The notes under the pieces: model-generated | What the model was told of the DNA's origin: nothing | Databases searched by the model: none | Seen by the model: the letters and a program-made list of their open reading frames with translations, nothing else | Shown here: positions 1 through 64,000 of the stretch, one piece after another | Numbering within the stretch: the first letter of the stretch is position 1 | Layout of the letters: every line of letters starts with the position of its first letter | Position numbers and translations under genes: made by a program | Source: Halobiforma lacisalsi AJ5 | GTDB taxonomy: Archaea; Halobacteriota; Halobacteria; Halobacteriales; Natrialbaceae | Direction: 5' to 3' | Length of the DNA stretch: 64,000 nt | Assembly (NCBI RefSeq): GCF_000226975.2 | Contig: NZ_CP019285.1 | Coordinates: 930,001 to 994,000, forward strand

Positions 1-1169
1 GCCGACGACCGTCGAACTCCCCAGCGTCAGCAGCCAGAACGTGATCGTAAACGCGATCTTCCCCTTCGAGACGCCGGCCGACCCCGCCGCCAGGCCGCCG
101 CCGATCACTCCCGAGAGAATGATGTTGTTCAGCGAGATCGGGATACCGAGCGCGATCGCCAACTGGGCGATGACGAAGCCCGGAACCAGCGCCGCGATCG
201 ACCGTCTCACCCCGAGTTGGGCGTACTCCCGCGAGGTCGCCTGCAACAGCCGCGGCGCGGCCATCCAGGCGCCCGCGAGGATCCCGGCCGCGCCGATCGC
301 GAGCAGTACGATTCCCGGCAGTCCGAGTTCGACCCGGAAGAGGTTCTCGAGCGGGCCAGTCGCGAGGCCGACCTGCGACCCGCCCGAGGAGAAGGCGACG
401 ATCCCGCCGAGGACGAGCAGGAACGAGCGGATCCCGCGCTCGACGGAGACGAGGACCCGCTTTCGTACCCAGTAGAACCAGAGAGCACCGAACCCGAGGG
501 TCACGATGGCGGCACCGAGATCAGTACCGGCGATCAGCTCCGGACCGCCTCCGATCCGTCTAGAGACGAACCGGGCGAGCGTCCCCCCTGATCGGCTTCG
601 GGATCGGGAATGACACCGAGTCGGATATTGGCGACGATTGCGCCGACGAGCCCTGCCAGTAGCGGGACGCCGATCGACTCGGGGATGTCGTCACGGCGGA
701 GTGTGATCGCAGTCGCGTACGCCAGTCCACCGGACATGAAGGGCACGAGCAGCCAGAACGTTCCGAGCCGCTGGTAGGTGTCCATCGCCGGGTCCCCGCC
801 CAGCGAGAGTCCGACGCCGATCATCGCACCGGTGGTCGCGAACGCCGCCGGGATCGGGTATCGCGTGTAGATACCGATCGCCATGAAGCCCGCCGCGGTT
901 AGCAGGCCGGCCGTCGCGGCAAGCGGCGTGATCGTCACGCCGTCGATCAGGTCCGCGCCGACCGTCTCCGAGATGCTGCCACCCTGCATGAGCGCGCCCG
1001 CGGCCGCGAGCAGGCCGATGACGAACGCGGCCTGCATCGTCGAGATGGCGTTCGCGCCGATCGCGGGGGCGAACGGCGGCGAGTTGCTGTTCGCTCCCAG
1101 CACCCAGGCCATGAACAGACAGGTGGCGACCGCGGCGGCGACGAGCCCAACGAACGACGGATCGACCAT
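1..1169 (-). pseudogene. Inorganic phosphate transporter, PiT family (frameshifted, 3' end outside window)
   Basis: Integral membrane phosphate permease of the PiT family. From the ATG at 1169 the first frame gives the haloarchaeal PiT signature GANSNSPPFAPAIGANAIS near residues 25-45 and several membrane helices, then runs out of homology after IPDPEADQGG and stops at 534. From about 600 down to base 1 another minus frame continues the family: GGTLARFVSRRIGGGPELIAG, further helices, then GIPISLNNIILSGVIGGGLA and a last helix running off the window. The switch falls on a run of six C (583-588, G on the coding strand); one extra G would restore one open frame of about 390 codons in the window. 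Either a real null mutation or a homopolymer error. The upstream neighbour on the same strand is the sulfatase-like gene, 77 bp away. Confidence 0.85.
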
Positions 1170-1246
1170 TCGGTTCCCGATTGTTCACTGTCCTGACGCA
1201 AAAGCGTTCGTCCGCCGGTCCTGCGAGGATCGCGCGGGACCGACGA

Positions 1247-2170
1247 CTAGCCGACGTATCCCAGCGCCTGCAGCCGCTGTTCCACGTCCGAGTCGGCCGT
1301 CCGTTTCTCGAGGTCCGAGTCCGGTTCGTGCGTTTCCCGGTCCGTCGCGGACGTGGTCACCCACGGCACCGTCCGCACGGAGGGGTGGAGACAGCCGACC
1401 GGGTGGTCGTAGATCCCCCACTCGCCGAGCGCGTCGCCGTGATCGGCCGTGATGGCGACCCGATCGGCGTCGACGTTCTCGAGGAGGAGTTCCACGTCCT
1501 CGAGCGCGCGACGCAGGTTGTCCTGGTAGGCGGCCCAGAACGTCTCGAAGTCGATCTTGTCCTTCCGGAGCGCGTCGACGACGGTGTCCGACAGCGCCGG
1601 ACCGAACGGTTCGGCGTCGAATCCGGCGTCCAACCCGAGGAAGGGGTGGTGGGGCTGGACGTAGTGGACGATCAGCCGATCCGGATCCGTCTCGCGGGCG
1701 GCCCGGATGGCCCTGTCGGTGACCGGACGCGGCGGGACCGTATCGTGCTCGTCGTCCCAGCCGTACCGCCAGACTTCGTCGAGGTCGCCGAACCGGTCGC
1801 CGGAGAGGATCCGCTCGGAGAAGACGTTGCTCGTCACGTACGTGGTGTTCGCCACCTCGTCGTCGTACTCGTCGGTGAACGTCTTGGCCATCCACTCCTT
1901 GGACATGCTCCCGACCGATTCCATCCGTTCGATCTCCGCGTCCTCGAGGAAGGCGTACTCGTCGGCGACCGAGCGGAGTAGATCGACCCGACACGCGTCC
2001 AGAATGATCAACACGTCCCAGTCGCGCTCGTAGACGTTCGTCCCACGCGGGAGCGGCCAGGTGAGCCACCAGAGCCCGGTGTACAGGTCGTACGCGACGT
2101 CCCCGACGCCCTCGAGTCCCTTCTCCCGGATCTTCCGCGCGGAGACCCGGAGCCAGTCGTCGAATCCCAT
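1247..2170 (-). CDS. Sulfatase/alkaline-phosphatase-superfamily protein
   Basis: A 307-aa protein of the metal-dependent alkaline phosphatase/sulfatase superfamily. Visible signs are the N-terminal metal/nucleophile strand LIILDACRVD at about residues 54-63, the HYVQPHHPFLG motif near 168, and the second metal site ITADHGDALGEWGIYDHP near 240. No signal peptide or membrane segment is evident, so it probably acts in the cytosol. Substrate is unknown. In haloarchaea such proteins often sit in surface-polysaccharide or glycolipid clusters, and here it is divergent from a GT2 glycosyltransferase and a flippase-like protein, which supports a glycan or polar-headgroup role (inference). Confidence 0.8.
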   Translation of the reverse strand: MGFDDWLRVSARKIREKGLEGVGDVAYDLYTGLWWLTWPLPRGTNVYERDWDVLIILDACRVDLLRSVADEYAFLEDAEIERMESVGSMSKEWMAKTFTDEYDDEVANTTYVTSNVFSERILSGDRFGDLDEVWRYGWDDEHDTVPPRPVTDRAIRAARETDPDRLIVHYVQPHHPFLGLDAGFDAEPFGPALSDTVVDALRKDKIDFETFWAAYQDNLRRALEDVELLLENVDADRVAITADHGDALGEWGIYDHPVGCLHPSVRTVPWVTTSATDRETHEPDSDLEKRTADSDVEQRLQALGYVG

Positions 2171-2260
2171 TCTCTCCGTGGATATCCCACGGAAGCGGTA
2201 ACTATCTACTGGAACGGTTCGCGAGCAGAACGTTGAATAGCCGACCGACGCGTCGTTAGG

Positions 2261-3553
2261 ATGATGCCATCGGTAGTCACTCGCGTCGTCGAAAAAGCGG
2301 GAACGATACTCGCCGTCGGCGCGCTATTCGCCGTCGGGTTCGTAACGGGGGCGGACATCTGGACGGTGGCGCTCTCCCCACTCATCATACTGGATTTCTT
2401 CGAGAGCGCGGTGTACGTGGGAATGTTCACCGTCGCGATCGCCGGGACGGGAGTACTCCTCGCATACGACGTCTGGCGGGGCGGATCGTCGGCGGCGTCG
2501 ACGAGTCGGCTCACGTCCGGCCCCGCCGTGCGGGCGATCGTCCCCGCCTACAAGGACGCCGATGTCGTCGACGAGAGCGTTACCAGTCTACTCGAGAACG
2601 AGTACGACTCGCTCCGGATCTCCGTCGTCGTCGAACCCGACGACGAGCGGACTCGAGCGCGCGCGAGCGAACTCGCGGAGCGCTACGACGCCGTGGACTG
2701 CGTGATCAACGGATCGCCGGGGTCGAAAGCGACCGCGATCAACACTGCGGTCGAACGGAGTTCGGCCGACTACTTCGTCGTGTTCGACGCCGACGAACGG
2801 GCCTCCCCCGAGTTCGTCTCCATCGCGATGGGCGAACTCGTCGGCGACGCGGACGTCTTCCAGGGTCGACGGATCCCGCGTCCGACGGGCCCCGTCGAGA
2901 CGCTGGCCTACTGCGAGCGTGTCGTCGTCCAGGCGGGATACATGATCGGCGAGTTCGTCGGGTTCACCCACTGTCAGAGCTCCGCGACCGGGTTCACCCG
3001 GGAGGCGTTCGAGGCCGTCGGCGGCTACGCCGACGTGTTGACCGAGGACATCTACTTCTCCCACCAGTGTCACAAGGCCGGACTGACGGTCACCCAGAAC
3101 CGGCGCTGCACGAGCACGATGGAAGCCCCCCACAGCGTCCGAGACCTCTGGGGCCAGCGCAAACGGTGGCGGATCGGCCACGTCCAGGTATCACATCTGC
3201 GTCTCTCGGAAGCGCTCAAGGGCGACGTAGACGTCGACGACCTCGTCTCGATCGGCCGGGCGGTCGGCGCCGTTCTCGCGGGCGCCACGTTGCTGGTGCT
3301 CACCGCACATGTCCTGTTCCTGTTGCTGTTCGACCCCGGTTCGGCGATCGCCGCGCTAGTCGCGATCTACGGGCTGATCGCCGGCGTCTGGAGCCGCGAC
3401 CTCGTCGACGGTCGGGTCGCTCCCCCATCTTGGACCGTCTTATTTGCGCCGCTCGTCTACCTGGGTCACGGCGTCCTGACGGTAAAGGCGATGTTCGAGT
3501 ACGGCCTGACCTGGGACGGCGAGTGGTACCAGGTAACGAAGACCGGCGCCTGA
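2261..3553 (+). CDS. Membrane glycosyltransferase, family 2 (processive type)
   Basis: A 430-aa GT-A glycosyltransferase anchored in the membrane. Two hydrophobic segments occupy residues about 15-70, followed by the GT2 domain: start strand AIVPAYKDADVVDES, DxD motif in VVFDADE near 175, acceptor-site TED near 260 and the QRKRW motif (QxxRW class) near 300, as in cellulose/hyaluronan-synthase-like enzymes. Two or three helices close the C terminus (about 330-420). It should transfer sugar from a nucleotide donor on the cytosolic face. The next gene begins 21 bp downstream on the same strand, so the pair is probably an operon. Start could be either of two consecutive ATGs; product polymer or lipid unknown. 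Confidence 0.88.
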   Translation: MMPSVVTRVVEKAGTILAVGALFAVGFVTGADIWTVALSPLIILDFFESAVYVGMFTVAIAGTGVLLAYDVWRGGSSAASTSRLTSGPAVRAIVPAYKDADVVDESVTSLLENEYDSLRISVVVEPDDERTRARASELAERYDAVDCVINGSPGSKATAINTAVERSSADYFVVFDADERASPEFVSIAMGELVGDADVFQGRRIPRPTGPVETLAYCERVVVQAGYMIGEFVGFTHCQSSATGFTREAFEAVGGYADVLTEDIYFSHQCHKAGLTVTQNRRCTSTMEAPHSVRDLWGQRKRWRIGHVQVSHLRLSEALKGDVDVDDLVSIGRAVGAVLAGATLLVLTAHVLFLLLFDPGSAIAALVAIYGLIAGVWSRDLVDGRVAPPSWTVLFAPLVYLGHGVLTVKAMFEYGLTWDGEWYQVTKTGA

Positions 3554-3574
3554 CCGACTGAAAGACTCGATATC

Positions 3575-4672
3575 GTGTCCGATTCCGATCCAGACCCCGA
3601 GACCGATACCCCCTCCGACGTCGAGGCGACCGCCCACCGGAACGAGGAGTCGGCCGTCACCCTCGGCGCGGGGTGGGGCGATCGCAGGACGGTCGCAAAG
3701 ACCGGCCTGGGATTTCTCGTGGCGGTCGTCCTCGTCTACCTGCTCGGGGCCGCCATCGGCTGGGACCGAACCGTCTCGCGGCTCCGGACCGCCCAACTCG
3801 AGTGGGTAGCTGCGGCCTGCGTCTCGACGCTATTGTGTCTCGTCGCCTGGGGGAAGACCTGGCACGTCGTCCTTCGAGCGATCGGGGTCACCGTCCCGTT
3901 CCGGAAGCTGATCGTGACGTTCTTCGCGGCGACGTTCGCCAACTACGTCACGCCGATGGGGCAGGCCGGCGGCGAACCGTTCATCGCGTACGTGCTGGCC
4001 CGCGACACCGAGGCGACCTTCGAGCAGAGCCTCGCCAGCGTCGTCACGGCCGACCTGGTTCGACTCCTCCCGTTTTTCACCGCGGGCGGGCTCGGCATCG
4101 GCTACCTGCTGTTTACCGCCCAGCTCGCGGGGCCGATCGAACGCTTCGCCGTCCTGCTCGGGGCCCTCGCCGTGGGGCTGCCGGCCATCGCCGTCGTCGG
4201 CTGGCGATTCCGGGAGCGGCTTCGGGATCTCGTCGTACGTGCGCTCGCTCCCGTCGCTCGCCGAACCGATCGGCTCTCGCTCGAGTCCGTTCGCGACCGA
4301 ATCACCCGTCTCTACGGATCGCTCGAGGTGATCGCCGATTCGCCCCGCGTCGTCGCCACGGCGATCGCGTTCGCGTACGTCGGCTGGGTGCTGTTCGCGA
4401 TTCCGCTGTACTTCGCCGGCCTCGCGCTCGGGACGCCGGTATCGGCGTTGCTCGTGTGCTTTCTCGTCCCGGCGAGCGTCATCGCCGGCTCGACGCCGCT
4501 GCCCGGCGGGCTCGCCGCCATCGAGGGGACGCTCGTCGCGCTGTTGACGGCGCTTACGGCACTTGCGACGGCCGACGCGCTCGCGGTGGTAGCGATCTAC
4601 CGGCTCGCGAGTTACTGGCTGGTGATCGTCGTCGGCGGCGTCGCCGCGTTGTGGGTGATCCGGCGCGTCTGA
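3575..4672 (+). CDS. Flippase-like / LPG-synthase-TM-domain membrane protein (UPF0104)
   Basis: A 365-aa polytopic membrane protein of the lysylphosphatidylglycerol-synthase transmembrane-domain family (UPF0104), here without the catalytic LPG synthase domain. About 45 acidic soluble residues precede roughly eight helices. The family motif ANYVTPMGQAGGEPFIAY is near residues 125-142 and GSTPLPGGLAAIEGT near 307. Members are thought to move or handle lipid-linked precursors. The start is a GTG at 3575, just after the glycosyltransferase stop, so translation as an operon with the GT2 gene is likely. A joint role in a lipid-linked saccharide pathway is inferred from that linkage only. Confidence 0.82.
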   Translation: MSDSDPDPETDTPSDVEATAHRNEESAVTLGAGWGDRRTVAKTGLGFLVAVVLVYLLGAAIGWDRTVSRLRTAQLEWVAAACVSTLLCLVAWGKTWHVVLRAIGVTVPFRKLIVTFFAATFANYVTPMGQAGGEPFIAYVLARDTEATFEQSLASVVTADLVRLLPFFTAGGLGIGYLLFTAQLAGPIERFAVLLGALAVGLPAIAVVGWRFRERLRDLVVRALAPVARRTDRLSLESVRDRITRLYGSLEVIADSPRVVATAIAFAYVGWVLFAIPLYFAGLALGTPVSALLVCFLVPASVIAGSTPLPGGLAAIEGTLVALLTALTALATADALAVVAIYRLASYWLVIVVGGVAALWVIRRV

Positions 4673-4690
4673 TGTTTTCACTCCCCACGC

Positions 4691-6133
4691 TCAACTCCCC
4701 TCCGACCCCTCGGTACGCTCGGTCTCGAGGCCGTCATCGCCGTCGTCGCCGGCCGTTCCGTCCGTCGCCGAATCCGGGGTCCCCTCGAACGTCCCCGACT
4801 CGGGCCGAACGACGACCGTCGAGGCGCGCATACCGTCGACCCCCGTCACGGTCAGTTCGTGGTCGTCGATCGACACCCGGTCGCCGGACTCGGGCGGCCG
4901 ACCGAGTCGATCGAGGACCAGGCCGCCGATCGTCTCCACGGCGTCGTGGTCGAAGGCGGTCCCGAGTTCCTCGTTGACCGTCGAGAGGGCAACGCCGCCG
5001 TCGACGGCGACGCCCTCGTCGCTCGCGTCGCGGTCGATCGACGGCTCCCGCGAGGGGACGTCGAACTCGTCGTGGAGGTCACCGACGACCACCTCGACGA
5101 CGTCCTCGACAGTGACGATCCCCTCGAGGACGCCCCACTCGTCGATCACAGCGGCCATCTGGGCCCGTTCCCGCTGCAGGTCCGAGAGGAGATCGCTGAC
5201 GGCGACGGTTTCGGGGACGACGGGGATGTCGCGGGAGATGTCGCCGGCGGTGGTCGCGCGGTCGTCTTCGTCTCCGACTTCGCCCTCGCTCTCTCGGGTC
5301 CCGGCCCGAATCACGTCCTTGGCGTCGACGAGCCCGACCACCCGATCGGAATCGTCCGCGTCAACTACGGGATACCGCGTGTGGCCCGTCTCGACGATCC
5401 GGTCCCGCAGGTCCGCGAGCGGGAGGTCCGCGGGGACGCTCCGGACGTCAGGTCGCGGAACCATCACCTCTCGCGCCGTGACGTCATCGAGTTCGAACAC
5501 CCGTTCGATCATTTCGACCTCGTCCGCGGCGACGTTGCCCTCCTCGCTGGAGCGGGAAAGCGCCATGCGGAGTTCCTCCTCGGTGAACGTCTCGTCCGTC
5601 TCGGAGGCCGGCGGGATCCCGATCAGCCGGGTGAAAGCGTTGGCCGTCCCGTTGAAGACGACGATCCCCGGCACGAACAGGTAGTAGAAGACCTTCATCG
5701 GCGCGGCGACGAGCAGCGCGATCCGTTCGGCCCGGGCGATGGCGATCGTCTTCGGCGCGAGTTCGCCGAACACGACGTGGAGGAACGTGATGACGCCGAA
5801 CCCGACCGCGAAGGCGACGAGGTGGACGAGATTCTCGGGGAGGACGGGTCCGACGACCGGTTCGATCAGCGCCGCGACCGCGGGTTCGCCGATCCAGCCG
5901 AGCCCCAGCGACGCGATCGTGATCCCTAGCTGGGTCACGGCGAGGTAGCTGTCCAGGCTGTCCATCACCTCGGCGAGCAGCGGCGCGCCGGTCTTCCCGT
6001 CCGCGACCATCGACTCGACAGCCGTCGAGCGCACCCTGACGAACGCGAACTCGGCGGCGACGAAGAACCCGTTCAGGGCCACGAGGACCAGTGCGGCACC
6101 GACTCGAGCGCCGGAGAGGGCGAGGTCTACCAT
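4691..6133 (-). CDS. CNNM/CBS-pair/CorC membrane protein (hemolysin-family transporter)
   Basis: A 480-aa protein with the order CNNM (DUF21) domain (about residues 1-190, four helices including ALNGFFVAAEFAFVRVR and the FGELAPKTIAI motif), paired CBS domains (about 205-345, with EVMVPRPDV and VVDADDSDRVVGLVDAKDV), and a CorC_HlyC domain (about 365-450). The last 35 residues are acidic low-complexity sequence. The family is linked to Mg2+/Co2+ or Na+-coupled divalent cation export; the old name hemolysin is historical. It converges tail-to-tail on the flippase-like gene with 18 bp between stops. Confidence 0.9.
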   Translation of the reverse strand: MVDLALSGARVGAALVLVALNGFFVAAEFAFVRVRSTAVESMVADGKTGAPLLAEVMDSLDSYLAVTQLGITIASLGLGWIGEPAVAALIEPVVGPVLPENLVHLVAFAVGFGVITFLHVVFGELAPKTIAIARAERIALLVAAPMKVFYYLFVPGIVVFNGTANAFTRLIGIPPASETDETFTEEELRMALSRSSEEGNVAADEVEMIERVFELDDVTAREVMVPRPDVRSVPADLPLADLRDRIVETGHTRYPVVDADDSDRVVGLVDAKDVIRAGTRESEGEVGDEDDRATTAGDISRDIPVVPETVAVSDLLSDLQRERAQMAAVIDEWGVLEGIVTVEDVVEVVVGDLHDEFDVPSREPSIDRDASDEGVAVDGGVALSTVNEELGTAFDHDAVETIGGLVLDRLGRPPESGDRVSIDDHELTVTGVDGMRASTVVVRPESGTFEGTPDSATDGTAGDDGDDGLETERTEGSEGS

Positions 6134-6308
6134 CGTCCGTTCGCCTCCGTCCCGGATCTGCCCGGCCGGTTCGGATCACTCGCTCCTCTCAGCGGGATAA
6201 GACGATCGAACATGGCCTAACGACCGGGTGGCTCCCACTAAACGGTACCGTCGATACGGAGAACCGACGACCGCTACCGATTTAGGGTGTTCGCCCGAAT
6301 CTCGAGGC

Positions 6309-6554
6309 ATGAAAGTCGAATTCGACGAGGACACCTGCATCGGGATGTTCCAGTGTGTTGCCGAGTGGGACGCCTTCACGGAGGACAAGACGAAGGGGAA
6401 AGCCGTCCTCCAGGACAGCGAGGAGGTCGAGGACGGCGTCTTCGTCCGGGAGGTGCCTGAAGACGCGGAACTCGACGCGAAGTTCGCCGCCCGAACCTGT
6501 CCCGTCGACGCCATCAGGATCTACGACGACGACGGCGAGCAGTTGATCCCCTGA
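6309..6554 (+). CDS. Small single-cluster ferredoxin
   Basis: An 81-aa cytosolic electron carrier of the monocluster ferredoxin type. Start ATG at 6309 is chosen because the family begins MKVEFDEDTCIG; the upstream in-frame codons look non-coding. Cluster ligands are Cys in DTCIGMFQC and in RTCPVDAIR. The canonical second ligand of the CxxCxxC motif is Met here (CxxMxxC), which in related ferredoxins goes with a [3Fe-4S] cluster or one non-Cys ligand. Partner enzyme is not evident from the neighbours. Confidence 0.85.
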   Translation: MKVEFDEDTCIGMFQCVAEWDAFTEDKTKGKAVLQDSEEVEDGVFVREVPEDAELDAKFAARTCPVDAIRIYDDDGEQLIP

Positions 6555-6651
6555 GTAGTACGGTGTCGTCGGACCGCCGCGTCGATCGGGTCCGCTTCGG
6601 CCGACCGACGCGGCGTCGACCTCGAGCGGGCGACGGGTGACGGCGTCGATC

Positions 6652-7320
6652 TCAGTCGCAGACCAGACGCGTCACCTCGTGCAGGCTCGTAACCTCGTGG
6701 GTCGGCGTCGCTTCGAGGTCACGGTCCCGGCAGTGTGACCGACGGACGAACACCGAGTCGAGCCCGGCCCGTTCGGCCGCGATCACGTCGCTTTCGCTGT
6801 CGCCGACGTAGAGCGCCGACTCGGCCCCGACGCCGAGGTCGGCCAGGCCCCGCTCGAGGTAGTGGGTGTTCGGTTTCTTCAACTCGAGGCTCTCGATCGT
6901 CATCTCCCGGCCGTAGTAGGTGTCGAAGGACCCCGCCAGCCCGAAGTGGTCCAGGACGAACTCGACGGTCGAGTGGTGGTTGTTGCTCACCACGCCGCAG
7001 GGAACCTCGAGATCGGTCACGGCCGCGACGTCGTCGTACCGGTTCCGCGTCCCGTTCCTGAACTCGTCCAGTTGGGATCGTTCGTCGTGGCGCTCGCGAG
7101 CGGTCCAGAAGGTTTGGGGGTCGAGATCGTACGTCGCACAGATCTCGTGGAGGAAGTCGACGGTCACGCCGCTGACGACGCCGGTGACGTGCTCTCGAGC
7201 GGGGTCGTCGACGCCCACCGACTCGAACGCGGCCCGTGCGGCCCGGATCTGCGTTTCGGTCGGCGGCGGGTCGACGAGCACGCCGTCGTTGTCGAAGAGG
7301 ACTGCGTCGTATCCGGTCAC
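6652..7320 (-). CDS. HAD-superfamily hydrolase
   Basis: A 222-aa haloacid dehalogenase-type phosphatase. Motif I is LFDNDGVLVD (DxD at residues 9-11), motif II is the VVSNNH segment near 112, motif III the Lys in ELKKPNTHYL near 150 and motif IV YVGDSESDVIAAERAG near 170. The helical cap between motif I and II places it in the phosphoglycolate-phosphatase-like subgroup. The physiological phosphoester is unknown. It stands alone, 114 bp downstream of malate dehydrogenase on the same strand. Confidence 0.85.
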   Translation of the reverse strand: MTGYDAVLFDNDGVLVDPPPTETQIRAARAAFESVGVDDPAREHVTGVVSGVTVDFLHEICATYDLDPQTFWTARERHDERSQLDEFRNGTRNRYDDVAAVTDLEVPCGVVSNNHHSTVEFVLDHFGLAGSFDTYYGREMTIESLELKKPNTHYLERGLADLGVGAESALYVGDSESDVIAAERAGLDSVFVRRSHCRDRDLEATPTHEVTSLHEVTRLVCD

Positions 7321-7434
7321 TCGAACGAATAGTTCGAAACGCCAATTGGTAGTTTCGATCCGGCGTCGGGCCCGAGAGCGACGCCGCTCTCCGGATCGGG
7401 TGGAAAAGGAAAACGAGGCCGAGTCGACGGTCGC

Positions 7435-8349
7435 TTACGCGATCTCGTCGTACTGGTCCGAGAGCTTCTCGGCCGCTTCGCCGAGCTGGTTGCGCTCGAA
7501 CTCGGTGAGTTCCCACTCGACGATCTCCTCGACGCCGTCGGAGCCGAGCTTACAGGGGACGCCGAAGGCGGTGTCCTCGTGACCGTACTCGCCCTCGAGT
7601 TTGACGCTGCAGGGCAGCACCTCGCCCGTATCCCGGAGGACCGCCTCGACCGTGTGGCCGACGCCCGTGGCGGGACCCCACTGGGTCGCGCCCTTCTTCT
7701 CGATGACGTTCATCGCGGAGGTCTGGAGTTCCTCGAGCAGTTCCTCCTTCTCGTCGTCGTCGAACTCGGGATCCTGGCCGTTGACGCGGACCTTCGAGAA
7801 CACGGGCACCTGCGCGTCGCCGTGTTCGCCGAGGATCGTCGCCTCGACGTTCCCGACGGGTGCGTCGAATCGTTCGGAGATGACGTAGCGGAACCGGGCG
7901 GAGTCGAGTCGGCCGCCGAAGCCGATCACTTTCTCGCGGGCGCGGTCGCCCGACTCGTAGAGGTGCCGGTTCAGCAGGTCGACCGGGTTCGACGTGGTGA
8001 CGGTGACGAAGTCGTCGTTATGCTCGGCGATCGAAGAGCCGATGTCCTCCATAATCGGAGCGTTGTCGCCCGCGAGATCGATGCGGGTCTGGCCGGGCTG
8101 GCGCGGGATGCCGGCCGTGATGACGACGACGTCCGACCCCTCGGTGTCGGCGTAGCCGCCCTGTCGGACCGTCGTGTTCGAATCGTAGGCAGCGCCGTGG
8201 TTGACGTCGGCGGCTTGCCCGATCGTGTCGTCTTCCTTGTCCGGAATGTCGACGAGCACGAGTTCGTCTGCGATGTCCCGAAGCGCGATGTTGTAGGCAG
8301 CGGCGGCCCCGACCGTTCCGGCCGCGCCGACCACGCTAACTTTCGTCAT
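7435..8349 (-). CDS. mdh: Malate dehydrogenase
   Basis: A 304-aa NAD-dependent malate dehydrogenase of the LDH-like tetrameric type used by haloarchaea in the TCA cycle. Visible are the Rossmann loop [13 protein letters not shown], the substrate-loop [19 protein letters not shown], the substrate Arg in [10 protein letters not shown] and the catalytic His in [13 protein letters not shown]. Start is ATG at 8349, which gives [11 protein letters not shown]; further upstream codons in the same frame are intergenic. An AT-rich TTTAA element about 30 bp upstream (in 8378-8386) suits a TATA box. Confidence 0.95.
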
Positions 8350-8502
8350 ACCACGTAAAACTGGACCAGCCCTTGCGTTAAATCCGTCGGATTCCCCACG
8401 TACGCCCGAAATTGACGATGTTCGATACGTCGATCGTCGAATCAGTACGGCCGCGTCTCGCGTTTCGAACCGGTGATAGGGCTCCGGTCCGGTATGCCCA
8501 CT

Positions 8503-8979
8503 ATGAGCCATCGGATCAGCGTCATCGGGGGCGGCGCGATCACGGACGACCAGCGGGAACTCGCGGTCGCGGTCGGTCGCGAACTCGGCGCGCGGGGACA
8601 CACCGTCGTCTGCGGCGGCCGCGGCGGCACGATGGCGGCAGTCTGTCGCGGCGCGAAAGCCGAGGACGGGGAGACGATCGGCATCCTGCCCGGCGACGAC
8701 CGCGCGGCGGCCAACGACTACGTCGACGTCCCGATCGCGACCGGACTCGGGCACGCCCGGAACGCGCTCGTGGCCCTGAACGGCGATGCCGTGATCGCGC
8801 TCGCGGGCGGCGTCGGCACGCTCACCGAGATCGGCTTCGCCGGTATCTACGACCGGCCGGTCGTCGGCCTCGAGACCCACGACGTCTCCGATCTGGACCT
8901 CGGAATTGCCCTCGAGACCGTCGAGACCCCGGAGGCGGCGGTCGGCGCCGTAGAGCGGGTGCTCGAGGACCGATCGTAA
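8503..8979 (+). CDS. TIGR00725/LOG-type Rossmann-like protein
   Basis: A protein of about 158 aa of the TIGR00725 family (SLOG superfamily, formerly lysine-decarboxylase-like). It shows [11 protein letters not shown] at the N terminus, [15 protein letters not shown] near residue 43 and the nucleotide-binding [12 protein letters not shown] near 103, a variant of PGGxGTxxE. Relatives bind nucleotides or nucleotide sugars, and LOG proteins are phosphoribohydrolases; the substrate here is unknown. ATG at 8494 is an alternative start adding three residues. The next gene starts 38 bp downstream on the same strand. Confidence 0.8.
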
Positions 8980-9017
8980 GTCAACTGGTATTTCAGTCCG
9001 ACCGCGTACCGCCCACT

Positions 9018-9704
9018 ATGGGGCTCGTGGCCGAGTTCGACATTCCGTGCGAGGGACTCCCGCTCGTCGGCGTCGCGGCGGCCGTGCCCGCGGCGACGGT
9101 GACGCTCGAGTTGCAGTTCAACCACGGCGATCGGCCGCCGTTTCTCGTCACCGTAACCGGCGGGTCGCCGACGGCGACGGAGCGGGCCCTCGCCGACGCG
9201 GACGACGTGGCGGAGTACACGCTGGTCGGTCGGGCCGGCGAGACGCGGCGCTACCAGGCGATGCCGGCGTTCAGCCTGGAGGAACAGCTCGGTGACCACC
9301 TCGACGACCTCCGGGGGCTGGAAGCGCTCGCGACGGCCGACGCCATCATCGAACGCATCGAAGTCACCGGCGACGGCTGGATCCAGACGGGGTGGTTCGC
9401 CGACCGTGAGACCTTCGACGAGTTCCGGACGTTCTGGCAGCGGAACGGCTACTTCCGGCTCCGCCGGCTCACCCGCGACGGGGAGCCCGAGCCGCCGGGC
9501 GACGGCCTCACGGACCGCCAGCGCGAGGCGCTCCGGACGGCGTACGAACTCGGCTACTTCGACATCCCCCGGAATGCGTCGCTGGAGGACGTCGCCGCGG
9601 AACTGGGGATTTCGGCGTCGTCGGTGTCCGAACGCCTGCGTCGCGCCCAGACGCAACTCATCGAGGAGACGGTCGCCCCGATGTGGCCGCCGCTGCTCGA
9701 GTGA
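9018..9704 (+). CDS. HTH_10 (bacterio-opsin activator-type) transcription regulator
   Basis: A 228-aa DNA-binding regulator of the haloarchaeal Bat/HTH_10 family. The N-terminal 150 residues form the usual ligand or sensor-like domain. The C-terminal HTH starts at LTDRQREALRTAYELGYFD and ends with ISASSVSERLRRAQTQLI. Start ATG at 9018 gives MGLVAEFDIP, the usual family start. No effector motif is recognisable. It follows the LOG-type gene closely, but no common function is apparent. Confidence 0.87.
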   Translation: MGLVAEFDIPCEGLPLVGVAAAVPAATVTLELQFNHGDRPPFLVTVTGGSPTATERALADADDVAEYTLVGRAGETRRYQAMPAFSLEEQLGDHLDDLRGLEALATADAIIERIEVTGDGWIQTGWFADRETFDEFRTFWQRNGYFRLRRLTRDGEPEPPGDGLTDRQREALRTAYELGYFDIPRNASLEDVAAELGISASSVSERLRRAQTQLIEETVAPMWPPLLE

Positions 9705-9774
9705 GCCCTCTTAAACTGCCGGACGATCGAGAGTCATCCCTACCCGATACCGGGCCGAATCGCTATATCCAGCG

Positions 9775-10551
9775 ATGCAGACGGTAACGTCGACGGATGG
9801 TACTCGTATCGGCTACGAAACGTTCGGGGACGGGCCGCCGCTCGTCTGTCTCCACGGCAGCAGCGAGACGCGCCACGCCTGGTATCCCCTCCGTCCGCTG
9901 CTCGAGGACGACTTCACGCTCGTCGTTCCCGACAGGCGGGGCCGCGGCGGGAGCGGCGACGCCGACCAGTACGGCCTCGAGCGCGAGGTCGACGACCTCC
10001 GCGCGATCGTCGACGACCTCGAGGGCGACGCGTCGGTCTTCGGCCACTCGTTCGGCGGTCTCGTCGCGCTCGCGGCGGCCGGCGACGTCCCGATGGAACG
10101 GCTCGTCCTCTACGAGCCGTCGCTGCTGGTCGGCGACCACCGCGGCGACGACCTCAGCGACCGACTGCAGGAACGGTTCGCGGCCGACGGTCGGGAGGCG
10201 GCGATGAAACGCTTCTATCGGGACGGGGCCGGGATTCCTGCGCCCGAGGAGTTGCCGATCTGGCCCGACGAGGTGAACTTCGACCTCCTCGAGACCGTCA
10301 TCCGGGAGACGGCCGCCGTCGAGGCCTACGACCTCCCCGCGGAGATCGAACTCGAGCGGCCGACGCTCCTCCTAACGGGCGAGCGCGGACCGCCACATCT
10401 CCGCGAGGCCGTCCGGACGCTCGACGATCGGCTCCCCCGGAGTCGCCTCGCGGAACTCGAGGGCGTCGGTCACGTGGGCGTCAAGACCGCGCCCGAGCAG
10501 GTCGCGGCGGAGCTCCGCGCCTTCCGGAAGGAGCACGCGTCGAAGGCGTAA
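9775..10551 (+). CDS. Alpha/beta hydrolase
   Basis: A 258-aa alpha/beta-fold hydrolase. It shows the oxyanion-hole strand LVCLHGSSETRHAW, the nucleophile elbow FGHSFGGLVAL (Ser near residue 86), and the C-terminal catalytic His in EGVGHVGVK. The acid is probably the Asp/Glu near TLLLTGERGPP. Substrate is not predictable (esterase, lactonase or dehalogenase-like). The GNAT gene begins 35 bp downstream on the same strand. Contrast with the other hydrolase at 13200, which lacks the Ser. Confidence 0.87.
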   Translation: MQTVTSTDGTRIGYETFGDGPPLVCLHGSSETRHAWYPLRPLLEDDFTLVVPDRRGRGGSGDADQYGLEREVDDLRAIVDDLEGDASVFGHSFGGLVALAAAGDVPMERLVLYEPSLLVGDHRGDDLSDRLQERFAADGREAAMKRFYRDGAGIPAPEELPIWPDEVNFDLLETVIRETAAVEAYDLPAEIELERPTLLLTGERGPPHLREAVRTLDDRLPRSRLAELEGVGHVGVKTAPEQVAAELRAFRKEHASKA

Positions 10552-10586
10552 ACCAGAGTTTTGTACGTCCGACTCGATCACCGGAT

Positions 10587-11015
10587 ATGACCGATACGGA
10601 CGGAACCGATCCGTACGCGATCCGGGAGGAACTGCCCGCCCCCGAGACGTTCGCCCGCCTGCGCGAAGCCGCCGGCATGACGTCCCGATCGCTCGAGGGA
10701 ATCGAACGGGGGCTGCCGAACTCGCTGTACGGCGTCGTTGCGGTCCACGAGCCGACCGGCGAGGTCGTCGGCATGGGCCGGATCGTCGGCGACGACGGCA
10801 CCGTCTACCAGCTCTCGGACATGGCCGTCCACCCGGACCACCAGGGTCGCGGGGTCGGGACGCGGATCATGGAGCACCTCGAGGGGTACGTCGAGGAGAC
10901 GGCCCCGCCGAACGCGTACGTGAACCTCATGGCGGACGTCGACGGCTTCTACGAGCGGTTCGGGTACGAGGAGACCCGACCTGCCTCGAAGGGGATGTAC
11001 CGCCGGACGGAGTGA
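10587..11015 (+). CDS. GNAT-family N-acetyltransferase
   Basis: A 142-aa acetyl-CoA-dependent acyltransferase. Acetyl-CoA motif A is MAVHPDHQGRGVGTRIME at about residues 75-92 (QxxGxG class) and the C-terminal YERFGYEET segment is the usual motif B. The acceptor (protein N terminus, lysine or small amine) is unknown. It is probably co-transcribed with the hydrolase 35 bp upstream. Confidence 0.87.
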   Translation: MTDTDGTDPYAIREELPAPETFARLREAAGMTSRSLEGIERGLPNSLYGVVAVHEPTGEVVGMGRIVGDDGTVYQLSDMAVHPDHQGRGVGTRIMEHLEGYVEETAPPNAYVNLMADVDGFYERFGYEETRPASKGMYRRTE

Positions 11016-11105
11016 CCGGGAACGCTCGGTGCCGTCGATCCCGCGGCGACGGACCGAGTCCCCGCCTTCGCAGCTTTTTCGACCGGTGAGCACATCTAGA
11101 CCAGT

Positions 11106-11857
11106 ATGAGCGACTTCGACAAGGAAGCCGAGCGCGAGAAACTTCGCGAGAAGTACGAGCGCGACAAGGCCGAACGGGAGGCCACCCAGCGGATGAGCGA
11201 CCTCCTGCTGAAGGGCGCGACGATGACCAACGCCCACTGTGGCACCTGCGGCGACCCGCTGTTCAAGGAAAACGGCGTCACCTTCTGTCCGAGCTGTCAC
11301 GGCAACGCCGAGGCCGTCCAGGGGACCGATCTCGAGGCCCAGCCCGCCGAGGACTCCCCGGCCGGCGACTCCCAGGAAGCCGACCCCGCGGACGAGACGG
11401 ATTCGACGGACGCGGACGACCGCGACGAGCCTGCCGAGGCCGCCGCGAGCCGGATCGGCCGCGTGCGCGGTCCCCGTCGCCGTCCCGGAACGAATCCGCC
11501 GACGCGAGTTCGGCCGGCCCGGCCACCGGAAACGACCGCGAGGCCGACGCCGACTCCGGGGCCGTCTCCCCGGCGACCGCCGAAGCCGCCCGGCGACGGG
11601 CCGAAACCGTACAGTCGCTCGGGGCGTCGTCCCGGCCCGCTGACGCGTCAGGCGGGGGTGAGCATGAGCCGTCTCGATCCCGCCGCTCCCGAACCGGCGG
11701 GGGGGCCGGCGGCGACCTCGGCGACGCCCGCGACTCCCTCCGGGAAGCCCTCGAGCGGTTCGCCACCGAGGCCGCCGCGACCGACGACCCCCGCTACGCG
11801 AAGGAGTGTCTCGAGGCCGCGCGCGAAGCGGGCGAGACCCTGCGGACGCTGCGCTAA
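11106..11857 (+). pseudogene. Autoantigen p27 (Sjogren/scleroderma autoantigen 1)-family zinc-ribbon protein, frameshifted
   Basis: The N-terminal frame encodes MSDFDKEAEREKLREKYER, a charged helix, and a zinc ribbon with Cys pairs in HCGTCGDPLF and FCPSCHGN, the hallmarks of the archaeal autoantigen-p27 family. After about codon 113 (near 11440-11455) homology-like sequence moves to the -1 frame, which runs through a low-complexity linker into the conserved C-terminal helix SLREALERFATEAAATDDPRYAKECLEA and stops with TAA at 11855. One base is missing relative to an intact frame of about 250 codons. In the starting frame a spurious Arg/Pro-rich reading runs on far past this point. Function of the family in archaea is unknown. 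The stop overlaps the stop of the convergent AMP-binding gene. Confidence 0.75.
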
Positions 11858-13125
11858 TCCTCGCTCTCGATCGGGTGGTAGTTCCCCGCTCCGTCCCGCC
11901 GGACTCGGCGGTCGGTCTCGAGCCAGCCGTCCGAGAACCGGGGGCGGCCCTCCCCCGTCGCCACGGTCTCGAGCGCTTCCGTCTCCTCTCCAGATCCTGT
12001 CTCACCCGGCTCGAGGAGTCCGGGCGGCCCGACGTAGCGGTCGGCGACGAGCCGTCCCGCCAGGTCGAGTCGCCCCTCGCCGGCCCGACCGGCGGGGATC
12101 GGCTCGCCGTCCTCGACGAGACGGACGCGGCAGTCGGGCATCGGCGGGCCGACGCCGGATTCCTCGGGATCGACCCCGGCGCGTACCGCAGTCGAGTCGA
12201 GTCGCCCTCCGAATGCGGTCGGACACTCGAGGCGGCCGAACGTCCGGGCGACCGGTGTCTCCGTTTCTCGAGCGGCGTCCCGAAGCGGGGCCGGAACGGC
12301 ACCCTCGCAGAGGACCCGGGCGACCGACTCGAGGGGCGCAGGGAACCGGTCGTCGTCGGCCAGGTCCGCCAGCGAACCGGCACGCCCGGACAGGAGCGTC
12401 GTCTCCCGTTCTGCCATCGCGGTCACCGTATCGCCCGGATCGAACGCGCGGTCCAGCAGGAGTTCCCCGCCGGCGTACAGCACGGGGAGAGCCGCCCGGA
12501 CGAGGGCGTCGCCGGCGAACAGCGGGGGGAGGATCGGGACGACGTCGGTCCGTGAGATACCCCAGGCGATCATCGCCGAGACGCAGTTCCACTCGAGCGT
12601 CGCTTCGGAGAAGGTCGCGACGGGGCGGCCGCCGTCGCCGTGGAGCGCGAGCAGCGGGCCCGCGTCGTCCGTCGCGCTCGTCGCGCTCGGGTCGTCCGCC
12701 GACTCCGTCTCGGCCAGTTCCGCGAACGTCACCGACCGGTCGAACGGGATCGATCGCACGAGGTCCCGCTGGGCGCGCTCCGAGACGACCAGATCCGGCT
12801 CGAGGACGGCGAACGGGCGTTCGACGGTCGCGGGCGTCAGCCAGTGGGAGATCGGAGCGAGCGTCGCGCCCAGGCGTCGGCAGGCGAAAAGCGTCGCCAG
12901 CGAGGCCGCGCGGTTCCGCGAGACGAGACAGACCGTGTTCCCGGTCCCGATCCCGCGGGCGGCCAGCCGTCTCGCGACCGCGTCGGCCATCCGCGAGAGG
13001 GCCGCGTAGGAGAGCCGTTCCTCGTGGACGGTCTCGGCCGGCGCGTACAGCCGCTCCTCCGAGACGTCGACGACCGCCGTTCGGTCGGGGTGTCGGTCCG
13101 CCCGACGCGCGAGCGAGAGGGTCAC
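11854..13125 (-). CDS. Degenerate AMP-binding (acyl-CoA synthetase-like) protein
   Basis: A 423-aa protein with the N-terminal half of an ANL-superfamily adenylating enzyme: SLARRADRHPDRTAVVD, GNTVCLVSRNRAASLATLFACRRLGA, and C-terminal core parts GPPMPDCRVRLV and RFSDGWLETDR. The phosphate-binding loop, normally YTSGTTGRPKG, reads LHGDGGRPVATFS, without the Thr/Ser-rich segment or the Lys. The small C-terminal domain with the catalytic Lys is missing. Adenylation activity is therefore doubtful. Start is a GTG at 13125. It may be co-transcribed with the alpha/beta hydrolase 74 bp upstream. Its TAG stop overlaps the TAA of the opposite-strand p27-family gene. Confidence 0.75.
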   Translation of the reverse strand: MTLSLARRADRHPDRTAVVDVSEERLYAPAETVHEERLSYAALSRMADAVARRLAARGIGTGNTVCLVSRNRAASLATLFACRRLGATLAPISHWLTPATVERPFAVLEPDLVVSERAQRDLVRSIPFDRSVTFAELAETESADDPSATSATDDAGPLLALHGDGGRPVATFSEATLEWNCVSAMIAWGISRTDVVPILPPLFAGDALVRAALPVLYAGGELLLDRAFDPGDTVTAMAERETTLLSGRAGSLADLADDDRFPAPLESVARVLCEGAVPAPLRDAARETETPVARTFGRLECPTAFGGRLDSTAVRAGVDPEESGVGPPMPDCRVRLVEDGEPIPAGRAGEGRLDLAGRLVADRYVGPPGLLEPGETGSGEETEALETVATGEGRPRFSDGWLETDRRVRRDGAGNYHPIESED

Positions 13126-13199
13126 GGACGGCGGTACGACCCGCGAGGCCGTAAGACGGCGGGGGTCACTCGCAAGCGCCGAGCGGAGGCGACGGCGAG

Positions 13200-13991
13200 T
13201 CAGTCCTCGAGTTCCAGCTCCGCGTGCTCCTCGAGGAAGCCCGCGAGGAGGTCGTTGACCGTCCGGGACTGCTCGATCGTCGCGAGGTGGCCCGCGCCCT
13301 CGACCGGCACGAACTCGCCGCGGGGGAGTCCACGGGCGAGGTCCCGGCCCGCGTCGGACGGAACGAGGTCGTCGTCGGTTCCGTGGACGACCAGCGCGGG
13401 CTGGGTCACCTCGACGAGCCAGTCGGTCGCGTCGAACCCCTCGAGGGCGGCGGCCTGGGCCGCCCAGCCGGCGCGGTCGGCGTCGCCGTCGGCCCGCCAG
13501 TCGACGATACCGTCGACGACGTCGGGCTGTTCCGCCCGGAACGCCGGCGAGAGGACGGTCTCGAGCGAGTCGCGGATAGCTGTCTCGTCGTCGGGTGGCG
13601 CGAACAGCGGCTCGAGGTCGAACGCCGTCCCCTGCGGGCCGGTCCCGACGAGCGACAGCGTCTCGATCCGGGTCGAGTCGCGGGCGGCCTCGAGCGCGAT
13701 CGCGCCGCCCAGCCCGAGTCCGACGACGTGGGCCGTTCGCGCGCCGCAGTCGGCGAGGACGGCCTCCAGATCGGCCGCGAGCGTCTCGAGGTCGTACGGG
13801 CCGGGCGGCGCGTCCGAGCGGCCGGTCCCCCGGAGGTCCCAGACGACGACCTCGAAGGGACCGGCCAGGGCGGCGTGTTGCCACCCCCACGACCAGCCGC
13901 CGAGGCCGGCCTCGGGGACGAAGACGACGACGTCGCCCTCGCCGGCGCGGTCGTAGTACAGCGAAGTGTTCCCGTTCGTTGCGGTGGGCAT
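13200..13991 (-). CDS. Alpha/beta-hydrolase-fold protein lacking the nucleophile Ser
   Basis: A 263-aa alpha/beta-fold protein similar to 3-oxoadipate enol-lactonase-type hydrolases. It shows VVVWDLRGTGRSDAPPG near residue 50, the elbow HVVGLGLGGAIALEAARD near 90, the acid region VHGTDDDLVPSDAGRDL and a C-terminal His in VEGAGHLATIE. The elbow residue that should be Ser, Cys or Asp is Gly (codon GGG), so classical nucleophilic catalysis looks impossible unless another residue takes over. Placed upstream of the degenerate acyl-CoA-synthetase-like gene on the same strand. Confidence 0.83.
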   Translation of the reverse strand: MPTATNGNTSLYYDRAGEGDVVVFVPEAGLGGWSWGWQHAALAGPFEVVVWDLRGTGRSDAPPGPYDLETLAADLEAVLADCGARTAHVVGLGLGGAIALEAARDSTRIETLSLVGTGPQGTAFDLEPLFAPPDDETAIRDSLETVLSPAFRAEQPDVVDGIVDWRADGDADRAGWAAQAAALEGFDATDWLVEVTQPALVVHGTDDDLVPSDAGRDLARGLPRGEFVPVEGAGHLATIEQSRTVNDLLAGFLEEHAELELED

Positions 13992-14149
13992 ACGAAAAGC
14001 GTGGGAGCCGAGACAGGCGACGGTTTCGATTCCGTGCGAATCTCGCGCTCGAAGACACTGCCGACTGCTCGATACTTCTGTCCGGTTTCGGTGTCATACT
14101 CTCGGCTCGTGGAGCAGAATATATGAGAAATCGGCCGTAGTCGGTATTC

Positions 14150-14797
14150 ATGCGAGCGGGAACAGATATCATCGCTTTTTACACCTTTCGCATAGCGGAT
14201 GATCTCGTCGATACGACGTTTTCGACCTGCGAACGAGCCGGATTCCGCGTCGACGAAGAAACCGAGCGAACGGCACGCGCACTCGATCAGGAATACAAGA
14301 AATTCACCGTTCGCTACGGCGATCGGTCCTTCGGGATCGCGTTCAATCTGGACGACGACCGCCCCCCGGGCGAACCGATACTCGGTTTCCGCTGTGGGAA
14401 CCTGAGCGATCAGGCGAGTGTGACGGACGAACGCGAGTTTCGCGATCGCATGCACGGGTTCTTCGAACTCCTCTGTCGCCTCTCCGTGGCCCTCGACGTC
14501 GACTACGCGCCGCTTATCCGTCCGGACAACCGCGGCGTCGCCCCCGACGACCACCCGATAGCCGACTCCCTCGAGGAACTCCCTCGAATCGGCGTTTACG
14601 ACCGGACCGTCGTCGATCGGTTCGGCGGTCTCGAGGCCATGTTCGGCGCGCAACTGTGGTACACGGCGACCCTCGAGGGAGACAAAACCGTCGTCGTCGA
14701 AACGGAGCGGCCCCTAGACGAGGTCGACTGGCGACCACCGACCGACGCCGACTTTCTCGAGAATGCGGCGTTCGACGCTCCCGACGAGCGAGAATAG
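14150..14797 (+). CDS. Conserved-looking hypothetical protein
   Basis: A 215-aa soluble acidic protein I do not recognise. It begins MRAGTDIIAFYTFRIADDLVD, has no membrane segment, signal or Cys cluster, and contains mixed alpha/beta stretches (GDRSFGIAFNLDDD, GLEAMFGAQLWYTATLEGDKT). Codon use and acidity match the surrounding chromosome, so it is a real gene. A TATA-like AATATATGAG lies about 30 bp upstream (14118-14127). It converges on alaS with 16 bp between stops. Confidence 0.7.
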   Translation: MRAGTDIIAFYTFRIADDLVDTTFSTCERAGFRVDEETERTARALDQEYKKFTVRYGDRSFGIAFNLDDDRPPGEPILGFRCGNLSDQASVTDEREFRDRMHGFFELLCRLSVALDVDYAPLIRPDNRGVAPDDHPIADSLEELPRIGVYDRTVVDRFGGLEAMFGAQLWYTATLEGDKTVVVETERPLDEVDWRPPTDADFLENAAFDAPDERE

Positions 14798-14813
14798 CGG
14801 AGCCGAAGCGCGG

Positions 14814-17600
14814 TCAGGCGTCCTGCACCTGCCGTAACACGTCGGGCGCGTCCTCGAGCGCGTCGTCCAGCGCCTCGACATCCGGGCCGCCGCCCTGGGC
14901 GAAGTCCGGCGGGCCGCCACCGCCGCCGCCGACCTTGGCGGCGAGTTCGCCGACGACCTCGCCGGCGTTGACGCCGATGCCGTCGGGGACGGAGACGACG
15001 AACTGCGCGCCGTCCTGTCCGCTGCCGAGGACGGCGATCTTGCCCTCCTCGCTGATGGCGTTTGCCGTCGCGCGGAGTTCGTCCATGTCGGCGTCGATGC
15101 GGTCGACGACCGCGGTGGCATTCTCGTCCTCGAGTCCGAGTTCGACCTCGTCGGCGTCGCCGCCCCCGCCGGCGCGGGCCGCGGCGAGCTGTTCCTTGAG
15201 GTCCTCGATGCGCTTGCCGCGGTCCTTCCACTCCTCGAAGAACCGTTCGGCGGTCTCAGGGACCTCCTCGGGGGAGACGTCGAGGGTCTCGGCCGCCTCG
15301 TAGAGAGCGTCCTCTTTCTCCTGGGTGGCCTCGAGGGCGGCCTCGCCGGCCGCGAACGTGATTCGCTCGACGCCGTCCTGGACGCGCTCGGTCGAGAGGA
15401 CCTTGATCGAGCCGATGTCGCCGGTGCGGGCGACGTGGGTGCCACCGCAGGCCTGGACGTCGTCGTCGACGTGGATCAGGCGGATCTGCTCGCCCGGCGG
15501 GATGCCGCCCTGGTAGAGGTCGAAGCCGTGTTCGGCCTCGGCCTCGTGGCGGTCGGGCCACTCCTGGGTGACCTGGCCGTTGTCCATGACGATGTCGTTG
15601 GCGACGCGTTCGATCTCCTTGACGTCCTCGCGGGTGATCCGCTCGTAGTGGCGCAGGTCGATCCGCGAGGAGTCGACGCCCTTCTGTGCGCCGGCCTGCC
15701 GGACGTGATCGCCGAGCACCTGTCGTGCGGAGTGGATGACGATGTGCGTCGCCGTGTGGTGGCGCATGAGCTGTCGACGCCGCGCGCCGTCGACCTGCCC
15801 GTTGACGAACTCGCCCTTGCCGGGGTTCTCGTCGGTCCGGTGGAGGATGACGTCGTCCTCGATCTGGACGTCCGTGACCTCGACCGTGGTGTCGTCCGTC
15901 GAGAGCGTCCCGGTGTCGGCGGGCTGGCCGCCGCCCTCGGGGTAGAACATGGTCTGGTCGAGGACGACGTCGTATCCGTCCTCGCGCTCGAAGACGTCCA
16001 GCACAACCGCCTCGAACTGGGTCCGCCCCTGGTCGTCGTAGTAGAGCTTCTCGGTCTCGGGGAGGTCCTCGAACCGTTCGTCCTCGTCCTCGGACGACGT
16101 CTCGACGCTCTCGGGCGTGTCGTGGCGGTCCGCGACGAGGCTGTAGAAGTCGTCGGGAACGTCGACCTCGGCGCCGACGTCCTCGGCGATCTCCGCGACC
16201 ATGTCGGGCTGGATGCCGTGGGAGTCGTAGAGTTCGATCAGTTCCTCGCGGGGGATCGGCTCGCCCGACTCGGCGTACTCCTCCGCGATCGCTTCGACGC
16301 GGCGGCCGCCGCGTTCGAGGGTCTCGCGGTACTTCTCGACCTCGGTGCGGACGATGTCACGGATCGTGTCGCGGTTCTCGTAGCCCAGGCGCTCGGCCTG
16401 CATGTCGACGAGTTCGTCCAGCGGCGCGTCGACGCCGACGTTGTCACAGAGGCGTTTCGTGCGGCGCAGGACCATCCGCGCGAGGTAGCCGGTGCCGACG
16501 TTCGAGGGGACGATCCCGTCCCCCAGCATGTACGCGAGGGTACGGCAGTGGTCGGCGATGGCGTAGACGTCCTCGAGCGGTTCGACGAGGTCCCGGAGTT
16601 CGTCGACGGAGACGCCGAGCTGGTCGGCGATGTCGCCGCGGGCGGCCTCGACGTCGTCGACGTCGTCGATGTCCAGGTTCCCCGAGAGGCGGGCCGCGCG
16701 GGCGACGAGGTCGGCCTCCTCGTCGCTGTGTTCGATCCCCGCGTTCTCCCTGAGGAAGTCGATCATGTCGGGGTAGATCGCCTCGTAGACCGTCGGCGTC
16801 CCCTGGGACATCCAGGTCCAGCGCTCGAGGCCGTACCCGGTGTCGACGACGTAGGTGTCCATGTACGAGTAGCGGTTGCCGTCCTTGAGCTCGTACTCGC
16901 CGTCGGGGTCCTGCTCCATGCACATGAAGACGAGCGTCGCGAGCTCGAGGCCCTTGTAGATGACCTCGATCGCGGGGCCGGCGTTGCCGCCGCCGACCCA
17001 GGGGTCCTCGATGTAGGTGACGTCCTCGATGTCGGCACCCATCTCGTCGAGCAGGGTGTCACAGAGTTCGACGGTCCGGTCCTTCCAGTAGACCTCGCCC
17101 TCGTAGGCGTACTCGGCGTCCGTGTCCTCCCGGCTGTTGAACGCGTGATGGGCCATCATCTCGAAGGCCATCGTGTGCCGTCCGGTCTTGCCGACGTTGT
17201 CGATGTCCTGCATCCGGATGCAGGGCTGGGACACCGTCAGCGGGTTCGCCGGCGGCGGCGTCTCCCCCGAGGTGACGAGCGGCTGGAAGTCGTAGATCGA
17301 CGCCTGGGTCAGCAAGACGTCGTCCCGCCACCGGTTCGCGGCGACGGGGTAGGGGTCGATCCGCTCGTGGTCGTGCTCCTCGAAGAAGGAGAGAAACGCC
17401 TCCCGCATTTCCTCCAGGCTGTGCGCCTCGTCGAAGCCGGGCTCGCCGATGAAGTCGTATTCCTCGCAGGGCGGCTCGCCGCAGGTTTCCCGGGTTTCGT
17501 CGCGCGTCCAGAAGTGGTCCCCACACTCGGGGCACTCCTTTCGCACGAATCCTTCCTCCTCGAAGTACTCGAGGCGGTACTCGTCCGCCAGTTCGCTCAT
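14814..17600 (-). CDS. alaS: Alanyl-tRNA synthetase
   Basis: A 928-aa class II synthetase charging tRNA-Ala, full length for the archaeal type. It has the archaeal N-terminal zinc-like knuckle ([21 protein letters not shown]), the catalytic core (motif 2 FQPLVTSGE to [20 protein letters not shown], motif 3 [17 protein letters not shown]), the editing domain with [10 protein letters not shown] and [13 protein letters not shown], and the C-terminal DHHA1-type tail [17 protein letters not shown]. Start ATG at 17600 gives [13 protein letters not shown]; the longer in-frame start upstream adds non-conserved residues. Divergent from the sensor gene at 17987. Confidence 0.97.
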
Positions 17601-17986
17601 TACACGTGTGTTGACCAGCCAGCGCCTAAAACAGTTCCGCAACGTTCACCGGGGGAGAATCGGCCGTGCGCGGCGAGTACTGGGGCGAGGATCGAACCGA
17701 CGGACGGGGAGTTCGCTCGTGGCCGACGACCGAGAACCGACTCGTGACGGACCGGTGGGAGTGGGGAGGTGGCCGTGCCCCCGTCACTGTCCCCGTCTTC
17801 GCCGGAGTCGACCGTCCGCTCGATTGAAGCCACGAACGGCGTTCTAGCGGCGCCTCGGTCGTAATATTCCGTTGTATCGGCGGTATAATATCGCCAGTAA
17901 CTGCGAAAGAATCGTCAGACACGGCCAGAGAAACTTTACCCCGGTCCGCCGGACAGTACACATAGTCAACGGGTTCGAAGTCATCG
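17601..17986. other. Divergent intergenic region alaS / sensor gene
   Basis: No gene seen in these 386 bp. The alaS side has TTTTAG elements within 40 bp of its start. A 17-bp near-perfect dyad GGCGGTATAATATCGCC at 17879-17895 encloses a TATA-like core, and AAACTTTACC at 17931-17940 is a second candidate TATA box about 50 bp before the sensor gene. The dyad could be an operator. Confidence 0.4.
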
Positions 17987-20338
17987 ATGGCACACTCGTC
18001 AACGCGTCCCCGCCCCCGAACGATTCTCTACGCGGCCACGACCGAAGCGACGGCCCGCGAGGGAGCGGCGGCGCTCGAGCGAACGATCGACGAGACGACC
18101 GCTAGAACCGACGACGAACCGACGGTTCACCCGATCGGGACCCCCCAGCGGATCCGCGAGTTCGCCCCCGAGGCCGACTGCGTCGTCTTCGCCGAGCGCG
18201 AGGCGGATCGAACCGGCGACGGAAACCCCGGTTTCGGGCTGACCGCAAACGTCGACCTGCTCGAGGTGGCCGAGGCCTGCGGGGAGACGCCGCTCGTCGT
18301 CTTCACCGACGACTCCTACGCCTCGACGGCTTCGCGGTCCGCCGACAGGGTCGACGGCTACGTCCGGCGCGGGACCGACGACGCGGTCTCCCACCTGGCC
18401 GACGAGGTCGAACGGGCATGTCACGACGTCGCGACGGCCGGCACCGGATCCGGCGGAGGGTCGGCGAGCGCGGGGTCGGGGTCGCGATCGGAACCGACCG
18501 GCACGCCCGCGCCCCCACCGGGCGACCAGCGGGTCGCGGACCGCTCGGACGTGGGGGGAGCGCGACCGAACGCGCCTTCGGGGCCGGGAATCGAGGGCCA
18601 AGACAGCCCCGACGACCCCACCAACGGCGACGCCGGCGAGACGAGCGGAGCGACCACCGCCGTCCTCGAGGCCGCGGCACGACTCGCCGACTGCCGGGAC
18701 CGCGAGCGACTCTTCGAGCAACTGATCGAGGAGGTCGTCGAGGTGCTCGGCTACGAGTACTGCTGGATCGCGACGGTCAAGTTCGGCGACCTCGTCCCGC
18801 GGGCGACCTCGTCGGCGATCCCCGAGGAAACGATCGGCGACACGCCCGTCCACAGCCCCTTCGGTCGGGCGTTCCGGAACGACTCCGCCGTCCGGATCGA
18901 CCTCGGACTGCACGACGTCCTCGAGCGCCCCGGCGAGAACGCGCGGTCGCTGTACAGCGTGCCGGTCGGCGACGTGGGTGTGTTGCAGGTAGTCGTGGAT
19001 TCCCCCGAGACGGGTGAGAGCGAGACCGCGAGCGACGGCGGGACCGTCGAAACGGACCGCTACGCCCAGTCCAGCGACGAGTCCGACCTCGAGATACTCG
19101 AGTCGCTGTGTGAGTACGCCGCCACGATCCTCGAGCGAAACTGGACCGAACGGGGACTGATCAACGAACGCGACCGGGTCCGCCGCGAGCAGGAACGGCT
19201 CGAGGCCGAACGCGACCTGCTGGCCGACGCCTCCCGGCGACTCGAGACCGAACGCGACCGGCTCCAGCGCGTGTTCGAGAACGTGCCCGACCCCGCGGTC
19301 AGGTACGAACTCGAGGACGGCCGCGCCGTCGTCCGGGCCATCAACGGGGCGTTCGCGGAGACGTTCGACGCCGATCCCGACGCGCTCACGGGCGAACCGA
19401 TCGCCGAGTACACCGTCCCCGACGGCCTCGAGGAACGCGCCGAGACCCTCGCCGCAGCGCTGCGCTCCGGGGAGCGGCAACTGCTGATCCACCGCCGCGA
19501 GACGGTCGAAGGCGTCCGGGACTTCGTGCTGACCGCGGTGCCGCTCGAGACGGTCGTGGAGGGTGACGACGGGGACGAGGACGGCGACGGCGACGGCGAC
19601 GCTGGCGAGAAAGCGGACGCCGACGGCGAACTGCGGACGGAAACCGGCCTCCTCGTCTACGACGACGTCACCGAGCGCAAGCGCCGCGAACTCGAGCACG
19701 CCGCCGCGACCGAACGCCTCGAGACGATCGCCGAACTGGTCGACGACGACGTGCTCGCACCGCTGAACGTCGCCCGGAGCTACCTCGAACTCGCCGAGGA
19801 GACCGGCAAGGAGGAACACTTCCGAACCATCGCCGATGCCCACGAGCAACTCGAGGCCGGGCTCGCCGCGCTGGAAGCCCTGGCCGACGCCGACGAGGCC
19901 GAACCCGTCGCGGTCAGCGACGTCGCGCGCCGCGCCTGGGCGACCGTCGACACCGGCGACGCGCGGCTCGTCACCGAGAGCGACCTCGTGCTCGAGGCCG
20001 ACCGCGAGCGCCTGCGGGAGCTGTTCGAACACGTGCTCGAGACGGCGGTCGACGGGGAGCGGACGGCCGACGCCGGATCGGAGCCGATCACCGTCACCGT
20101 CGGCGCGACCGACGACGGCTTCTACGTGGCCGGAGACCGGCCCGCAAACGAGGACGGGCCGGACGGCCGCCAGGAAGCACCCACACCGGGTCGACTCGAC
20201 GGCACGGAGGGGGCGGGCCTCCAGTTGGACGCCGTCGAGGAGATCGCCGCGGCTCACGGCTGGGACGTCGGCGTCGCCGAGGACGAGGACGGGACGGCCT
20301 TCGCGTTCCGCGGGGTCGACGCCCTCGATCTGACCTGA
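17987..20338 (+). CDS. GAF-PAS sensor protein with degenerate histidine-kinase core
   Basis: A 783-aa cytosolic protein. Order: an N-terminal receiver-like domain (about 1-135, ILYAATTEATAREG to VVFTDDSYASTA), a Gly/Ser/Pro linker, a GAF domain (about 220-375, GYEYCWIATVKFGDLVPRA), a coiled coil, a PAS domain (about 420-545, RVFENVPDPAVRYELEDG), and a C-terminal kinase-like region (about 565-780). The H-box, usually SHDLRNPLN in haloarchaeal kinases, reads VDDDVLAPLNVARSYLELA, so the phospho-acceptor His is Asp, and the N-box and glycine loops are hardly visible. It is likely a pseudokinase or ligand sensor rather than an autophosphorylating kinase. No partner regulator adjacent. Confidence 0.8.
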   Translation: MAHSSTRPRPRTILYAATTEATAREGAAALERTIDETTARTDDEPTVHPIGTPQRIREFAPEADCVVFAEREADRTGDGNPGFGLTANVDLLEVAEACGETPLVVFTDDSYASTASRSADRVDGYVRRGTDDAVSHLADEVERACHDVATAGTGSGGGSASAGSGSRSEPTGTPAPPPGDQRVADRSDVGGARPNAPSGPGIEGQDSPDDPTNGDAGETSGATTAVLEAAARLADCRDRERLFEQLIEEVVEVLGYEYCWIATVKFGDLVPRATSSAIPEETIGDTPVHSPFGRAFRNDSAVRIDLGLHDVLERPGENARSLYSVPVGDVGVLQVVVDSPETGESETASDGGTVETDRYAQSSDESDLEILESLCEYAATILERNWTERGLINERDRVRREQERLEAERDLLADASRRLETERDRLQRVFENVPDPAVRYELEDGRAVVRAINGAFAETFDADPDALTGEPIAEYTVPDGLEERAETLAAALRSGERQLLIHRRETVEGVRDFVLTAVPLETVVEGDDGDEDGDGDGDAGEKADADGELRTETGLLVYDDVTERKRRELEHAAATERLETIAELVDDDVLAPLNVARSYLELAEETGKEEHFRTIADAHEQLEAGLAALEALADADEAEPVAVSDVARRAWATVDTGDARLVTESDLVLEADRERLRELFEHVLETAVDGERTADAGSEPITVTVGATDDGFYVAGDRPANEDGPDGRQEAPTPGRLDGTEGAGLQLDAVEEIAAAHGWDVGVAEDEDGTAFAFRGVDALDLT

Positions 20339-20348
20339 CGCGATCGGC

Positions 20349-20891
20349 TCAGGCCACGTACCGGGCCGGCACCGAAAGGCCGAACTCCGCGGCCGACTCC
20401 GCGACGATTCCCTTTCTCGTGTAGATGTCGGGCTTGTAGTACAACTCCTTCGTGATCCCGTACTCCTCGCGGATGTGGTCCCTGACGCGGTCGACGTCGC
20501 CCTTCGCGAAGTAGTTCGGCGTGTAGACAGTCAGGAGGTAGTCGTCGTACATCTCGAGGTGGTCGTATCCGTAGGTCGTCATCGCTTTCGCGGCCCAGAT
20601 GATCCCGTCCTCTGCGTCGGCAACGAACTCGGGCCACAGTTCCGCGATGCGCTCCCCGGTGCCGGTCACCTGCCACTTGCCGATCGTCGTCTCCGTCTCG
20701 AGGGCCTCCCGATCGATCTCGGCGACTGCCTCGCTGTCGGCGGGTGGCAAGTCGTCGGCAGTGACCTCCGACGCTCGAGGTACGTCGTGGGTCGAGAAGT
20801 AGGCGTCCGCGCCGATGGCCGGGGCGTCGCTGACGTCTCTACTGCGGAGCCAGTACGTCTCCTCGTCGGTGATATCGAGCGGTGATCGCAC
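20349..20891 (-). CDS. DUF1917 / BLES03-like (putative phosphothreonine-lyase-domain) protein
   Basis: A protein of about 180 aa resembling the DUF1917 family. Conserved-looking segments are TYWLRSRDV, WQVTGTGERIAELWPEF, AEDGIIWAAKAMT, LLTVYTPNYFAKGDVDRVRDHI and ELYYKPDIYTRKGI. Archaeal members carry this name without proven function. A GTG start at 20891 is chosen because the frame further upstream becomes Arg/Ser-rich and overlaps the rfcS antisense. It lies 97 bp downstream of rfcS on the same strand. Confidence 0.65.
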   Translation of the reverse strand: MRSPLDITDEETYWLRSRDVSDAPAIGADAYFSTHDVPRASEVTADDLPPADSEAVAEIDREALETETTIGKWQVTGTGERIAELWPEFVADAEDGIIWAAKAMTTYGYDHLEMYDDYLLTVYTPNYFAKGDVDRVRDHIREEYGITKELYYKPDIYTRKGIVAESAAEFGLSVPARYVA

Positions 20892-20935
20892 ACCTCGAGT
20901 TCGACGGGAGCGAACGACAAGGTTCGCCGAACGGG

Positions 20936-20980
20936 GTGAAAGTGAAAGTGAAAGTGGAAGCGATAACGAAAGTGAAGCGA
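20936..20980. repeat. GTGAAA-type simple repeat downstream of rfcS
   Basis: Between rfcS and the DUF1917-like gene lies a short run of hexameric GTGAAA/GCGAAA-like units (about 20936-20976). No hairpin or gene is evident. It is probably slippage-derived low-complexity DNA. Confidence 0.5.
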
Positions 20981-20988
20981 TCGAACGG

Positions 20989-21981
20989 CTACTCCGCCTC
21001 TTCCAGCGCCAGCGACGCCAGCATTCCCTCGAGTTGCAGCCGCTCGTTCGCCCCCGTCGTGATACGGTAGTCGACCTCGCCGAGGCGCTCGAGCAGCCGG
21101 ACCGTCGCCCGCTCGGGGATGTCGAACTGCCACGCGGAGCGGTGGAGCTGGTCGATGACGTCACCCCCGGCGAGCCCGCGGTCGGTCAGCAGGTCCTCGA
21201 GGGCCGCGCGGGCGGCGGTGAAGTCGCCGTCGATAGCGTGTTCGACCATCTCCTCGACCTCCTCCGGGCGGGCGGTAGAGGTGATCGCGAAGACGGTCTC
21301 CTCGTCGACGGTTTCGCCCATCACGGCTGCGGCCTGGAGGCCGTTGATCGCCTTCCGCATGTCGCCGTCGGCCGCGAAGACCAGGGCGTCGACGCCGTCG
21401 TCGGTCACCTCGATTCCCTCCTCGGCGGCGATCTCGCGGACCTGGGCCTCGGTCGCGTCGTCTGTCAGTTCGGTAAAGCGGAAGACGGCACACCGGGACT
21501 GGATGGGGTCGATGATCTGGCTCGAGTAGTTACACGAGAGGATAAAGCGGGTGTTGCTCGAGAACTGTTCCATCGTGCGCCGGAGCGCCGACTGGGCGTC
21601 GCTGGTCAGCGCGTCGGCCTCGTCGAGGAAGATGATGCGGTGGTCGTAGCCGCCGAACGAGGACCGGGCGAAGTCCTTGATCCGGTCGCGGACGACGTCG
21701 ATCCCGCGCTGGTCGGAGGCGTTGAGCTCGAGGAAGTTCTCCCGCCAGTCGTCGTCGTAGATCTCGCGGGCGATGGCTTGCGCAGCGGTCGTCTTCCCTG
21801 TACCCGCCGGCCCCGCGAACATGAGATGGGGGAGGTCGTCCTGCTCGACGTACCGTTTCAGGCGCGGGACAATGTTCTCGTGGCCCTTGATCTCGTCGAG
21901 CCGTTCCGGCCGGTACTTCTCGATCCAGACCTCGGTCTTGCCGGGTGTCGGCTCCGCCGCCTCGGCGTCGGCCTCGCTCAT
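20989..21981 (-). CDS. rfcS: Replication factor C small subunit (clamp loader)
   Basis: A 330-aa AAA+ ATPase, full length and intein-free, which with the large subunit loads PCNA at primer ends. Visible motifs: [15 protein letters not shown] (RFC box II), Walker [10 protein letters not shown] near residue 53, Walker B FLDEADAL near 117, the SRC motif [10 protein letters not shown] with the arginine finger near 160, and sensor 2 [13 protein letters not shown] near 210. Inteins are common at Walker A in haloarchaeal RFC; none is present. Confidence 0.96.
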
Positions 21982-22117
21982 ACCGGCTCAACGCGTGGCC
22001 CGGAAATAAAACGACCGAAGGTCGCCGTCGAGTGCGCCGCCACGTTCCCGGTCCCGCAGCCTGAACGCCGACGAGGCCACACACAGTATTTTAGCCCTGC
22101 TCGAGGAAGTAGCGTAC

Positions 22118-23251
22118 ATGTCATTCGAGGAACCATCTCGAGCCCGAATCGCAGTCGTGGTCGTCCTCGCCGCGTTGGTCTGTGCGACGCCTGTAGCAGC
22201 CGCTACCGCGCCCGTCGCCCAGACGGGGACCGACGTCCGGATCGGCGCGACGATCGTCGTCGACGAGGGCGAGACCGTCGAGGGCCTCGAGGCGATCGGG
22301 GGAACGATCCTCGTCGAGGGCACCGTCACCGGCGACGTCGAGGCAGTCGGAGGCGACGTGCGGATCGACGGCGACGTACAGGGCGACGTCGACGCCGTAG
22401 GCGGCACCGTGACGATCGGCGGCGATGTCGGGGGTGACGTCGGAACAGCAGCGGGCAGCCTCGAGATTCTCGAGGGCGCGACGGTCGGCGGCACGCTCTC
22501 GGCGGGTGCCGCCACCGTGACGATCGACGGCACCGTGGTCGGCGATGCGTCCGTCGGTGCCGAGACGATCCGACTGGGCGACAATGCGGCGCTCGAGGGC
22601 GATCTGCGGTACGGCGGCTCGCTCGAGGGTGACACCGACGCGGTCGCGGGCGAGGTCGAACGCGACTCGTCGATCGCCGTCGGCAGCGACCTCGCGCCGA
22701 CGATCGAGCCGCTGGCCTCGTGGGTGGTCGCGCTGTACGCGTTCGCGCTGAACCTGTTGCTCGGGGCCGTGCTGCTGGCCCTGTTCCCGCGGTTCTCGGC
22801 CGGCGTCGCCGACCGGGTCGCGAGCAACCCGGTCCGGACCGGGCTGGTCGGACTGGGTGTCCTCGTCGGGGTGCCGATACTGCTCGTGGCGACGGCGATC
22901 ACCGTGATCGGCATCCCGCTGACGATCGTGGGCACCTTCGCGTTCCTGCTGGTGATCTGGATCGGGATCGTCTACGGCCGGTTCGCCGTCGCCGCGGCGC
23001 TGCTCTCGCTCGCCGGCGTCGAGAACCGGTGGCTGGCGCTGGTCGTCGGCCTCCTGGGCGGCGCGGTGCTCGGACAGATTCCCTACGTCGGCGATCCGCT
23101 CAACCTGCTGATCTTCCTGCTCGGACTGGGCGCGCTCGCCTCGACGCTGTACGGTCCCCGGCGGACCGTCCGCGAGCGAGGGCAGGCGGAACCGGAACCG
23201 GAACCCGGGTACGAGGGAGACGTCGGATCCGACGAACCGGCGACCGACTGA
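22118..23251 (+). CDS. Polymer-forming (bactofilin-like) membrane protein
   Basis: A 377-aa exported or membrane protein. An N-terminal signal peptide (VVVVLAALVCATPVAAATA) precedes a right-handed beta-helix-like repeat region (about 40-190) made of G-D-V units such as VTGDVEAVGGDVRIDGDVQGDVDAVGG, typical of the polymer-forming cytoskeletal/bactofilin class. Four hydrophobic helices follow (about 205-345), then an acidic tail. The repeat presumably lies outside the membrane. Its function in archaea is unknown; polymerisation or cell-envelope organisation is an inference. Confidence 0.82.
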   Translation: MSFEEPSRARIAVVVVLAALVCATPVAAATAPVAQTGTDVRIGATIVVDEGETVEGLEAIGGTILVEGTVTGDVEAVGGDVRIDGDVQGDVDAVGGTVTIGGDVGGDVGTAAGSLEILEGATVGGTLSAGAATVTIDGTVVGDASVGAETIRLGDNAALEGDLRYGGSLEGDTDAVAGEVERDSSIAVGSDLAPTIEPLASWVVALYAFALNLLLGAVLLALFPRFSAGVADRVASNPVRTGLVGLGVLVGVPILLVATAITVIGIPLTIVGTFAFLLVIWIGIVYGRFAVAAALLSLAGVENRWLALVVGLLGGAVLGQIPYVGDPLNLLIFLLGLGALASTLYGPRRTVRERGQAEPEPEPGYEGDVGSDEPATD

Positions 23252-23314
23252 CGCCGAGCGGGACCGAGCGGGGCCGAGCGACGCGCTCAAGTCCGCCCCC
23301 TCGTAACTGGGGGT

Positions 23315-23554
23315 ATGCGCGTCACCGTCGACGTCAAGGGCGAGACTACCCACGAGATCGACCTCGAGGAACTCGGCACCGCCGGCGGTTCGGGCGGTCG
23401 ATCCGAACCGACCTATGCCGACCTCCTCGGGGCAGTCGATCTCAGTCCCCACGAGGTGAGCGTCCTGGTCGACGGCCGGCCGGTACCGGAGGATCAGCCG
23501 GTCGACAGCGACGAAGTGACGGTGTTGCGGTTGATCAAAGGCGGCGCGGCGTGA
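23315..23554 (+). CDS. Ubiquitin-like small archaeal modifier, SAMP2-like
   Basis: A 79-aa beta-grasp protein resembling haloarchaeal SAMP2, which is conjugated to lysines and used for tRNA thiolation after activation by UbaA. The conserved block AVDLSPHEVSVLVDGRPVPEDQ is at residues about 40-61, and the C terminus is VLRLIKGGAA. Active SAMP proteins end in Gly-Gly; here two Ala follow, so a trimming step would be needed, or the protein is not conjugated. A Gly/Ser-rich insert (about 21-30) is also unusual. Confidence 0.82.
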   Translation: MRVTVDVKGETTHEIDLEELGTAGGSGGRSEPTYADLLGAVDLSPHEVSVLVDGRPVPEDQPVDSDEVTVLRLIKGGAA

Positions 23555-23596
23555 CGGCCGGGTTCGCCGCCGTCGGTTCCGACGCGGAGCACGGGA

Positions 23597-24835
23597 TCAG
23601 GCGTTGACGTGTTTGACCTCGTAACCGTGATCCCGGATCGAGCGGATGATCGCCCGCGACTGCCCCGCGCCGCTGGTCTCGATCTGGAAGACGAGGTGGG
23701 CCTCGCCGACGTCGAGTTCCGGCGCCGACCGGTCGTGGCGCACGTTGCGGATGTTGGCGTTGTGTTTCGCGATCAGGCCCGAAATCTCCTCCATCCTCCC
23801 GGACTGGTCGTCGATCCGCACCCGCAGGCGGAGCAACTGATCGCGGTCGCTCAAGGCGTGGACCAGCACCGTCTGGAGCATCGTCATGTCGAGGTTGCCA
23901 CCACAGAGCAGCGGCATCACCGTCTCGCCGGTCACGTCCAGTTCCTCACTGATGATGGCCGCGACCGAGGCCGCACCCGCGCCCTCGACGACCTGTTTCG
24001 CCCGCTCTAACAACAGGAGAATCGCCCGCGCGATCTCCCCGTCGGTCACCGTTACCACCTCGTCGACGTGCTCCTCGATCAGCGAAAGGGTGAGATCGGA
24101 GATCCCGCCCGTCGCGATCCCGTCCGCGATCGTATCGACCGACTCGAGCGAGACCGGCGTCCCCTTCTGAAGGCTGTCGGGAACCGTCGCGGCGTCCGAG
24201 GCCTGGACGCCGACGACACGGGTGTCGGGCGAGAGTTCGGCGAACGCGGTCGCGATCCCGGAGATGAGGCCGCCACCCCCGATCGGAACGACGATCGTGT
24301 CCACCTCGGGGAGGTCCTCGTACATCTCGAGGCCGAGAGTGCCCTGCCCGGCGACGATGGCGGGGTCGTCGTACGCGTGGACGAACTCGACGTCCCCGCC
24401 GTCGTCGGCGATGTCGCGGGCGTGGGCCATCGCCTCGCGGAAGTCGGTGCCGACGAGTTCGACGTCCGCCCCGTACTCGCGAGTCGCATCGACCTTGGCC
24501 TGGGGGGCGCTGCGGGGCATTACGATGGTCGAGTCGATCCCGAGTTTCGTCGCCGCGAGCGCGACCCCCTGGGCGTGGTTGCCCGCGCTGGCCGCGACGA
24601 CGCGGTTCGCCTCCCCCTCCTCGACCGTCTGGGCGATCTTGTTGTACGCGCCCCGGGTCTTGAACGAGCCCGTCCACTGGAGGTGTTCCATCTTGAGGTG
24701 GACCTCGCCGCCGGTGAGTTCGTCCAGCGAGGTGCTCCGTTCGACGGGCGTATGCTTGACGACCGAGTCGTCGTCGAGCCGATCGCGGGCGGCCTCGACG
24801 TCGGCGAACGAGACGGCGTCTGAACTGCGTGTCAT
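23597..24835 (-). CDS. ilvA: Threonine ammonia-lyase (threonine deaminase)
   Basis: A 412-aa PLP enzyme converting L-threonine to 2-oxobutanoate and ammonia, the entry to isoleucine synthesis or threonine catabolism. The PLP Lys is in GSFKTRGAYNK near residue 60, the substrate loop in AASAGNHAQGVA near 87, the phosphate-binding glycine loop in IGGGGLISG near 190, and a single C-terminal ACT domain (about 330-412, LLRLRVRIDDQSGRMEEISGLI) suggests allosteric control. Start ATG at 24835; upstream in-frame codons are the Pro/Gly reading of a repeat. Confidence 0.94.
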   Translation of the reverse strand: MTRSSDAVSFADVEAARDRLDDDSVVKHTPVERSTSLDELTGGEVHLKMEHLQWTGSFKTRGAYNKIAQTVEEGEANRVVAASAGNHAQGVALAATKLGIDSTIVMPRSAPQAKVDATREYGADVELVGTDFREAMAHARDIADDGGDVEFVHAYDDPAIVAGQGTLGLEMYEDLPEVDTIVVPIGGGGLISGIATAFAELSPDTRVVGVQASDAATVPDSLQKGTPVSLESVDTIADGIATGGISDLTLSLIEEHVDEVVTVTDGEIARAILLLLERAKQVVEGAGAASVAAIISEELDVTGETVMPLLCGGNLDMTMLQTVLVHALSDRDQLLRLRVRIDDQSGRMEEISGLIAKHNANIRNVRHDRSAPELDVGEAHLVFQIETSGAGQSRAIIRSIRDHGYEVKHVNA

Positions 24836-24894
24836 CCGTTGTCGCAATATTTGCGCGCGAGTCAATAATGGTTCGTTCCGTGGCCGGCCGCCGG

Positions 24895-25000
24895 GGTGAT
24901 CTGCACCCGGCATCGGGTACCCAATACCCGGTAGCCGGCAGCCACCACCTGGCACCCGACACCCGGCACCCGGAAACCGGAAGCCGTGCAATTTTCCGCA
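24895..25000. repeat. CACCCGG-type degenerate repeat cluster
   Basis: The interval between ilvA and the GNAT gene holds about ten degenerate copies of an ACCCGG/CACCCGGCA unit, some inverted (for example GGGTACCCAATACCCGG). It could fold into hairpins. No gene is seen here. Confidence 0.6.
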
Positions 25001-25134
25001 GCCAGCGACGAATCCACTCACATGGTAGCCGACAGCCCTCCCATCCCACCCCTCGAGCCGTGTCGCACCCTCGAGGAGCGAGCCAATCGGTCGGCACCCG
25101 CCGGCGTTTCGTCTGCGAGTAGCGATCCCCCATC

Positions 25135-25533
25135 ATGAAGCCGTTCGTCCGTCCCGCCCGGTCCACCGATACCCTCGAGGTCAGACGCATCCTCGACGCG
25201 GCCATGCTCGAACCCGGCGACGTCGAGGGGCGGATCGAGACCGGGGACGTGTTCGTCGCCGGCGACGGGAACGGCGACGAGGAACGGATCCTCGGGACGA
25301 TCGTGCTCGAGCCGATCGAGGGCGAGCGCGGCGCACACGTCTCCGCCATCGGCGTCCGCCGCCGCCACCGCGGTAACGGGCTCGGTCGCCGGCTGATCCG
25401 ACACGCACTCGAACGAGAGGGACGGCTCACCGCGCGGTTCGACGACGGCGTGCGGCCGTTCTACGAGTCGCTGGGGTTCGCGATCGAACCCCTGGACGAA
25501 CGCCGACACCGGGGCGTCGTCGTGGACGATTGA
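25135..25533 (+). CDS. GNAT-family N-acetyltransferase
   Basis: A 132-aa acetyltransferase. Motif A is VSAIGVRRRHRGNGLGRRLIRHAL at about residues 68-91, with the RxxGxG acetyl-CoA loop, and the C terminus has the motif B-like VRPFYESLGFAIE. Acceptor unknown. It stands alone in an intergenic setting between the ilvA repeat and a small membrane protein gene. Confidence 0.85.
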   Translation: MKPFVRPARSTDTLEVRRILDAAMLEPGDVEGRIETGDVFVAGDGNGDEERILGTIVLEPIEGERGAHVSAIGVRRRHRGNGLGRRLIRHALEREGRLTARFDDGVRPFYESLGFAIEPLDERRHRGVVVDD

Positions 25534-25687
25534 CGCTCCACGGACGGCGGTCGAGCGGAGAGGGTCCTAATTGACCGAACGTGTTCTTCGACAGTTCCAC
25601 TTACCTGGGAACCGACGGAACGACTGAAGTATCCGAATCGTGGAGAGTCGGTACGGATCCCCGTTTCCGACACCCAATACGACAGCC

Positions 25688-25999
25688 ATGAACGAATACA
25701 CGGCTTTCATCGTGGCAGCCAACGCCGCGACGCTACTCCTCGGCGGCGCGGTCGCGGGGCTCGCCTACCGGGCGTTCCGCCGAACCGGCTCTCGGGCGCT
25801 GCGGGCGGTAGCCGCCGGCTTCGGCTTCATCGTCGCCGGATCGGGCATCGCCGGCCTCGCCCACCTGATCGGCGGGAGCATCGCGCTTGGCGTCGCGATC
25901 CAGAGTTCCTGTACCGCCGGCGGGTTCGCCGTTCTCCTGTACTCGCTGTACACCGAGACATCCGCGACGACGACCGTCACGGTCGGAGGGTCGGGATGA
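25688..25999 (+). CDS. Small haloarchaeal membrane protein (DUF7521-like)
   Basis: A 103-aa protein with three hydrophobic helices (about 3-25, 38-60, 67-88) and a short polar tail. ATG at 25688 gives [20 protein letters not shown]; the earlier in-frame start adds an unlikely N-terminal stretch. In haloarchaea such three-helix proteins often accompany regulators; here it overlaps the start of the FAD-synthase-like gene by four bases (ATGA), so the two are translationally coupled. Confidence 0.7.
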
Positions 26000-26427
26000 G
26001 CGGAGGTGAACGAGCCGAGGCGACCGATCCGGTCCGCGTCGTCGCCCAGGGAACCTTCGACTTGCTCCACCCCGGCCACGTCCACTACCTCGAGGAGGCG
26101 GCCGCGTTGGGCGAGAAACTCCACGTAATCGTCGCCCGCCCGGAGACGGTCGACCACAAACCGGCTCCGATCGTCCCCGCCCCACAGCGACGCGACGCCG
26201 TCGCCGCCCTCGAGGTCGTCGATCACGCCCGGCTTGGCCACCCCGAGGACTTCTCCGTGCCGATCCGGGCGATCGATCCCGACGTGCTCGTGCTGGGTCA
26301 CGACCAGCACCACGACGAACGCGAGGTCACCGCGATGCTCGCCGAGTGGGGGATCGACTGTCGCGTCGAACGGGCCAGCCACCAGAGGCGACGCCCGCCT
26401 CGGCGGGGCGTCGCCACGTATTCGTAG
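25996..26427 (+). pseudogene. ribL: FAD synthase-like adenylyltransferase, C terminus replaced by IS sequence
   Basis: Cytidylyltransferase-fold protein resembling archaeal RibL, which makes FAD from FMN and ATP. The nucleotide motif [21 protein letters not shown] is near residues 15-35 (HPGH class) and [10 protein letters not shown] near 97. Native coding continues to about 26379 (CRVERAS), then the frame enters the 3' end of an ISH3-type transposase and adds about 15 foreign Arg/Pro-rich residues before a stop at 26427. Relatives have about 20 more residues of their own there. Activity may be lost or impaired. Coupled to the small membrane protein upstream. Confidence 0.82.
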
Positions 26428-27437
26428 TGGAGATACCGCCAGACGTTCTGCAACAGCAGACTCACCACGACGTACAGAAACCGAACCGTTGCATCTCGCG
26501 TCGTTGTCGTCGCTATCGCTTGCTCGGACAAGCGATAGCTCGACTCGATACCGAAGCGTTTGCTGTAATGGTAGCGAGCATCGCGTGGTGTCTCAATGAA
26601 CGGCGCGTCAGCGGCGTAGCCGTGACGCGCCACGCCGTGGTCATCGTACCGCCCGTTCAGGTACGTACAGTCGATGTAGACGGAAAACTCGACGGTCCAG
26701 CTGTGGCCGTCGAGTTTCCCTGTCAGATCGTGTTCGATGACACGGCTCCATCCTTCCGAGAGTTCCTGTTGAATCGTCTCACCCCACCAGATGATCGGGA
26801 TCACGTAGGCGTAGTTGTGAGCCTGGAGTAGCGTGAGGCACTTGCTGTCGTAGAATCTGCGATCAAGGTAAACGGCCTTGACCCCGGTGTCAAGGCCGTC
26901 GAGAACACCGAGGAACTCGGCGAGGATGCTGCTGGCGGTGTCGCCGTCTTCGAGACGGCGCACCGCCAGCGTGTAGTGCTTGTTCTTCACGCGTGCGTAG
27001 AGCGTCGCGTACGCGTGGAACGCAGTAGTTCCACGCTTGGCTTCTGAATGATAGAGGCCCTCTGTGTTGTCTTCGTCACCGTAGTAGGACCGCAGGTGGA
27101 GGTCTGCGCAGACCTCCACCTGCTCGGGGAGGAGTTCGACGACATCTCGCCGAAGGGGCTTGTTAGCGACTCGTTCGAGCCGTTCCGGCTCGAACTTCGT
27201 CCGGAGGTGGTACAGGATCGTGTTCGCCGGTGGCGACTCTTTACTGGAGTTGCACAGCGTGGAGATCGAGGTTCCATCGGCGGTCGCGCCGACGAGGACC
27301 TCGTGAATGTCCTCGGGATCGATTTCAGCGTTATTCGCCAGGGTGAGAGAAACTTCCTCGTCAAGCCGGTTGACGAGGAAGTTAAGAAGTTGGTCTTCGT
27401 GGATTTCACTGTCCGCTTGCTTTGCTTGCTTGGACAC
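26380..27437 (-). pseudogene. ISH3-family transposase, C-terminally truncated
   Basis: A DDE transposase of the ISH3/ISH27/ISH51 group, starting with GTG at 27437. The catalytic regions are seen as CADLHLRSYYGDED, VYLDRRFYDSKC and FGIESSYRLSEQ. Homology continues to [14 protein letters not shown], where intact relatives add about 35 residues; here the reading passes into antisense FAD-synthase sequence. The residue after the second Asp (DRGFYD in relatives as I recall them) is Arg, another sign of decay. The element is unlikely to move by itself. Confidence 0.85.
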
Positions 27438-27605
27438 AACTCAGCAAGCGGACTCCTTCAACTTGCGAGCTTTGTGAGGTACTGAATCTGATTGGCATTG
27501 GTAGTCGTTATCCGTCATCGTCGTCTGAATCTTCTAACCGGAATCCGCAGTGAGACGCCGACGTTGCAGTCTGGCTGCCGGTTAGGGTATTGAACCTACG
27601 GCGAC
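26380..27605 (-). mobile_element. ISH3-family insertion sequence, one end deleted
   Basis: An ISH3-type element identified by its transposase. The transposase 3' end is missing and joined directly to the FAD-synthase-like gene at about 26379/26380, so this end has been deleted. On the other side a candidate terminal repeat AGGGTATTGAACCTAC lies at 27584-27599, near inverted octamers CTAACCGG (27534-27541) and CCGGTTAG (27578-27585); I could not confirm that this is the true end. Confidence 0.75.
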
Positions 27606-27832
27606 GCCGTGAACCGGCTCTCGACCCAAACTGTGGCGGTTGCCGCCGAACAGGGCAGTTCTGATCCGAATGTTGTCGTTGAGACTATCTCGGCGAGAAG
27701 GAAGCCCTGAAGCGATCTTCAAATAATTTCTCAGGGGATTTTTGATACTAGCGCGTATATACTCTACACTGAACGCGAATTTCATGCTCTAATCTGAATA
27801 AATTGAATTAGCAACTGCCGATACTCCAATAT
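27606..27832. other. Island left flank without gene
   Basis: No convincing gene. Base composition falls from GC-rich to AT-rich at about 27680, marking the left side of the foreign block. A short minus-strand reading frame here (about 67 codons) has no family likeness. Confidence 0.4.
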
Positions 27833-28972
27833 TCAGCACTCGATACTAGTACCTGTGCCCGCTTCTATCCAGACACCATTCATCTGCGCCATACTTTCTA
27901 CGCGAGAAAACTGACCGATACCTGAACATTCTGTGTTTTCTATCCAACAAGCGCTACCACAGGTGGGCTCAAATGTTGATCCATATCCGGTCTCCGCGAT
28001 ATACTGCCAAGCTGCCTGGTTGTCATAGTCATGAGTATAGTTGAAATACTCTCCATTGCTTTTGTCGGTGACTTCCGCCATTACAATCTCAGGTTGACTA
28101 TATTGCCAACCTATAGTGCCTGAAATGCCAGCTGTTCCATACGAAATACCCGCTTGGAATGAACTCTCACCGCTTACTTCTCCAGTGGGATCTGTGGAAC
28201 TTATGTAGGGCTCGACCGGGGAGAAAACGCCATATGTCCAATCCTGTTTAGTTTCGGCGAAATTTATCCTCGCTGATCCGTGATAATGGTATGGCACCAT
28301 CCTATAAGATCCAGTCCAAGCCCAATATTCTGCATCGTCTTTTCCATCTAGTTCATCATCATATTGTGCAGGTTGAGCAGTAATGGTCAATTCGCCAGCA
28401 TCGTGTTCTTCATACGCTGTTACAACAGACTTATCTTCCCAGTCACTTCCATGAGTCACACCATCTACATCATCTTGACTGGACTTCTGTAACATTGTAT
28501 CATCTGTTGAACTGTCTAAGCTTTCAATGGTATCCATCCCTTCCACTTCTGAACGGACTTTTACCCCTCTCCGAGTGACAGATTTAGCTTTAGTACCACC
28601 TACTGATGAAGTCCCGACAAAGGAAACTGGGCGGCCATCCCGACCAACTTTTAACACATAAGAGTAAATATCTGTGTCAATTTCATAATCTGGGACACCA
28701 TAAACTATCTTGTTTTCTTTTCTACTGTTTGGAAGCATACGGAAAAATTTTTTCAGGCTACTATCAATTTGCTTTTTTGACAATGGCTCACCATCTTTTG
28801 CAGTCATTTCCAAAATCGTTTTACTATTAGATTGAGCGACTGTGGTCTCACTAAAAAACAGGGGTGAGGTGGAACCAGCCGCTGCTAATTTTAAGATCCC
28901 TCTTCGGGACTTGTGGTGGCTTTTATCGATACCGTCACCTTGGTTTGCCTGATTTTCAGGCATAGTAATCAT
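27833..28972 (-). CDS. Tat-secreted orphan protein with Cys-rich C terminus
   Basis: A 379-aa protein I do not recognise. The N terminus KSRRGILKLAAAGSTSPLFF is a twin-arginine signal with cleavage likely near TTVAQS, so it is exported folded. The mature chain has a polar N-terminal half, a Gly/Tyr/Ser-rich beta region (about 215-330) and four Cys near the end (CGSACWIENTEC and the final Cys), which could form disulfides. Its DNA is much more AT-rich than the chromosome, pointing to transfer. It is divergent from a 68-aa membrane protein. A secreted toxin/halocin or surface protein is possible, but no family evidence was seen. Confidence 0.7.
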   Translation of the reverse strand: MITMPENQANQGDGIDKSHHKSRRGILKLAAAGSTSPLFFSETTVAQSNSKTILEMTAKDGEPLSKKQIDSSLKKFFRMLPNSRKENKIVYGVPDYEIDTDIYSYVLKVGRDGRPVSFVGTSSVGGTKAKSVTRRGVKVRSEVEGMDTIESLDSSTDDTMLQKSSQDDVDGVTHGSDWEDKSVVTAYEEHDAGELTITAQPAQYDDELDGKDDAEYWAWTGSYRMVPYHYHGSARINFAETKQDWTYGVFSPVEPYISSTDPTGEVSGESSFQAGISYGTAGISGTIGWQYSQPEIVMAEVTDKSNGEYFNYTHDYDNQAAWQYIAETGYGSTFEPTCGSACWIENTECSGIGQFSRVESMAQMNGVWIEAGTGTSIEC

Positions 28973-29134
28973 TATTTCCTCACTGGATATATGTTTTTCT
29001 AATATCTATAAGCAATTAGTTTACTGGTCAGCAGCATATGCATAGAACTAGCTTATCGTAGTAACTGAATAGTAAAGAGTGATTATCTATAAGTAACATG
29101 TGAACAGACATCTATTTGAGGTCAAAATTGAATT

Positions 29135-29341
29135 ATGTCCTCCGAAGAAATTCACAAATTCGAATATTTCGCATTAAAAATTGTAGTTATTTTTATAATT
29201 ATAGGATTGGTAACGGGTTCACTGACTAATAATATGAGGAATATTATAACTTTGTTTTGGATAGGTGTTGGATTAGCTGGATTGTTTCTTTTAGCAAGAT
29301 TAGTTATAATAGCAGAAAAGATTTTGCACGAAATAGAATAG
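29135..29341 (+). CDS. Small two-helix membrane protein
   Basis: A 68-aa protein with two hydrophobic helices (about 11-30 and 37-58) joined by a short loop, ending in an amphipathic charged helix AEKILHEIE. The second helix TLFWIGVGLAGLFLLARL matches the chromosomal 85-aa protein at 36691 (TWFWIGIGATTAYFLYRI), so both belong to one unnamed family. AT-rich codons and position opposite the secreted protein suggest they were acquired together. A short inverted repeat GTTGAAAATCAAC follows the stop, then C5-T-C12. Confidence 0.65.
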   Translation: MSSEEIHKFEYFALKIVVIFIIIGLVTGSLTNNMRNIITLFWIGVGLAGLFLLARLVIIAEKILHEIE

Positions 29342-29573
29342 GTTGAAAATCAACACCCCCTCCCCCCCCCCCCTTAAATTTCTTATTCTGGTGGAATCCG
29401 TCTGGTAGTATATTCTTTCAGGACTCAACCTCTGAAACTCCCCATCTATCCAGTTGCAATCACATCGTAATGATAATCTTGTTTACGACGACAATATAGA
29501 TCACTCAGGGATAATAATGAAATAATTGATCCATTCTCGTCAACTGAGCCTGCTAAATATAAGATATTGTATT

Positions 29574-29617
29574 CTACCGATGATCTGGGAGAAGTCTACC
29601 GATGATCTGGGAGAAGT
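29574..29617. repeat. 22-bp exact tandem duplication
   Basis: Two exact 22-bp copies, 29574-29595 and 29596-29617, each containing GATGATCTGGGAGAAGT. Since 22 is not a multiple of three, the duplication puts a second ATG in another frame at the start of the following gene. Confidence 0.85.
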
Positions 29618-29981
29618 TGAAATTCCGGGGGATTATGAACATGTTATAGAGAATGGTGGGTGTTATTATCCTCGAGTATTTCGTGCCGAAGAATCGACGT
29701 ATGATCAGTCGGTTGCGATTGAAGCAAGCACCATTGACGGGGTTACTGTTACCGTAGCTGTGCATGCAGATCGTAGTGGGGAACTTGATATTCTCAACAG
29801 CATTTACTCCGCTGGTGAGGAGTACCCCTTCTACCCGTTCCGGCACAAAGCCCACGACCTCGATTATGCAAATTCTATTTATTTCTTCAAAAAGGTGGGC
29901 CACACGAATGTTGATTGGTTACGATCAACTGTACACCTTGGCAGGGATAATTCGGATCAGGAACGTGTCGAAGCTGTTTAG
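29580..29981 (+). CDS. Orphan protein ended by IS insertion
   Basis: A reading frame of about 133 aa (MIWEKSTDDLGEVEIPGDYE to DQERVEAV), with a mildly acidic halophile-like composition and mixed alpha/beta character (GVTVTVAVHADRSGELDILN). No family recognised. The start lies inside the 22-bp tandem duplication. Its TAG stop at 29979-29981 is formed by the first bases of the neighbouring IS, so the original C terminus is probably lost. Confidence 0.5.
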   Translation: MIWEKSTDDLGEVEIPGDYEHVIENGGCYYPRVFRAEESTYDQSVAIEASTIDGVTVTVAVHADRSGELDILNSIYSAGEEYPFYPFRHKAHDLDYANSIYFFKKVGHTNVDWLRSTVHLGRDNSDQERVEAV

Positions 29982-32037
29982 CAGTAGTTTGGATTTTAGC
30001 CGCTATATTTCAGCCGAATGGACTAACTCGCCGGCGTGGGATACCGAGGGTGATGAGTCCGGAGAAGGATCCCGATTTACCCCCTGAGCACCTGCGGGAT
30101 CACAGCCCTAACCTCCCACCTGAACTTGATGGTGCGGATAGCCGGCCATGGGTAACGGAATTTGAGGATCGGGCCGACCGCCCGGATCTGTTGCGCCGCC
30201 AGTTTGTAATCGAACCCGACAACCCGATCGGTTTCTCGACAGTGAAGGCGCAACGTGCGATCCGCTATTTCGATCTCACGCTCGTTCCGGAAAGCAGCCT
30301 CTTCGACGAGTGGGACGACCTCGAGGAACGAGAGCAGCGGATGTACCGGGCAGCCCTCCTTCGAGAGCTGTTCGACGACAGCTATGAAGATCTCGAGGAG
30401 CGGCTCAACTCGTCGGAGACCATCGCTCGCGAAGCGGGATTCGATCCGACTGACGTTCCGAGTGATACTACGCTCTGGCGCGAGATACCCGACCTCGACG
30501 AGGACGCGATCGAGGAGGCTGCTCGCCGTGGAGATAACGCCGTGATGCAGGACACGATGCCGGATGGCAGACCACTCCGCCACGCGGGGCCAAACCCACG
30601 AAAGCCGGATTTCTACTACGAGGTTACGAAATACGAGCGCGAGATCAGCACCGAGGGAAGATGCGGGCACTCAGTGATATAGTCGCTGAGTATATGGAAC
30701 TCGCCATTCCGCACATCGACTTCGATCGCGACCGAACTGCTCCGAATTACCAGCTCGCCCCTGAGTCCTTTTACCGCCTCCTTGCTCACATCGTACTCGA
30801 GGACTGTTATGCAGCAAACGGGTCTGAAATCCTCCGCTGGCTTTCTGACGACGACGTCGACGTCCCTGCCCCATCGACGCTACACCAGTATGCTCAGAAG
30901 TTCGACGTCGATGAGCATGCGGACCGGTTCTTTGACGCTACGTGCGCGCTCCTCGAGCGACACGGCCTTTTCCCCGCCGAACCGGTCCACCTCGGGTTTG
31001 ACATCACGAAAGTCTCCTGGTACGGCAGTGTGGATACCGACGAAGACGGTGATCCAACCGATGAAGAGGCGCGGATCAAGTCGCAGCTCAAAGACAATAC
31101 GACTTGGTTCTGGCCCCTCGCTGTCCTGTCGATCACTGCACCCGACCGAAACTACGTTCTCGGCTTCAAGCCGGCCCCGGCAGCGGACAAATACGACGAG
31201 GTCTTAGACGACATGCTCGAGGCCGTTACAGACCGCTTCGACCTCGAACTCGGGCGAATCTACCTCGACAGCGGCCTGGGGAACACCAAAACCATCGATA
31301 TCTGCGAGAAACACGGACTGAACTGGCTGAGTCAAGGCAAGATGAACGGCAAGCGCGAGGAACTCGCGAAAACCCTCCCGCCAGCCACACCTGGAGGACA
31401 AAAAACGTCGAATTCGGATCAGACCCCCGTGAGATCAACATCTTCGCCTGTCCCCTCCACCCGGAGACTGTTGAGGTGAAAGAGACAGTCGACGATAGTG
31501 GCGACGCCGACACCGAATACAGATCACTCACCGACTTCGGTGCCGAGAGTGACACCGGTGAAAAGATCACGCTCGAGCGGACTGATGACGGCGAAGAAAA
31601 TCGTGAAGGGGCGGAGTATGCCGAGCGCCAGGAGGTGATCGTACGCCCCGACCTCAAGTTCGAGGAGGTTGAGGACGAAGGGACGTGGGCGGCCTGGAAT
31701 ACCAATATGGACGTCGCAACACGCGATCTCCGCGGCCTCGCCTACCAGTATCGGTACCGGTGGCGTGTTGAAACGGCGATCCGCCAGCTCAAACAGGACT
31801 TCACGGGTCGGTGCGGATCCGCCAGCCCCGAAGTTCGGGCTCTCTATTTCGGCGCTGGGCAACTGTTCTTCAACTTCTGGGTCGCGCTCAACCACGAGTT
31901 GCCGTACCGACTCGATCACACCGGTATCAGAGTCACCGGGCTCGAGGTGCTCCACGGCCTTCGCGAAGCCGACTTTGAAGCGGCCTCTGCCAAGCGGTGG
32001 GTCTGAAATATAGTACGCAAATTCCAAACTACTGCTA
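29979..32037 (+). mobile_element. Complete-ended insertion sequence (about 2.06 kb) with imperfect terminal inverted repeats
   Basis: The left end TAGCAGTAGTTTGGATTTTA and the right end read on the opposite strand TAGCAGTAGTTTGGAATTTG match over the first 15 bases, and further on CTATATTTCAG is shared as well. The internal gene is a DDE-type transposase with frameshifts. If the outer TA is counted as target, a TA duplication would border a GCAGTAG...CTACTGC element. Family assignment is open; the transposase looks IS4-like. Confidence 0.85.
30053..32006 (+). pseudogene. IS transposase (IS4-like DDE), broken by two frameshifts
   Basis: Three consecutive frames make one transposase of about 650 codons: 30053-30660 (FSTVKAQRAIRYFDLTLVPE), 30661 to about 31405 (HLGFDITKVSWYG, LGRIYLDSGLGNTKTID) and then to 32006 (YRYRWRVETAIRQLKQDFTG). 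D, D and E of a DDE triad can be placed in those motifs. Each junction needs one additional base. The second is at a six-A run, CAAAAAAC, where ribosomal -1 slippage could also join the frames; the first junction (GAAGATG at about 30657) offers no such explanation. It is most likely inactive, or mis-sequenced. Confidence 0.8.
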
Positions 32038-34464
32038 GGCCGACTCGAGCCGCGAGCGGAACCGCTCGAGGCCGTACTCGAGCATGTCCGAACTGACCGA
32101 CTGGAACTCGCCGTCGTCGGGCAGGTATTCGCGCACGGAGTCCCAGCTATCGCGGGCGTAGCGCTCGTCGAGCAGGACCCGCACCCCGACGTCCTCGGGC
32201 GAGCGGATGACGCGACCGATCGCCTGCCGTGCCTTCCGGACCGCAGGGATCGTCAGCGCGTACTCGAACCCCACGCCAGACGCTGATGCGCCTGGCTTGC
32301 TCCCCGACCGTTGCCCGGGGACGTCCCCGAACGCGTCGTCGTAGGCCCGCCGAACGGCCTTCGTCCGCGGGCTCGAGGTGTTGACGATCGGGACGCCACA
32401 GACCACGGCGGCCGAGAGCCGGTCGCCGCTGTAGTCGACCCCCTCGGTCAGCGTCCCGCGCAGGCTCGTCACGAGCACCTTCCCGTCGCCCGCGAAGAAC
32501 TCGGCTTTCAGCGACTGGGTCGTCTCGTCGTCGCTCGAGGCGTCGAGCAGGACGGGTTTGTCGACTCGTTCCTCGAGTTCGCCGGCGATCCACTCGGCCT
32601 CGGCGTAGCTGGGCATCCCGACGAGGACGTTGCCCGGGAGCCGGGCGACCTTCGAGACCGCGTCGGCGTAGTGGGTCCTGGTCGGGTTCTCCTCGCCCGG
32701 ATAGCCACGGTTGTCGTAGGTGAACTTCGGCGCGGCGACCGCGAAGCTCTCGCGGTTCTCCTCGGGGAAGTGTAGCCCGTAGCGGCGCTCGACGATCGGC
32801 CTGTCTTCTTCGCGTGCGAGGTACTCCAGTCCCGTCACCTCGGTGAAGGCGTCGATCGGCTCGAGGGTGGCACTCATCAGGACGCCGCCGCCGAAGGCCG
32901 CGAGCCGTTCGCCGATGGCGTCGCTCGGGACGCAGTTGTGCAGCGCGAGGCGAGCGTTGTAGGCTCGCCGCCAGGAATCCGCGGGTTCGGTGTCGTCCCA
33001 GGTCCGCTCGAGTTCGATCTCCCGGAAGTAATCGGTGTGATCGCGGCGGTACCACTCGCCGAGCACGCGGCCGACCGCGGGCGCGGCGCGGGTGCGCTCC
33101 TCGTCCTCGGCCTCGTTCAGGATCCGGGCGACGACGGCCCCGACGGCTTCGGCGCGGACCCACTCGGCGTCGCCGTAGCCGGCCTCGCGGGCCCACTCCG
33201 TGATCTCGTCCTCGGCGGGTTCCGCCGGGTCGCGCAGGGGGAGCTCGTCGTCCTCGAGATCGTTCAGGTTCGATTTCCACCCCCTGTGGTTCCGGTCGAG
33301 ATAGGCCGTCACCCGGCGGTCGAGTTCCGCCCGGAGGTCGCCGATGAACTCGAGGGTGCGGTTGAGTTCCTCGTAGGTGACGTCGCTGTCGTTCAGTTCG
33401 GCGCGCACGAGGTCTGCATCAGCCGTCTGGGAGCCCCCCTCCGCGCGTCGCCCCTCACGCTCGAACTTCACCGGCTGAATGACCCGCGAGAGTTCGGTCT
33501 CGGCGTCCCGCAGCGTACGGTCCCCGACCCCGTCGCTGACTAGATCCCGGACCCGGGGCTCGAGCATGTGCGCCTCGTCACAGACGACGAACGTCGAGTC
33601 GTCGAGCAACGCGCCCGTAAATGAGCCGACGGTTCTGGGGTCGAACGCGTGGTAGTAGTTGCCGACGACGACCTCGACCTGGCCAAGCGCCGCGCCCATC
33701 ACCGAATGCGGGCAGGTGCCGTTCCGAGCTGCGCGGGCCACCAGGTCCTCGGGGGTGACCATCCCGGCCTGGGTGAAGTCGTAGGGGACGGCCTCCGCGG
33801 GGTCGCCGGTTCCGTCCTCGCTTTCCGGCAGGTCCTCGAGGTATTGGGCGTAGAACGGGCAGTACTCCGTGGCGACGCCGGCCGCGCCGCCGTCGTCGTA
33901 CTCCGGGAGGTCCCGCGGGTAGGGCGTCGGTTCGCCCGCAGTCTCGAGGTAGGTCCCACTGTTCGTACGGCCGCTGTCGGCCAGCCCGATCTGCTGGCTA
34001 CGGGCCCGCGCGGCGAGGTTTTGCGCGGTCGTCTCGCCGCCCTCGCCCGTGAGGTCACGGGTGCGGTCCCGCAGCGTCTCGCAGCGGTCGTAGACGTTGC
34101 CGTCGTCGATCTCCGCCGCTCCCTCGCGGTTGTACGGACAGACGTCGGCCTTGCCGACCAGCGTGAGCCCCGAGACGGGCCGCCAGTCGTCGGGCAGGTT
34201 CTCGTTGATCGTCTCGAGGTCCGCCTCGAACTGGCGCAGTTGCTGTTTGACGCTCGTGAGCACGAGGACGCGCTCGTAGTCGCTGTCGGGGTCGCGCACG
34301 AGGTCGATCCCGGCCGTCAGCGCGAGCATGGTCTTCCCGGTGCCACAGGCCCCCTCGACGACGGTGTAGCCGCCCTCGCGGGCGGTCTCGATCGCGGTTT
34401 CGATCCCGTCGACCTGCTCGTCGTAGGGTTCGGCGTGGCCGAAGATCGAGCGCCAGTCCGTCAT
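32035..34464 (-). CDS. XPD/Rad3-like ATP-dependent DNA helicase (Fe-S)
   Basis: An 809-aa superfamily 2 helicase. Walker A is GACGTGKTM near residue 41 and the DEAH box VVCDEAHML near 300. Between them the four Fe-S cysteines of the XPD family are found in KADVCPYN, YDRCETL, TEYCPFYAQY and NGTCPHSVM. C-terminal motifs include LMSATLEP, TSLRGTLTEGVDYSGDRLSAAV and RKARQAIGRVIRSPEDVG. It should unwind 5'-3' in repair or R-loop processing. Start is ATG at 34464 (MTDWRSIFGHAEPYDEQ). The stop codon TAG (32035-32037) lies within the terminus of the IS, so the last residues may not be original. Confidence 0.92.
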   Translation of the reverse strand: MTDWRSIFGHAEPYDEQVDGIETAIETAREGGYTVVEGACGTGKTMLALTAGIDLVRDPDSDYERVLVLTSVKQQLRQFEADLETINENLPDDWRPVSGLTLVGKADVCPYNREGAAEIDDGNVYDRCETLRDRTRDLTGEGGETTAQNLAARARSQQIGLADSGRTNSGTYLETAGEPTPYPRDLPEYDDGGAAGVATEYCPFYAQYLEDLPESEDGTGDPAEAVPYDFTQAGMVTPEDLVARAARNGTCPHSVMGAALGQVEVVVGNYYHAFDPRTVGSFTGALLDDSTFVVCDEAHMLEPRVRDLVSDGVGDRTLRDAETELSRVIQPVKFEREGRRAEGGSQTADADLVRAELNDSDVTYEELNRTLEFIGDLRAELDRRVTAYLDRNHRGWKSNLNDLEDDELPLRDPAEPAEDEITEWAREAGYGDAEWVRAEAVGAVVARILNEAEDEERTRAAPAVGRVLGEWYRRDHTDYFREIELERTWDDTEPADSWRRAYNARLALHNCVPSDAIGERLAAFGGGVLMSATLEPIDAFTEVTGLEYLAREEDRPIVERRYGLHFPEENRESFAVAAPKFTYDNRGYPGEENPTRTHYADAVSKVARLPGNVLVGMPSYAEAEWIAGELEERVDKPVLLDASSDDETTQSLKAEFFAGDGKVLVTSLRGTLTEGVDYSGDRLSAAVVCGVPIVNTSSPRTKAVRRAYDDAFGDVPGQRSGSKPGASASGVGFEYALTIPAVRKARQAIGRVIRSPEDVGVRVLLDERYARDSWDSVREYLPDDGEFQSVSSDMLEYGLERFRSRLESA

Positions 34465-34596
34465 TCTTCGCGTACTCGTGGGCGGTCGTCCATAGCGTTG
34501 ACGGACCAAAGTCGCGGCGGCTTCCCTCATAAACGTCGGCTCGTTCCGCGCCCCGATCAGTAGCTGTCGAGTCAAGACGAGAGGGGCCGACGACCG

Positions 34597-35550
34597 CTAC
34601 TCCTCGAGCGGCGACCCCTCGAGGGTCCCGCCGTCCCGGCCGTCGCCCCCGGCTTCGCCCTCCACCGGCAGCGCCCAGTCCCCCTCGAGCGCGGGCGTTC
34701 CGGTGAGAGCGATCCCGACGGCGGCGAGCCCGAAGACCGCGATGCCGACCGCGCCGACGGGGTTGACGACGAGTTCCGACCCGCCCTGGGCGAAGACGAG
34801 CATCGTCGCCGCGAAGGCGTTGAACGTGCCGTGCAGCGCGGTGGGGGCGAGCACCGACTTCGCTTCGATCGTGACGTACGTATAGACCGGCGACATCGCC
34901 AGACAGGCCGCGGTCATCATCCCGACGCCGACGACGGGGTAGTTCGGATAGTTGTACCCCTCGAGGATGACGGGCGCGTGCCAGAGCCCCCAGCAGAGGC
35001 CGATAACTGCGGACGCGCCCCAGAAGCCGAGGGGAGCGAGTTCCGTCAGAAAGACGCCGCGCCAGCCGAACTCCTCGCCGAACGCGAAGACGCCGTTGAT
35101 CGTGACGCCGAAGACGACCGCGGCCACGATCGAGATCAGCAGGTTCCAGGGCCAACCGGGCAACGACGGGCCGGCCGGGGTCGCCTCGCCGTCCTGTGGC
35201 TGGGCGAACTGGGTTCCCTCGCCGGTCAGCGGGTTCGCGTCGGGGACGAACTCCACCCCCGGCAGCCCCAGCGAGATCGCCGTTCCCAGCAACACGAGGA
35301 CGATCGGGACGGCGACGGCGACTGCGAGCCAGCGAAATCGACCCCGCGGGAGCCTGAGCCCCGCCGCCTCGAACGACGGCGGACCGACGATACAGGTCGC
35401 GATGCCGGCGAGCATCGGCGTGAACATGTACGCGGGCGCGAGCGCGAGCATGCTCACGCCGGCGAGCCGCGAGACGGCGACGATCGTGCCGGAGAGCACC
35501 GCCAGCGTCCCCAGGAAGGTCGCGAGCGATCGACGATCGATCCCGGTCAC
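34597..35550 (-). CDS. CPBP-family intramembrane metalloprotease (Abi/CAAX)
   Basis: A 317-aa protein with about eight helices and the three CPBP motifs: EEFGWRGVFL near residue 155, GLWHAPVIL near 190 and HGTFNAFAA near 240. Glu and His residues of these motifs bind the metal in the membrane. Archaeal substrates are not known; relatives process prenylated proteins or act in peptide immunity. An acidic tail of about 40 residues follows the last helix. Confidence 0.9.
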   Translation of the reverse strand: MTGIDRRSLATFLGTLAVLSGTIVAVSRLAGVSMLALAPAYMFTPMLAGIATCIVGPPSFEAAGLRLPRGRFRWLAVAVAVPIVLVLLGTAISLGLPGVEFVPDANPLTGEGTQFAQPQDGEATPAGPSLPGWPWNLLISIVAAVVFGVTINGVFAFGEEFGWRGVFLTELAPLGFWGASAVIGLCWGLWHAPVILEGYNYPNYPVVGVGMMTAACLAMSPVYTYVTIEAKSVLAPTALHGTFNAFAATMLVFAQGGSELVVNPVGAVGIAVFGLAAVGIALTGTPALEGDWALPVEGEAGGDGRDGGTLEGSPLEE

Positions 35551-35702
35551 GCCGGCGTCACCCCCGTCGGCGAGCCGCCCGAATGTAACATGGTTGACTG
35601 GTGTGCCGGGCGATCGATAAACGTTGTGTCGCTTCTCGACCGCAGGTGTGGCAGGACGTTGCCGGCCGGAGGCTTACCATCCACTGGTCCCTGGGACTTG
35701 AC

Positions 35703-35975
35703 GTGAACGTACCAGAACCGCTCCGAAACGCCGAGGGTGACGACGCGCTCGTTCGGAGTTTCGAGTACGACGATACGAACGAGAGCCTCATCGCGGTCGA
35801 CTTCGGCCGAGACGGGGTCACCGGCGACGAGCTTTCCGTCGACGTTGTCGACTCGCGGGTCATCGTCGTCGCGGACGATCAGGGACTCGAGTGCGAGTTC
35901 GACCTTCCGCCGTCGGCGACCGACGTCTCCGTCCGCAACGGCGTCGTGACGATCGCGGGCGAACCGGACGACTGA
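35703..35975 (+). CDS. Hsp20-like small protein (DUF7127-like)
   Basis: A 90-aa acidic protein beginning at a GTG (35703) with NVPEPLRNAEGDD. The C-terminal part (LECEFDLPPSATDVSVRNGVVTI) resembles the beta-sandwich end of Hsp20/GvpH-type proteins. The in-frame ATG at 35601 would add 34 residues lying in what looks like leader DNA. Function unproven. Confidence 0.62.
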   Translation: MNVPEPLRNAEGDDALVRSFEYDDTNESLIAVDFGRDGVTGDELSVDVVDSRVIVVADDQGLECEFDLPPSATDVSVRNGVVTIAGEPDD

Positions 35976-36009
35976 GCGAGGGCGACACCACGTTCGTCGG
36001 GGCAACTCC

Positions 36010-36639
36010 TCACCGTTCTCGCCGTTCCCGTAGCCCACGGACGGACGATCCCATCGAAACCAGCGTCCGTTTCCCACTGACCAGACACTCGCGGGCGACC
36101 GGTGCACCGTCGTAGAGCCACAGCAGCGCCGTCAGGACGACGATCCCGAACTGCAGCCACAGGTACGTCGAGAGTTCACCGGCGAGCAACTGCTCCCGGT
36201 AGCCGGCGAACAGCCGGGAGAACTCGCTGAGAAAGCCCGCGGGAGCGGCCGTGGGAGGCGTCTCGACGGGCGCGACCGGCCAGAGGACGATGCCGAACTC
36301 GAGGGTGCCGCCCCTGACGTAGCCATCGACGACGTCGGCGGGCAGGTGCAACAGGTAGCCGAGGCCGAACGCGAGCCCCGCGCGGGGTCGACCCCAGGCC
36401 CGCGCGAGCGAGCCGACGACGATCGCCAGCGGGACCGCGACGAAGATCGAGTGGCCAAGCGCGTAGCCGGTCTCGAAGACGCCGAACTCCCAGGCCAGCG
36501 GCTTGTCGATCAGGTCGGGCAGGACGGAGGCGGCGACGACCGCGAACGCCTCGAGGCCGTCCGGGGACTCGCGGTGGAAGGCGTGACAACACAGCGAGTA
36601 GGCGAGATACCCCACGAGCGCGTGTTCCCAGGGCCACAT
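36010..36639 (-). CDS. Metal-dependent hydrolase-like membrane protein (DUF457/YdjM type)
   Basis: A 209-aa membrane protein. It starts MWPWEHALVGYLAYSL, has the HFHRES-like CCHAFHRESPDG near 20, VVAASVLPDLIDKPLAW near 40 and GHSIFVAVPL near 65, and LGYLLHLPADVVDGY near 100. These His/Asp residues within helices are the family's putative metal ligands. It is annotated as hydrolase only by analogy. It converges on the Hsp20-like gene. Confidence 0.78.
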   Translation of the reverse strand: MWPWEHALVGYLAYSLCCHAFHRESPDGLEAFAVVAASVLPDLIDKPLAWEFGVFETGYALGHSIFVAVPLAIVVGSLARAWGRPRAGLAFGLGYLLHLPADVVDGYVRGGTLEFGIVLWPVAPVETPPTAAPAGFLSEFSRLFAGYREQLLAGELSTYLWLQFGIVVLTALLWLYDGAPVARECLVSGKRTLVSMGSSVRGLRERRER

Positions 36640-36690
36640 GATAGCCCGTAACCGCGGCACAGGGAAGTGGATTCGCCCCGCTCTCAGCGG

Positions 36691-36948
36691 ATGAACCGGA
36701 CGTGTGATTTTCGTAACACCGATCCGAACGGTCCGTCATCCGAACGTCTGGTCGAAACGACGTCCGGATCCGGAGGAGTCGGTGCAAGCGTCCTGTTCGT
36801 CTGTACGCTCGTCGGCATCGGCGGGACGGTCCTGACACAGGATTCGGGAACCGCCGTGACGTGGTTCTGGATCGGGATCGGAGCCACGACGGCGTATTTC
36901 CTCTACAGAATCGTCGCGACGCTCGAGCGAATCGCCGAACGACTGTAA
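36691..36948 (+). CDS. Small two-helix membrane protein (family shared with island gene)
   Basis: An 85-aa protein with a polar N terminus and two hydrophobic helices (about 30-48 and 56-75), ending FLYRIVATLERIAERL. A GTG at 36667 could add eight residues. The second helix and tail align with the 68-aa island protein at 29135 (shared FWIG(I/V)G). The codon usage is normal for the chromosome. Function unknown. Confidence 0.65.
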   Translation: MNRTCDFRNTDPNGPSSERLVETTSGSGGVGASVLFVCTLVGIGGTVLTQDSGTAVTWFWIGIGATTAYFLYRIVATLERIAERL

Positions 36949-37019
36949 TCGATCTCGACTGCCAGCGACGGTCGGCCGACGAACGCAACGCACTCGAGTG
37001 TGGGGCCACAATCGGAGGT

Positions 37020-37640
37020 ATGAGCGAGACGGACGCCGACGCCGACGCCGATGCCGATACCGACTTCGACGTCGACCAGTGGCGCGACGAACTCGAGGCC
37101 AAACGCGCCGAAAAAAACGAGTTCTTCGCCGAGCACCCGCAGTCGCCGATCCCGCCCGAGGAACGCGACGGGTTCGACGGACTGGACTACTTCGACCCCG
37201 ATCCGGAGTACCGCGTAACCGCGACCGCGACGGTTCACGACGACCCCGAAGTCGTCCTGATGGACACCACCGCGGGCCGGGAGATGCGCTACCTCCGGAC
37301 GGTGACCCTCTCCGTCGACCTCGAGCGCGAGGACGAGGACCTCGAGGACGCTACCCTGGAGCTGGCCGCCTACCAGCAGGAGCGCCCCCAGGGAAATCGG
37401 GCGGACGAGCCGCTTTTCATCCCCTTCCGGGACAAGACGACCGGCCAGCAGACCTACGAGGGCGGCCGCTACATGGAACTGGCACCCGACCGGGAACTCG
37501 CAGATGGGGACGAACTCGTCGTCGACTTCAACCTCGCGTACACGCCCTTCTGTGCCTACAGCGAGACGTTCGACTGCCCGCTCCCGCCCGAGGAGAACTG
37601 GCTCGAGGCCGCGATTCCGGCCGGCGAACGCTTCGAGTAG
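37020..37640 (+). CDS. DUF1684 family protein
   Basis: A 206-aa soluble protein. After an Asp/Ala repeat (DADADADADTDFD) comes the DUF1684 core: RDELEAKRAEKNEFFAEHPQSPIPP, GLDYFDPDPEYRV, and the signature FIPFRDKTTGQQTYEGGRYMEL and DFNLAYTPFCAYSETFDCPLPP near the C terminus. The family's biochemical role is unknown. ATG at 37020 matches the beginning of the domain. Confidence 0.87.
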   Translation: MSETDADADADADTDFDVDQWRDELEAKRAEKNEFFAEHPQSPIPPEERDGFDGLDYFDPDPEYRVTATATVHDDPEVVLMDTTAGREMRYLRTVTLSVDLEREDEDLEDATLELAAYQQERPQGNRADEPLFIPFRDKTTGQQTYEGGRYMELAPDRELADGDELVVDFNLAYTPFCAYSETFDCPLPPEENWLEAAIPAGERFE

Positions 37641-37694
37641 CGCCGTCGACGGCGGCCCCGCGGCTCTTTGTAGTTCGGTACCGTGTGACACTTT

Positions 37695-38069
37695 ATGCCG
37701 ACCGTGTACTACCGGGGCGAACGGATCGAGTGCGAACGCGGAGCGATCCTCCGGGACGTGTTACTCGAGGCGGGACTGTCGCCGCACAACGGGATGGCCG
37801 ACACGCTCAATTGCGGCGGTCACGCGACCTGTGGCACCTGCGCCGTTCGAGTCGAGGGCGACGTGAGCGAACCGACGGCGGCCGAAAGACGGCGGCTCTC
37901 GGTGCCGCCGCTGCGCGGCCGCGAGGGGTTGCGATTGGCCTGCCAGACAGAGGTACGCGGCGACCTCGAGGTGAGGAAAGGCGAGGGGTTCTGGGGACAG
38001 CGGGAGCCATCGGACGACGGACGGGCAGAAAGCGACGAGCAGTCCGACGCGCCCGAATCCACGGGCTGA
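37695..38069 (+). CDS. 2Fe-2S plant-type ferredoxin
   Basis: A 124-aa ferredoxin. Cluster ligands are the three Cys of LNCGGHATCGTCAVRV (Cx5Cx2C, about residues 39-47) and Cys in RLACQTEVRGD near 75. A charged tail of about 40 residues follows. It begins 54 bp after the DUF1684 gene on the same strand, so both may be expressed together. The electron partner is unknown. Confidence 0.92.
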   Translation: MPTVYYRGERIECERGAILRDVLLEAGLSPHNGMADTLNCGGHATCGTCAVRVEGDVSEPTAAERRRLSVPPLRGREGLRLACQTEVRGDLEVRKGEGFWGQREPSDDGRAESDEQSDAPESTG

Positions 38070-38111
38070 TCGGCACTCACTCGAGTCGGCCCGACGGGGT
38101 TCCAGTCGAAA

Positions 38112-38792
38112 TCAGGGGGCGACGCCGACCGTCAGCAACGTCCCGTACTCGCGGTAGCGTTCGACCATGTCCTCGCGAGTGTCCCAGTCTTCGGTCGGGA
38201 ACGCGGACGCGTCCGGGATCGTCGTCTCCCGGTCCGGGATGTTGTCCTGCTCGGCCACGCGGAGGCCGGCCTCCCGGAACGCCCGGCGGTACTCCTCGCG
38301 ATCCCAGCGGGTCATCTCGACGTCGATCGACTCCTGCCACTCGTGGGAGTGGACGTTCTCCTCGTAGTAGTTGACGGCACAGTAGAAGGTTCCGCCGGGC
38401 CGGAGGATCCGCGCGATCTCCTCGAGCGTGTTGTGCGGATCGGCGGCGTAGTAGAACGCTTCCATCGACCAGACGTGGTCGATCGAGTCGTCGGCGAAGG
38501 GAAGCGAATCGAAGTCGCCGACGAGGTAGCCGACGTCCGAGTCGTCGGTGTACTCGGTCGCGTTACGGGCCATCTCGGGCGACCCGTCGAGGCCGTAGAC
38601 GCGGCCAGCCTCCGCGTTGTCCCGCAGCGCGCGGCCGGCGTACCCGCTGCCACAGCCGAGATCCAGAATCGTATCGCCGGGTTCGACCGGCATACGCGCG
38701 AGCGCGTGTTTCGCCGTGTTCCAGTGTCGGTCTTCCATACCCTTGTCGCGACCACTCGTTGCCCAGTCGTCGAACTCCTCACGGACGCTCAT
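38112..38792 (-). CDS. SAM-dependent methyltransferase (Methyltransf_11)
   Basis: A 226-aa class I methyltransferase. Motif I is TILDLGCGSGYAGRAL near residue 42, with YGLDGSPEMAR (motif II) and VGDFDSLPFADDSIDHV (motif III region) following, and LRPGGTFYCAVNYYEE near 130. The substrate is unknown. A dyad that matches metalloregulator boxes lies about 90 bp upstream, suggesting metal-linked control (inference). A GTG start further upstream is possible. Confidence 0.85.
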   Translation of the reverse strand: MSVREEFDDWATSGRDKGMEDRHWNTAKHALARMPVEPGDTILDLGCGSGYAGRALRDNAEAGRVYGLDGSPEMARNATEYTDDSDVGYLVGDFDSLPFADDSIDHVWSMEAFYYAADPHNTLEEIARILRPGGTFYCAVNYYEENVHSHEWQESIDVEMTRWDREEYRRAFREAGLRVAEQDNIPDRETTIPDASAFPTEDWDTREDMVERYREYGTLLTVGVAP

Positions 38793-39133
38793 GTCCGGAC
38801 CGTCGTCCTCGGTGCGCAAAACGAGTTCGGGTTCCGATGCTACGGGGTCGACCACGAGTGGCTCGCGACGACCGTTAGTTTCTTTAGGCCACCCTAAAAA
38901 TAGGAGAGTGGAGAGGCAACCGTCGGCCGAACACCGTGGGCATCGGCGTCGGTCGAACGAAGGCTCTCTGTGTCCCCCTTTCCCTTTCCCTTTCGCAGTC
39001 GAAACCGCCAGCGACGAGTCCGCGACGGGGCCGCCACACGAACGAGACTCGACGCGCCGAACGGGCGGTACGCCCGGTACGCCGAGACATAACATCCGCA
39101 CTATTAAGTCGATCCCCGAAGTTTCTCGCCAGT
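38793..39133. other. Divergent intergenic region with metalloregulator-like dyad
   Basis: Contains promoter elements for the divergent methyltransferase and DUF7090-like genes, the TTTAGG-CCAC-CCTAAA dyad at 38883-38898, and a short TTTCCC triplicate (38977-38996). No gene is seen. Confidence 0.45.
38883..38898. promoter_or_regulatory. Candidate DtxR/SirR-type operator
   Basis: TTTAGGCCACCCTAAA is a perfect 6+6 dyad with a 4-bp spacer. Haloarchaeal DtxR/SirR/Idr-type iron or manganese regulators recognise TTAGG...CCTAA dyads. It precedes the methyltransferase gene on the minus strand by about 90 bp and overlaps the TATA-like CTATTTTTAG. Confidence 0.5.
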
Positions 39134-39712
39134 ATGGAATACACGCTCGAGATCGAAAACGCGCCATCGACGGTGCCCGGGGGAACGGGGATTCTCCTCT
39201 TGCACCCGAGCACCGGCGAAACCGATCGCATCGACACCGACTTCCTCAAGGCCGACACCGATCACTTCCTCGTCGTGTCGACGCGAACGACCGCCCGCGA
39301 AGTCAAGCAGAAACTCGAGCACTACGACGTCGACGAGGAACGCGCGGAGATCCTCGATACGCTCTCCATCGAACGGGGCTACTCCCGGCGCAAGAGCGAC
39401 ACCGTCCACTACGTCGCCGCACCCGACGACGTCGACGGCATCGTCGAACACATCGAGGGTTTCCTGGAGGCCCACGACGGCAAACTCCGTATCAGCTTCG
39501 ACTCCGTCACCGAACTCGCCTACTATGCCGGCGACGAGCGGGCGCTCGAGGCCGTCGAACGGATCTGTGCACTGCTCGAGGAGTACGACGCCGCGGGCCT
39601 GTTTCACCTCTCGGAGGAGCCACACGACCCCGAGACGGTCGATCGCTTCCGCGAGCAGTTCGACGGCGTGGTCGATCTCGACGAGGACGGCTCCGTCGAC
39701 GTCGAGTTCTGA
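39134..39712 (+). CDS. RecA/KaiC-fold-like protein without Walker A (DUF7090-like)
   Basis: A 192-aa soluble protein. Its pattern (GGTGILLLHPSTGETDRIDTDFL, DHFLVVSTRTTAREVKQKLEHY, LRISFDSVTELAYYAGDERALEAVERICALL) resembles the core of haloarchaeal KaiC/RecA-superfamily proteins, including the SVTEL strand near the Walker B position. The GKT phosphate loop is missing. It is probably a non-ATPase paralogue. It converges on EF-1alpha. Confidence 0.62.
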   Translation: MEYTLEIENAPSTVPGGTGILLLHPSTGETDRIDTDFLKADTDHFLVVSTRTTAREVKQKLEHYDVDEERAEILDTLSIERGYSRRKSDTVHYVAAPDDVDGIVEHIEGFLEAHDGKLRISFDSVTELAYYAGDERALEAVERICALLEEYDAAGLFHLSEEPHDPETVDRFREQFDGVVDLDEDGSVDVEF

Positions 39713-39800
39713 TCGACACGCGGTCCGGCACCGGACGTAGCGTAGGGGATCCCGACCGAAAAACGGGGCCGCGAAACCGACGGAACCGGCGAGAGCCGAC

Positions 39801-41069
39801 TTACTTCTCCGAGACGTTCAGGACCCGACCGGCGGCGACCGTCTGTCCCATGTCCCGAATCGCGAAGCTCCCGAGTTCGGGAATCTCCTCCGACGGCTCG
39901 ATGCTGAGCGGCTTCTGCGGACGGACGGTGACGACGGCGGCGTCGCCCGCCTGGATGAAGTCGGGATCCTCCTCCTGGACCTCGCCGCTGGAGGGATCGA
40001 TCTTCTGGTCGAGCGATTCGACCGTGCAGGCGACCTGGGCCGTGTGAGCGTGGAAGACCGGCGTATAGCCGGCCGTGATCACGCTCGGATGCTGCATGAC
40101 GACGATCTGGGCCTGGAACGTCTCGGCGACGGTCGGCGGATCGTCGGCGGGCCCACAGACGTCGCCGCGCCGAATGTCGTCTTTGCCGACGCCGCGGACG
40201 TTGAATCCGACGTTGTCACCGGGTTCCGCGAGGTCGATCTCCTCGTGGTGCATCTCGATGGTCTTGACCTCGCCGCCGACGTCGCTGGGCTGGAACGAGA
40301 CCTCGTCCCCGGCCCGCATCTGTCCGGTCTCGATGCGTCCGACCGGGACGGTGCCGATCCCCGAAATCGTGTAGACGTCCTGGATCGGGAGTCGGAGCGG
40401 CGCGTCCGTCGGCGGCTCCGGCACCGGCAGGTCGTTCAGCGTCTCGAGCAGGGCACGGCCGTCGTACCAGGGCATCTGGTCGCTTAGCTCCGCGACGTTG
40501 TCGCCCTCGAAGGCCGAGATCGGGATGAACGAGGCGTCCTCCGTCGCGAACCGGACCTGATCGAGGAGGTCCTTGACTTCGGCGACGACCTCCCTGAAGC
40601 GGGTCTCCTCGTACTCGACGACGTCCATCTTGTTGACGGCGACGACGAGTTCGTCGATACCGAGCGTGCGAGCCAGGAAGACGTGTTCCTGGGTCTGGGG
40701 CGCGACGCCGTCGTCGGCGGCGACCACGAGGACAGCGTGGTCCGCCTGGCTCGCGCCGGTGATCATGTTCTTGACGAAGTCGCGGTGCCCGGGCGTGTCG
40801 ACGATTGTGAAGTCGTACTCGTCGGTCTCGAACTCCTGGTGGGCGATGTCGATCGTCAGCCCTCGCTCCCGCTCTTCCGCGAGGTTGTCCATGACGTAGG
40901 CGAACTCGAAGCCGCCTTTCCCCTTCTCCTCGGCTTCCTCCCGGTGCTGTTCGATGACGTGCTCCGGGACGCTGCCCGTCTCGAACATCAAGCGGCCGAC
41001 GAGCGTGCTCTTTCCGTGGTCTACGTGACCGATGATGGCCAGATTCTGGTGTGGTTTCTCCTGGGTCAT
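39801..41069 (-). CDS. tuf: Translation elongation factor EF-1 alpha
   Basis: A 422-aa GTPase that brings aminoacyl-tRNA to the ribosome. G1 [10 protein letters not shown] near residue 13, G3 DTPGHRDF near 90, G4 VNKMDVV near 147, and domains 2/3 ([56 protein letters not shown]) are all intact. Start ATG at 41069. It is not beside rps10 or other str-operon genes, so it may be a second copy; DTPGH instead of DCPGH is a minor difference from the haloarchaeal sequences I remember. Confidence 0.93.
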
Positions 41070-41253
41070 GCTCACCCCCTCCGGTGCGGGAGGAGTGTTA
41101 TTATCCCCCACACCTCGATTGCGGAACTACCACCCGACGGATCAAAACGGTTACGCGGGGTCCACCGACGAAGCGGCCGCTCGAGGTCGGGTACCGGCCT
41201 CGGTCTCGGTCCCGGACCCGAACCCTGACCCGGACGGCGCAGCCACGACGACT

Positions 41254-41772
41254 TCAGGCGGGGTCGACGACCTCCACGTCCCCCCGCATCGTCATCTCGT
41301 GTGGGTCACAGACGTACTCGGCGATCTCCGGAGTCGCCTCGAACTCGAGGGTCTGTGTCTCGCCTTCGGTGTCCATCGGCGGCGTCGCGTAGTCGTCGAC
41401 GACCTCGTCGTCCTCGTCACGGAGTTCGATGTTGTGCAGGAACTCGCCCCGGTTCTCCCAGGTGATGGCGTACTCCCGACCCTCGAAGACGACGAGCGTG
41501 GGGTTTTCCACCCCGTCGATCGGGTCCGGATCGACGCCAATCCAGACGGTGATGTCCGTCGCGAGTCGGATCTCGTCGACGTCCTCCCACTCGTCGACGG
41601 CCTCCGATTCCGCCCCGCCCGTCGCCTCCTCCTCCTCGAGTTCGGATTCGGCGGCCCCTTCGGTTCCCCCATCGCGTTCGCGCTCACCCAGACAACCCGA
41701 AAGCGACGCCAGCGTCGTCCCACCCACGGCACCGATGAGCGTCCGGCGTGATACGGGCACCTTTACTGTCAT
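41254..41772 (-). CDS. Halocyanin-like cupredoxin lipoprotein
   Basis: A 172-aa exported blue-copper-type protein. The N terminus VSRRTLIGAVGGTTLASLSGCLG has a twin Arg and a lipobox (SGC), so it is probably a Tat-exported lipid-anchored protein. An acidic linker is followed by the cupredoxin fold with the type 1 copper ligands His in FLHNIEL and Cys, His, Met in YVCDPHEMTM. It should shuttle electrons at the outer membrane surface. Confidence 0.88.
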   Translation of the reverse strand: MTVKVPVSRRTLIGAVGGTTLASLSGCLGERERDGGTEGAAESELEEEEATGGAESEAVDEWEDVDEIRLATDITVWIGVDPDPIDGVENPTLVVFEGREYAITWENRGEFLHNIELRDEDDEVVDDYATPPMDTEGETQTLEFEATPEIAEYVCDPHEMTMRGDVEVVDPA

Positions 41773-41925
41773 ACGTTAACATCCAACACAAGAGTAGTAA
41801 AAACCTGTCCAGGAACGGACGATGGACACACGAGCGCAGTCGGGACGAATGCCGAAACTCGGACGCCACGAGGGCGCAAGCCCCGGGCGCCACGATGCAG
41901 TGTGGCGCGAAAACGAGGGGAGGAG

Positions 41926-42708
41926 TCAGTCCGCGAGCGAATCGAACGTCTTCTCCGCCCAGCGGATCGCGTACTCGGGGCCGTGGGATCGATAGGCGTC
42001 CGTATCGAGCGCCGCGAACGGTGCCGGTAGTTCGATCGCGTGCTTGATCGCCGCACAGGCCAACTCCGTCGCGTCCGCGAACTCCGTCTCCCCGCGGGCC
42101 ACCGCCGTCGGGAGCCCGGCGACGCGGTCCTCGAGGCGGCTTCCCGCGTCCTGCCAGGCGTCGGCCAACTCGGGGCGGTCGTCGTGCCACTCGGCGAAGA
42201 CCTCCCGGCTCTGCAGCCCAACCCAGCCGTCGTACAGCGCCGCCGCGACCTGGTAGGTCCCGTTCGGATCCAGCGACACCGCCGCGTCGAGGTCCGGATA
42301 CGCGTCCTCGAAAAAGCCAATGAAGTGCTCGGGAATCTCGAGGCCGAGTTCGACGAACGCCTCCGCGAGCAGGAACTGGAGGAACGGTTCGGGCGTCCCT
42401 TCGACGCGCGGTTTGACCAGGACGACCGGCGGTTCGGTCTGGCGTGTCCAGACGACGCTGCCGTCGCCGGGCATGCCGATCGTCAGGTCGGACCCGGCGT
42501 ACCGGGCGAGCAGCGACGGCGCGTCCTCGGGGAGCCACGACGCCGGATACGTCGCCGGCTGCAGGGAGTCGGCGACGAGGCCGAGCTCTTCGGCCTGGGC
42601 CGGCGGCAGCGTCTCGAAATCCCGCTCACAGTCGAAGACGAGCGCCTCCGGCGCGTGTTCGTCCCGCACCTCCGCCACCGGACCCGGCAGGTCGCGGGCG
42701 TCGAACAT
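41926..42708 (-). CDS. Haloarchaeal hypothetical protein (DUF7089-like)
   Basis: A 260-aa soluble acidic protein, MFDARDLPGPVAEVRDEHAPE to WAEKTFDSLAD. No catalytic motif recognised; it is mostly helical and rich in Trp and Asp/Glu. ATG at 42708 overlaps the stop of a 29-codon gene upstream (TGATG), indicating translational coupling and fixing the start. Confidence 0.75.
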   Translation of the reverse strand: MFDARDLPGPVAEVRDEHAPEALVFDCERDFETLPPAQAEELGLVADSLQPATYPASWLPEDAPSLLARYAGSDLTIGMPGDGSVVWTRQTEPPVVLVKPRVEGTPEPFLQFLLAEAFVELGLEIPEHFIGFFEDAYPDLDAAVSLDPNGTYQVAAALYDGWVGLQSREVFAEWHDDRPELADAWQDAGSRLEDRVAGLPTAVARGETEFADATELACAAIKHAIELPAPFAALDTDAYRSHGPEYAIRWAEKTFDSLAD

Positions 42709-42797
42709 CAGACGAAGGCCGTCTGGAAGATGATCAGAACCGACAGCAGTGCCGATACACCGACGGTGGCGAGAACGATCTTGGTTGCAGTGCTCAT
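42708..42797 (-). CDS. 29-aa single-helix membrane peptide
   Basis: A short gene encoding MSTATKIVLATVGVSALLSV followed by LIIFQTAFV. It is one hydrophobic helix with a Lys near the N terminus, suggesting insertion with the N terminus inside. TGA stop overlaps the ATG of the next gene (TGATG), and a TTTAAG element 30 bp upstream (42822-42827) can serve as TATA box. Function unknown. Confidence 0.65.
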   Translation of the reverse strand: MSTATKIVLATVGVSALLSVLIIFQTAFV

Positions 42798-43098
42798 AGT
42801 CGGAGGCTATCACGCGCATCGCTTAAATCCATCTGTCTGCAGTCGTTCACTGGCTCACCTGTCTACATTCGTTCACCGGCGGTCGCGCCGCGGAACCCGT
42901 CGGGACCGACCGTCTCTCGCTCGAGCGACTCCACCCGAACTCGAGGGGTGGACGAAACGTGACTCGACGGACCGGGAGCAGCGTCAGCCGCGATCAAAGG
43001 AATCGAGAGCGGGAGAGATTTCGGAAACGGAGCGACGAAACCGGAGGACCTCGAGAGGGCCGCGGTGCCGAACCCGAACGAAAACGCAAGGGTGCCGA
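42798..43098. other. Intergenic region upstream of 29-aa gene and downstream of oapC
   Basis: Contains the promoter-like element for the 29-aa gene near 42822; the rest (42860-43098) shows no convincing gene, repeat or ORB-like element. Confidence 0.4.
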
Positions 43099-44376
43099 TC
43101 ACTCCTCGGCTTCTCGCCAGGAGTCGGGGACGTCTATGACGTAGCGGCCGTCCTCCTGGAGCGAGATGATGTACTCCTCGCGGTTGTAGAGCTCCATCAG
43201 GTTGAGTTCGTACTGGCCTGGACGAACGATCTTGATGCTCTCGAACTGCTGGTTCAGTTCCTCGCGAAGGTCCTCGATCGACGGCTCCTCGTCGGACGGT
43301 TCGCTGACGACGCGACCGTCACTCGGCGGACGGTCTCCTTCCGAGCGGTCGGGACCGGCGGATCCGGCCGTTGCGCCGTCATCGGACCGGGGGGCAGAGC
43401 CCGTGTCCGTTTCGGGTTCCGCCCCCTGTCCGGGATCGTGCGCGTAGTACTCGCGGTCGCCGTCCGCGTCGACGTTCGACGGGAGCGCGTCGCGATGGAC
43501 GACTTCGCTACGAGCGTCGGCCTGGGCGTCGTTCTCGCTCTCTGCGAGTTTCGCCGTGGTGTAATCCGTCTCGTCGTCGCCAGCGGCGGGTCCCGAGGGG
43601 GACGACGTTTCGGTTCCGGCCGAGGAAGAAGAGGACGATGACGAGGACGCACTCGAGGACCGGTTCGGGGCCGAACCGCGGGCCTCACCCGACTCCGCTG
43701 GATCGGCTGAGGAACGGTCCTCCGGACGGCGGGCGGTATCCGGCCACTCGGTGAAGCCGTCGGCGTCTGTGGCTTCGTCCGTGTCTGCATCTCTTCCCGT
43801 CGCCCGGTCCGCCTCGCTGGTCGTCGTGCTCGAGTTCGCCGACCCCCTTCCGGTTCCGGGCGAGGGCGACGAGTCCCGACCACTCTCGGGCCACTGCCGG
43901 TCCGACGCCTCGAGGCGGTCGCGTCCCTCGTCGGGAGCAGCCGCGGCTCCGTCGATTGGCTCCTCCGGGGCCGATTCCTCGTCCGAGTCGTCGCCCGACA
44001 TCCACTCGCGGACGGTTTCCGCAGCCCGGCCTGCGACGCTGTCGGGTTCGGTTTCGCCGGTGTCCGGCTGAGGATCAACCTCGGTCCCCGCGCCCGCGTC
44101 GCCCCCCGTTTCGGGTGGAGCCCGGCCGGGCCCGGCGTCCGAAACCGCTCCCGGAGACGATTCGGCTGCGGCCATGCTCGAGTCGGGGCCGGTACTCGAG
44201 GGAGATCCCGATCCGGATGCGCCGTCGCGTTCAGTGTCGGTTACGGTCCCGCCACCCGACAGCGACCCCGACGGCACGAACTGAAACTTGTTCCCGCCGC
44301 AGTCGGGACACCCCGACAGCATCTCCTTGGAGCCGTCGGGGAACGTCCGGCCGCAGTTCGTACATTCGTGTGGCAT
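43099..44376 (-). CDS. oapC: Origin-associated Zn-ribbon protein OapC
   Basis: A 425-aa protein. The N terminus MPHECTNCGRTFPDGS and LSGCPDCGGNKFQFVP form a zinc ribbon (two CxxC). A long acidic Ser/Asp/Glu disordered region (about 35-330) leads to a conserved C-terminal domain (EDLREELNQQFESIKIVRPGQYELNLMELYNREE). This Zn-ribbon/OapC arrangement next to oriC1 is known from haloarchaea. It starts 1 bp after the oapB stop, so the genes are one operon reading away from the origin. Its role in replication is not established. Confidence 0.9.
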   Translation of the reverse strand: MPHECTNCGRTFPDGSKEMLSGCPDCGGNKFQFVPSGSLSGGGTVTDTERDGASGSGSPSSTGPDSSMAAAESSPGAVSDAGPGRAPPETGGDAGAGTEVDPQPDTGETEPDSVAGRAAETVREWMSGDDSDEESAPEEPIDGAAAAPDEGRDRLEASDRQWPESGRDSSPSPGTGRGSANSSTTTSEADRATGRDADTDEATDADGFTEWPDTARRPEDRSSADPAESGEARGSAPNRSSSASSSSSSSSSAGTETSSPSGPAAGDDETDYTTAKLAESENDAQADARSEVVHRDALPSNVDADGDREYYAHDPGQGAEPETDTGSAPRSDDGATAGSAGPDRSEGDRPPSDGRVVSEPSDEEPSIEDLREELNQQFESIKIVRPGQYELNLMELYNREEYIISLQEDGRYVIDVPDSWREAEE

Positions 44377-44377
44377 T

Positions 44378-44782
44378 TTAGTTGTGGGACACGAGCGCGC
44401 TGATCAGCGTTTCGTCCTTGTGAAGCGTTTCGATCTGGTTCGCCGGACCGATTACCGTCAGCTTGGCGTCCGACTTTTCAGAACCCATGATGCGGCCGAT
44501 CAGCGACGAGTCGCCGCCGTCGGATTTGGGATACGTTTCGATCTCGATCCCGTTGAACTCGTCCGGGCTGATCTCGGCCATCGTCACTTCGATGAGCCGG
44601 CTCTCCTCGTCGGGCGTCAGTCCCTCCTCGAGGATGACGATGTTGCCGTCGTGGACGCCGTCCAGGATCATCCGGATCTTCTCCATGGTCGCCATCCCTT
44701 CCATGCGTTCGCCGCTGATCAGGTCGATCTGGACGCCGTCTTCCGGCGCATCTCCGTCGTCGGCATCTGTTGCTTGTGGCAT
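44378..44782 (-). CDS. oapB: Origin-associated DUF2073 protein OapB
   Basis: A 134-aa DUF2073 protein. It begins MPQATDADDGDAPEDGVQID, then GMATMEKIRMILDGVHDGNIVILEEGLTPDEESRLIEVTM and ends with ETLHKDETLISALVSHN. In haloarchaea it is always placed between the GTPase OapA and the Zn-ribbon OapC. It lies 9 bp after oapA and is probably co-translated with it. Biochemical function unknown. Confidence 0.9.
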   Translation of the reverse strand: MPQATDADDGDAPEDGVQIDLISGERMEGMATMEKIRMILDGVHDGNIVILEEGLTPDEESRLIEVTMAEISPDEFNGIEIETYPKSDGGDSSLIGRIMGSEKSDAKLTVIGPANQIETLHKDETLISALVSHN

Positions 44783-44791
44783 CGTCTCACC

Positions 44792-45430
44792 TCACCCGAA
44801 GTACTCCGCGATCGAGTCGTACACTTCGTCCATGTTGTCGCCCTCTTTCGCGGAGAGGGGGACGGTCTTGTGCTGTGGGAACGCGTCTTCGATCCGCTTG
44901 ACGCTCGACTCGTCGAGGTCGATCTTGTTGGCGAAGATCAACACGGGGAGGTCACGGGACTCGATGATGCCGATCAGCATCGTGTTGACCTGAGTGATCG
45001 GGTCTTCGGCGCTGTCGAGGACGTAAATAACGCCGTCGACGTCCTCGCGGAGCCAGTGCATAGCCTCGGCGACGCCCTCCGTCGCCTCGCGTGAGCGACG
45101 GATCGCGTCCTCCTCGTCCATCTCGTCGGTGAACTCCTCGTAATCGACCTTCGTCGTCACGCCGGGCGTGTCGACGATGTCGATCGTCACCGTCTTTCCG
45201 TTCCGTTCGATCTCGACGTTCTCCTTCCGACGGGCGCGCCGTGTTTCGTGTGGAACGTGACTTTCGGTGCCGATCGCGTCACCGGTCCAGTCCCGTGCGA
45301 TACGGTTCGCGAGCGTCGTCTTCCCGGCGTTGGGCGGACCATAGATGCCGATACGTTTCGGTTCCTGTTCGGAGAACAGGCGGTCCGTAGCGCGAGAGAT
45401 ACTATCTTTGAGTTCTGTGAACAGTCCCAT
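44792..45430 (-). CDS. oapA: Era-like GTPase OapA
   Basis: A 212-aa small GTPase. G1 GPPNAGKTT near residue 31, G3 DTPGVTT near 85, G4 ANKIDL near 172, and G5 SAKEG near 195. It is first in the oapABC operon, beginning directly at the origin border and reading away from oriC1. Origin association is known in haloarchaea; substrate or ribosomal/replicative target is not. Confidence 0.92.
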   Translation of the reverse strand: MGLFTELKDSISRATDRLFSEQEPKRIGIYGPPNAGKTTLANRIARDWTGDAIGTESHVPHETRRARRKENVEIERNGKTVTIDIVDTPGVTTKVDYEEFTDEMDEEDAIRRSREATEGVAEAMHWLREDVDGVIYVLDSAEDPITQVNTMLIGIIESRDLPVLIFANKIDLDESSVKRIEDAFPQHKTVPLSAKEGDNMDEVYDSIAEYFG

Positions 45431-45617
45431 CCTTAGGGGCCCTCCAGCACCGCGGGGTGCATCTGCGCGTACTACAAACTGAATTCACTTAAGCCTACGT
45501 CAAACGTATTGAAAGAACGACAATATGAACTGTCAGGATACGTACTACGATCCGGAGCTCCGGTCGTGACTCGGACTGTCAACGAGTACCGAGACAGAAG
45601 TCCCCAATGAGGATCGA

Positions 45618-45645
45618 CCACCCCCACCCCTTCGTTTCAAGTGGA
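45618..45645 (-). repeat. ORB element A with G-string
   Basis: On the minus strand the core reads TCCACTTGAAACGAAGGGGT (45626-45645), followed by GGGGGTGG toward lower coordinates. This matches the haloarchaeal origin recognition box with G-string bound by Orc1/Cdc6. Confidence 0.92.
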
Positions 45646-45785
45646 GATCGTCGAGGCCCCGGTGGGATGGGGCCGGCCGATCGACGCTCGAGTACCCCCG
45701 ATTTCGACTCGAGCGAGCGATTGAGCCCTCGAGACAGCCGAATTCGAGGAAAGAGCGGATTCTAGTAACTCGATCCGTTAGAGAA

Positions 45786-45895
45786 CGCTGTTCTAGTTCG
45801 AACTAGTAACTAAATACAACTCCTCTAGTAAAAATTCTATTTTGCTAGGAGTGCGGATATTGTTTCTGCTAACAGGTAATAAAACCTGTCTCTCT
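45786..45895. other. Candidate DNA-unwinding element
   Basis: AT-rich interval between the two inverted ORBs. It includes the perfect palindrome CTAGTTCGAACTAG (45793-45806), several CTAGTA motifs and an ACAGGT-AATAAA-ACCTGT hairpin (about 45871-45888). The GC-rich chromosome around it makes it the natural melting site. Confidence 0.75.
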
Positions 45896-45931
45896 AGAGA
45901 CCCCTCCCTCCCCCACCCCCTCTCGGACTGT

Positions 45932-45960
45932 TCCACTTGAAACAAAGGGGTGGGGGGGGG
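45932..45960 (+). repeat. ORB element B with G-string
   Basis: TCCACTTGAAACAAAGGGGT at 45932-45951 followed by nine G up to 45960, in inverted orientation to ORB A across the AT-rich region. Confidence 0.92.
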
Positions 45961-46312
45961 CTTCTCGATGACCGGTCGGATTTCTAACCTTTCCTGATCG
46001 TCCGCGAACTCCCGAGCAGACCATTCATTGATCGGACAATTCGCCCCGCCGATCCACGCTTTCTCTCGGTCATGAACCGTCGCTCCAGGGTTCCAGGTTG
46101 ATCCGCCGCGTCTCCCTTCCGGCCTGTTTTCCCACAACGTCTCACTCGACTGCAGGTTTTCTCCCGGCTCCCGCCCTCGAGCGCTCGACTGGGGGAATGG
46201 TCGAATTGGTCTCGTTCGACGTCCATGCCGACACTGATGCCGACCTCGAGTGCGATGAACAGCCGACCAGCCCACGAGTCCATACGCGCTACACGCGCCT
46301 GCGCAGAGACCA

Positions 46313-46364
46313 CACCCACAGCTATCGATAAAGACGAGTCACCCACAGCTACGGCAAAGACGAG
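46313..46364 (+). repeat. 27-bp imperfect direct repeat (two copies)
   Basis: CACCCACAGCTA followed by six or seven variable bases and AAGACGAG occurs twice, at 46313-46338 and 46340-46364, between ORB B and orc1. Confidence 0.8.
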
Positions 46365-46384
46365 CGTCCGTTTCTCGGACCAAT

Positions 46385-46470
46385 CTATAGTAACAACTGC
46401 AACTATTCACACACTGATCGCCGATCCGTCTGGCGATCAGATGTGCACTGACTTGCAGTGGCTACTATAG
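46385..46470. mobile_element. 86-bp near-palindromic MITE-like element
   Basis: Terminal arms CTATAGTAACAACTGCAA (46385-46402) and, inverted, CTATAGTAGCCACTGCAA (from 46470) match at 16 of 18 bases. Further in, CTGATCGCC (46414-46422) pairs with GGCGATCAG (46432-46440). The whole unit can form a cruciform. No coding capacity. Confidence 0.65.
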
Positions 46471-46848
46471 CGCTCCCTCCAACGATTGGTCCAACGAACG
46501 AGGCAATCCCTCGAACGGACGACTCCCGTCCTCGCCACGAGCTATCAATCGACGATCACGAAACTCGGTTTCGACCTGAAACGATGGGTCCTTTTCCACG
46601 AAATCCCGTCCCCCACCGTTCTCGAGGACCAAACCCGGGGTAGACCGACCGACGAGGAGGTCTTCGATCACGGATTTGAACGAAGGGAAGAATTTAAGAC
46701 CTCACTGTTCCTCTGTTTCGTTTGCATCAACTGGACCCGAGCCGGGGTGGCTGAAAAGCAGACGGGCCGCACTGGCCCACCGGAACCTCGATATACCTGG
46801 TTTTGGGTTCGGTATTCCACTCGAAATCAGGGGGTACGTGTACGACGG

Positions 46849-48627
46849 ATGTCAGACGACAATACGGAAAGGACAGCCCCGGACAAGGTCGACGTCGGGA
46901 GTACCGACGGGTTCTCGACGGATCTCGGCGGGACCGACTTCGGGGACGACCTCGGCGAAGACGAACCGAAACAGGGATTGTTCGACGATCTGCTCAGCGG
47001 AGAACCGATATTCGAGAACAAAGAGGTTCTCAGACCGTCATACACCCCGCACGAACTCCCACACAGGAGCGACCAGATCAACAAGATGGCGACGATTCTG
47101 GTCGCCGCGCTGCGCGGGGAGACCCCGTCGAACATCCTGATCTACGGGAAGACGGGGACCGGGAAGACCGCCAGCGCGAAGTTCGTGAGCAAGGAACTCG
47201 AGAGCACGTCCCAGAAGTACAGCGTCCCGTGTGACGTCGAGTACATCAACTGCGAGGTGACCGACACCCAGTATCGCGTGCTCGCCCAGCTCGCGAACAA
47301 GTTCATCGAGAAGAACAAGGACCGGATCGACGACCGGATCGACTCGCTGCGGGACCTCCTCGAGGAACTCGACGACTACGACGCTGAACGCGACGCCGGG
47401 GTCGAGACGAACCGATCGGGGGGTGACGACGCCGACCTCTTCGACTCCTCGAGCGAGGGGCTGGGGGGCAGCGACGATCCGAACACCTCTATTTCGTCTG
47501 GAGAGTTCGAAACGTCTTCGTCTGGCGATTCGACAGGTGAAACGGAGGGGTCGACCGGGGACCCGCCCGCCGACCGATCGGCGGACCCCGCGGACGAGGC
47601 AGCGTTCGCGACCGACGAGACGCTCGAGGACGCTCGAGGGGGGGACGGCGCGGCCGATCATCCGCTCGCGTCCACGCCGTTCGATTCCCGCGTGGAGGTC
47701 GAAGAACGGATCGACTCCCTGCAAGAGGACCGGGACTCGTTCGAAGAGGTCCCGATGACGGGATGGCCCACGGACCGGGTCTACAACGTCTTCTTCGACG
47801 CCGTCGACTACGACGAGCGGGTCGTCGTGATCATGCTCGACGAGATCGACAAACTCGTCGAGAAAAGCGGCGACGACACCCTCTACAACCTCTCGCGGAT
47901 GAACTCCGAACTCGAGAACTCCCGGGTATCGATCATCGGCATCTCGAACGACCTCAAGTTCACCGACTTCCTCGACCCTCGCGTGAAGTCCTCGCTCGGC
48001 GAAGAAGAGATCGTCTTCCCGCCGTACGACGCGAACCAGTTACGGGACATCCTCGAGCACCGGTCGGAGGTCGCGTTCAAGGGCGGCGCGCTCTCCGAGG
48101 ACGTCATCCCGCTGTGTGCGGCCTTCGCCGCACAGGAACACGGCGACGCGCGCCGTGCACTGGACCTGCTACGAACCGCGGGCGAACTCGCGGAGCGTTC
48201 CCAGGCCGAGACGATCGTCGAGGAACACGTCCGGCAGGCCCAGGACAAGATCGAACTCGACCGCGTCGTCGAGGTCGTCCGTACCCTGCCCACGCAGTCG
48301 AAACTGGTCCTCTTCGCGATCATCCTGCTCGAGAAAAACGGCGTCCACAGCATCAACACGGGCGAGGTGTTCAACATCTACAAGCGCCTCTGCGAGGAAA
48401 TCGACGCCGACGTCCTCACCCAGCGGCGCGTGACGGACCTGATCAGCGAACTCGACATGCTCGGCATCGTCAACGCCGTCGTCGTCTCGAAGGGCCGGTA
48501 CGGCCGGACCAAGGAGATCAGCCTCTCGGTGCCGCTCGAGGAGACCGAGGCGGTCCTGCTGTCGGACTCGCGGCTGTCCGATATCGACGACGTGCAACCG
48601 TTCGTTCAGGCGCGATTCGAGAATTAG
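46849..48627 (+). CDS. orc1: Origin-binding initiator Orc1/Cdc6
   Basis: A 592-aa AAA+ replication initiator which should bind the ORBs of oriC1 and load MCM. Walker A YGKTGTGKTASAKF near residue 100, Walker B VVIMLDEIDKLVEK near 327, sensor 1 VSIIGISND near 360, sensor 2 GDARRALDLLR near 432, and a C-terminal winged-helix domain (about 490-590). Between Walker A and B an acidic Ser/Gly-rich insertion of over 100 residues (about 180-295) makes it longer than crenarchaeal relatives. The DNA coding for this insertion contains ORB-like sites. Start ATG at 46849 gives MSDDNTERTAPDKV. Confidence 0.96.
   Translation: MSDDNTERTAPDKVDVGSTDGFSTDLGGTDFGDDLGEDEPKQGLFDDLLSGEPIFENKEVLRPSYTPHELPHRSDQINKMATILVAALRGETPSNILIYGKTGTGKTASAKFVSKELESTSQKYSVPCDVEYINCEVTDTQYRVLAQLANKFIEKNKDRIDDRIDSLRDLLEELDDYDAERDAGVETNRSGGDDADLFDSSSEGLGGSDDPNTSISSGEFETSSSGDSTGETEGSTGDPPADRSADPADEAAFATDETLEDARGGDGAADHPLASTPFDSRVEVEERIDSLQEDRDSFEEVPMTGWPTDRVYNVFFDAVDYDERVVVIMLDEIDKLVEKSGDDTLYNLSRMNSELENSRVSIIGISNDLKFTDFLDPRVKSSLGEEEIVFPPYDANQLRDILEHRSEVAFKGGALSEDVIPLCAAFAAQEHGDARRALDLLRTAGELAERSQAETIVEEHVRQAQDKIELDRVVEVVRTLPTQSKLVLFAIILLEKNGVHSINTGEVFNIYKRLCEEIDADVLTQRRVTDLISELDMLGIVNAVVVSKGRYGRTKEISLSVPLEETEAVLLSDSRLSDIDDVQPFVQARFEN
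47483..47551. repeat. Intragenic ORB-like inverted pair in orc1
   Basis: On the plus strand GACAGGTGAAACGGAGGGGT (47532-47551) matches 17 of 20 bases of the ORB found in the PolD gene. On the minus strand a weaker copy (47483-47502) matches 15 of 20, in the same outward orientation. Confidence 0.6.
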
Positions 48628-48729
48628 GGCCCTAGGGCTCGTTCCGGAGTTTCCTCGCCGACTCGAGGAGACTCCCGCTCGTTCGAACCCATCGATGGAT
48701 CGATATACGAGCGGTCGCTTCGCTCGCGT

Positions 48730-49197
48730 ATGAGACGACGACTCGTCCTCGCCTCCACGGGAAGCATTGTCCTCACCTCGCTTTCGGGGTGTCTCTCGAG
48801 CGTCCGCGGATTCTTCCGAGACGACGAGATCGATGGCCACGAGAGCGGGGAGATCGAAGTGGTCGTCGAGGGCGAGTCGATCGACTTCACGGCGGATCGG
48901 TTCCAGGCCGAGAACGCCGAGGACTCCTCGGTCTACTTTCACTTCCACGAGGGCCACGAACCGTGGTTCATGGAACGCAAGCGGGTGACGTTCGCTGAAG
49001 CGATCGATCTCCTCCCCCACTTCGCGTACGAGAACGCAGACGGGAACCACGTCGTCACGTTCGACGGGACGACCTACGACGAACGCGACGGGGGGACGAC
49101 GATCCGGTTCGAGATCAACGGGGAAGCGGTCGACCCGACCGAACGAAAGCTGTACGACGGCGACGAACTGTTCCTCGAGATCGCGACCGAGGACTGA
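48730..49197 (+). CDS. Lipoprotein of unknown function
   Basis: A 155-aa exported protein. MRRRLVLASTGSIVLTSLSGCLSS has a twin Arg start and lipobox Cys, so a lipid anchor is probable. The mature part (GEIEVVVEGESIDFTADRFQ, SSVYFHFHEGHEPWFMERK, YDGDELFLEIATED) looks like a small beta fold. No family name recognised. It lies 102 bp behind orc1 on the same strand. Confidence 0.78.
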   Translation: MRRRLVLASTGSIVLTSLSGCLSSVRGFFRDDEIDGHESGEIEVVVEGESIDFTADRFQAENAEDSSVYFHFHEGHEPWFMERKRVTFAEAIDLLPHFAYENADGNHVVTFDGTTYDERDGGTTIRFEINGEAVDPTERKLYDGDELFLEIATED

Positions 49198-49230
49198 TTC
49201 CGGGTCGGCGGGACGGCGACCCTCTCGGTG

Positions 49231-49250
49231 ACCCCTCCGTTTCGCCTCGA
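49231..49250 (-). repeat. Intergenic ORB-like element
   Basis: On the plus strand ACCCCTCCGTTTCGCCTCGA, i.e. the reverse complement of an ORB, with 17 of 20 bases identical to the PolD-gene copy. It lies between the lipoprotein and the end of sec11. Confidence 0.6.
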
Positions 49251-49287
49251 GCGGCTGCTCGCGTTCTCGAGTCGACGAACTCGGCCG

Positions 49288-50304
49288 TCACTTCCGGGGC
49301 CGATTCTGATTCCGATCCGGATTTCGCTTCTGATTTCGATTCCGGTGGTGGACTCGCGTCGCGACGCCGACGCCGGCGGCGACCCCCGCGCTCCCGAGAG
49401 CGCCGACCGTTCCGATCGTGCCGACGACTCCGGTGCCCGTACCTGTGCTCACAGGCACGATCGTGCCGGCCATGATCTCGTCGAAGAACAGGCGGACGTG
49501 GCCGAGCCACGGGATCCGGAACGTGGCCTTGCCGGTGACCCACTCCGGTTTCACGACGTCCGTTCGCGCGCCGCCCCGGTACTGGTCGTAGCCATCGTTG
49601 GCGTCGCCTTTCGTGACGAACCCGTCGTATCGGGCCGGACAGCTCCTGACCTCTTCGCAGGTGGCGTCGCCGACGAACTCCTCGTTGGCCTTCGTCTCGA
49701 CCCAGTTCTCGCCCTCATCGACCCAGAAGTGGGCGCGATGGATCACCGGCGTCTGTCGTTCGCTGCCGTCCGGCCTGAAGACGATCACGTCGCCGGCCTG
49801 TCCGAACTTCTCGTGGTCGCCCTGACCGTTCTCGAGGGTAACGACCCCGGTGTCGCCGACGGAGTCGTCACCGACGAACCGGTCCTCGTCGACGACGAAG
49901 ATCAGATCGCCTCGTTCCATGTTCGGTTCCATGCTGCCGCTCTCGACGGCGACCAGCGGGGGCCAGACCCCGCTGACCGCGAACAGCAGCAGGCCGACGA
50001 CGGCGACGATGGCCACGCTGCTGAGGACGTCGCGGACGAGTACCGCGGGTTCGTCGTCGGTTCGGAGGAACCAGCGGACGACGCCGTCGTCCTCGATGGT
50101 GACGTCGCTGGTTCCGGTTCTGCTCCCGCCGTCGCTGCTGTCACCGGCGCGGTCCCGAGTCGTCCGAGGCCGATCACCCGAGCCATGGGTTTCGGCTTCG
50201 GATTCGGTCTCGGCTTCGGCCTCGGTTTCGGCAGAAGACGGGCCGCCGAACGACGGCTCGTCCTCGTCGCGCTCGTCGGAACCGCCGGCGTCTCGACCGC
50301 TCAT
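49288..50304 (-). CDS. sec11: Signal peptidase I, archaeal Sec11 type
   Basis: A 338-aa S26 protease removing Sec signal peptides. An acidic N terminus of about 80 residues precedes a helix (VLSSVAIVAVVGLLLFAVSG), then the catalytic Ser in VESGSMEPNMERGDLIF near 125, the His in TPVIHRAHFWV near 188 and the Asp region in VTKGDANDGYDQYR near 230; a second helix lies near the C terminus, followed by a basic NRNQKRN tail. Start ATG at 50304. Placement between orc1 and the PolD small subunit gene is conserved in haloarchaea. Confidence 0.92.
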   Translation of the reverse strand: MSGRDAGGSDERDEDEPSFGGPSSAETEAEAETESEAETHGSGDRPRTTRDRAGDSSDGGSRTGTSDVTIEDDGVVRWFLRTDDEPAVLVRDVLSSVAIVAVVGLLLFAVSGVWPPLVAVESGSMEPNMERGDLIFVVDEDRFVGDDSVGDTGVVTLENGQGDHEKFGQAGDVIVFRPDGSERQTPVIHRAHFWVDEGENWVETKANEEFVGDATCEEVRSCPARYDGFVTKGDANDGYDQYRGGARTDVVKPEWVTGKATFRIPWLGHVRLFFDEIMAGTIVPVSTGTGTGVVGTIGTVGALGSAGVAAGVGVATRVHHRNRNQKRNPDRNQNRPRK

Positions 50305-50451
50305 TGCCACGGGTTTTGCCGGGGGCGGCAATCAACTTTCCCCTCGATCGTTTGCCCGACGCTCGGGGTGGTTCCGATCGGCGCGTTTCGCGCCCCGGAA
50401 ACGGCCCGCCGATTCGCTACCCTTTTTTCCCCGGTCACCAACGTGAGTCGT

Positions 50452-52011
50452 GTGCCACTCGAGGCTCCCGCCCGGATCGTTAGCGAACTCACGAGTCGCG
50501 GCTACAACGCCGAGCGCGAGGCGGTGACGCGACTCGCTGCGGCCGACCACACGGATGCGACCCTAGAGCGGGTCCTCGAGGAGTTACCCGAGGACGCGCT
50601 GGTCGTCCGCACGGAGCACGTCGAGGCCGCGCTGTCGGCGCTCGAGTCGCCGGCGTCGCGACCCGCGGCCGACGCCGCGGCCGAAACGGCCGACCCCTCC
50701 GTTTCAACTGGAACTCCCGAACCCACAGCAGGCGAATCGGTCGACGCGTCTCCAGTTGAAACGGAGGGGTCTTTGACGGGGGCGGGACGGTCGGTCGATC
50801 CCGAACTCCGGTCGCTCGAGATCGTCGGGGACATGACCGGCGAGAGCACTGGGACGGGCGAGTACGAGGACTTCGTCTCTGTGTTCCGGGACCGACTCGA
50901 CAAACTCGGTGCAAAGCTCCGCGGTCGGGTCAACCATCGACCGGCGACGGCGATCGAGGGCATGCCGGGCGGCAGCGAGGTCGCGATGGTCGGGCTGGTC
51001 AACGACGTCCGGTCGACGGCCAGCGGCCACTGGCTGATCGAACTCGAGGACGCGACCGGAACCTTCCCGTGGCTCGTGATGAAGGATCGGGACTACGTCG
51101 ATCTGGTCGACGAACTGCTCTGTGACGAGGCGCTGGCGATGGAGGGAACCCTCGCGGACGACTCGGGCATCGCGTTCGTCGACTCGATGTACTTTCCGGA
51201 CGTCCCCCGGACGTACGAGCCGTCGACGGCCGATCGTCACGTCCAGGCGGCGCTAATAAGCGACGTCCACGTCGGCAGCGAGGAGTTCATGGCCCAGGCC
51301 TGGAACGACTTCGCCGACTGGCTCCACACCGAGGAGGCCCAGCACGTCGAGTACCTGCTGCTCGCGGGCGATATGGTGGAAGGCGTCGGCGTCTACCCCG
51401 ATCAGGACGAGGAACTCGAGATCGTCGACATCTACGAGCAGTACGAGGCGTTCAACGAGTACCTGAAGAAGGTGCCGGGCGACATCGAGATCGTCATGAT
51501 CCCCGGCAACCACGACGCGGTGCGGCTCGCCGAGCCCCAGCCGGGTTTCGACGAGGAACTCCGGGAGATCATGTCGGCCCACGATCCCCGGATCGTCAGC
51601 AACCCCTCGACGGTGACCCTCGAGGGGGTCTCGGTGCTGATGTACCACGGGGTGTCGCTGGACGAAGTCATCGCGGAACTGCCGGAGGAAAAGGCCAGCT
51701 ACGACGATCCCCACAGGGCGATGTACCAGCTTCTGAAGAAGCGCCACGTCGCACCCCAGTTCGGGGGCCACACGCGGCTCGCGCCCGAAGAGGAGGACTA
51801 CCTCGTCATCGACGAGGTGCCCGATATCTTCCACACGGGTCACGTCCACAAACTCGGCTTCGGGAAGTACCACAACGTGCTGGCGATCAACTCCGGCTGC
51901 TGGCAGGCCCAGACCGACTTCCAGAAGAGCGTCAACATCGACCCGGACGCCGGCTACGCGCCGATCGTCGACCTGGATACGCTGGACGTGACGGTCCAGA
52001 AGTTCAGCTGA
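50452..52011 (+). CDS. polD1: DNA polymerase D small subunit (DP1), 3'-5' exonuclease
   Basis: A 519-aa subunit of the replicative family D polymerase. N-terminal helical domain (about 1-70), a Ser/Thr/Glu-rich linker (about 70-115), an OB fold (about 160-250), and the calcineurin-like phosphodiesterase domain that carries proofreading: LISDVHVGSEEF, LLLAGDMVEG, IPGNHDAVR, LMYHGVS, FGGHTRLAP, HTGHVHKLG. GTG at 50452 gives (M)PLEAPARIV; a GTG at 50443 is the alternative. The linker is encoded by DNA bearing an exact inverted ORB pair. Confidence 0.94.
   Translation: MPLEAPARIVSELTSRGYNAEREAVTRLAAADHTDATLERVLEELPEDALVVRTEHVEAALSALESPASRPAADAAAETADPSVSTGTPEPTAGESVDASPVETEGSLTGAGRSVDPELRSLEIVGDMTGESTGTGEYEDFVSVFRDRLDKLGAKLRGRVNHRPATAIEGMPGGSEVAMVGLVNDVRSTASGHWLIELEDATGTFPWLVMKDRDYVDLVDELLCDEALAMEGTLADDSGIAFVDSMYFPDVPRTYEPSTADRHVQAALISDVHVGSEEFMAQAWNDFADWLHTEEAQHVEYLLLAGDMVEGVGVYPDQDEELEIVDIYEQYEAFNEYLKKVPGDIEIVMIPGNHDAVRLAEPQPGFDEELREIMSAHDPRIVSNPSTVTLEGVSVLMYHGVSLDEVIAELPEEKASYDDPHRAMYQLLKKRHVAPQFGGHTRLAPEEEDYLVIDEVPDIFHTGHVHKLGFGKYHNVLAINSGCWQAQTDFQKSVNIDPDAGYAPIVDLDTLDVTVQKFS
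50693..50770. repeat. Exact inverted pair of ORB-like 20-mers inside polD1
   Basis: TCCAGTTGAAACGGAGGGGT occurs on the plus strand at 50751-50770 and exactly on the minus strand at 50693-50712, separated by 38 bp, with the G-rich ends pointing outward as at oriC1. The core differs from oriC1 ORB A at two positions. Confidence 0.9.
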
Positions 52012-52100
52012 GAACACTCCCGTTTTTCAGTGACTCGAGCGCTCGAGCGCCGCGCCGGTGGGTCGCTCGAGCACGTGGCCAACGCGATAGCGTCGGGAGA

Positions 52101-52748
52101 CTACTCCTTGGGCGCCGACGCGTCGGATTCCTCCGCGTCGTCGACGAACACCCGCGTTCGGAGGTACGCCTCGAGTTCTTCCCGCGCCGCCCGGACGGGT
52201 TCGTGGGTACCGGTCGTCGCGCGCTGGTTTCGCGCGCCGTGGACCGTCGCCACGATGAAGTCGGCGGTCCGCTCCGGATCGACGTCTCGGAACACGCCCT
52301 GGTCGATCCCGGCACGGACGACCTCGGCGACGTGGCTCCGATGGAAGTCGTCGGTCGCGGCGAACTGTTCCCGGTAGGCGTCGTCGTGGGGTGCCTGTCC
52401 GCGCAGCGCCTCGATCGCTTCCATGAAATCGACGTGTTCGGGCTCGAAGGAATCGGGCAGCGCGTAGTCGACGAGCGTCCGGAGGTGCTCCCGGGCGTCG
52501 TCGAACTCGCCGTCGATCGGCATATCCTCCTCGAGCCGCTCGAGGAGGAACTCGAGGAAGGCCACGAGCAGTTCGTCTTTCGCGTCGTAGTGCTGGTAGA
52601 TCAGCGACTTGCTCTTGGGGAACTCGTCGCCGATGCGCTGAATCGTGAGATCCGAGTAGCCGTGTTTCCGCAGTGCCTCGTAGGTTGCTCGCATGATCTG
52701 GGTGTGGGTATCGTCCGGCGAGCAGTCGAAGAGCCCCTGTTCACTCAT
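52101..52748 (-). CDS. TetR/AcrR-family regulator
   Basis: A 215-aa repressor. The HTH is IMRATYEALRKHGYSDLTIQ to KSKSLIYQHYDAKDELL (about residues 18-60), followed by a helical ligand domain. It lies next to an ABC-2 exporter operon on the same strand and reads away from it; a TGAATA-type dyad directly before its start suggests autoregulation. Ligand unknown, likely the exporter's substrate. Confidence 0.9.
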   Translation of the reverse strand: MSEQGLFDCSPDDTHTQIMRATYEALRKHGYSDLTIQRIGDEFPKSKSLIYQHYDAKDELLVAFLEFLLERLEEDMPIDGEFDDAREHLRTLVDYALPDSFEPEHVDFMEAIEALRGQAPHDDAYREQFAATDDFHRSHVAEVVRAGIDQGVFRDVDPERTADFIVATVHGARNQRATTGTHEPVRAAREELEAYLRTRVFVDDAEESDASAPKE

Positions 52749-52750
52749 TG

Positions 52751-52768
52751 TGAATAAATATTCATTCA
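52751..52768. promoter_or_regulatory. Candidate TetR operator
   Basis: TGAATAAATATTCATTCA, with perfect TGAATA/TATTCA arms, covers the expected transcription start of the regulator gene; a TATA-like TTATATGC lies about 25 bp upstream on the minus strand (52774-52781). Confidence 0.6.
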
Positions 52769-52911
52769 GGAAGCATATAACTTATTACTTCGTCCGATCT
52801 CGAAGCATCGTCTGTACCCCACGTGCTGGGAGTAGCCGACGGCAGTCACTCGACGCTTGCCGACACCGCCGTCGAGTGACCGAGAGTCGCGCTTCGGGTG
52901 GGTGGAACTCG

Positions 52912-53799
52912 TCATTTCACGTTGGAACTCGAAGCACGGGACAACAGATAAACTGCGATAGCACCGAACACGAGGTCGAGTCCGATCAGGACGGCGACAC
53001 CCGGTGCGACGCCGTTGAGGGCGCCGTCGAACCACGAGACCTCGACGACCGTCATGACGTCTTGGTCGATCATGAGCGAGCGTGCGGCGTCGACCCCGTA
53101 GGTAACCGGATTGAAGCGAGCGAACGTCCGAATCCACTCCGGTAGGGTCTCGAGGGGGAGGAACGCGCTCGACAGAAACAACAGCGGAAACTGTAACAGG
53201 TTCGCGCCGATGATCGTCGATTCCTGATCCCGGGTGAGGATCGCCAGTGCGTTCGAGAACGCGACGAACCAGAGCGAAAACAGGATACCGATCGCGACGA
53301 TGCCGACGGCACCGGCGATACCGGTGACGATCTCCGCGCCGAGCAGGACGCCGAGTCCGAGGATGATGGCGATCTGAACGGCGATCCGGAACACCTCCGC
53401 GGCGGTCTTGCCGACGAAGACGGCCGTGCGGTTCATCGGCGTCACGAGCACCTTCTCGAACATTCCGTTCTCGATGTCGTTGACCAGCCCCACGCCCGAC
53501 GTGATGGCCGCCGCGAGCGCGACCTGGATCGCGATCGCGGGGACGAGGTACGTCTCGTAACTGATCCCGGGAATCCCCCGATTGACGGCGCCGCCGGCCA
53601 CGTTCCCGAACACCTCCGTGAACAACACGAGGAAAATGATCGGCTGTACGAGCGAGACGACCAGAACGAACGGGTTCCGAACGGCCTTGCGGTTCCACCG
53701 CTTGAAGTTTACCCACGCGTCCCCGGCGAAGGTGTTTCCGGAGCGTGCGTCCGGCCCTGCCGAGGTCGCCGTGTCTTCGTCGGCACCCGGCAGACTCAT
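52912..53799 (-). CDS. ABC-2 type transporter permease
   Basis: A 295-aa membrane subunit with six helices, containing VVSLVQPIIFLVLFTEVFGN, GMFEKVLVTPMNRTAVFVGK (the ABC-2 EKVL motif) and LLFLSSAFLPLETLPEWIRTFARFNPVTY. It exports drugs, lipids or polysaccharide-like substrates with the ATPase encoded just before it; the ATPase stop overlaps this ATG by four bases. Confidence 0.92.
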   Translation of the reverse strand: MSLPGADEDTATSAGPDARSGNTFAGDAWVNFKRWNRKAVRNPFVLVVSLVQPIIFLVLFTEVFGNVAGGAVNRGIPGISYETYLVPAIAIQVALAAAITSGVGLVNDIENGMFEKVLVTPMNRTAVFVGKTAAEVFRIAVQIAIILGLGVLLGAEIVTGIAGAVGIVAIGILFSLWFVAFSNALAILTRDQESTIIGANLLQFPLLFLSSAFLPLETLPEWIRTFARFNPVTYGVDAARSLMIDQDVMTVVEVSWFDGALNGVAPGVAVLIGLDLVFGAIAVYLLSRASSSNVK

Positions 53800-54848
53800 C
53801 GTTCGGCCTCCGTGTCGTCGGTCTCGAGTTCCTCGCCGGTGATCGCCAGGAACACGTCGTCGAGGGACGGTGCGCGGATGTTGAACCCGGTCACCGTCAA
53901 CTCCGCGTCCCGGAGCGCGACCAGTAAATCGGTCCCGTGCTGGCGGGCCGTCTCCGCGGTGACGCTGATCCCCTCGTCGGTTTCGGTGACGGACGCGTCC
54001 GTGAACGCGTCGAACTCGCGTGCGATCGCCGCGGCCCGCTCCCGGGCCGCCTGATCGCCCTCCAGTTCCACGTCGAGAACCTCGCCGCCGACTTCCCGTT
54101 TCAGGTCCGCTGGACTTCCCTCGGCGACGATTTCTCCGTCGAGGATAACCGCCAGACGATCGCAGAGTTGGTCGGCCTCCTCGAGGTACTGCGTAGTCAG
54201 GAAGATGGTCGTCCCGAGGTCGTTGATGCGCCGGAAGTAGTCCCACAGTCGGTTGCGGGCCTTCGGGTCGAGCCCCGTCGTCGGTTCGTCCAGGAAGACC
54301 AGCGGCGGCCGGTGGACCAGCGCTGTCGCGGCGTCCAGTCGCTTCTTCATACCGCCCGAGAACTCCTCGGCCCGCTTGTCGGCGACGTCGACGAGATCGA
54401 CGAGATCGAGCAGTTCGGAGACTCGCTCGGGGCGCTCGCCACGCGGCACCCCGTAGGCCTCGCAGGCGAATCGGATGTTCTCCTCGGCGGTGAGTTCCGG
54501 ATCGATACTCGTCTCCTGGGCCATATAGCCGATGGATTCGCGGATCTTGCGGGATTCCGACCGGACGTCGAAGCCGTTGACTCGGACCTCCCCACCCGTT
54601 GGGGACAACAGCGTGGCGAACACTTTGATCGTCGTCGTTTTCCCCGCCCCGTTCGGCCCGAGGAAGCCGAAGAACTCCCCGTTGGGGACGACCATGTCGA
54701 TCCCGCTGACGGCGGCGGTCCCGTCGGAGTAGACGAGTTCGAGTCCATCGACGTCGATAGCTATCGGAGGGCCCGTCCTCCCCTCTCGGCGGGAGTCGTC
54801 GTCGCCTCGAGCGAGTTCGGCCGCCCTCTCTGGTTCCGGTGATGACAT
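53796..54848 (-). CDS. ABC-2 exporter ATPase (daunorubicin-resistance type)
   Basis: A 350-aa ATPase. Walker A GPNGAGKTTT near residue 68, signature EFSGGMKKRLDAA near 163, Walker B LVFLDEPTTGLD near 185, and a C-terminal DUF4162-like domain (about 265-340). It powers export with the overlapping permease gene. Likely regulated by the neighbouring TetR protein. ATG at 54848 fits the family start. Confidence 0.93.
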   Translation of the reverse strand: MSSPEPERAAELARGDDDSRREGRTGPPIAIDVDGLELVYSDGTAAVSGIDMVVPNGEFFGFLGPNGAGKTTTIKVFATLLSPTGGEVRVNGFDVRSESRKIRESIGYMAQETSIDPELTAEENIRFACEAYGVPRGERPERVSELLDLVDLVDVADKRAEEFSGGMKKRLDAATALVHRPPLVFLDEPTTGLDPKARNRLWDYFRRINDLGTTIFLTTQYLEEADQLCDRLAVILDGEIVAEGSPADLKREVGGEVLDVELEGDQAARERAAAIAREFDAFTDASVTETDEGISVTAETARQHGTDLLVALRDAELTVTGFNIRAPSLDDVFLAITGEELETDDTEAER

Positions 54849-55028
54849 ACCTTTGCTACTGGACCTGACGCGAGATGAGTTGTCCCAACAGCGTGGTCCC
54901 CTCGGCGTGTCGAGCACGTTCGTCCTCACGCTCTCGATTCCGCTGCCACTGGCCGTTGTGCTCGGTTGAGTCGCCGTCCCCGGTCCCGTCCTGCACCGGG
55001 ACTCGAGTCAGCGATTCAGTCGGAGAGC

Positions 55029-55472
55029 CTACGGCTCCATCCGAAAGCGGATCGTCGGCGACCCGTTGAACCGGGGACCGCTCCCTCGGCGTTCGAATCC
55101 CAGTTCCTCGGCGGCGTCGGCGATGGTATCCCTGTCGGCGTCCCGGGAGACCAGCACTTCCACCGCCATCGACTCGCGCTCGGCGAACCGAACGGGTTCC
55201 GCGAGCAGTCGCTTACAGGCGTCGTCGGTCCCGTCGAGCTGGGTGACGTGGACGGTGTTCTCCCGGGCGTCGAAGCTGATAAACCCCAGTAGATCCTCGG
55301 GATCCGAACCGTCGTACTGCGAGTCCGAGACGTCGACGTTGGGGTCGTGATTGCCGTCCTCCGCGACGCGGACCGTTCGGTCGTGCACCAGATTCCGCAT
55401 CACGTCCGTCGGCGCATCGGCGATCGACGCCAGCGCGTCCGCGTCGGCCTCGAGGGCGTCCCGTACGTTCAT
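55029..55472 (-). CDS. GNAT-like N-acetyltransferase
   Basis: A 147-aa protein with GNAT character: MNVRDALEADADALASIADAPTD, core strands DLLGFISFDARENTVHVTQLDG, KRLLAEPVRFAERESMAVEVLV, and AAEELGFERRGSGPRF. The acetyl-CoA loop QxxGxG/A is not clear (here DGTDDACKRLL), so activity is uncertain. Confidence 0.65.
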   Translation of the reverse strand: MNVRDALEADADALASIADAPTDVMRNLVHDRTVRVAEDGNHDPNVDVSDSQYDGSDPEDLLGFISFDARENTVHVTQLDGTDDACKRLLAEPVRFAERESMAVEVLVSRDADRDTIADAAEELGFERRGSGPRFNGSPTIRFRMEP

Positions 55473-55732
55473 CGTAGTGTGTCAATGCCACCCACAAATA
55501 TAAATCCAGCCCGCGAGTCCGGAGCACGGTCGGTTTCGGAGACCGGTTCTCGAGGTGGACCGTCGATGGAACTGTAACGATCGTTCGGCCGAATCGGCCG
55601 AAAGCGGCGGTCAAAATCCGCCTAAGGGGACACAGTTATTTGCCCGGTGGGGTAACGACGGGGTATGAGCCACGCCACCGGTACTCGAAACAGCCACGCT
55701 CGTCACGCTCGTCACGCTCGGGAGGTGTTGGT

Positions 55733-56911
55733 ATGCGCGTCGTAACGAAGTTCGGCGGAACCAGCCTCGGAAGCGGCGACCGGATCAACCGCGCCGCGGA
55801 CTCGATCGCCGCTGCCGTCGAGGACGGCCACGAGATCGCCGTCGTCGCCAGTGCGATGGGGTCGACCACCGACGACCTCCTCGATGAGATCACCTTCGAG
55901 ACGGACGAGCAGGACCGCGCCCAGATCGTCAGCATGGGCGAGCGCACGTCCGTTCGGATGCTCAAGGCCGCGCTGTCTGCCCGCGATATCGACGCGCGAT
56001 TCTTAGAGCCCGGATCCGATGACTGGCCGGTCGTCACCGACGAGTACGGCGAGGTCAACGTCGAGGAGACCCAGAAGCGCGCCGCCGAGATCGCCGAGAA
56101 CCTGGACGACGTGGTTCCGGTCATCACCGGTTTCCTCGCCGAGGGGCCGGACGGGTCGATCACGACGCTCGGCCGCGGCGGCAGCGACACGACGGCCGTG
56201 ATGATGGGCAAGTACATGGACGCCGACGAAGTCGTCATCGTCACCGACGTCGAAGGCGTCATGACCGGCGACCCGAACGTCGTCGAGGGAGCCCGCAACG
56301 TCGGCGAAATCTCGGTGGACGAACTCCGGAACCTCTCGTTCCGCGGGGCAGAGGTCGTCGCGCCGTCGGCGCTGTCGTACAAGGACGGGAACCTCGACGT
56401 TCGCGTCGTCCACTACCAGCACGGCGACCTGCTGTCGGGCGGCACCAGCATCGAGGGCGAGTTCGAGAACCTCGTCGACTTGCGCGAGCGGCCGCTGGCC
56501 TGCCTGACCGTCGCCGGCCGGGCGATCCGGAACCAGCCCGGGGTCTTCCACAGGCTCTCCGAACCCCTCTCGGAGAGCGACATCAACATCGACGCGGTCG
56601 CCAGCGGGATGGACTCAGTCACGTTCTACGTCGACGAGGACGAGGCCGAACGGGCGGAGAACATCCTCCACCGGGAGGTCATCGCCCACGACGAACTCTC
56701 GAGCGTCACCGTCGACTCGCCGATCGCAGTCGTCCGTGTCACGGGCGGCGAACTGCCCAACCGACCGGGGATCGTCAGCGAGATCGTCTCGCCGCTTGCC
56801 GAGGAGCGCATCCACCTCCAGGACGTCATCACGAGCGCGACCAGCGTCGCGCTGTTCGTCGACTGGTCCGACCGCGAACAGACCCTCGAAGTGACCCAGG
56901 AAATCTTCTGA
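55733..56911 (+). CDS. lysC: Aspartate kinase
   Basis: A 392-aa enzyme that phosphorylates aspartate, the first step to threonine, methionine and lysine. Kinase motif VTKFGGTSLGSGDRI at the N terminus, LGRGGSDTTAV near 165, VTDVEGVMTGDP near 195, and two C-terminal ACT domains (about 265-390, with NQPGVFHRLSEPLSESDINID and NRPGIVSEIVSPLAEERI) for feedback inhibition. Start ATG at 55733 follows GGAGGTG by five bases (55721-55727), an unusually clear ribosome binding site. Confidence 0.95.
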   Translation: MRVVTKFGGTSLGSGDRINRAADSIAAAVEDGHEIAVVASAMGSTTDDLLDEITFETDEQDRAQIVSMGERTSVRMLKAALSARDIDARFLEPGSDDWPVVTDEYGEVNVEETQKRAAEIAENLDDVVPVITGFLAEGPDGSITTLGRGGSDTTAVMMGKYMDADEVVIVTDVEGVMTGDPNVVEGARNVGEISVDELRNLSFRGAEVVAPSALSYKDGNLDVRVVHYQHGDLLSGGTSIEGEFENLVDLRERPLACLTVAGRAIRNQPGVFHRLSEPLSESDINIDAVASGMDSVTFYVDEDEAERAENILHREVIAHDELSSVTVDSPIAVVRVTGGELPNRPGIVSEIVSPLAEERIHLQDVITSATSVALFVDWSDREQTLEVTQEIF

Positions 56912-57009
56912 TCGCTGGGTGGGCGAGCGAGGGAGTCCTCGATCCCCAGGCCGACTCCCTCGCCGATAACTGGCCGCTATAATTCAGATGGCCGATAGTT
57001 TTACTGTCC

Positions 57010-57190
57010 GGTAGAGAGACGTTCAACCTGGCGGGATGGGGGGTTCAGTCGTTGCCACGGTCACGCCCATCCGGTGACCGGCCGTATCCCGCCACCGACG
57101 TATCGTCCGCGGTGGTCGCCCACCGCCGCGTCTTCCCGCGCCCGTTAGGGGGCTCGTTCGACCGGCCGCTTTCAGTCGGCCGGCTTTTCT
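57010..57190 (+). ncRNA. Candidate structured non-coding RNA
   Basis: A 180-bp segment between lysC and tnaA which can fold into three strong hairpins: a 9-bp outer stem TGGCGGGAT (57029-57037) with ATCCCGCCA (57086-57094) enclosing CGGTCAC (57058-57064) with GTGACCG (57074-57080); GCGGTGG-TCGC-CCACCGC (57109-57126); and CCGGCCG (57162-57168) with CGGCCGG (57177-57183) followed by CTTTTC. A TATA-like CTATAATT lies at 56977-56984, about 27 bp ahead of the probable 5' end. Homology to a known RNA family not recognised. Confidence 0.5.
57162..57190 (+). terminator. Terminator-like hairpin
   Basis: A 7-bp GC stem with an 8-nt loop followed by CTTTTCT, at the end of the candidate RNA. Confidence 0.5.
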
Positions 57191-57384
57191 ACAGGCGCAG
57201 CAGGCCGAGTGACGTCGCCGTCCGCCGTCCAGTCACCCCGTCATCGTCTAGTCACCTCGTCGTCGTTCCTCGAGGTCCGAACCTGTCCATCGCTGTCCCG
57301 ACCCGTCGCTTACACCGCGGGTAGATCCGCCGGTAGCCACGTTCCGTCAGTCGATTTGAACTGTCGCGGTCCCGGAGTGGGGGT

Positions 57385-58731
57385 ATGGTCGGATACAAGA
57401 CCAAGATGGTCGAACGGATCTCGCTTCCCGCACGGGAGCAACGCGAACGCAACCTCGAGGAGGCGGGATACAACGTCTTCAATCTCTCTTCGGACGACGT
57501 CTTCGTCGATCTGTTGACCGACAGCGGCACGGGCGCGATGAGCGACCGCCAGTGGGCCGCGCTGATGAGCGGCGACGAGGCCTACGCCGGGGCGCGTAGC
57601 TTCGACGAACTCGAGTCGGCCGTCGCGGACGTGATGGGCTTCGATCACGTCGTTCCGGCCCACCAGGGCAGGGGCGCGGAGAACGTCCTCTACGGGACGC
57701 TCCTCTCCGAAGGCGACGTCGTCCCGAACAACACCCACTTCGACACCACGCGGGCCCACGTCGCGAACCAGGGGGCCGAGCCGGCCGACTGTCCCGTCGC
57801 CGTCGCGCACGACCCGTCCGCGTCGGAGCCGTTCAAGGGGAACTTCTCGCTCGAGCGCGGTCGGGAACTCGTCGACGAGGTTGGCCCGGATCGCGTCCCG
57901 GTGGTCATCCAGACGGTCACGAACAACTCGGCCGCGGGTCAGCCAGTCAGCGTCGAAAACACCCGCCGCGTCCGGGAGTTCGCCGACGAGATCGACGCGA
58001 CCTTCGTGATCGACGCCTGCCGGTTCGCGGAGAACGCCTACTTCGTCCAGCAACGCGAGGAGGAGTTCGCCGACGCCTCGATCGCCGACATCGCCCACGA
58101 GCAACTGGGGTACGCCGACGCGGTCGTGATGAGCGGCAAGAAAGACGGACTCGTCAACGTCGGCGGGTTCGTCGCGACCGACGACGCCGACCTCTTCGAG
58201 CAGTGCAAGCAGCGCGCGATCCTCTACGAGGGGTTCCCGACCTACGGCGGGATGGCCGGCCGGGACGTCGCCGCCCTCGCGGTCGGGCTCCGGGAAGCCG
58301 TCGAACGGGAGTACGTCGCCGACCGCGTCGAGGGGGTCCGGGAGTTCGGTGAACTACTCGCGGAGGCGGGCGCACCGATCTACGAGCCGCCGGGCGGCCA
58401 CGCCGTCTACCTCGACGCCGGCGCGGCGCTCTCTCACCTCCCCGACGAGACGTTCCCGGGGCAGGCGCTGGTCTGTGAACTGTATCGGGAGGGCGGCGTC
58501 CGCGGCGTCGAACTCGGGAGCTTCGCGTTCCCCGACACCGACCGGCCGGAACTGGTCCGGCTCGCGGTTCCGCGTCGCACCTACCACCGCGAACACTTCG
58601 AACACGTCGCCGAAACCGTCGAAACCGTCCTCGAGAAACGCGAGGACGTCCGGGGGCTCGAACTCGCGAGCGAGCCCGAGATGCCCGAGATTCGCCACTT
58701 CACCGCGGAACTCGAGCCGGTGGGGCCCTGA
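57385..58731 (+). CDS. tnaA: Tryptophanase
   Basis: A 448-aa PLP lyase converting L-tryptophan to indole, pyruvate and ammonia. Conserved blocks: NVFNLSSDDVFVDLLTDSGT, PAHQGRGAENVLYGTLL, NTHFDTTRAHVANQG, VVIQTVTNNSAAGQPVS, VIDACRFAENAYFVQQRE and the PLP Lys in VMSGKKDGLVNVGGF. The haloarchaeal tnaA promoter is known to respond to tryptophan. Here 470 bp of non-coding DNA, including the candidate RNA, precedes the gene. Confidence 0.95.
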   Translation: MVGYKTKMVERISLPAREQRERNLEEAGYNVFNLSSDDVFVDLLTDSGTGAMSDRQWAALMSGDEAYAGARSFDELESAVADVMGFDHVVPAHQGRGAENVLYGTLLSEGDVVPNNTHFDTTRAHVANQGAEPADCPVAVAHDPSASEPFKGNFSLERGRELVDEVGPDRVPVVIQTVTNNSAAGQPVSVENTRRVREFADEIDATFVIDACRFAENAYFVQQREEEFADASIADIAHEQLGYADAVVMSGKKDGLVNVGGFVATDDADLFEQCKQRAILYEGFPTYGGMAGRDVAALAVGLREAVEREYVADRVEGVREFGELLAEAGAPIYEPPGGHAVYLDAGAALSHLPDETFPGQALVCELYREGGVRGVELGSFAFPDTDRPELVRLAVPRRTYHREHFEHVAETVETVLEKREDVRGLELASEPEMPEIRHFTAELEPVGP

Positions 58732-58784
58732 TCTGGATCTGACCCCGATTCCGAGTTGACTCCGGCCGGCAGCGTTCGCGGCGA

Positions 58785-59168
58785 CTACATCGAGAGCACG
58801 CCGCGGGCCCGGGCTCGCAGACCCGACTCCGGCTGTGGTTCGGGCTCTTCACCGCCGAAGCGCTGCTTCGCGGCCTCCTGGAGGGCCGTCGTGTCGATCC
58901 CCGGGCCGCCCGCCCCGCCGTCGCCGGAGCCGACCAGCCAGTCCGGGAGACTGGACTCGAGTTCCTCGCGTTTCTGTGCTTTCACCTGGCTGTACTGTCG
59001 GAGAACGATCCCAACGCCGAGAAACAGCGCGGCGTCGCGCAGTTCCCGCCGGAACCGATCGGGATCCTTGCGGACCGCGATCGCTTTCACCAGCGAGATG
59101 CCGCCGATCGCGAGATAGATCTTCGAGCGTTTCGACGGGTCGCCGCCGAGTAACTGTTGGAGCGCCAT
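58785..59168 (-). CDS. Small haloarchaeal protein of unknown function
   Basis: A 127-aa basic-acidic protein, MALQQLLGGDPSKRSKIYLAIGG to ARGVLSM, with one or two weak hydrophobic helices (YLAIGGISLVKAIAV, DAALFLGVGIVLRQY). No motif recognised. It converges with tnaA. Confidence 0.65.
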   Translation of the reverse strand: MALQQLLGGDPSKRSKIYLAIGGISLVKAIAVRKDPDRFRRELRDAALFLGVGIVLRQYSQVKAQKREELESSLPDWLVGSGDGGAGGPGIDTTALQEAAKQRFGGEEPEPQPESGLRARARGVLSM

Positions 59169-59234
59169 GTGCGGCGACGTACCACGTTCCCCCTCATAAA
59201 ACTGCGTCGCGCTCTCGCAGCGCCGTGATCAGTA

Positions 59235-60407
59235 CTAGGGGATTTCGGCCTCCCACTCCTCGAGCCGGTCGACGAACTCCCCGCGCAGGTCGTCGTAGGT
59301 GAACGTTACCGCCTCCTCCGGTTCGATCGCGTGTTCGTCGAACCGGCCCTCGAGGTCGACGCGCTCTTCATCGACGGCGGGAAACTGCACGTTTCTGGCC
59401 GCGATCTCGCGCTGAGCCGGCCGCGAGAGCAGGAACTCGAGGAACTCGTAGGCGAGTTCGGCACGCGGCGAGTCAGCGAACACCGCGGCACACTCGACGT
59501 TCTCGTACCCCTGTCCGTCGAGAGGGGTGACCGCGTGGCGGCGGAGTTCCCTCCCGGCCGCGCTCGCCCCGACCCGGTCGGTCGAGTAGGAGACGACCAG
59601 CGGGCGCTCGCCCTCGAGGTACGATTCGCGGTAGGCCTCGGTCCATCCCTCCCGTATCCCGACCCCGTTCTCCCGGAGGTTGCGCCAGTACTCGAGGAAG
59701 TCGTCGCCGTACTCGGCGATCGTCCACAGCAGGAACGCCCGGCCGGGGTCCGAGCGACGGGGATCCTGCGCCAGCAGGGCACCCTCGTACTCGGGAGCGA
59801 GCAGGTCGTCGAAGGTTTCGGGAACCCCTGGCCGCGGGACCGCCTCGGGAGGATTGCCGTCGCCGTCCCCGTCGTCGTCGGTCTCCGGCCCGAGTTCCGT
59901 TTCGTCGGCGACGAGCGTCACGTAGCCGGTGTCGAACGGCAGCAGCCGGTCGTGTGGCTCCTCGACGGCGTCTGTGAGTTCGGTGCGGACGCGCTCGTCG
60001 CGCTCGAGACGGTCGCGCTGGAGGGTCTCGAACAGTCGATCCTCGAGCGTCTCGTCGACGTAGACCAGTTCGGGCAGCGTCAGCCCGAGGTAGAGGTCGG
60101 CCTCGATGCGGGCGCCGACCTGGGCGCGGCGGACGAAGTTCTCGATACCGGACTCGGGGACCGTCCAGACGATCTCGACGTCGTCCTCGCGGTCCGCCTC
60201 GAACGTCTCGGCGAGCCACGCTCCCGCAGGGGTCTCGCCGGTGACCATCGAGGAGTAGGTGGCGATCCGGAGTTCGTTCTCGTCCCGAACGACCTCTTCT
60301 TCCTCCTCTTCGGGGTCTCGCGTGAGACAGCCGGCGAACGCGCCGAGGCCGCCGATCCCGGCGACCGAGCCGACGCCCGCTCTCCTGACGAACGCCCGTC
60401 GTCTCAT
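59235..60407 (-). CDS. Thiamine-type ABC transporter substrate-binding lipoprotein
   Basis: A 390-aa extracellular solute-binding protein. MRRRAFVRRAGVGSVAGIGGLGAFAGC is a Tat lipoprotein signal. The mature chain has the TbpA/Fe3+-type binding-protein pattern: ELRIATYSSMVTGETPAGAWL, FDTGYVTLVADETEL, VPETFDDLLAPEYEGALLAQDPR, GRAFLLWTIAEYG, VVSYSTDRVGA, GYENVECAAVF. Thiamine is the usual assignment for this group. No permease or ATPase gene is adjacent. Confidence 0.85.
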   Translation of the reverse strand: MRRRAFVRRAGVGSVAGIGGLGAFAGCLTRDPEEEEEEVVRDENELRIATYSSMVTGETPAGAWLAETFEADREDDVEIVWTVPESGIENFVRRAQVGARIEADLYLGLTLPELVYVDETLEDRLFETLQRDRLERDERVRTELTDAVEEPHDRLLPFDTGYVTLVADETELGPETDDDGDGDGNPPEAVPRPGVPETFDDLLAPEYEGALLAQDPRRSDPGRAFLLWTIAEYGDDFLEYWRNLRENGVGIREGWTEAYRESYLEGERPLVVSYSTDRVGASAAGRELRRHAVTPLDGQGYENVECAAVFADSPRAELAYEFLEFLLSRPAQREIAARNVQFPAVDEERVDLEGRFDEHAIEPEEAVTFTYDDLRGEFVDRLEEWEAEIP

Positions 60408-60499
60408 CGTTCGAGACTCACGGCGCGACGGCATAAGGGTCGTGCCCTGCAGCGGCGGTCCGTCCGAAAGACTTTATCCGTTCGCTGATAGTCATCGCT

Positions 60500-61765
60500 G
60501 TGACTACGATGAACGGGGACGGGAACGGAAACGAAAACACCGGGAGCACGGACGGGACGGAGGAATCGACTCCCGGTTCTCGGGACGAGGACGACCGTGC
60601 TCGCACCCCTTCCCCCACCCGCGACCGAACCCGTCGGTACGTGCTCGGCGGCGTCGTCGCTGCGCTCGGGATCCTCACGGGCGGCATCCTCCTCGAGGTG
60701 CTCGGGACGATCCTGTTCGCGCTGACGGTCGCGTACGTGCTCCTGCCGGTCCAGCGCTGGCTGACCCGCCGGCGACTCTCCGAGTGGACGGCGACCGTCG
60801 TCGCGACCGTAATCGGGTTCGTGAGCGCGGTCGCGGTCTTCTCGCCGATCTTCGTTACCCTGTATTTCAGGCTCGAAGAGGTGATCGCGGTCGTCGAGGA
60901 ACTCCCCCGCGAGTTCTCCGTGATCGTCCTCGAGGAGACCTACACCCTCGGGGCGGCCCAGGTCCAGGCCGAGGCGATCGGCTACCTCCAGGGGGTCGCC
61001 GTCTCGATCGCCTCCTCGCTGCCGGTGCTGGCGATCAAGTTCGCGCTGTTCGTCCTCCTGCTGTTCGCTATCCTGTTGAAAGGCGACGCAGCGGGTCGAG
61101 CGGCGATCGCGCCCGTGCCCCACGCCTATCGTGACGTCGTCTACGCCCTGGCGCGTCGCGCCCGCGAGACGCTGTACGCGATCTACGTGCTCCAGCTCGC
61201 GACGTCGGTCGCGACGCTCGTGATCGGCTACCCGCTGTTCTGGGCGCTCGGGTACGACATGGCCTTTACGCTCGCGCTGTTCGCGGCGATCCTGCAGTTC
61301 GTCCCGATCATCGGCCCGAGCCTGCTGGTCGTTCCGATCGCGCTCTATCACGTCGCCGCGGGCGAGATCGCTGCGGCCGCCCTGGTCGGCGTCCTCGGCA
61401 TTACCTTCGTCGCCTGGTTCCCCGACGTCGCAGTCCGCCCGCGGCTCGCTCGTCGTTCGGCCGGGCTCCCGGGAAGCCTCTACTTCGTCGGCTTTACCGG
61501 CGGGTTGTTCACCCTCGGGGCGATCGGCATCGTCGTCGGTCCGCTGATCGTCGCCGTCTTCGTCGAGTCGGTCGACCTCCTCGCGGACGAGGTCAACGGC
61601 GACGCTCGGTTCGCCGAGTTGGCGGCGGTCGACGCCGCCAACGCCGGTCGCGAGGGGCCCTCGTCTCCGGACCGCGACTTGCCCCCCGAATCGGACGCCG
61701 CCGCGGAGTCGGAGGGAAAAGAGGACGCCGACGCGGCTGTCGGGTCGCAGGTAGCGAACCACTAA
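60500..61765 (+). CDS. AI-2E family transporter
   Basis: A 421-aa polytopic membrane protein (TqsA/PerM/AI-2E family). An acidic N terminus of about 50 residues is followed by helices typical of the family: ALGILTGGILLEVLGTILFALTVAYVLLPVQRWL, the FSPIFVTLYF segment, LQFVPIIGPSLLVVPIALYH and FTGGLFTLGAIGIVVGPLIVA. Archaeal substrates are unknown; some members act as Na+/H+ antiporters. Starts with GTG at 60500 or ATG at 60509. Confidence 0.9.
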   Translation: MTTMNGDGNGNENTGSTDGTEESTPGSRDEDDRARTPSPTRDRTRRYVLGGVVAALGILTGGILLEVLGTILFALTVAYVLLPVQRWLTRRRLSEWTATVVATVIGFVSAVAVFSPIFVTLYFRLEEVIAVVEELPREFSVIVLEETYTLGAAQVQAEAIGYLQGVAVSIASSLPVLAIKFALFVLLLFAILLKGDAAGRAAIAPVPHAYRDVVYALARRARETLYAIYVLQLATSVATLVIGYPLFWALGYDMAFTLALFAAILQFVPIIGPSLLVVPIALYHVAAGEIAAAALVGVLGITFVAWFPDVAVRPRLARRSAGLPGSLYFVGFTGGLFTLGAIGIVVGPLIVAVFVESVDLLADEVNGDARFAELAAVDAANAGREGPSSPDRDLPPESDAAAESEGKEDADAAVGSQVANH

Positions 61766-61846
61766 CCCCGGAATCGTCGCGTTTCCCCGGCCCACGTTCC
61801 GCGGACGGTCACCGACACTTTTGCTCGTGGCAGTTGTTCACACTGT

Positions 61847-62614
61847 ATGGACAGTGGCCGAACCATCGTCCACGCACTCATCGGAGCGGTCGTCGGGATC
61901 GTGCTCTCGTTCATCCCGTTCTCGACGATCGTCGGCGGGGCAGCCGCTGGCTTTCTCGAGGGACCGGACGGTCGCGACGGGGCGCTCGTCGGCGCGCTGG
62001 CGGGGCTGATCGCGTTCGTTCCCGTCGCCGCGATCGCGTTCGTCGCCCTCGGCGTGTTCGGCTTCGCGCTCGGGATCGCCGCCCTCCCGGCAGAGGGGTT
62101 CGCGTTCGTCGCGCTCGCGGTGCTTGCGTTTGCGACGCTCGTATTCCTCTACACCGTGGGGCTCTCCGCGCTCGGTGGCTATCTCGGGGCCTTCCTCGCG
62201 CGGGAATACCCCCGCCAGCACGCCCGGACCCGTCGCTCACTGGGGACGGCGACGCAATCGCGGCGCGAGCGCGGAACGGACGCCCCGGCGAACCGCTCGA
62301 GGGAGACGGGGCGGTTCGACGAGGTGCCGGACCCCGAGGGGGTCGACCGCGCGAACCGACGCCGGGAGGCGACCGACGGCGCGAGGCGTTCGGGTCGGGA
62401 TCGACGCGACGACGAGACCGGCAACGATCGTACCGACGCTCCGCGAGAGGCGGCGCGCTGGCACGAGGAAGCGGAGGAAGAGCGGGATCCGGATTCGGAT
62501 TCGGATTCGGATTCGGACCACCCGGACCACCCGGACCACGCAGACCCCGAATCGGACACCGATCGGCCGAACCTCGAGTCGGAAGGGCAACGACGGGAGG
62601 ACCGAGAGTCCTAG
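61847..62614 (+). CDS. DUF5518-like membrane protein with charged tail
   Basis: A 255-aa protein with four hydrophobic helices in the first 125 residues (ALIGAVVGIVLSFIPFSTIVGG; GALVGALAGLIAFVPVAAIAFVALG) and a long Arg/Asp/Glu-rich soluble tail. Near the end the DNA has four GGATTC repeats (DSDSDSD) and GACCAC repeats (HPDHPDH). Topology resembles DUF5518 proteins of haloarchaea. Function unknown. Confidence 0.7.
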   Translation: MDSGRTIVHALIGAVVGIVLSFIPFSTIVGGAAAGFLEGPDGRDGALVGALAGLIAFVPVAAIAFVALGVFGFALGIAALPAEGFAFVALAVLAFATLVFLYTVGLSALGGYLGAFLAREYPRQHARTRRSLGTATQSRRERGTDAPANRSRETGRFDEVPDPEGVDRANRRREATDGARRSGRDRRDDETGNDRTDAPREAARWHEEAEEERDPDSDSDSDSDHPDHPDHADPESDTDRPNLESEGQRREDRES

Positions 62615-62794
62615 AGCGGGACGTTCCGATAGCCTCCCGTCCTCGGCGATTCTCGGAGTAAATCCTCGCGAGCGATCCCACTCTCATGCTCCTGGACAGA
62701 AGTCAGTAACCGCTCGATCGCGTCTCGACGCCTGTCGCGGAACGCGACGGCGTCTCGAGTGCGATCGGTGTGTGCATTGTTTTGTCCGGCAATA

Positions 62795-64000
62795 TCACTC
62801 GTGTCTGAGCGCGTCGATCGGATCGGTCCGGGCGGCCCGCCAGGCCGGGTACAGCCCCGAGGCGACGCCCACCAGGATGCCGACGGCGACCGCCAGCGCG
62901 ACGTACTCGTAGGGGTAGACCAGCGGGAGTTCGATGTACCACGCGCCGACGTAGCCCGCGACGAGACCCAGCGCCGTGCCGAGTATCGCCCCGATCACGC
63001 CCAGGACGATCGCCTCGGTCAGGAACAGCCCGAGCACGTCGCGGTTCTGCGCGCCGACGGCTTTCATGATGCCGATCTCCCGGGTCCGCTCGGTCACCGA
63101 GACCAGCATGATGTTCGCGATGCCGATCGAACCCACGATCAACGAGATGGCCGCGATACCGACGATGAAGTTCTGGAGGAGATCGAGTACGTCCTGTAAC
63201 TGCTGGAGCAACTCGGTGCTTGTCTGGAACGTGATCGCGAGGTCGTCGTCGAGGAACTCGCTCGCGTCGGAATCGTCGCTCTCGAGGTAAGTCGTCGCGG
63301 CGTCGCGGGCGGCATCGACGTCCTCCTGGGCGGCGGATTCGGCTTCGACGACGATCGCGAGGAAGCGGGTTTCACCGTCGCCGTCGCCGTCCCCGTCGCC
63401 CTCGCTGCCCCCTTCGTCGCCGAACCCGAACCCAGCCGCCTGCTCGGCGTAATACGGATCGGTCGGCACGTAGATCCGCGGCGAGGACTCGAACCCTTCG
63501 AATGGACTCAGCCCCTCCGAGGTGTCGGTGATCCCGACGACCTCGACGGTCGCCGTCTGCCCGCCCAGGAACGCCAGTTCGAGTTCGTCGCCGAGGTTGA
63601 CGTTGTCCTCGAACTGGTCGGCCGCGGCCGGGTTGATGACCGCCTCGCGTTCGCCCATCTCGAACTGCCGCCCCTCCTCGAGACTGCTTTCTCGGACGTA
63701 GGAGGGGCCGGCCGCGATCACCCCGTCCCCCTGGGCGACCCGTTCGTCACCGTTCGAGACCGCCTGGCTCTGGATCGTCGCGTACCCATAGGCCGCGTCG
63801 ACGTCCTCGAGTTCCGAAACGGTCTCGAGGTCGGACTCGCTGAAGATCGGCTGGGCTCCGGCCAGCGGGCCGCCTTCCGTGTCGGGATCGGCGGCCCAGC
63901 CGTAGAGGTTGCGCTGGTCGTCGGGGCTGATGTCGCCGATGATGCCGGCCTGCAGGCTCGCGCCGAGGGTGACGAACGCGATGACGGCGGCGATTCCGAT
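62795..64000 (-). CDS. MacB/FtsX-type ABC transporter permease (5' end outside window)
   Basis: The C-terminal 401 codons of a permease. A periplasmic-type MacB_PCD domain (from [19 protein letters not shown] through [19 protein letters not shown] and [20 protein letters not shown]) is followed by three helices of the FtsX domain: [20 protein letters not shown], the conserved [21 protein letters not shown], and [32 protein letters not shown] at the end. An Asp/Gly repeat (DGDGDGDG) interrupts the external domain. Exports peptides, lipoproteins or acts in envelope signalling; ATPase not in window. Confidence 0.92.

Follow-up and report, generated by a model that had tools for sequence, protein, structure and literature searches.

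A candidate free-standing structured RNA between lysC and tnaA of Halobiforma lacisalsi AJ5, and the RNA family of Natrialbaceae to which it appears to belong

It is seldom that a new, widespread family of structured RNA with several copies per genome comes to light in Archaea, where the mechanism of action is known for few small RNAs (sRNAs). Among described systems, type III toxin-antitoxin modules have the gene order RNA, terminator, open reading frame (ORF), and the Y RNAs are the partners of the protein Ro60. In the haloarchaea themselves, the Haloferax RNAs sRNA132 and s479 (PMC6560208, PMC8155600), each studied singly, are free-standing intergenic sRNAs that are presumed or have been shown to act on other genes. 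Candidate structured RNAs have also been collected by comparative genomics and covariation (Weinberg et al. 2010, PMC2864571), in a paper whose text makes no mention of Halobacteria or haloarchaea. Here we analyse the lysC-tnaA interval of a 64,000-nt stretch of the Halobiforma lacisalsi AJ5 genome (the window, whose numbering is used below). The explanation that best accounts for our observations as a whole, and probably the correct one, is that this segment is an independent RNA gene belonging to a new family of Natrialbaceae.

The first-pass annotation had placed four perfect stems of 7-9 bp, one of them nested, in this segment. They are present (9, 7, 7 and 7 bp at 57029-57183; Table 1) and exceed both sets of controls: neither the 300 Markov controls (mean 0.7) nor 300 segments from elsewhere in the window (mean 0.85) contained an instance of at least four compatible (non-overlapping, non-crossing) perfect stems of at least 7 bp in 181 nt. 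The GC hairpin and T-run proposed as the end of the segment were also found, with CTTTTCT following P5 directly at 57184-57190. The TATA-like element was misplaced. It had been put about 27 bp upstream of the first stem, but the sequence in question, CTATAATT (56977-56984), lies 44 bp before it, and is probably the wrong box, as it is GGCCGATAGTTTTA that carries the spacing fixed throughout the family. No ORF of constant length was found within the RNA.

Table 1. Features of the RNA gene between lysC and tnaA (window positions)
Feature	Position	Strand	Description
RNA gene	57028..57190	+	about 162 nt; promoter spacing places the 5' end at the start of P1, hairpin and T-run mark the probable 3' end
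Promoter element GGCCGATAGTTTTA (BRE + TATA)	56990..57003	+	25 nt between its end and P1
Core domain	57029..57094	+	P1 around GGGGGnTTCA-GTCGTTGCC and the nested P2
P1	57029-57037/57086-57094	+	9 bp, perfect
Unpaired block GUCGUUGCC	57048..57056	+	most conserved; in many relatives it caps a hairpin as its apical loop
P2 hairpin CGGUCAC/GUGACCG	57058..57080 (57058-57064/57074-57080)	+	7 bp, perfect, nested in P1
P3 hairpin GCGGUGG/CCACCGC	57109..57126 (57109-57115/57120-57126)	+	7 bp, perfect
Conserved unpaired block GUCUUCCCG	57130..57138	+	the same or almost the same in every Halobiforma-type copy, including the paralogues
P4 CCC-GUUA-GGG	57141..57150	+	short, weak alone in the window; longer in Natrinema
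P5 GC hairpin and U-run	57161..57190	+	intrinsic-type terminator; stem 57162-57168/57177-57183, 7 bp

The folding energy of 57010-57190 is modest (z = -1.57, with 11 of 200 shuffles equal or better) and z is -2.10 with the refined ends 57029-57190; energy alone is a weak argument for an RNA at 57010-57190. The interval's z-score would be in keeping with chance hairpins in GC-rich DNA and no RNA at all, a reading that we consider extremely improbable in view of the stem count and of the conservation, P1 covariation and promoter spacing described below. Two further features flank the gene. An 11-bp perfect hairpin (56927-56937/56953-56963) stands 16 nt past the lysC stop codon, just ahead of the RNA promoter, and probably terminates the lysC transcript upstream of the RNA gene. 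Two adjoining 19-nt direct repeats (CGTCCAGTCACCCCGTCAT and CGTCTAGTCACCTCGTCGT) occupy 57226-57263, between the RNA and tnaA.

Within the genus, all five genomes keep the segment in its place between lysC and tnaA, and named records that show this pattern are those of Halobiforma haloterrestris and H. nitratireducens. The window RNA is 95, 93, 77 and 77% identical to its counterparts in the other four genomes, and in the distant pair (77%) only the promoter and the RNA can be aligned while the flanks cannot. Among the five orthologues P1 is essentially invariant and P5 with its U-run is conserved, whereas the other stems vary in a compensatory manner, with P2 changing from G-C to C-G in one genome (G001) and P3 from U-A to C-G in another (G004).

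The constant position upstream of tnaA in the five genomes is what would be expected of a cis-acting leader or riboswitch of that gene, as had been offered for the segment in terms of a leader upstream of tryptophanase. Homologues nevertheless adjoin unrelated genes in both orientations, the other four AJ5 copies are located elsewhere, and the window RNA has a terminator hairpin and T-run of its own, with 194 nt separating its end from the start codon of tnaA. We therefore dropped the leader interpretation as very unlikely.

To describe the distribution of the family we used covariance models built iteratively from 7 sequences (R1), 18 cores (R2) and 66 cores (R3), with E limits of 0.1, 0.1 and 0.05, respectively. 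The window RNA is matched at E = 2e-33 by R1 and 2e-9 by R3, the E-values of this series being rough by construction. The number of positive genomes among 125 Natrialbaceae was 22 with R1, 43 with R2 and 70 with R3, and the weak matches that we inspected mostly have the promoter, P1 and the terminator. Partial matches that had appeared early on in related genomes (L006, L010) turned out to represent paralogous copies, including one tandem pair. A genome may hold up to 12 copies (12 in G075), and five are present in AJ5: the window's own (C1:987029), a tandem pair (C1:1848362 and 1848642), C1:2085588 and C2:56999. In another genome four divergent copies are arrayed within 800 nt (L144:3606-4409, on G004:C4), of which copies 1, 2 and 4 have, by eye, a promoter of the family type.

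In an order-wide sample, 49 of the 52 positive genomes belong to Natrialbaceae. Matches outside the family came from G213, G155, G176 and G384, and we inspected the first three. None was accepted as a member: that in G176 lies inside a long open frame that reads as ribonucleotide reductase, that in G155 has nearly the same sequence and no promoter, and that in G213 lacks the promoter motif. The first-pass annotation had looked to other haloarchaea for relatives of the segment; this was borne out as far as Natrialbaceae (the 70 genomes above) and was too wide beyond them, where no match is convincing. Sequence comparison thus places the lysC-tnaA RNA in what appears to be a previously undescribed structured RNA family confined to Natrialbaceae.

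Members of this family sit on chromosomes, on plasmids and in one virus. One large subgroup is that of Natrinema, in which plasmids also carry members, and no annotation lies under the matches. When the window region was compared by BLAST with plasmids and phages, nothing relevant emerged apart from a chance match to a Gordonia tail gene, which we discounted. The halovirus HJTV-4 has two tandem RNA copies (L167:3909-4420; OP374082.1, about 33600-34150) adjoining RelE/ParE and DUF4065 genes, and a matching plasmid of Natrinema thermotolerans A29 likewise carries two in tandem. One of the virus copies has lost the GUCGUUGCC block and retains P1 and the terminator. The models matched none of 23 viral contigs that contain the short motif CAGTCGTTGCCnGACRG; the only viral contig matched was the HJTV-4-like L200.

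Multiple copies, tandem arrangements and carriage by plasmids and a virus are also traits of small mobile elements, and a MITE-like element could have repeats that resemble RNA stems. The copies within a genome are, however, mostly divergent rather than recent duplicates, no transposase is a constant neighbour, the promoter spacing is fixed and the helices are preserved by compensatory changes, so that we regard this origin as most improbable.

The compensatory changes are clearest in P1. Across 65 distinct cores, in an alignment that was fitted to the model and is thus biased towards P1, this helix is paired in 91.2% of cells compared to 78.3% after shuffling, and double-change cells number 98 against 31.2 (reached in 0 of 500 shuffles, with no slid control coming close). 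Double changes affect 8 of the 9 pairs, and the covariation score is 0.475 compared to 0.227 for shuffled alignments. The same helix, drawn from the window sequence, can also be formed by the unaligned sequences of 20 members that were found by motif. Typical 5' arms, each accompanied by its complement, are GGCGGGA, GGCAGGG, GGCGAGG, GCGAGGGG and GCGCGGGG.

The full-length alignment of the A12 subgroup was too gapped to assess the structure as a whole. In 13 full-length Natrinema-type RNAs, P1 to P5 taken jointly are 97% paired and their covariation was equalled in 0 of 500 shuffles, with 8 pairs showing a double change and 17 such cells against 6.4 in shuffles, spread over P1, P2, P3 and P4. 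P3 is here a longer covarying stem, and P4 is also longer and switches from A-U to C-G and from A-U to U-G. The covariation of the stems that the first-pass annotation had proposed as a check is thus present, for P1 in 65 members and for P2 to P4 in the 13 Natrinema-type RNAs. In distant members other hairpins occupy the position of P2, and because P2 to P4 vary between subgroups, the features found in every subgroup are limited to P1, the core block and the terminator. In general, P1 encloses one or two small hairpins, and one or two more stand between it and the terminator hairpin. Single-sequence folds of two relatives (L149 and L123) and of the window RNA agree in the order of the helices, namely P1 with its inner hairpins, P3, P4 and P5. 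Members also fold better than DNA of the same strand 700 nt away (mean z of -1.9 versus -0.35, p = 3e-10).

The unpaired elements are conserved as well. GUCGUUGCC is nearly invariant in alignment A14, and in L149 and A12 it forms the loop of a covarying hairpin, presented on stems such as CUGUC/GACAG, CCGUC/GACGG and CUGUC/GGCAG. A second conserved loop, GAGACA, occurs in many members on another inner hairpin, which was drawn by eye. Part of the first loop suggests a different role, that of an antisense RNA to 16S rRNA, as UCGUUGCC could base-pair with GGCAACGA (position 1036 of the AJ5 16S rRNA), with complementarity reaching at most 12 nt in certain Natrinema copies. An 8-nt match to rRNA is not rare, however, and the longer matches stem from the 3' strand of the hairpin itself. 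We rejected this reading, which has hardly any probability left, because the invariant block GUCGUUGCC is one base longer than the complementarity.

Of 65 distinct members, 52 have the element GGCCAAYARGTTTA upstream of P1 with its end 24-26 nt ahead of the helix. Comparison of the upstream DNA with GGCCRRYARRNTTR gave a best score of at least 11 of 14 in 56 of the 65 (86%) compared to 11% of random 60-mers, and the motif ends exactly 25 nt before P1 in 40. The known archaeal spacing between TATA box and start site puts the start of transcription at P1, and the recurrent distance of GGCCAAYARGTTTA therefore indicates that transcription probably begins there. A T-run is positioned as expected in 52 of the 65, so that a promoter and a terminator of the RNA's own are present as sequence matches. 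The strict promoter motif has only four occurrences in the AJ5 genome, of which one precedes an RNA copy. Elsewhere in that genome (G000:C1:407080-407123) the promoter motif occurs twice, 30 nt apart, with no family RNA found behind it.

Promoter, fold and terminator are thus common to homologues in unrelated gene contexts, which upholds the earlier proposal of a free-standing RNA of about 180 nt, with the length now put at about 162 nt. Judged from these comparisons, a real family of free-standing RNA genes is almost certain. RNA polymerase would initiate at P1 and terminate past P5, and the product would be a free RNA that is stable.

No gene was found to be a constant neighbour over all RNA loci; subsets of them adjoin genes for HalOD1, DUF7344, a DnaJ-like protein or a protein of 59 amino acids. 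The unrelated neighbours, together with the several copies per genome and the spread over chromosomes, plasmids and a virus, suggest that the RNA has its effect in trans. As the loops are invariant while the scaffold that carries them covaries, they may serve as the binding site of a protein or of another constant partner. A trans-acting, protein-bound regulator is the likeliest role of the RNA, to which we give slightly less than an even chance. The variable and often C-rich loops of the 3' hairpins (GAUCACC, CACCACC) would be the parts most likely to pair with target mRNAs, close to sequences that resemble Shine-Dalgarno motifs. After the core, GATCACC is present in 15 of 65 members and CACCACC in 21 of 65, compared to 1-2% in shuffles, but this enrichment is weak evidence for pairing since common descent explains part of the recurrence of these motifs. 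Pairing with mRNA through these loops is unlikely on present evidence, and the least certain of the functions that we propose.

The 59-aa protein deserves separate consideration. Among 96 listed RNAs, 17 are followed within 700 nt by its ORF, always on the same strand, and the gap from core to ORF is usually 167-179 nt, which is just past the terminator. We take the association to be real, since by our own estimate an ORF of this copy number should fall so close by chance for only about 0.1% of RNAs. The protein forms a multi-copy family of its own in 75 of 125 genomes, with many copies broken by stops (examples of the gene are L184:933-1109, L134:2761-2940 and L150:2265-2432), and structure prediction gives it a compact fold of three helices (pLDDT 93). 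It had no match in Pfam, NCBIfam or PADLOC, nor did its predicted fold have a significant one in the PDB, and these same comparisons matched none of the known type III toxin families. At several Natrinema loci a second small ORF, acidic in composition, lies just upstream of the RNA (L128:2858-3106, L129:3254-3478, L132:2767-3087 and L133:2785-3054); the one that was scanned had no Pfam match.

The RNA and the 59-aa protein could form a two-gene module, either similar to type III toxin-antitoxin systems or consisting of an RNA and its binding protein, in which case the copies without the protein would be orphaned or served by a protein encoded elsewhere. The RNA-terminator-ORF order is that of type III systems, the gene (gp44) follows the two tandem RNAs of HJTV-4, broken protein copies are what decaying modules would leave, and AJ5 itself encodes the protein (G000:C2:175198). 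Against this, most RNAs, including that of the window, have no such ORF nearby, the protein is found in genomes with no detected RNA, and it resembles no toxin, defence protein or solved fold. In the sequences inspected the ORF also has, by eye, a TATA element of its own about 25 nt before its ATG, and hence need not share the transcript of the RNA. We consider the module rather doubtful. In a broader form, RNA family and protein might together be a new archaeal RNA-protein system of regulation or of conflict between host and mobile elements, in which four-helix RNAs with a GUCGUUGCC/GAGACA core would be common to chromosomes, plasmids and a temperate halovirus; this, too, we hold to be unlikely, if slightly less so.

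Returning to the RNA family itself, the first-pass annotation had recognised no known family, and this is supported: at gathering threshold, Rfam 15 gave no match in the window or at the RNA in ten other loci with members, where only a tRNA was reported. The best match at the window below threshold was CRISPR-DR15, with 17.1 bits against a threshold of 36, and C/D box RNA and CRISPR repeat RNA were rejected as identities, the curated models matching only below threshold. The open-licence papers that were searched contain no description of the family, with a 2017 set of 224 motifs compared only by way of Rfam, which likely holds many of them. As the family can be found by model and promoter motif, occurs in culturable genera, is carried by a virus and shows strong covariation, its role is directly testable.

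Compared with the systems outlined at the beginning, the Y RNAs share a closed basal helix, conserved loops and the character of a small multi-copy RNA. Some Natrialbaceae encode a TROVE (Ro60) protein, in one case 2.8 kb from an RNA copy (G075:C1:2957214). TROVE is nevertheless present in only 12 of 125 Natrialbaceae genomes and absent from AJ5 and most RNA-bearing genomes, so that a Y RNA bound by Ro60 is largely refuted by this distribution and is the least probable of all the readings considered. The ToxI RNAs of type III systems share with a subset of our loci a structured, sometimes tandem RNA followed by a terminator and a small ORF, as well as occurrence on plasmids and in a virus; unlike them, most copies here have no ORF, and the 59-aa three-helix protein is outside every Pfam family. 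With the candidates of Weinberg et al., as represented in Rfam, the RNA has in common the type of evidence, comparative genomics and covariation, and no Rfam family matches it. The Haloferax RNAs are likewise free-standing and intergenic; compared by description, they differ from a family that is multi-copy, covarying, built of four helices and restricted to Natrialbaceae. We regard the family as new, and the general kind to which it belongs, the free-standing intergenic small RNA, is already known.
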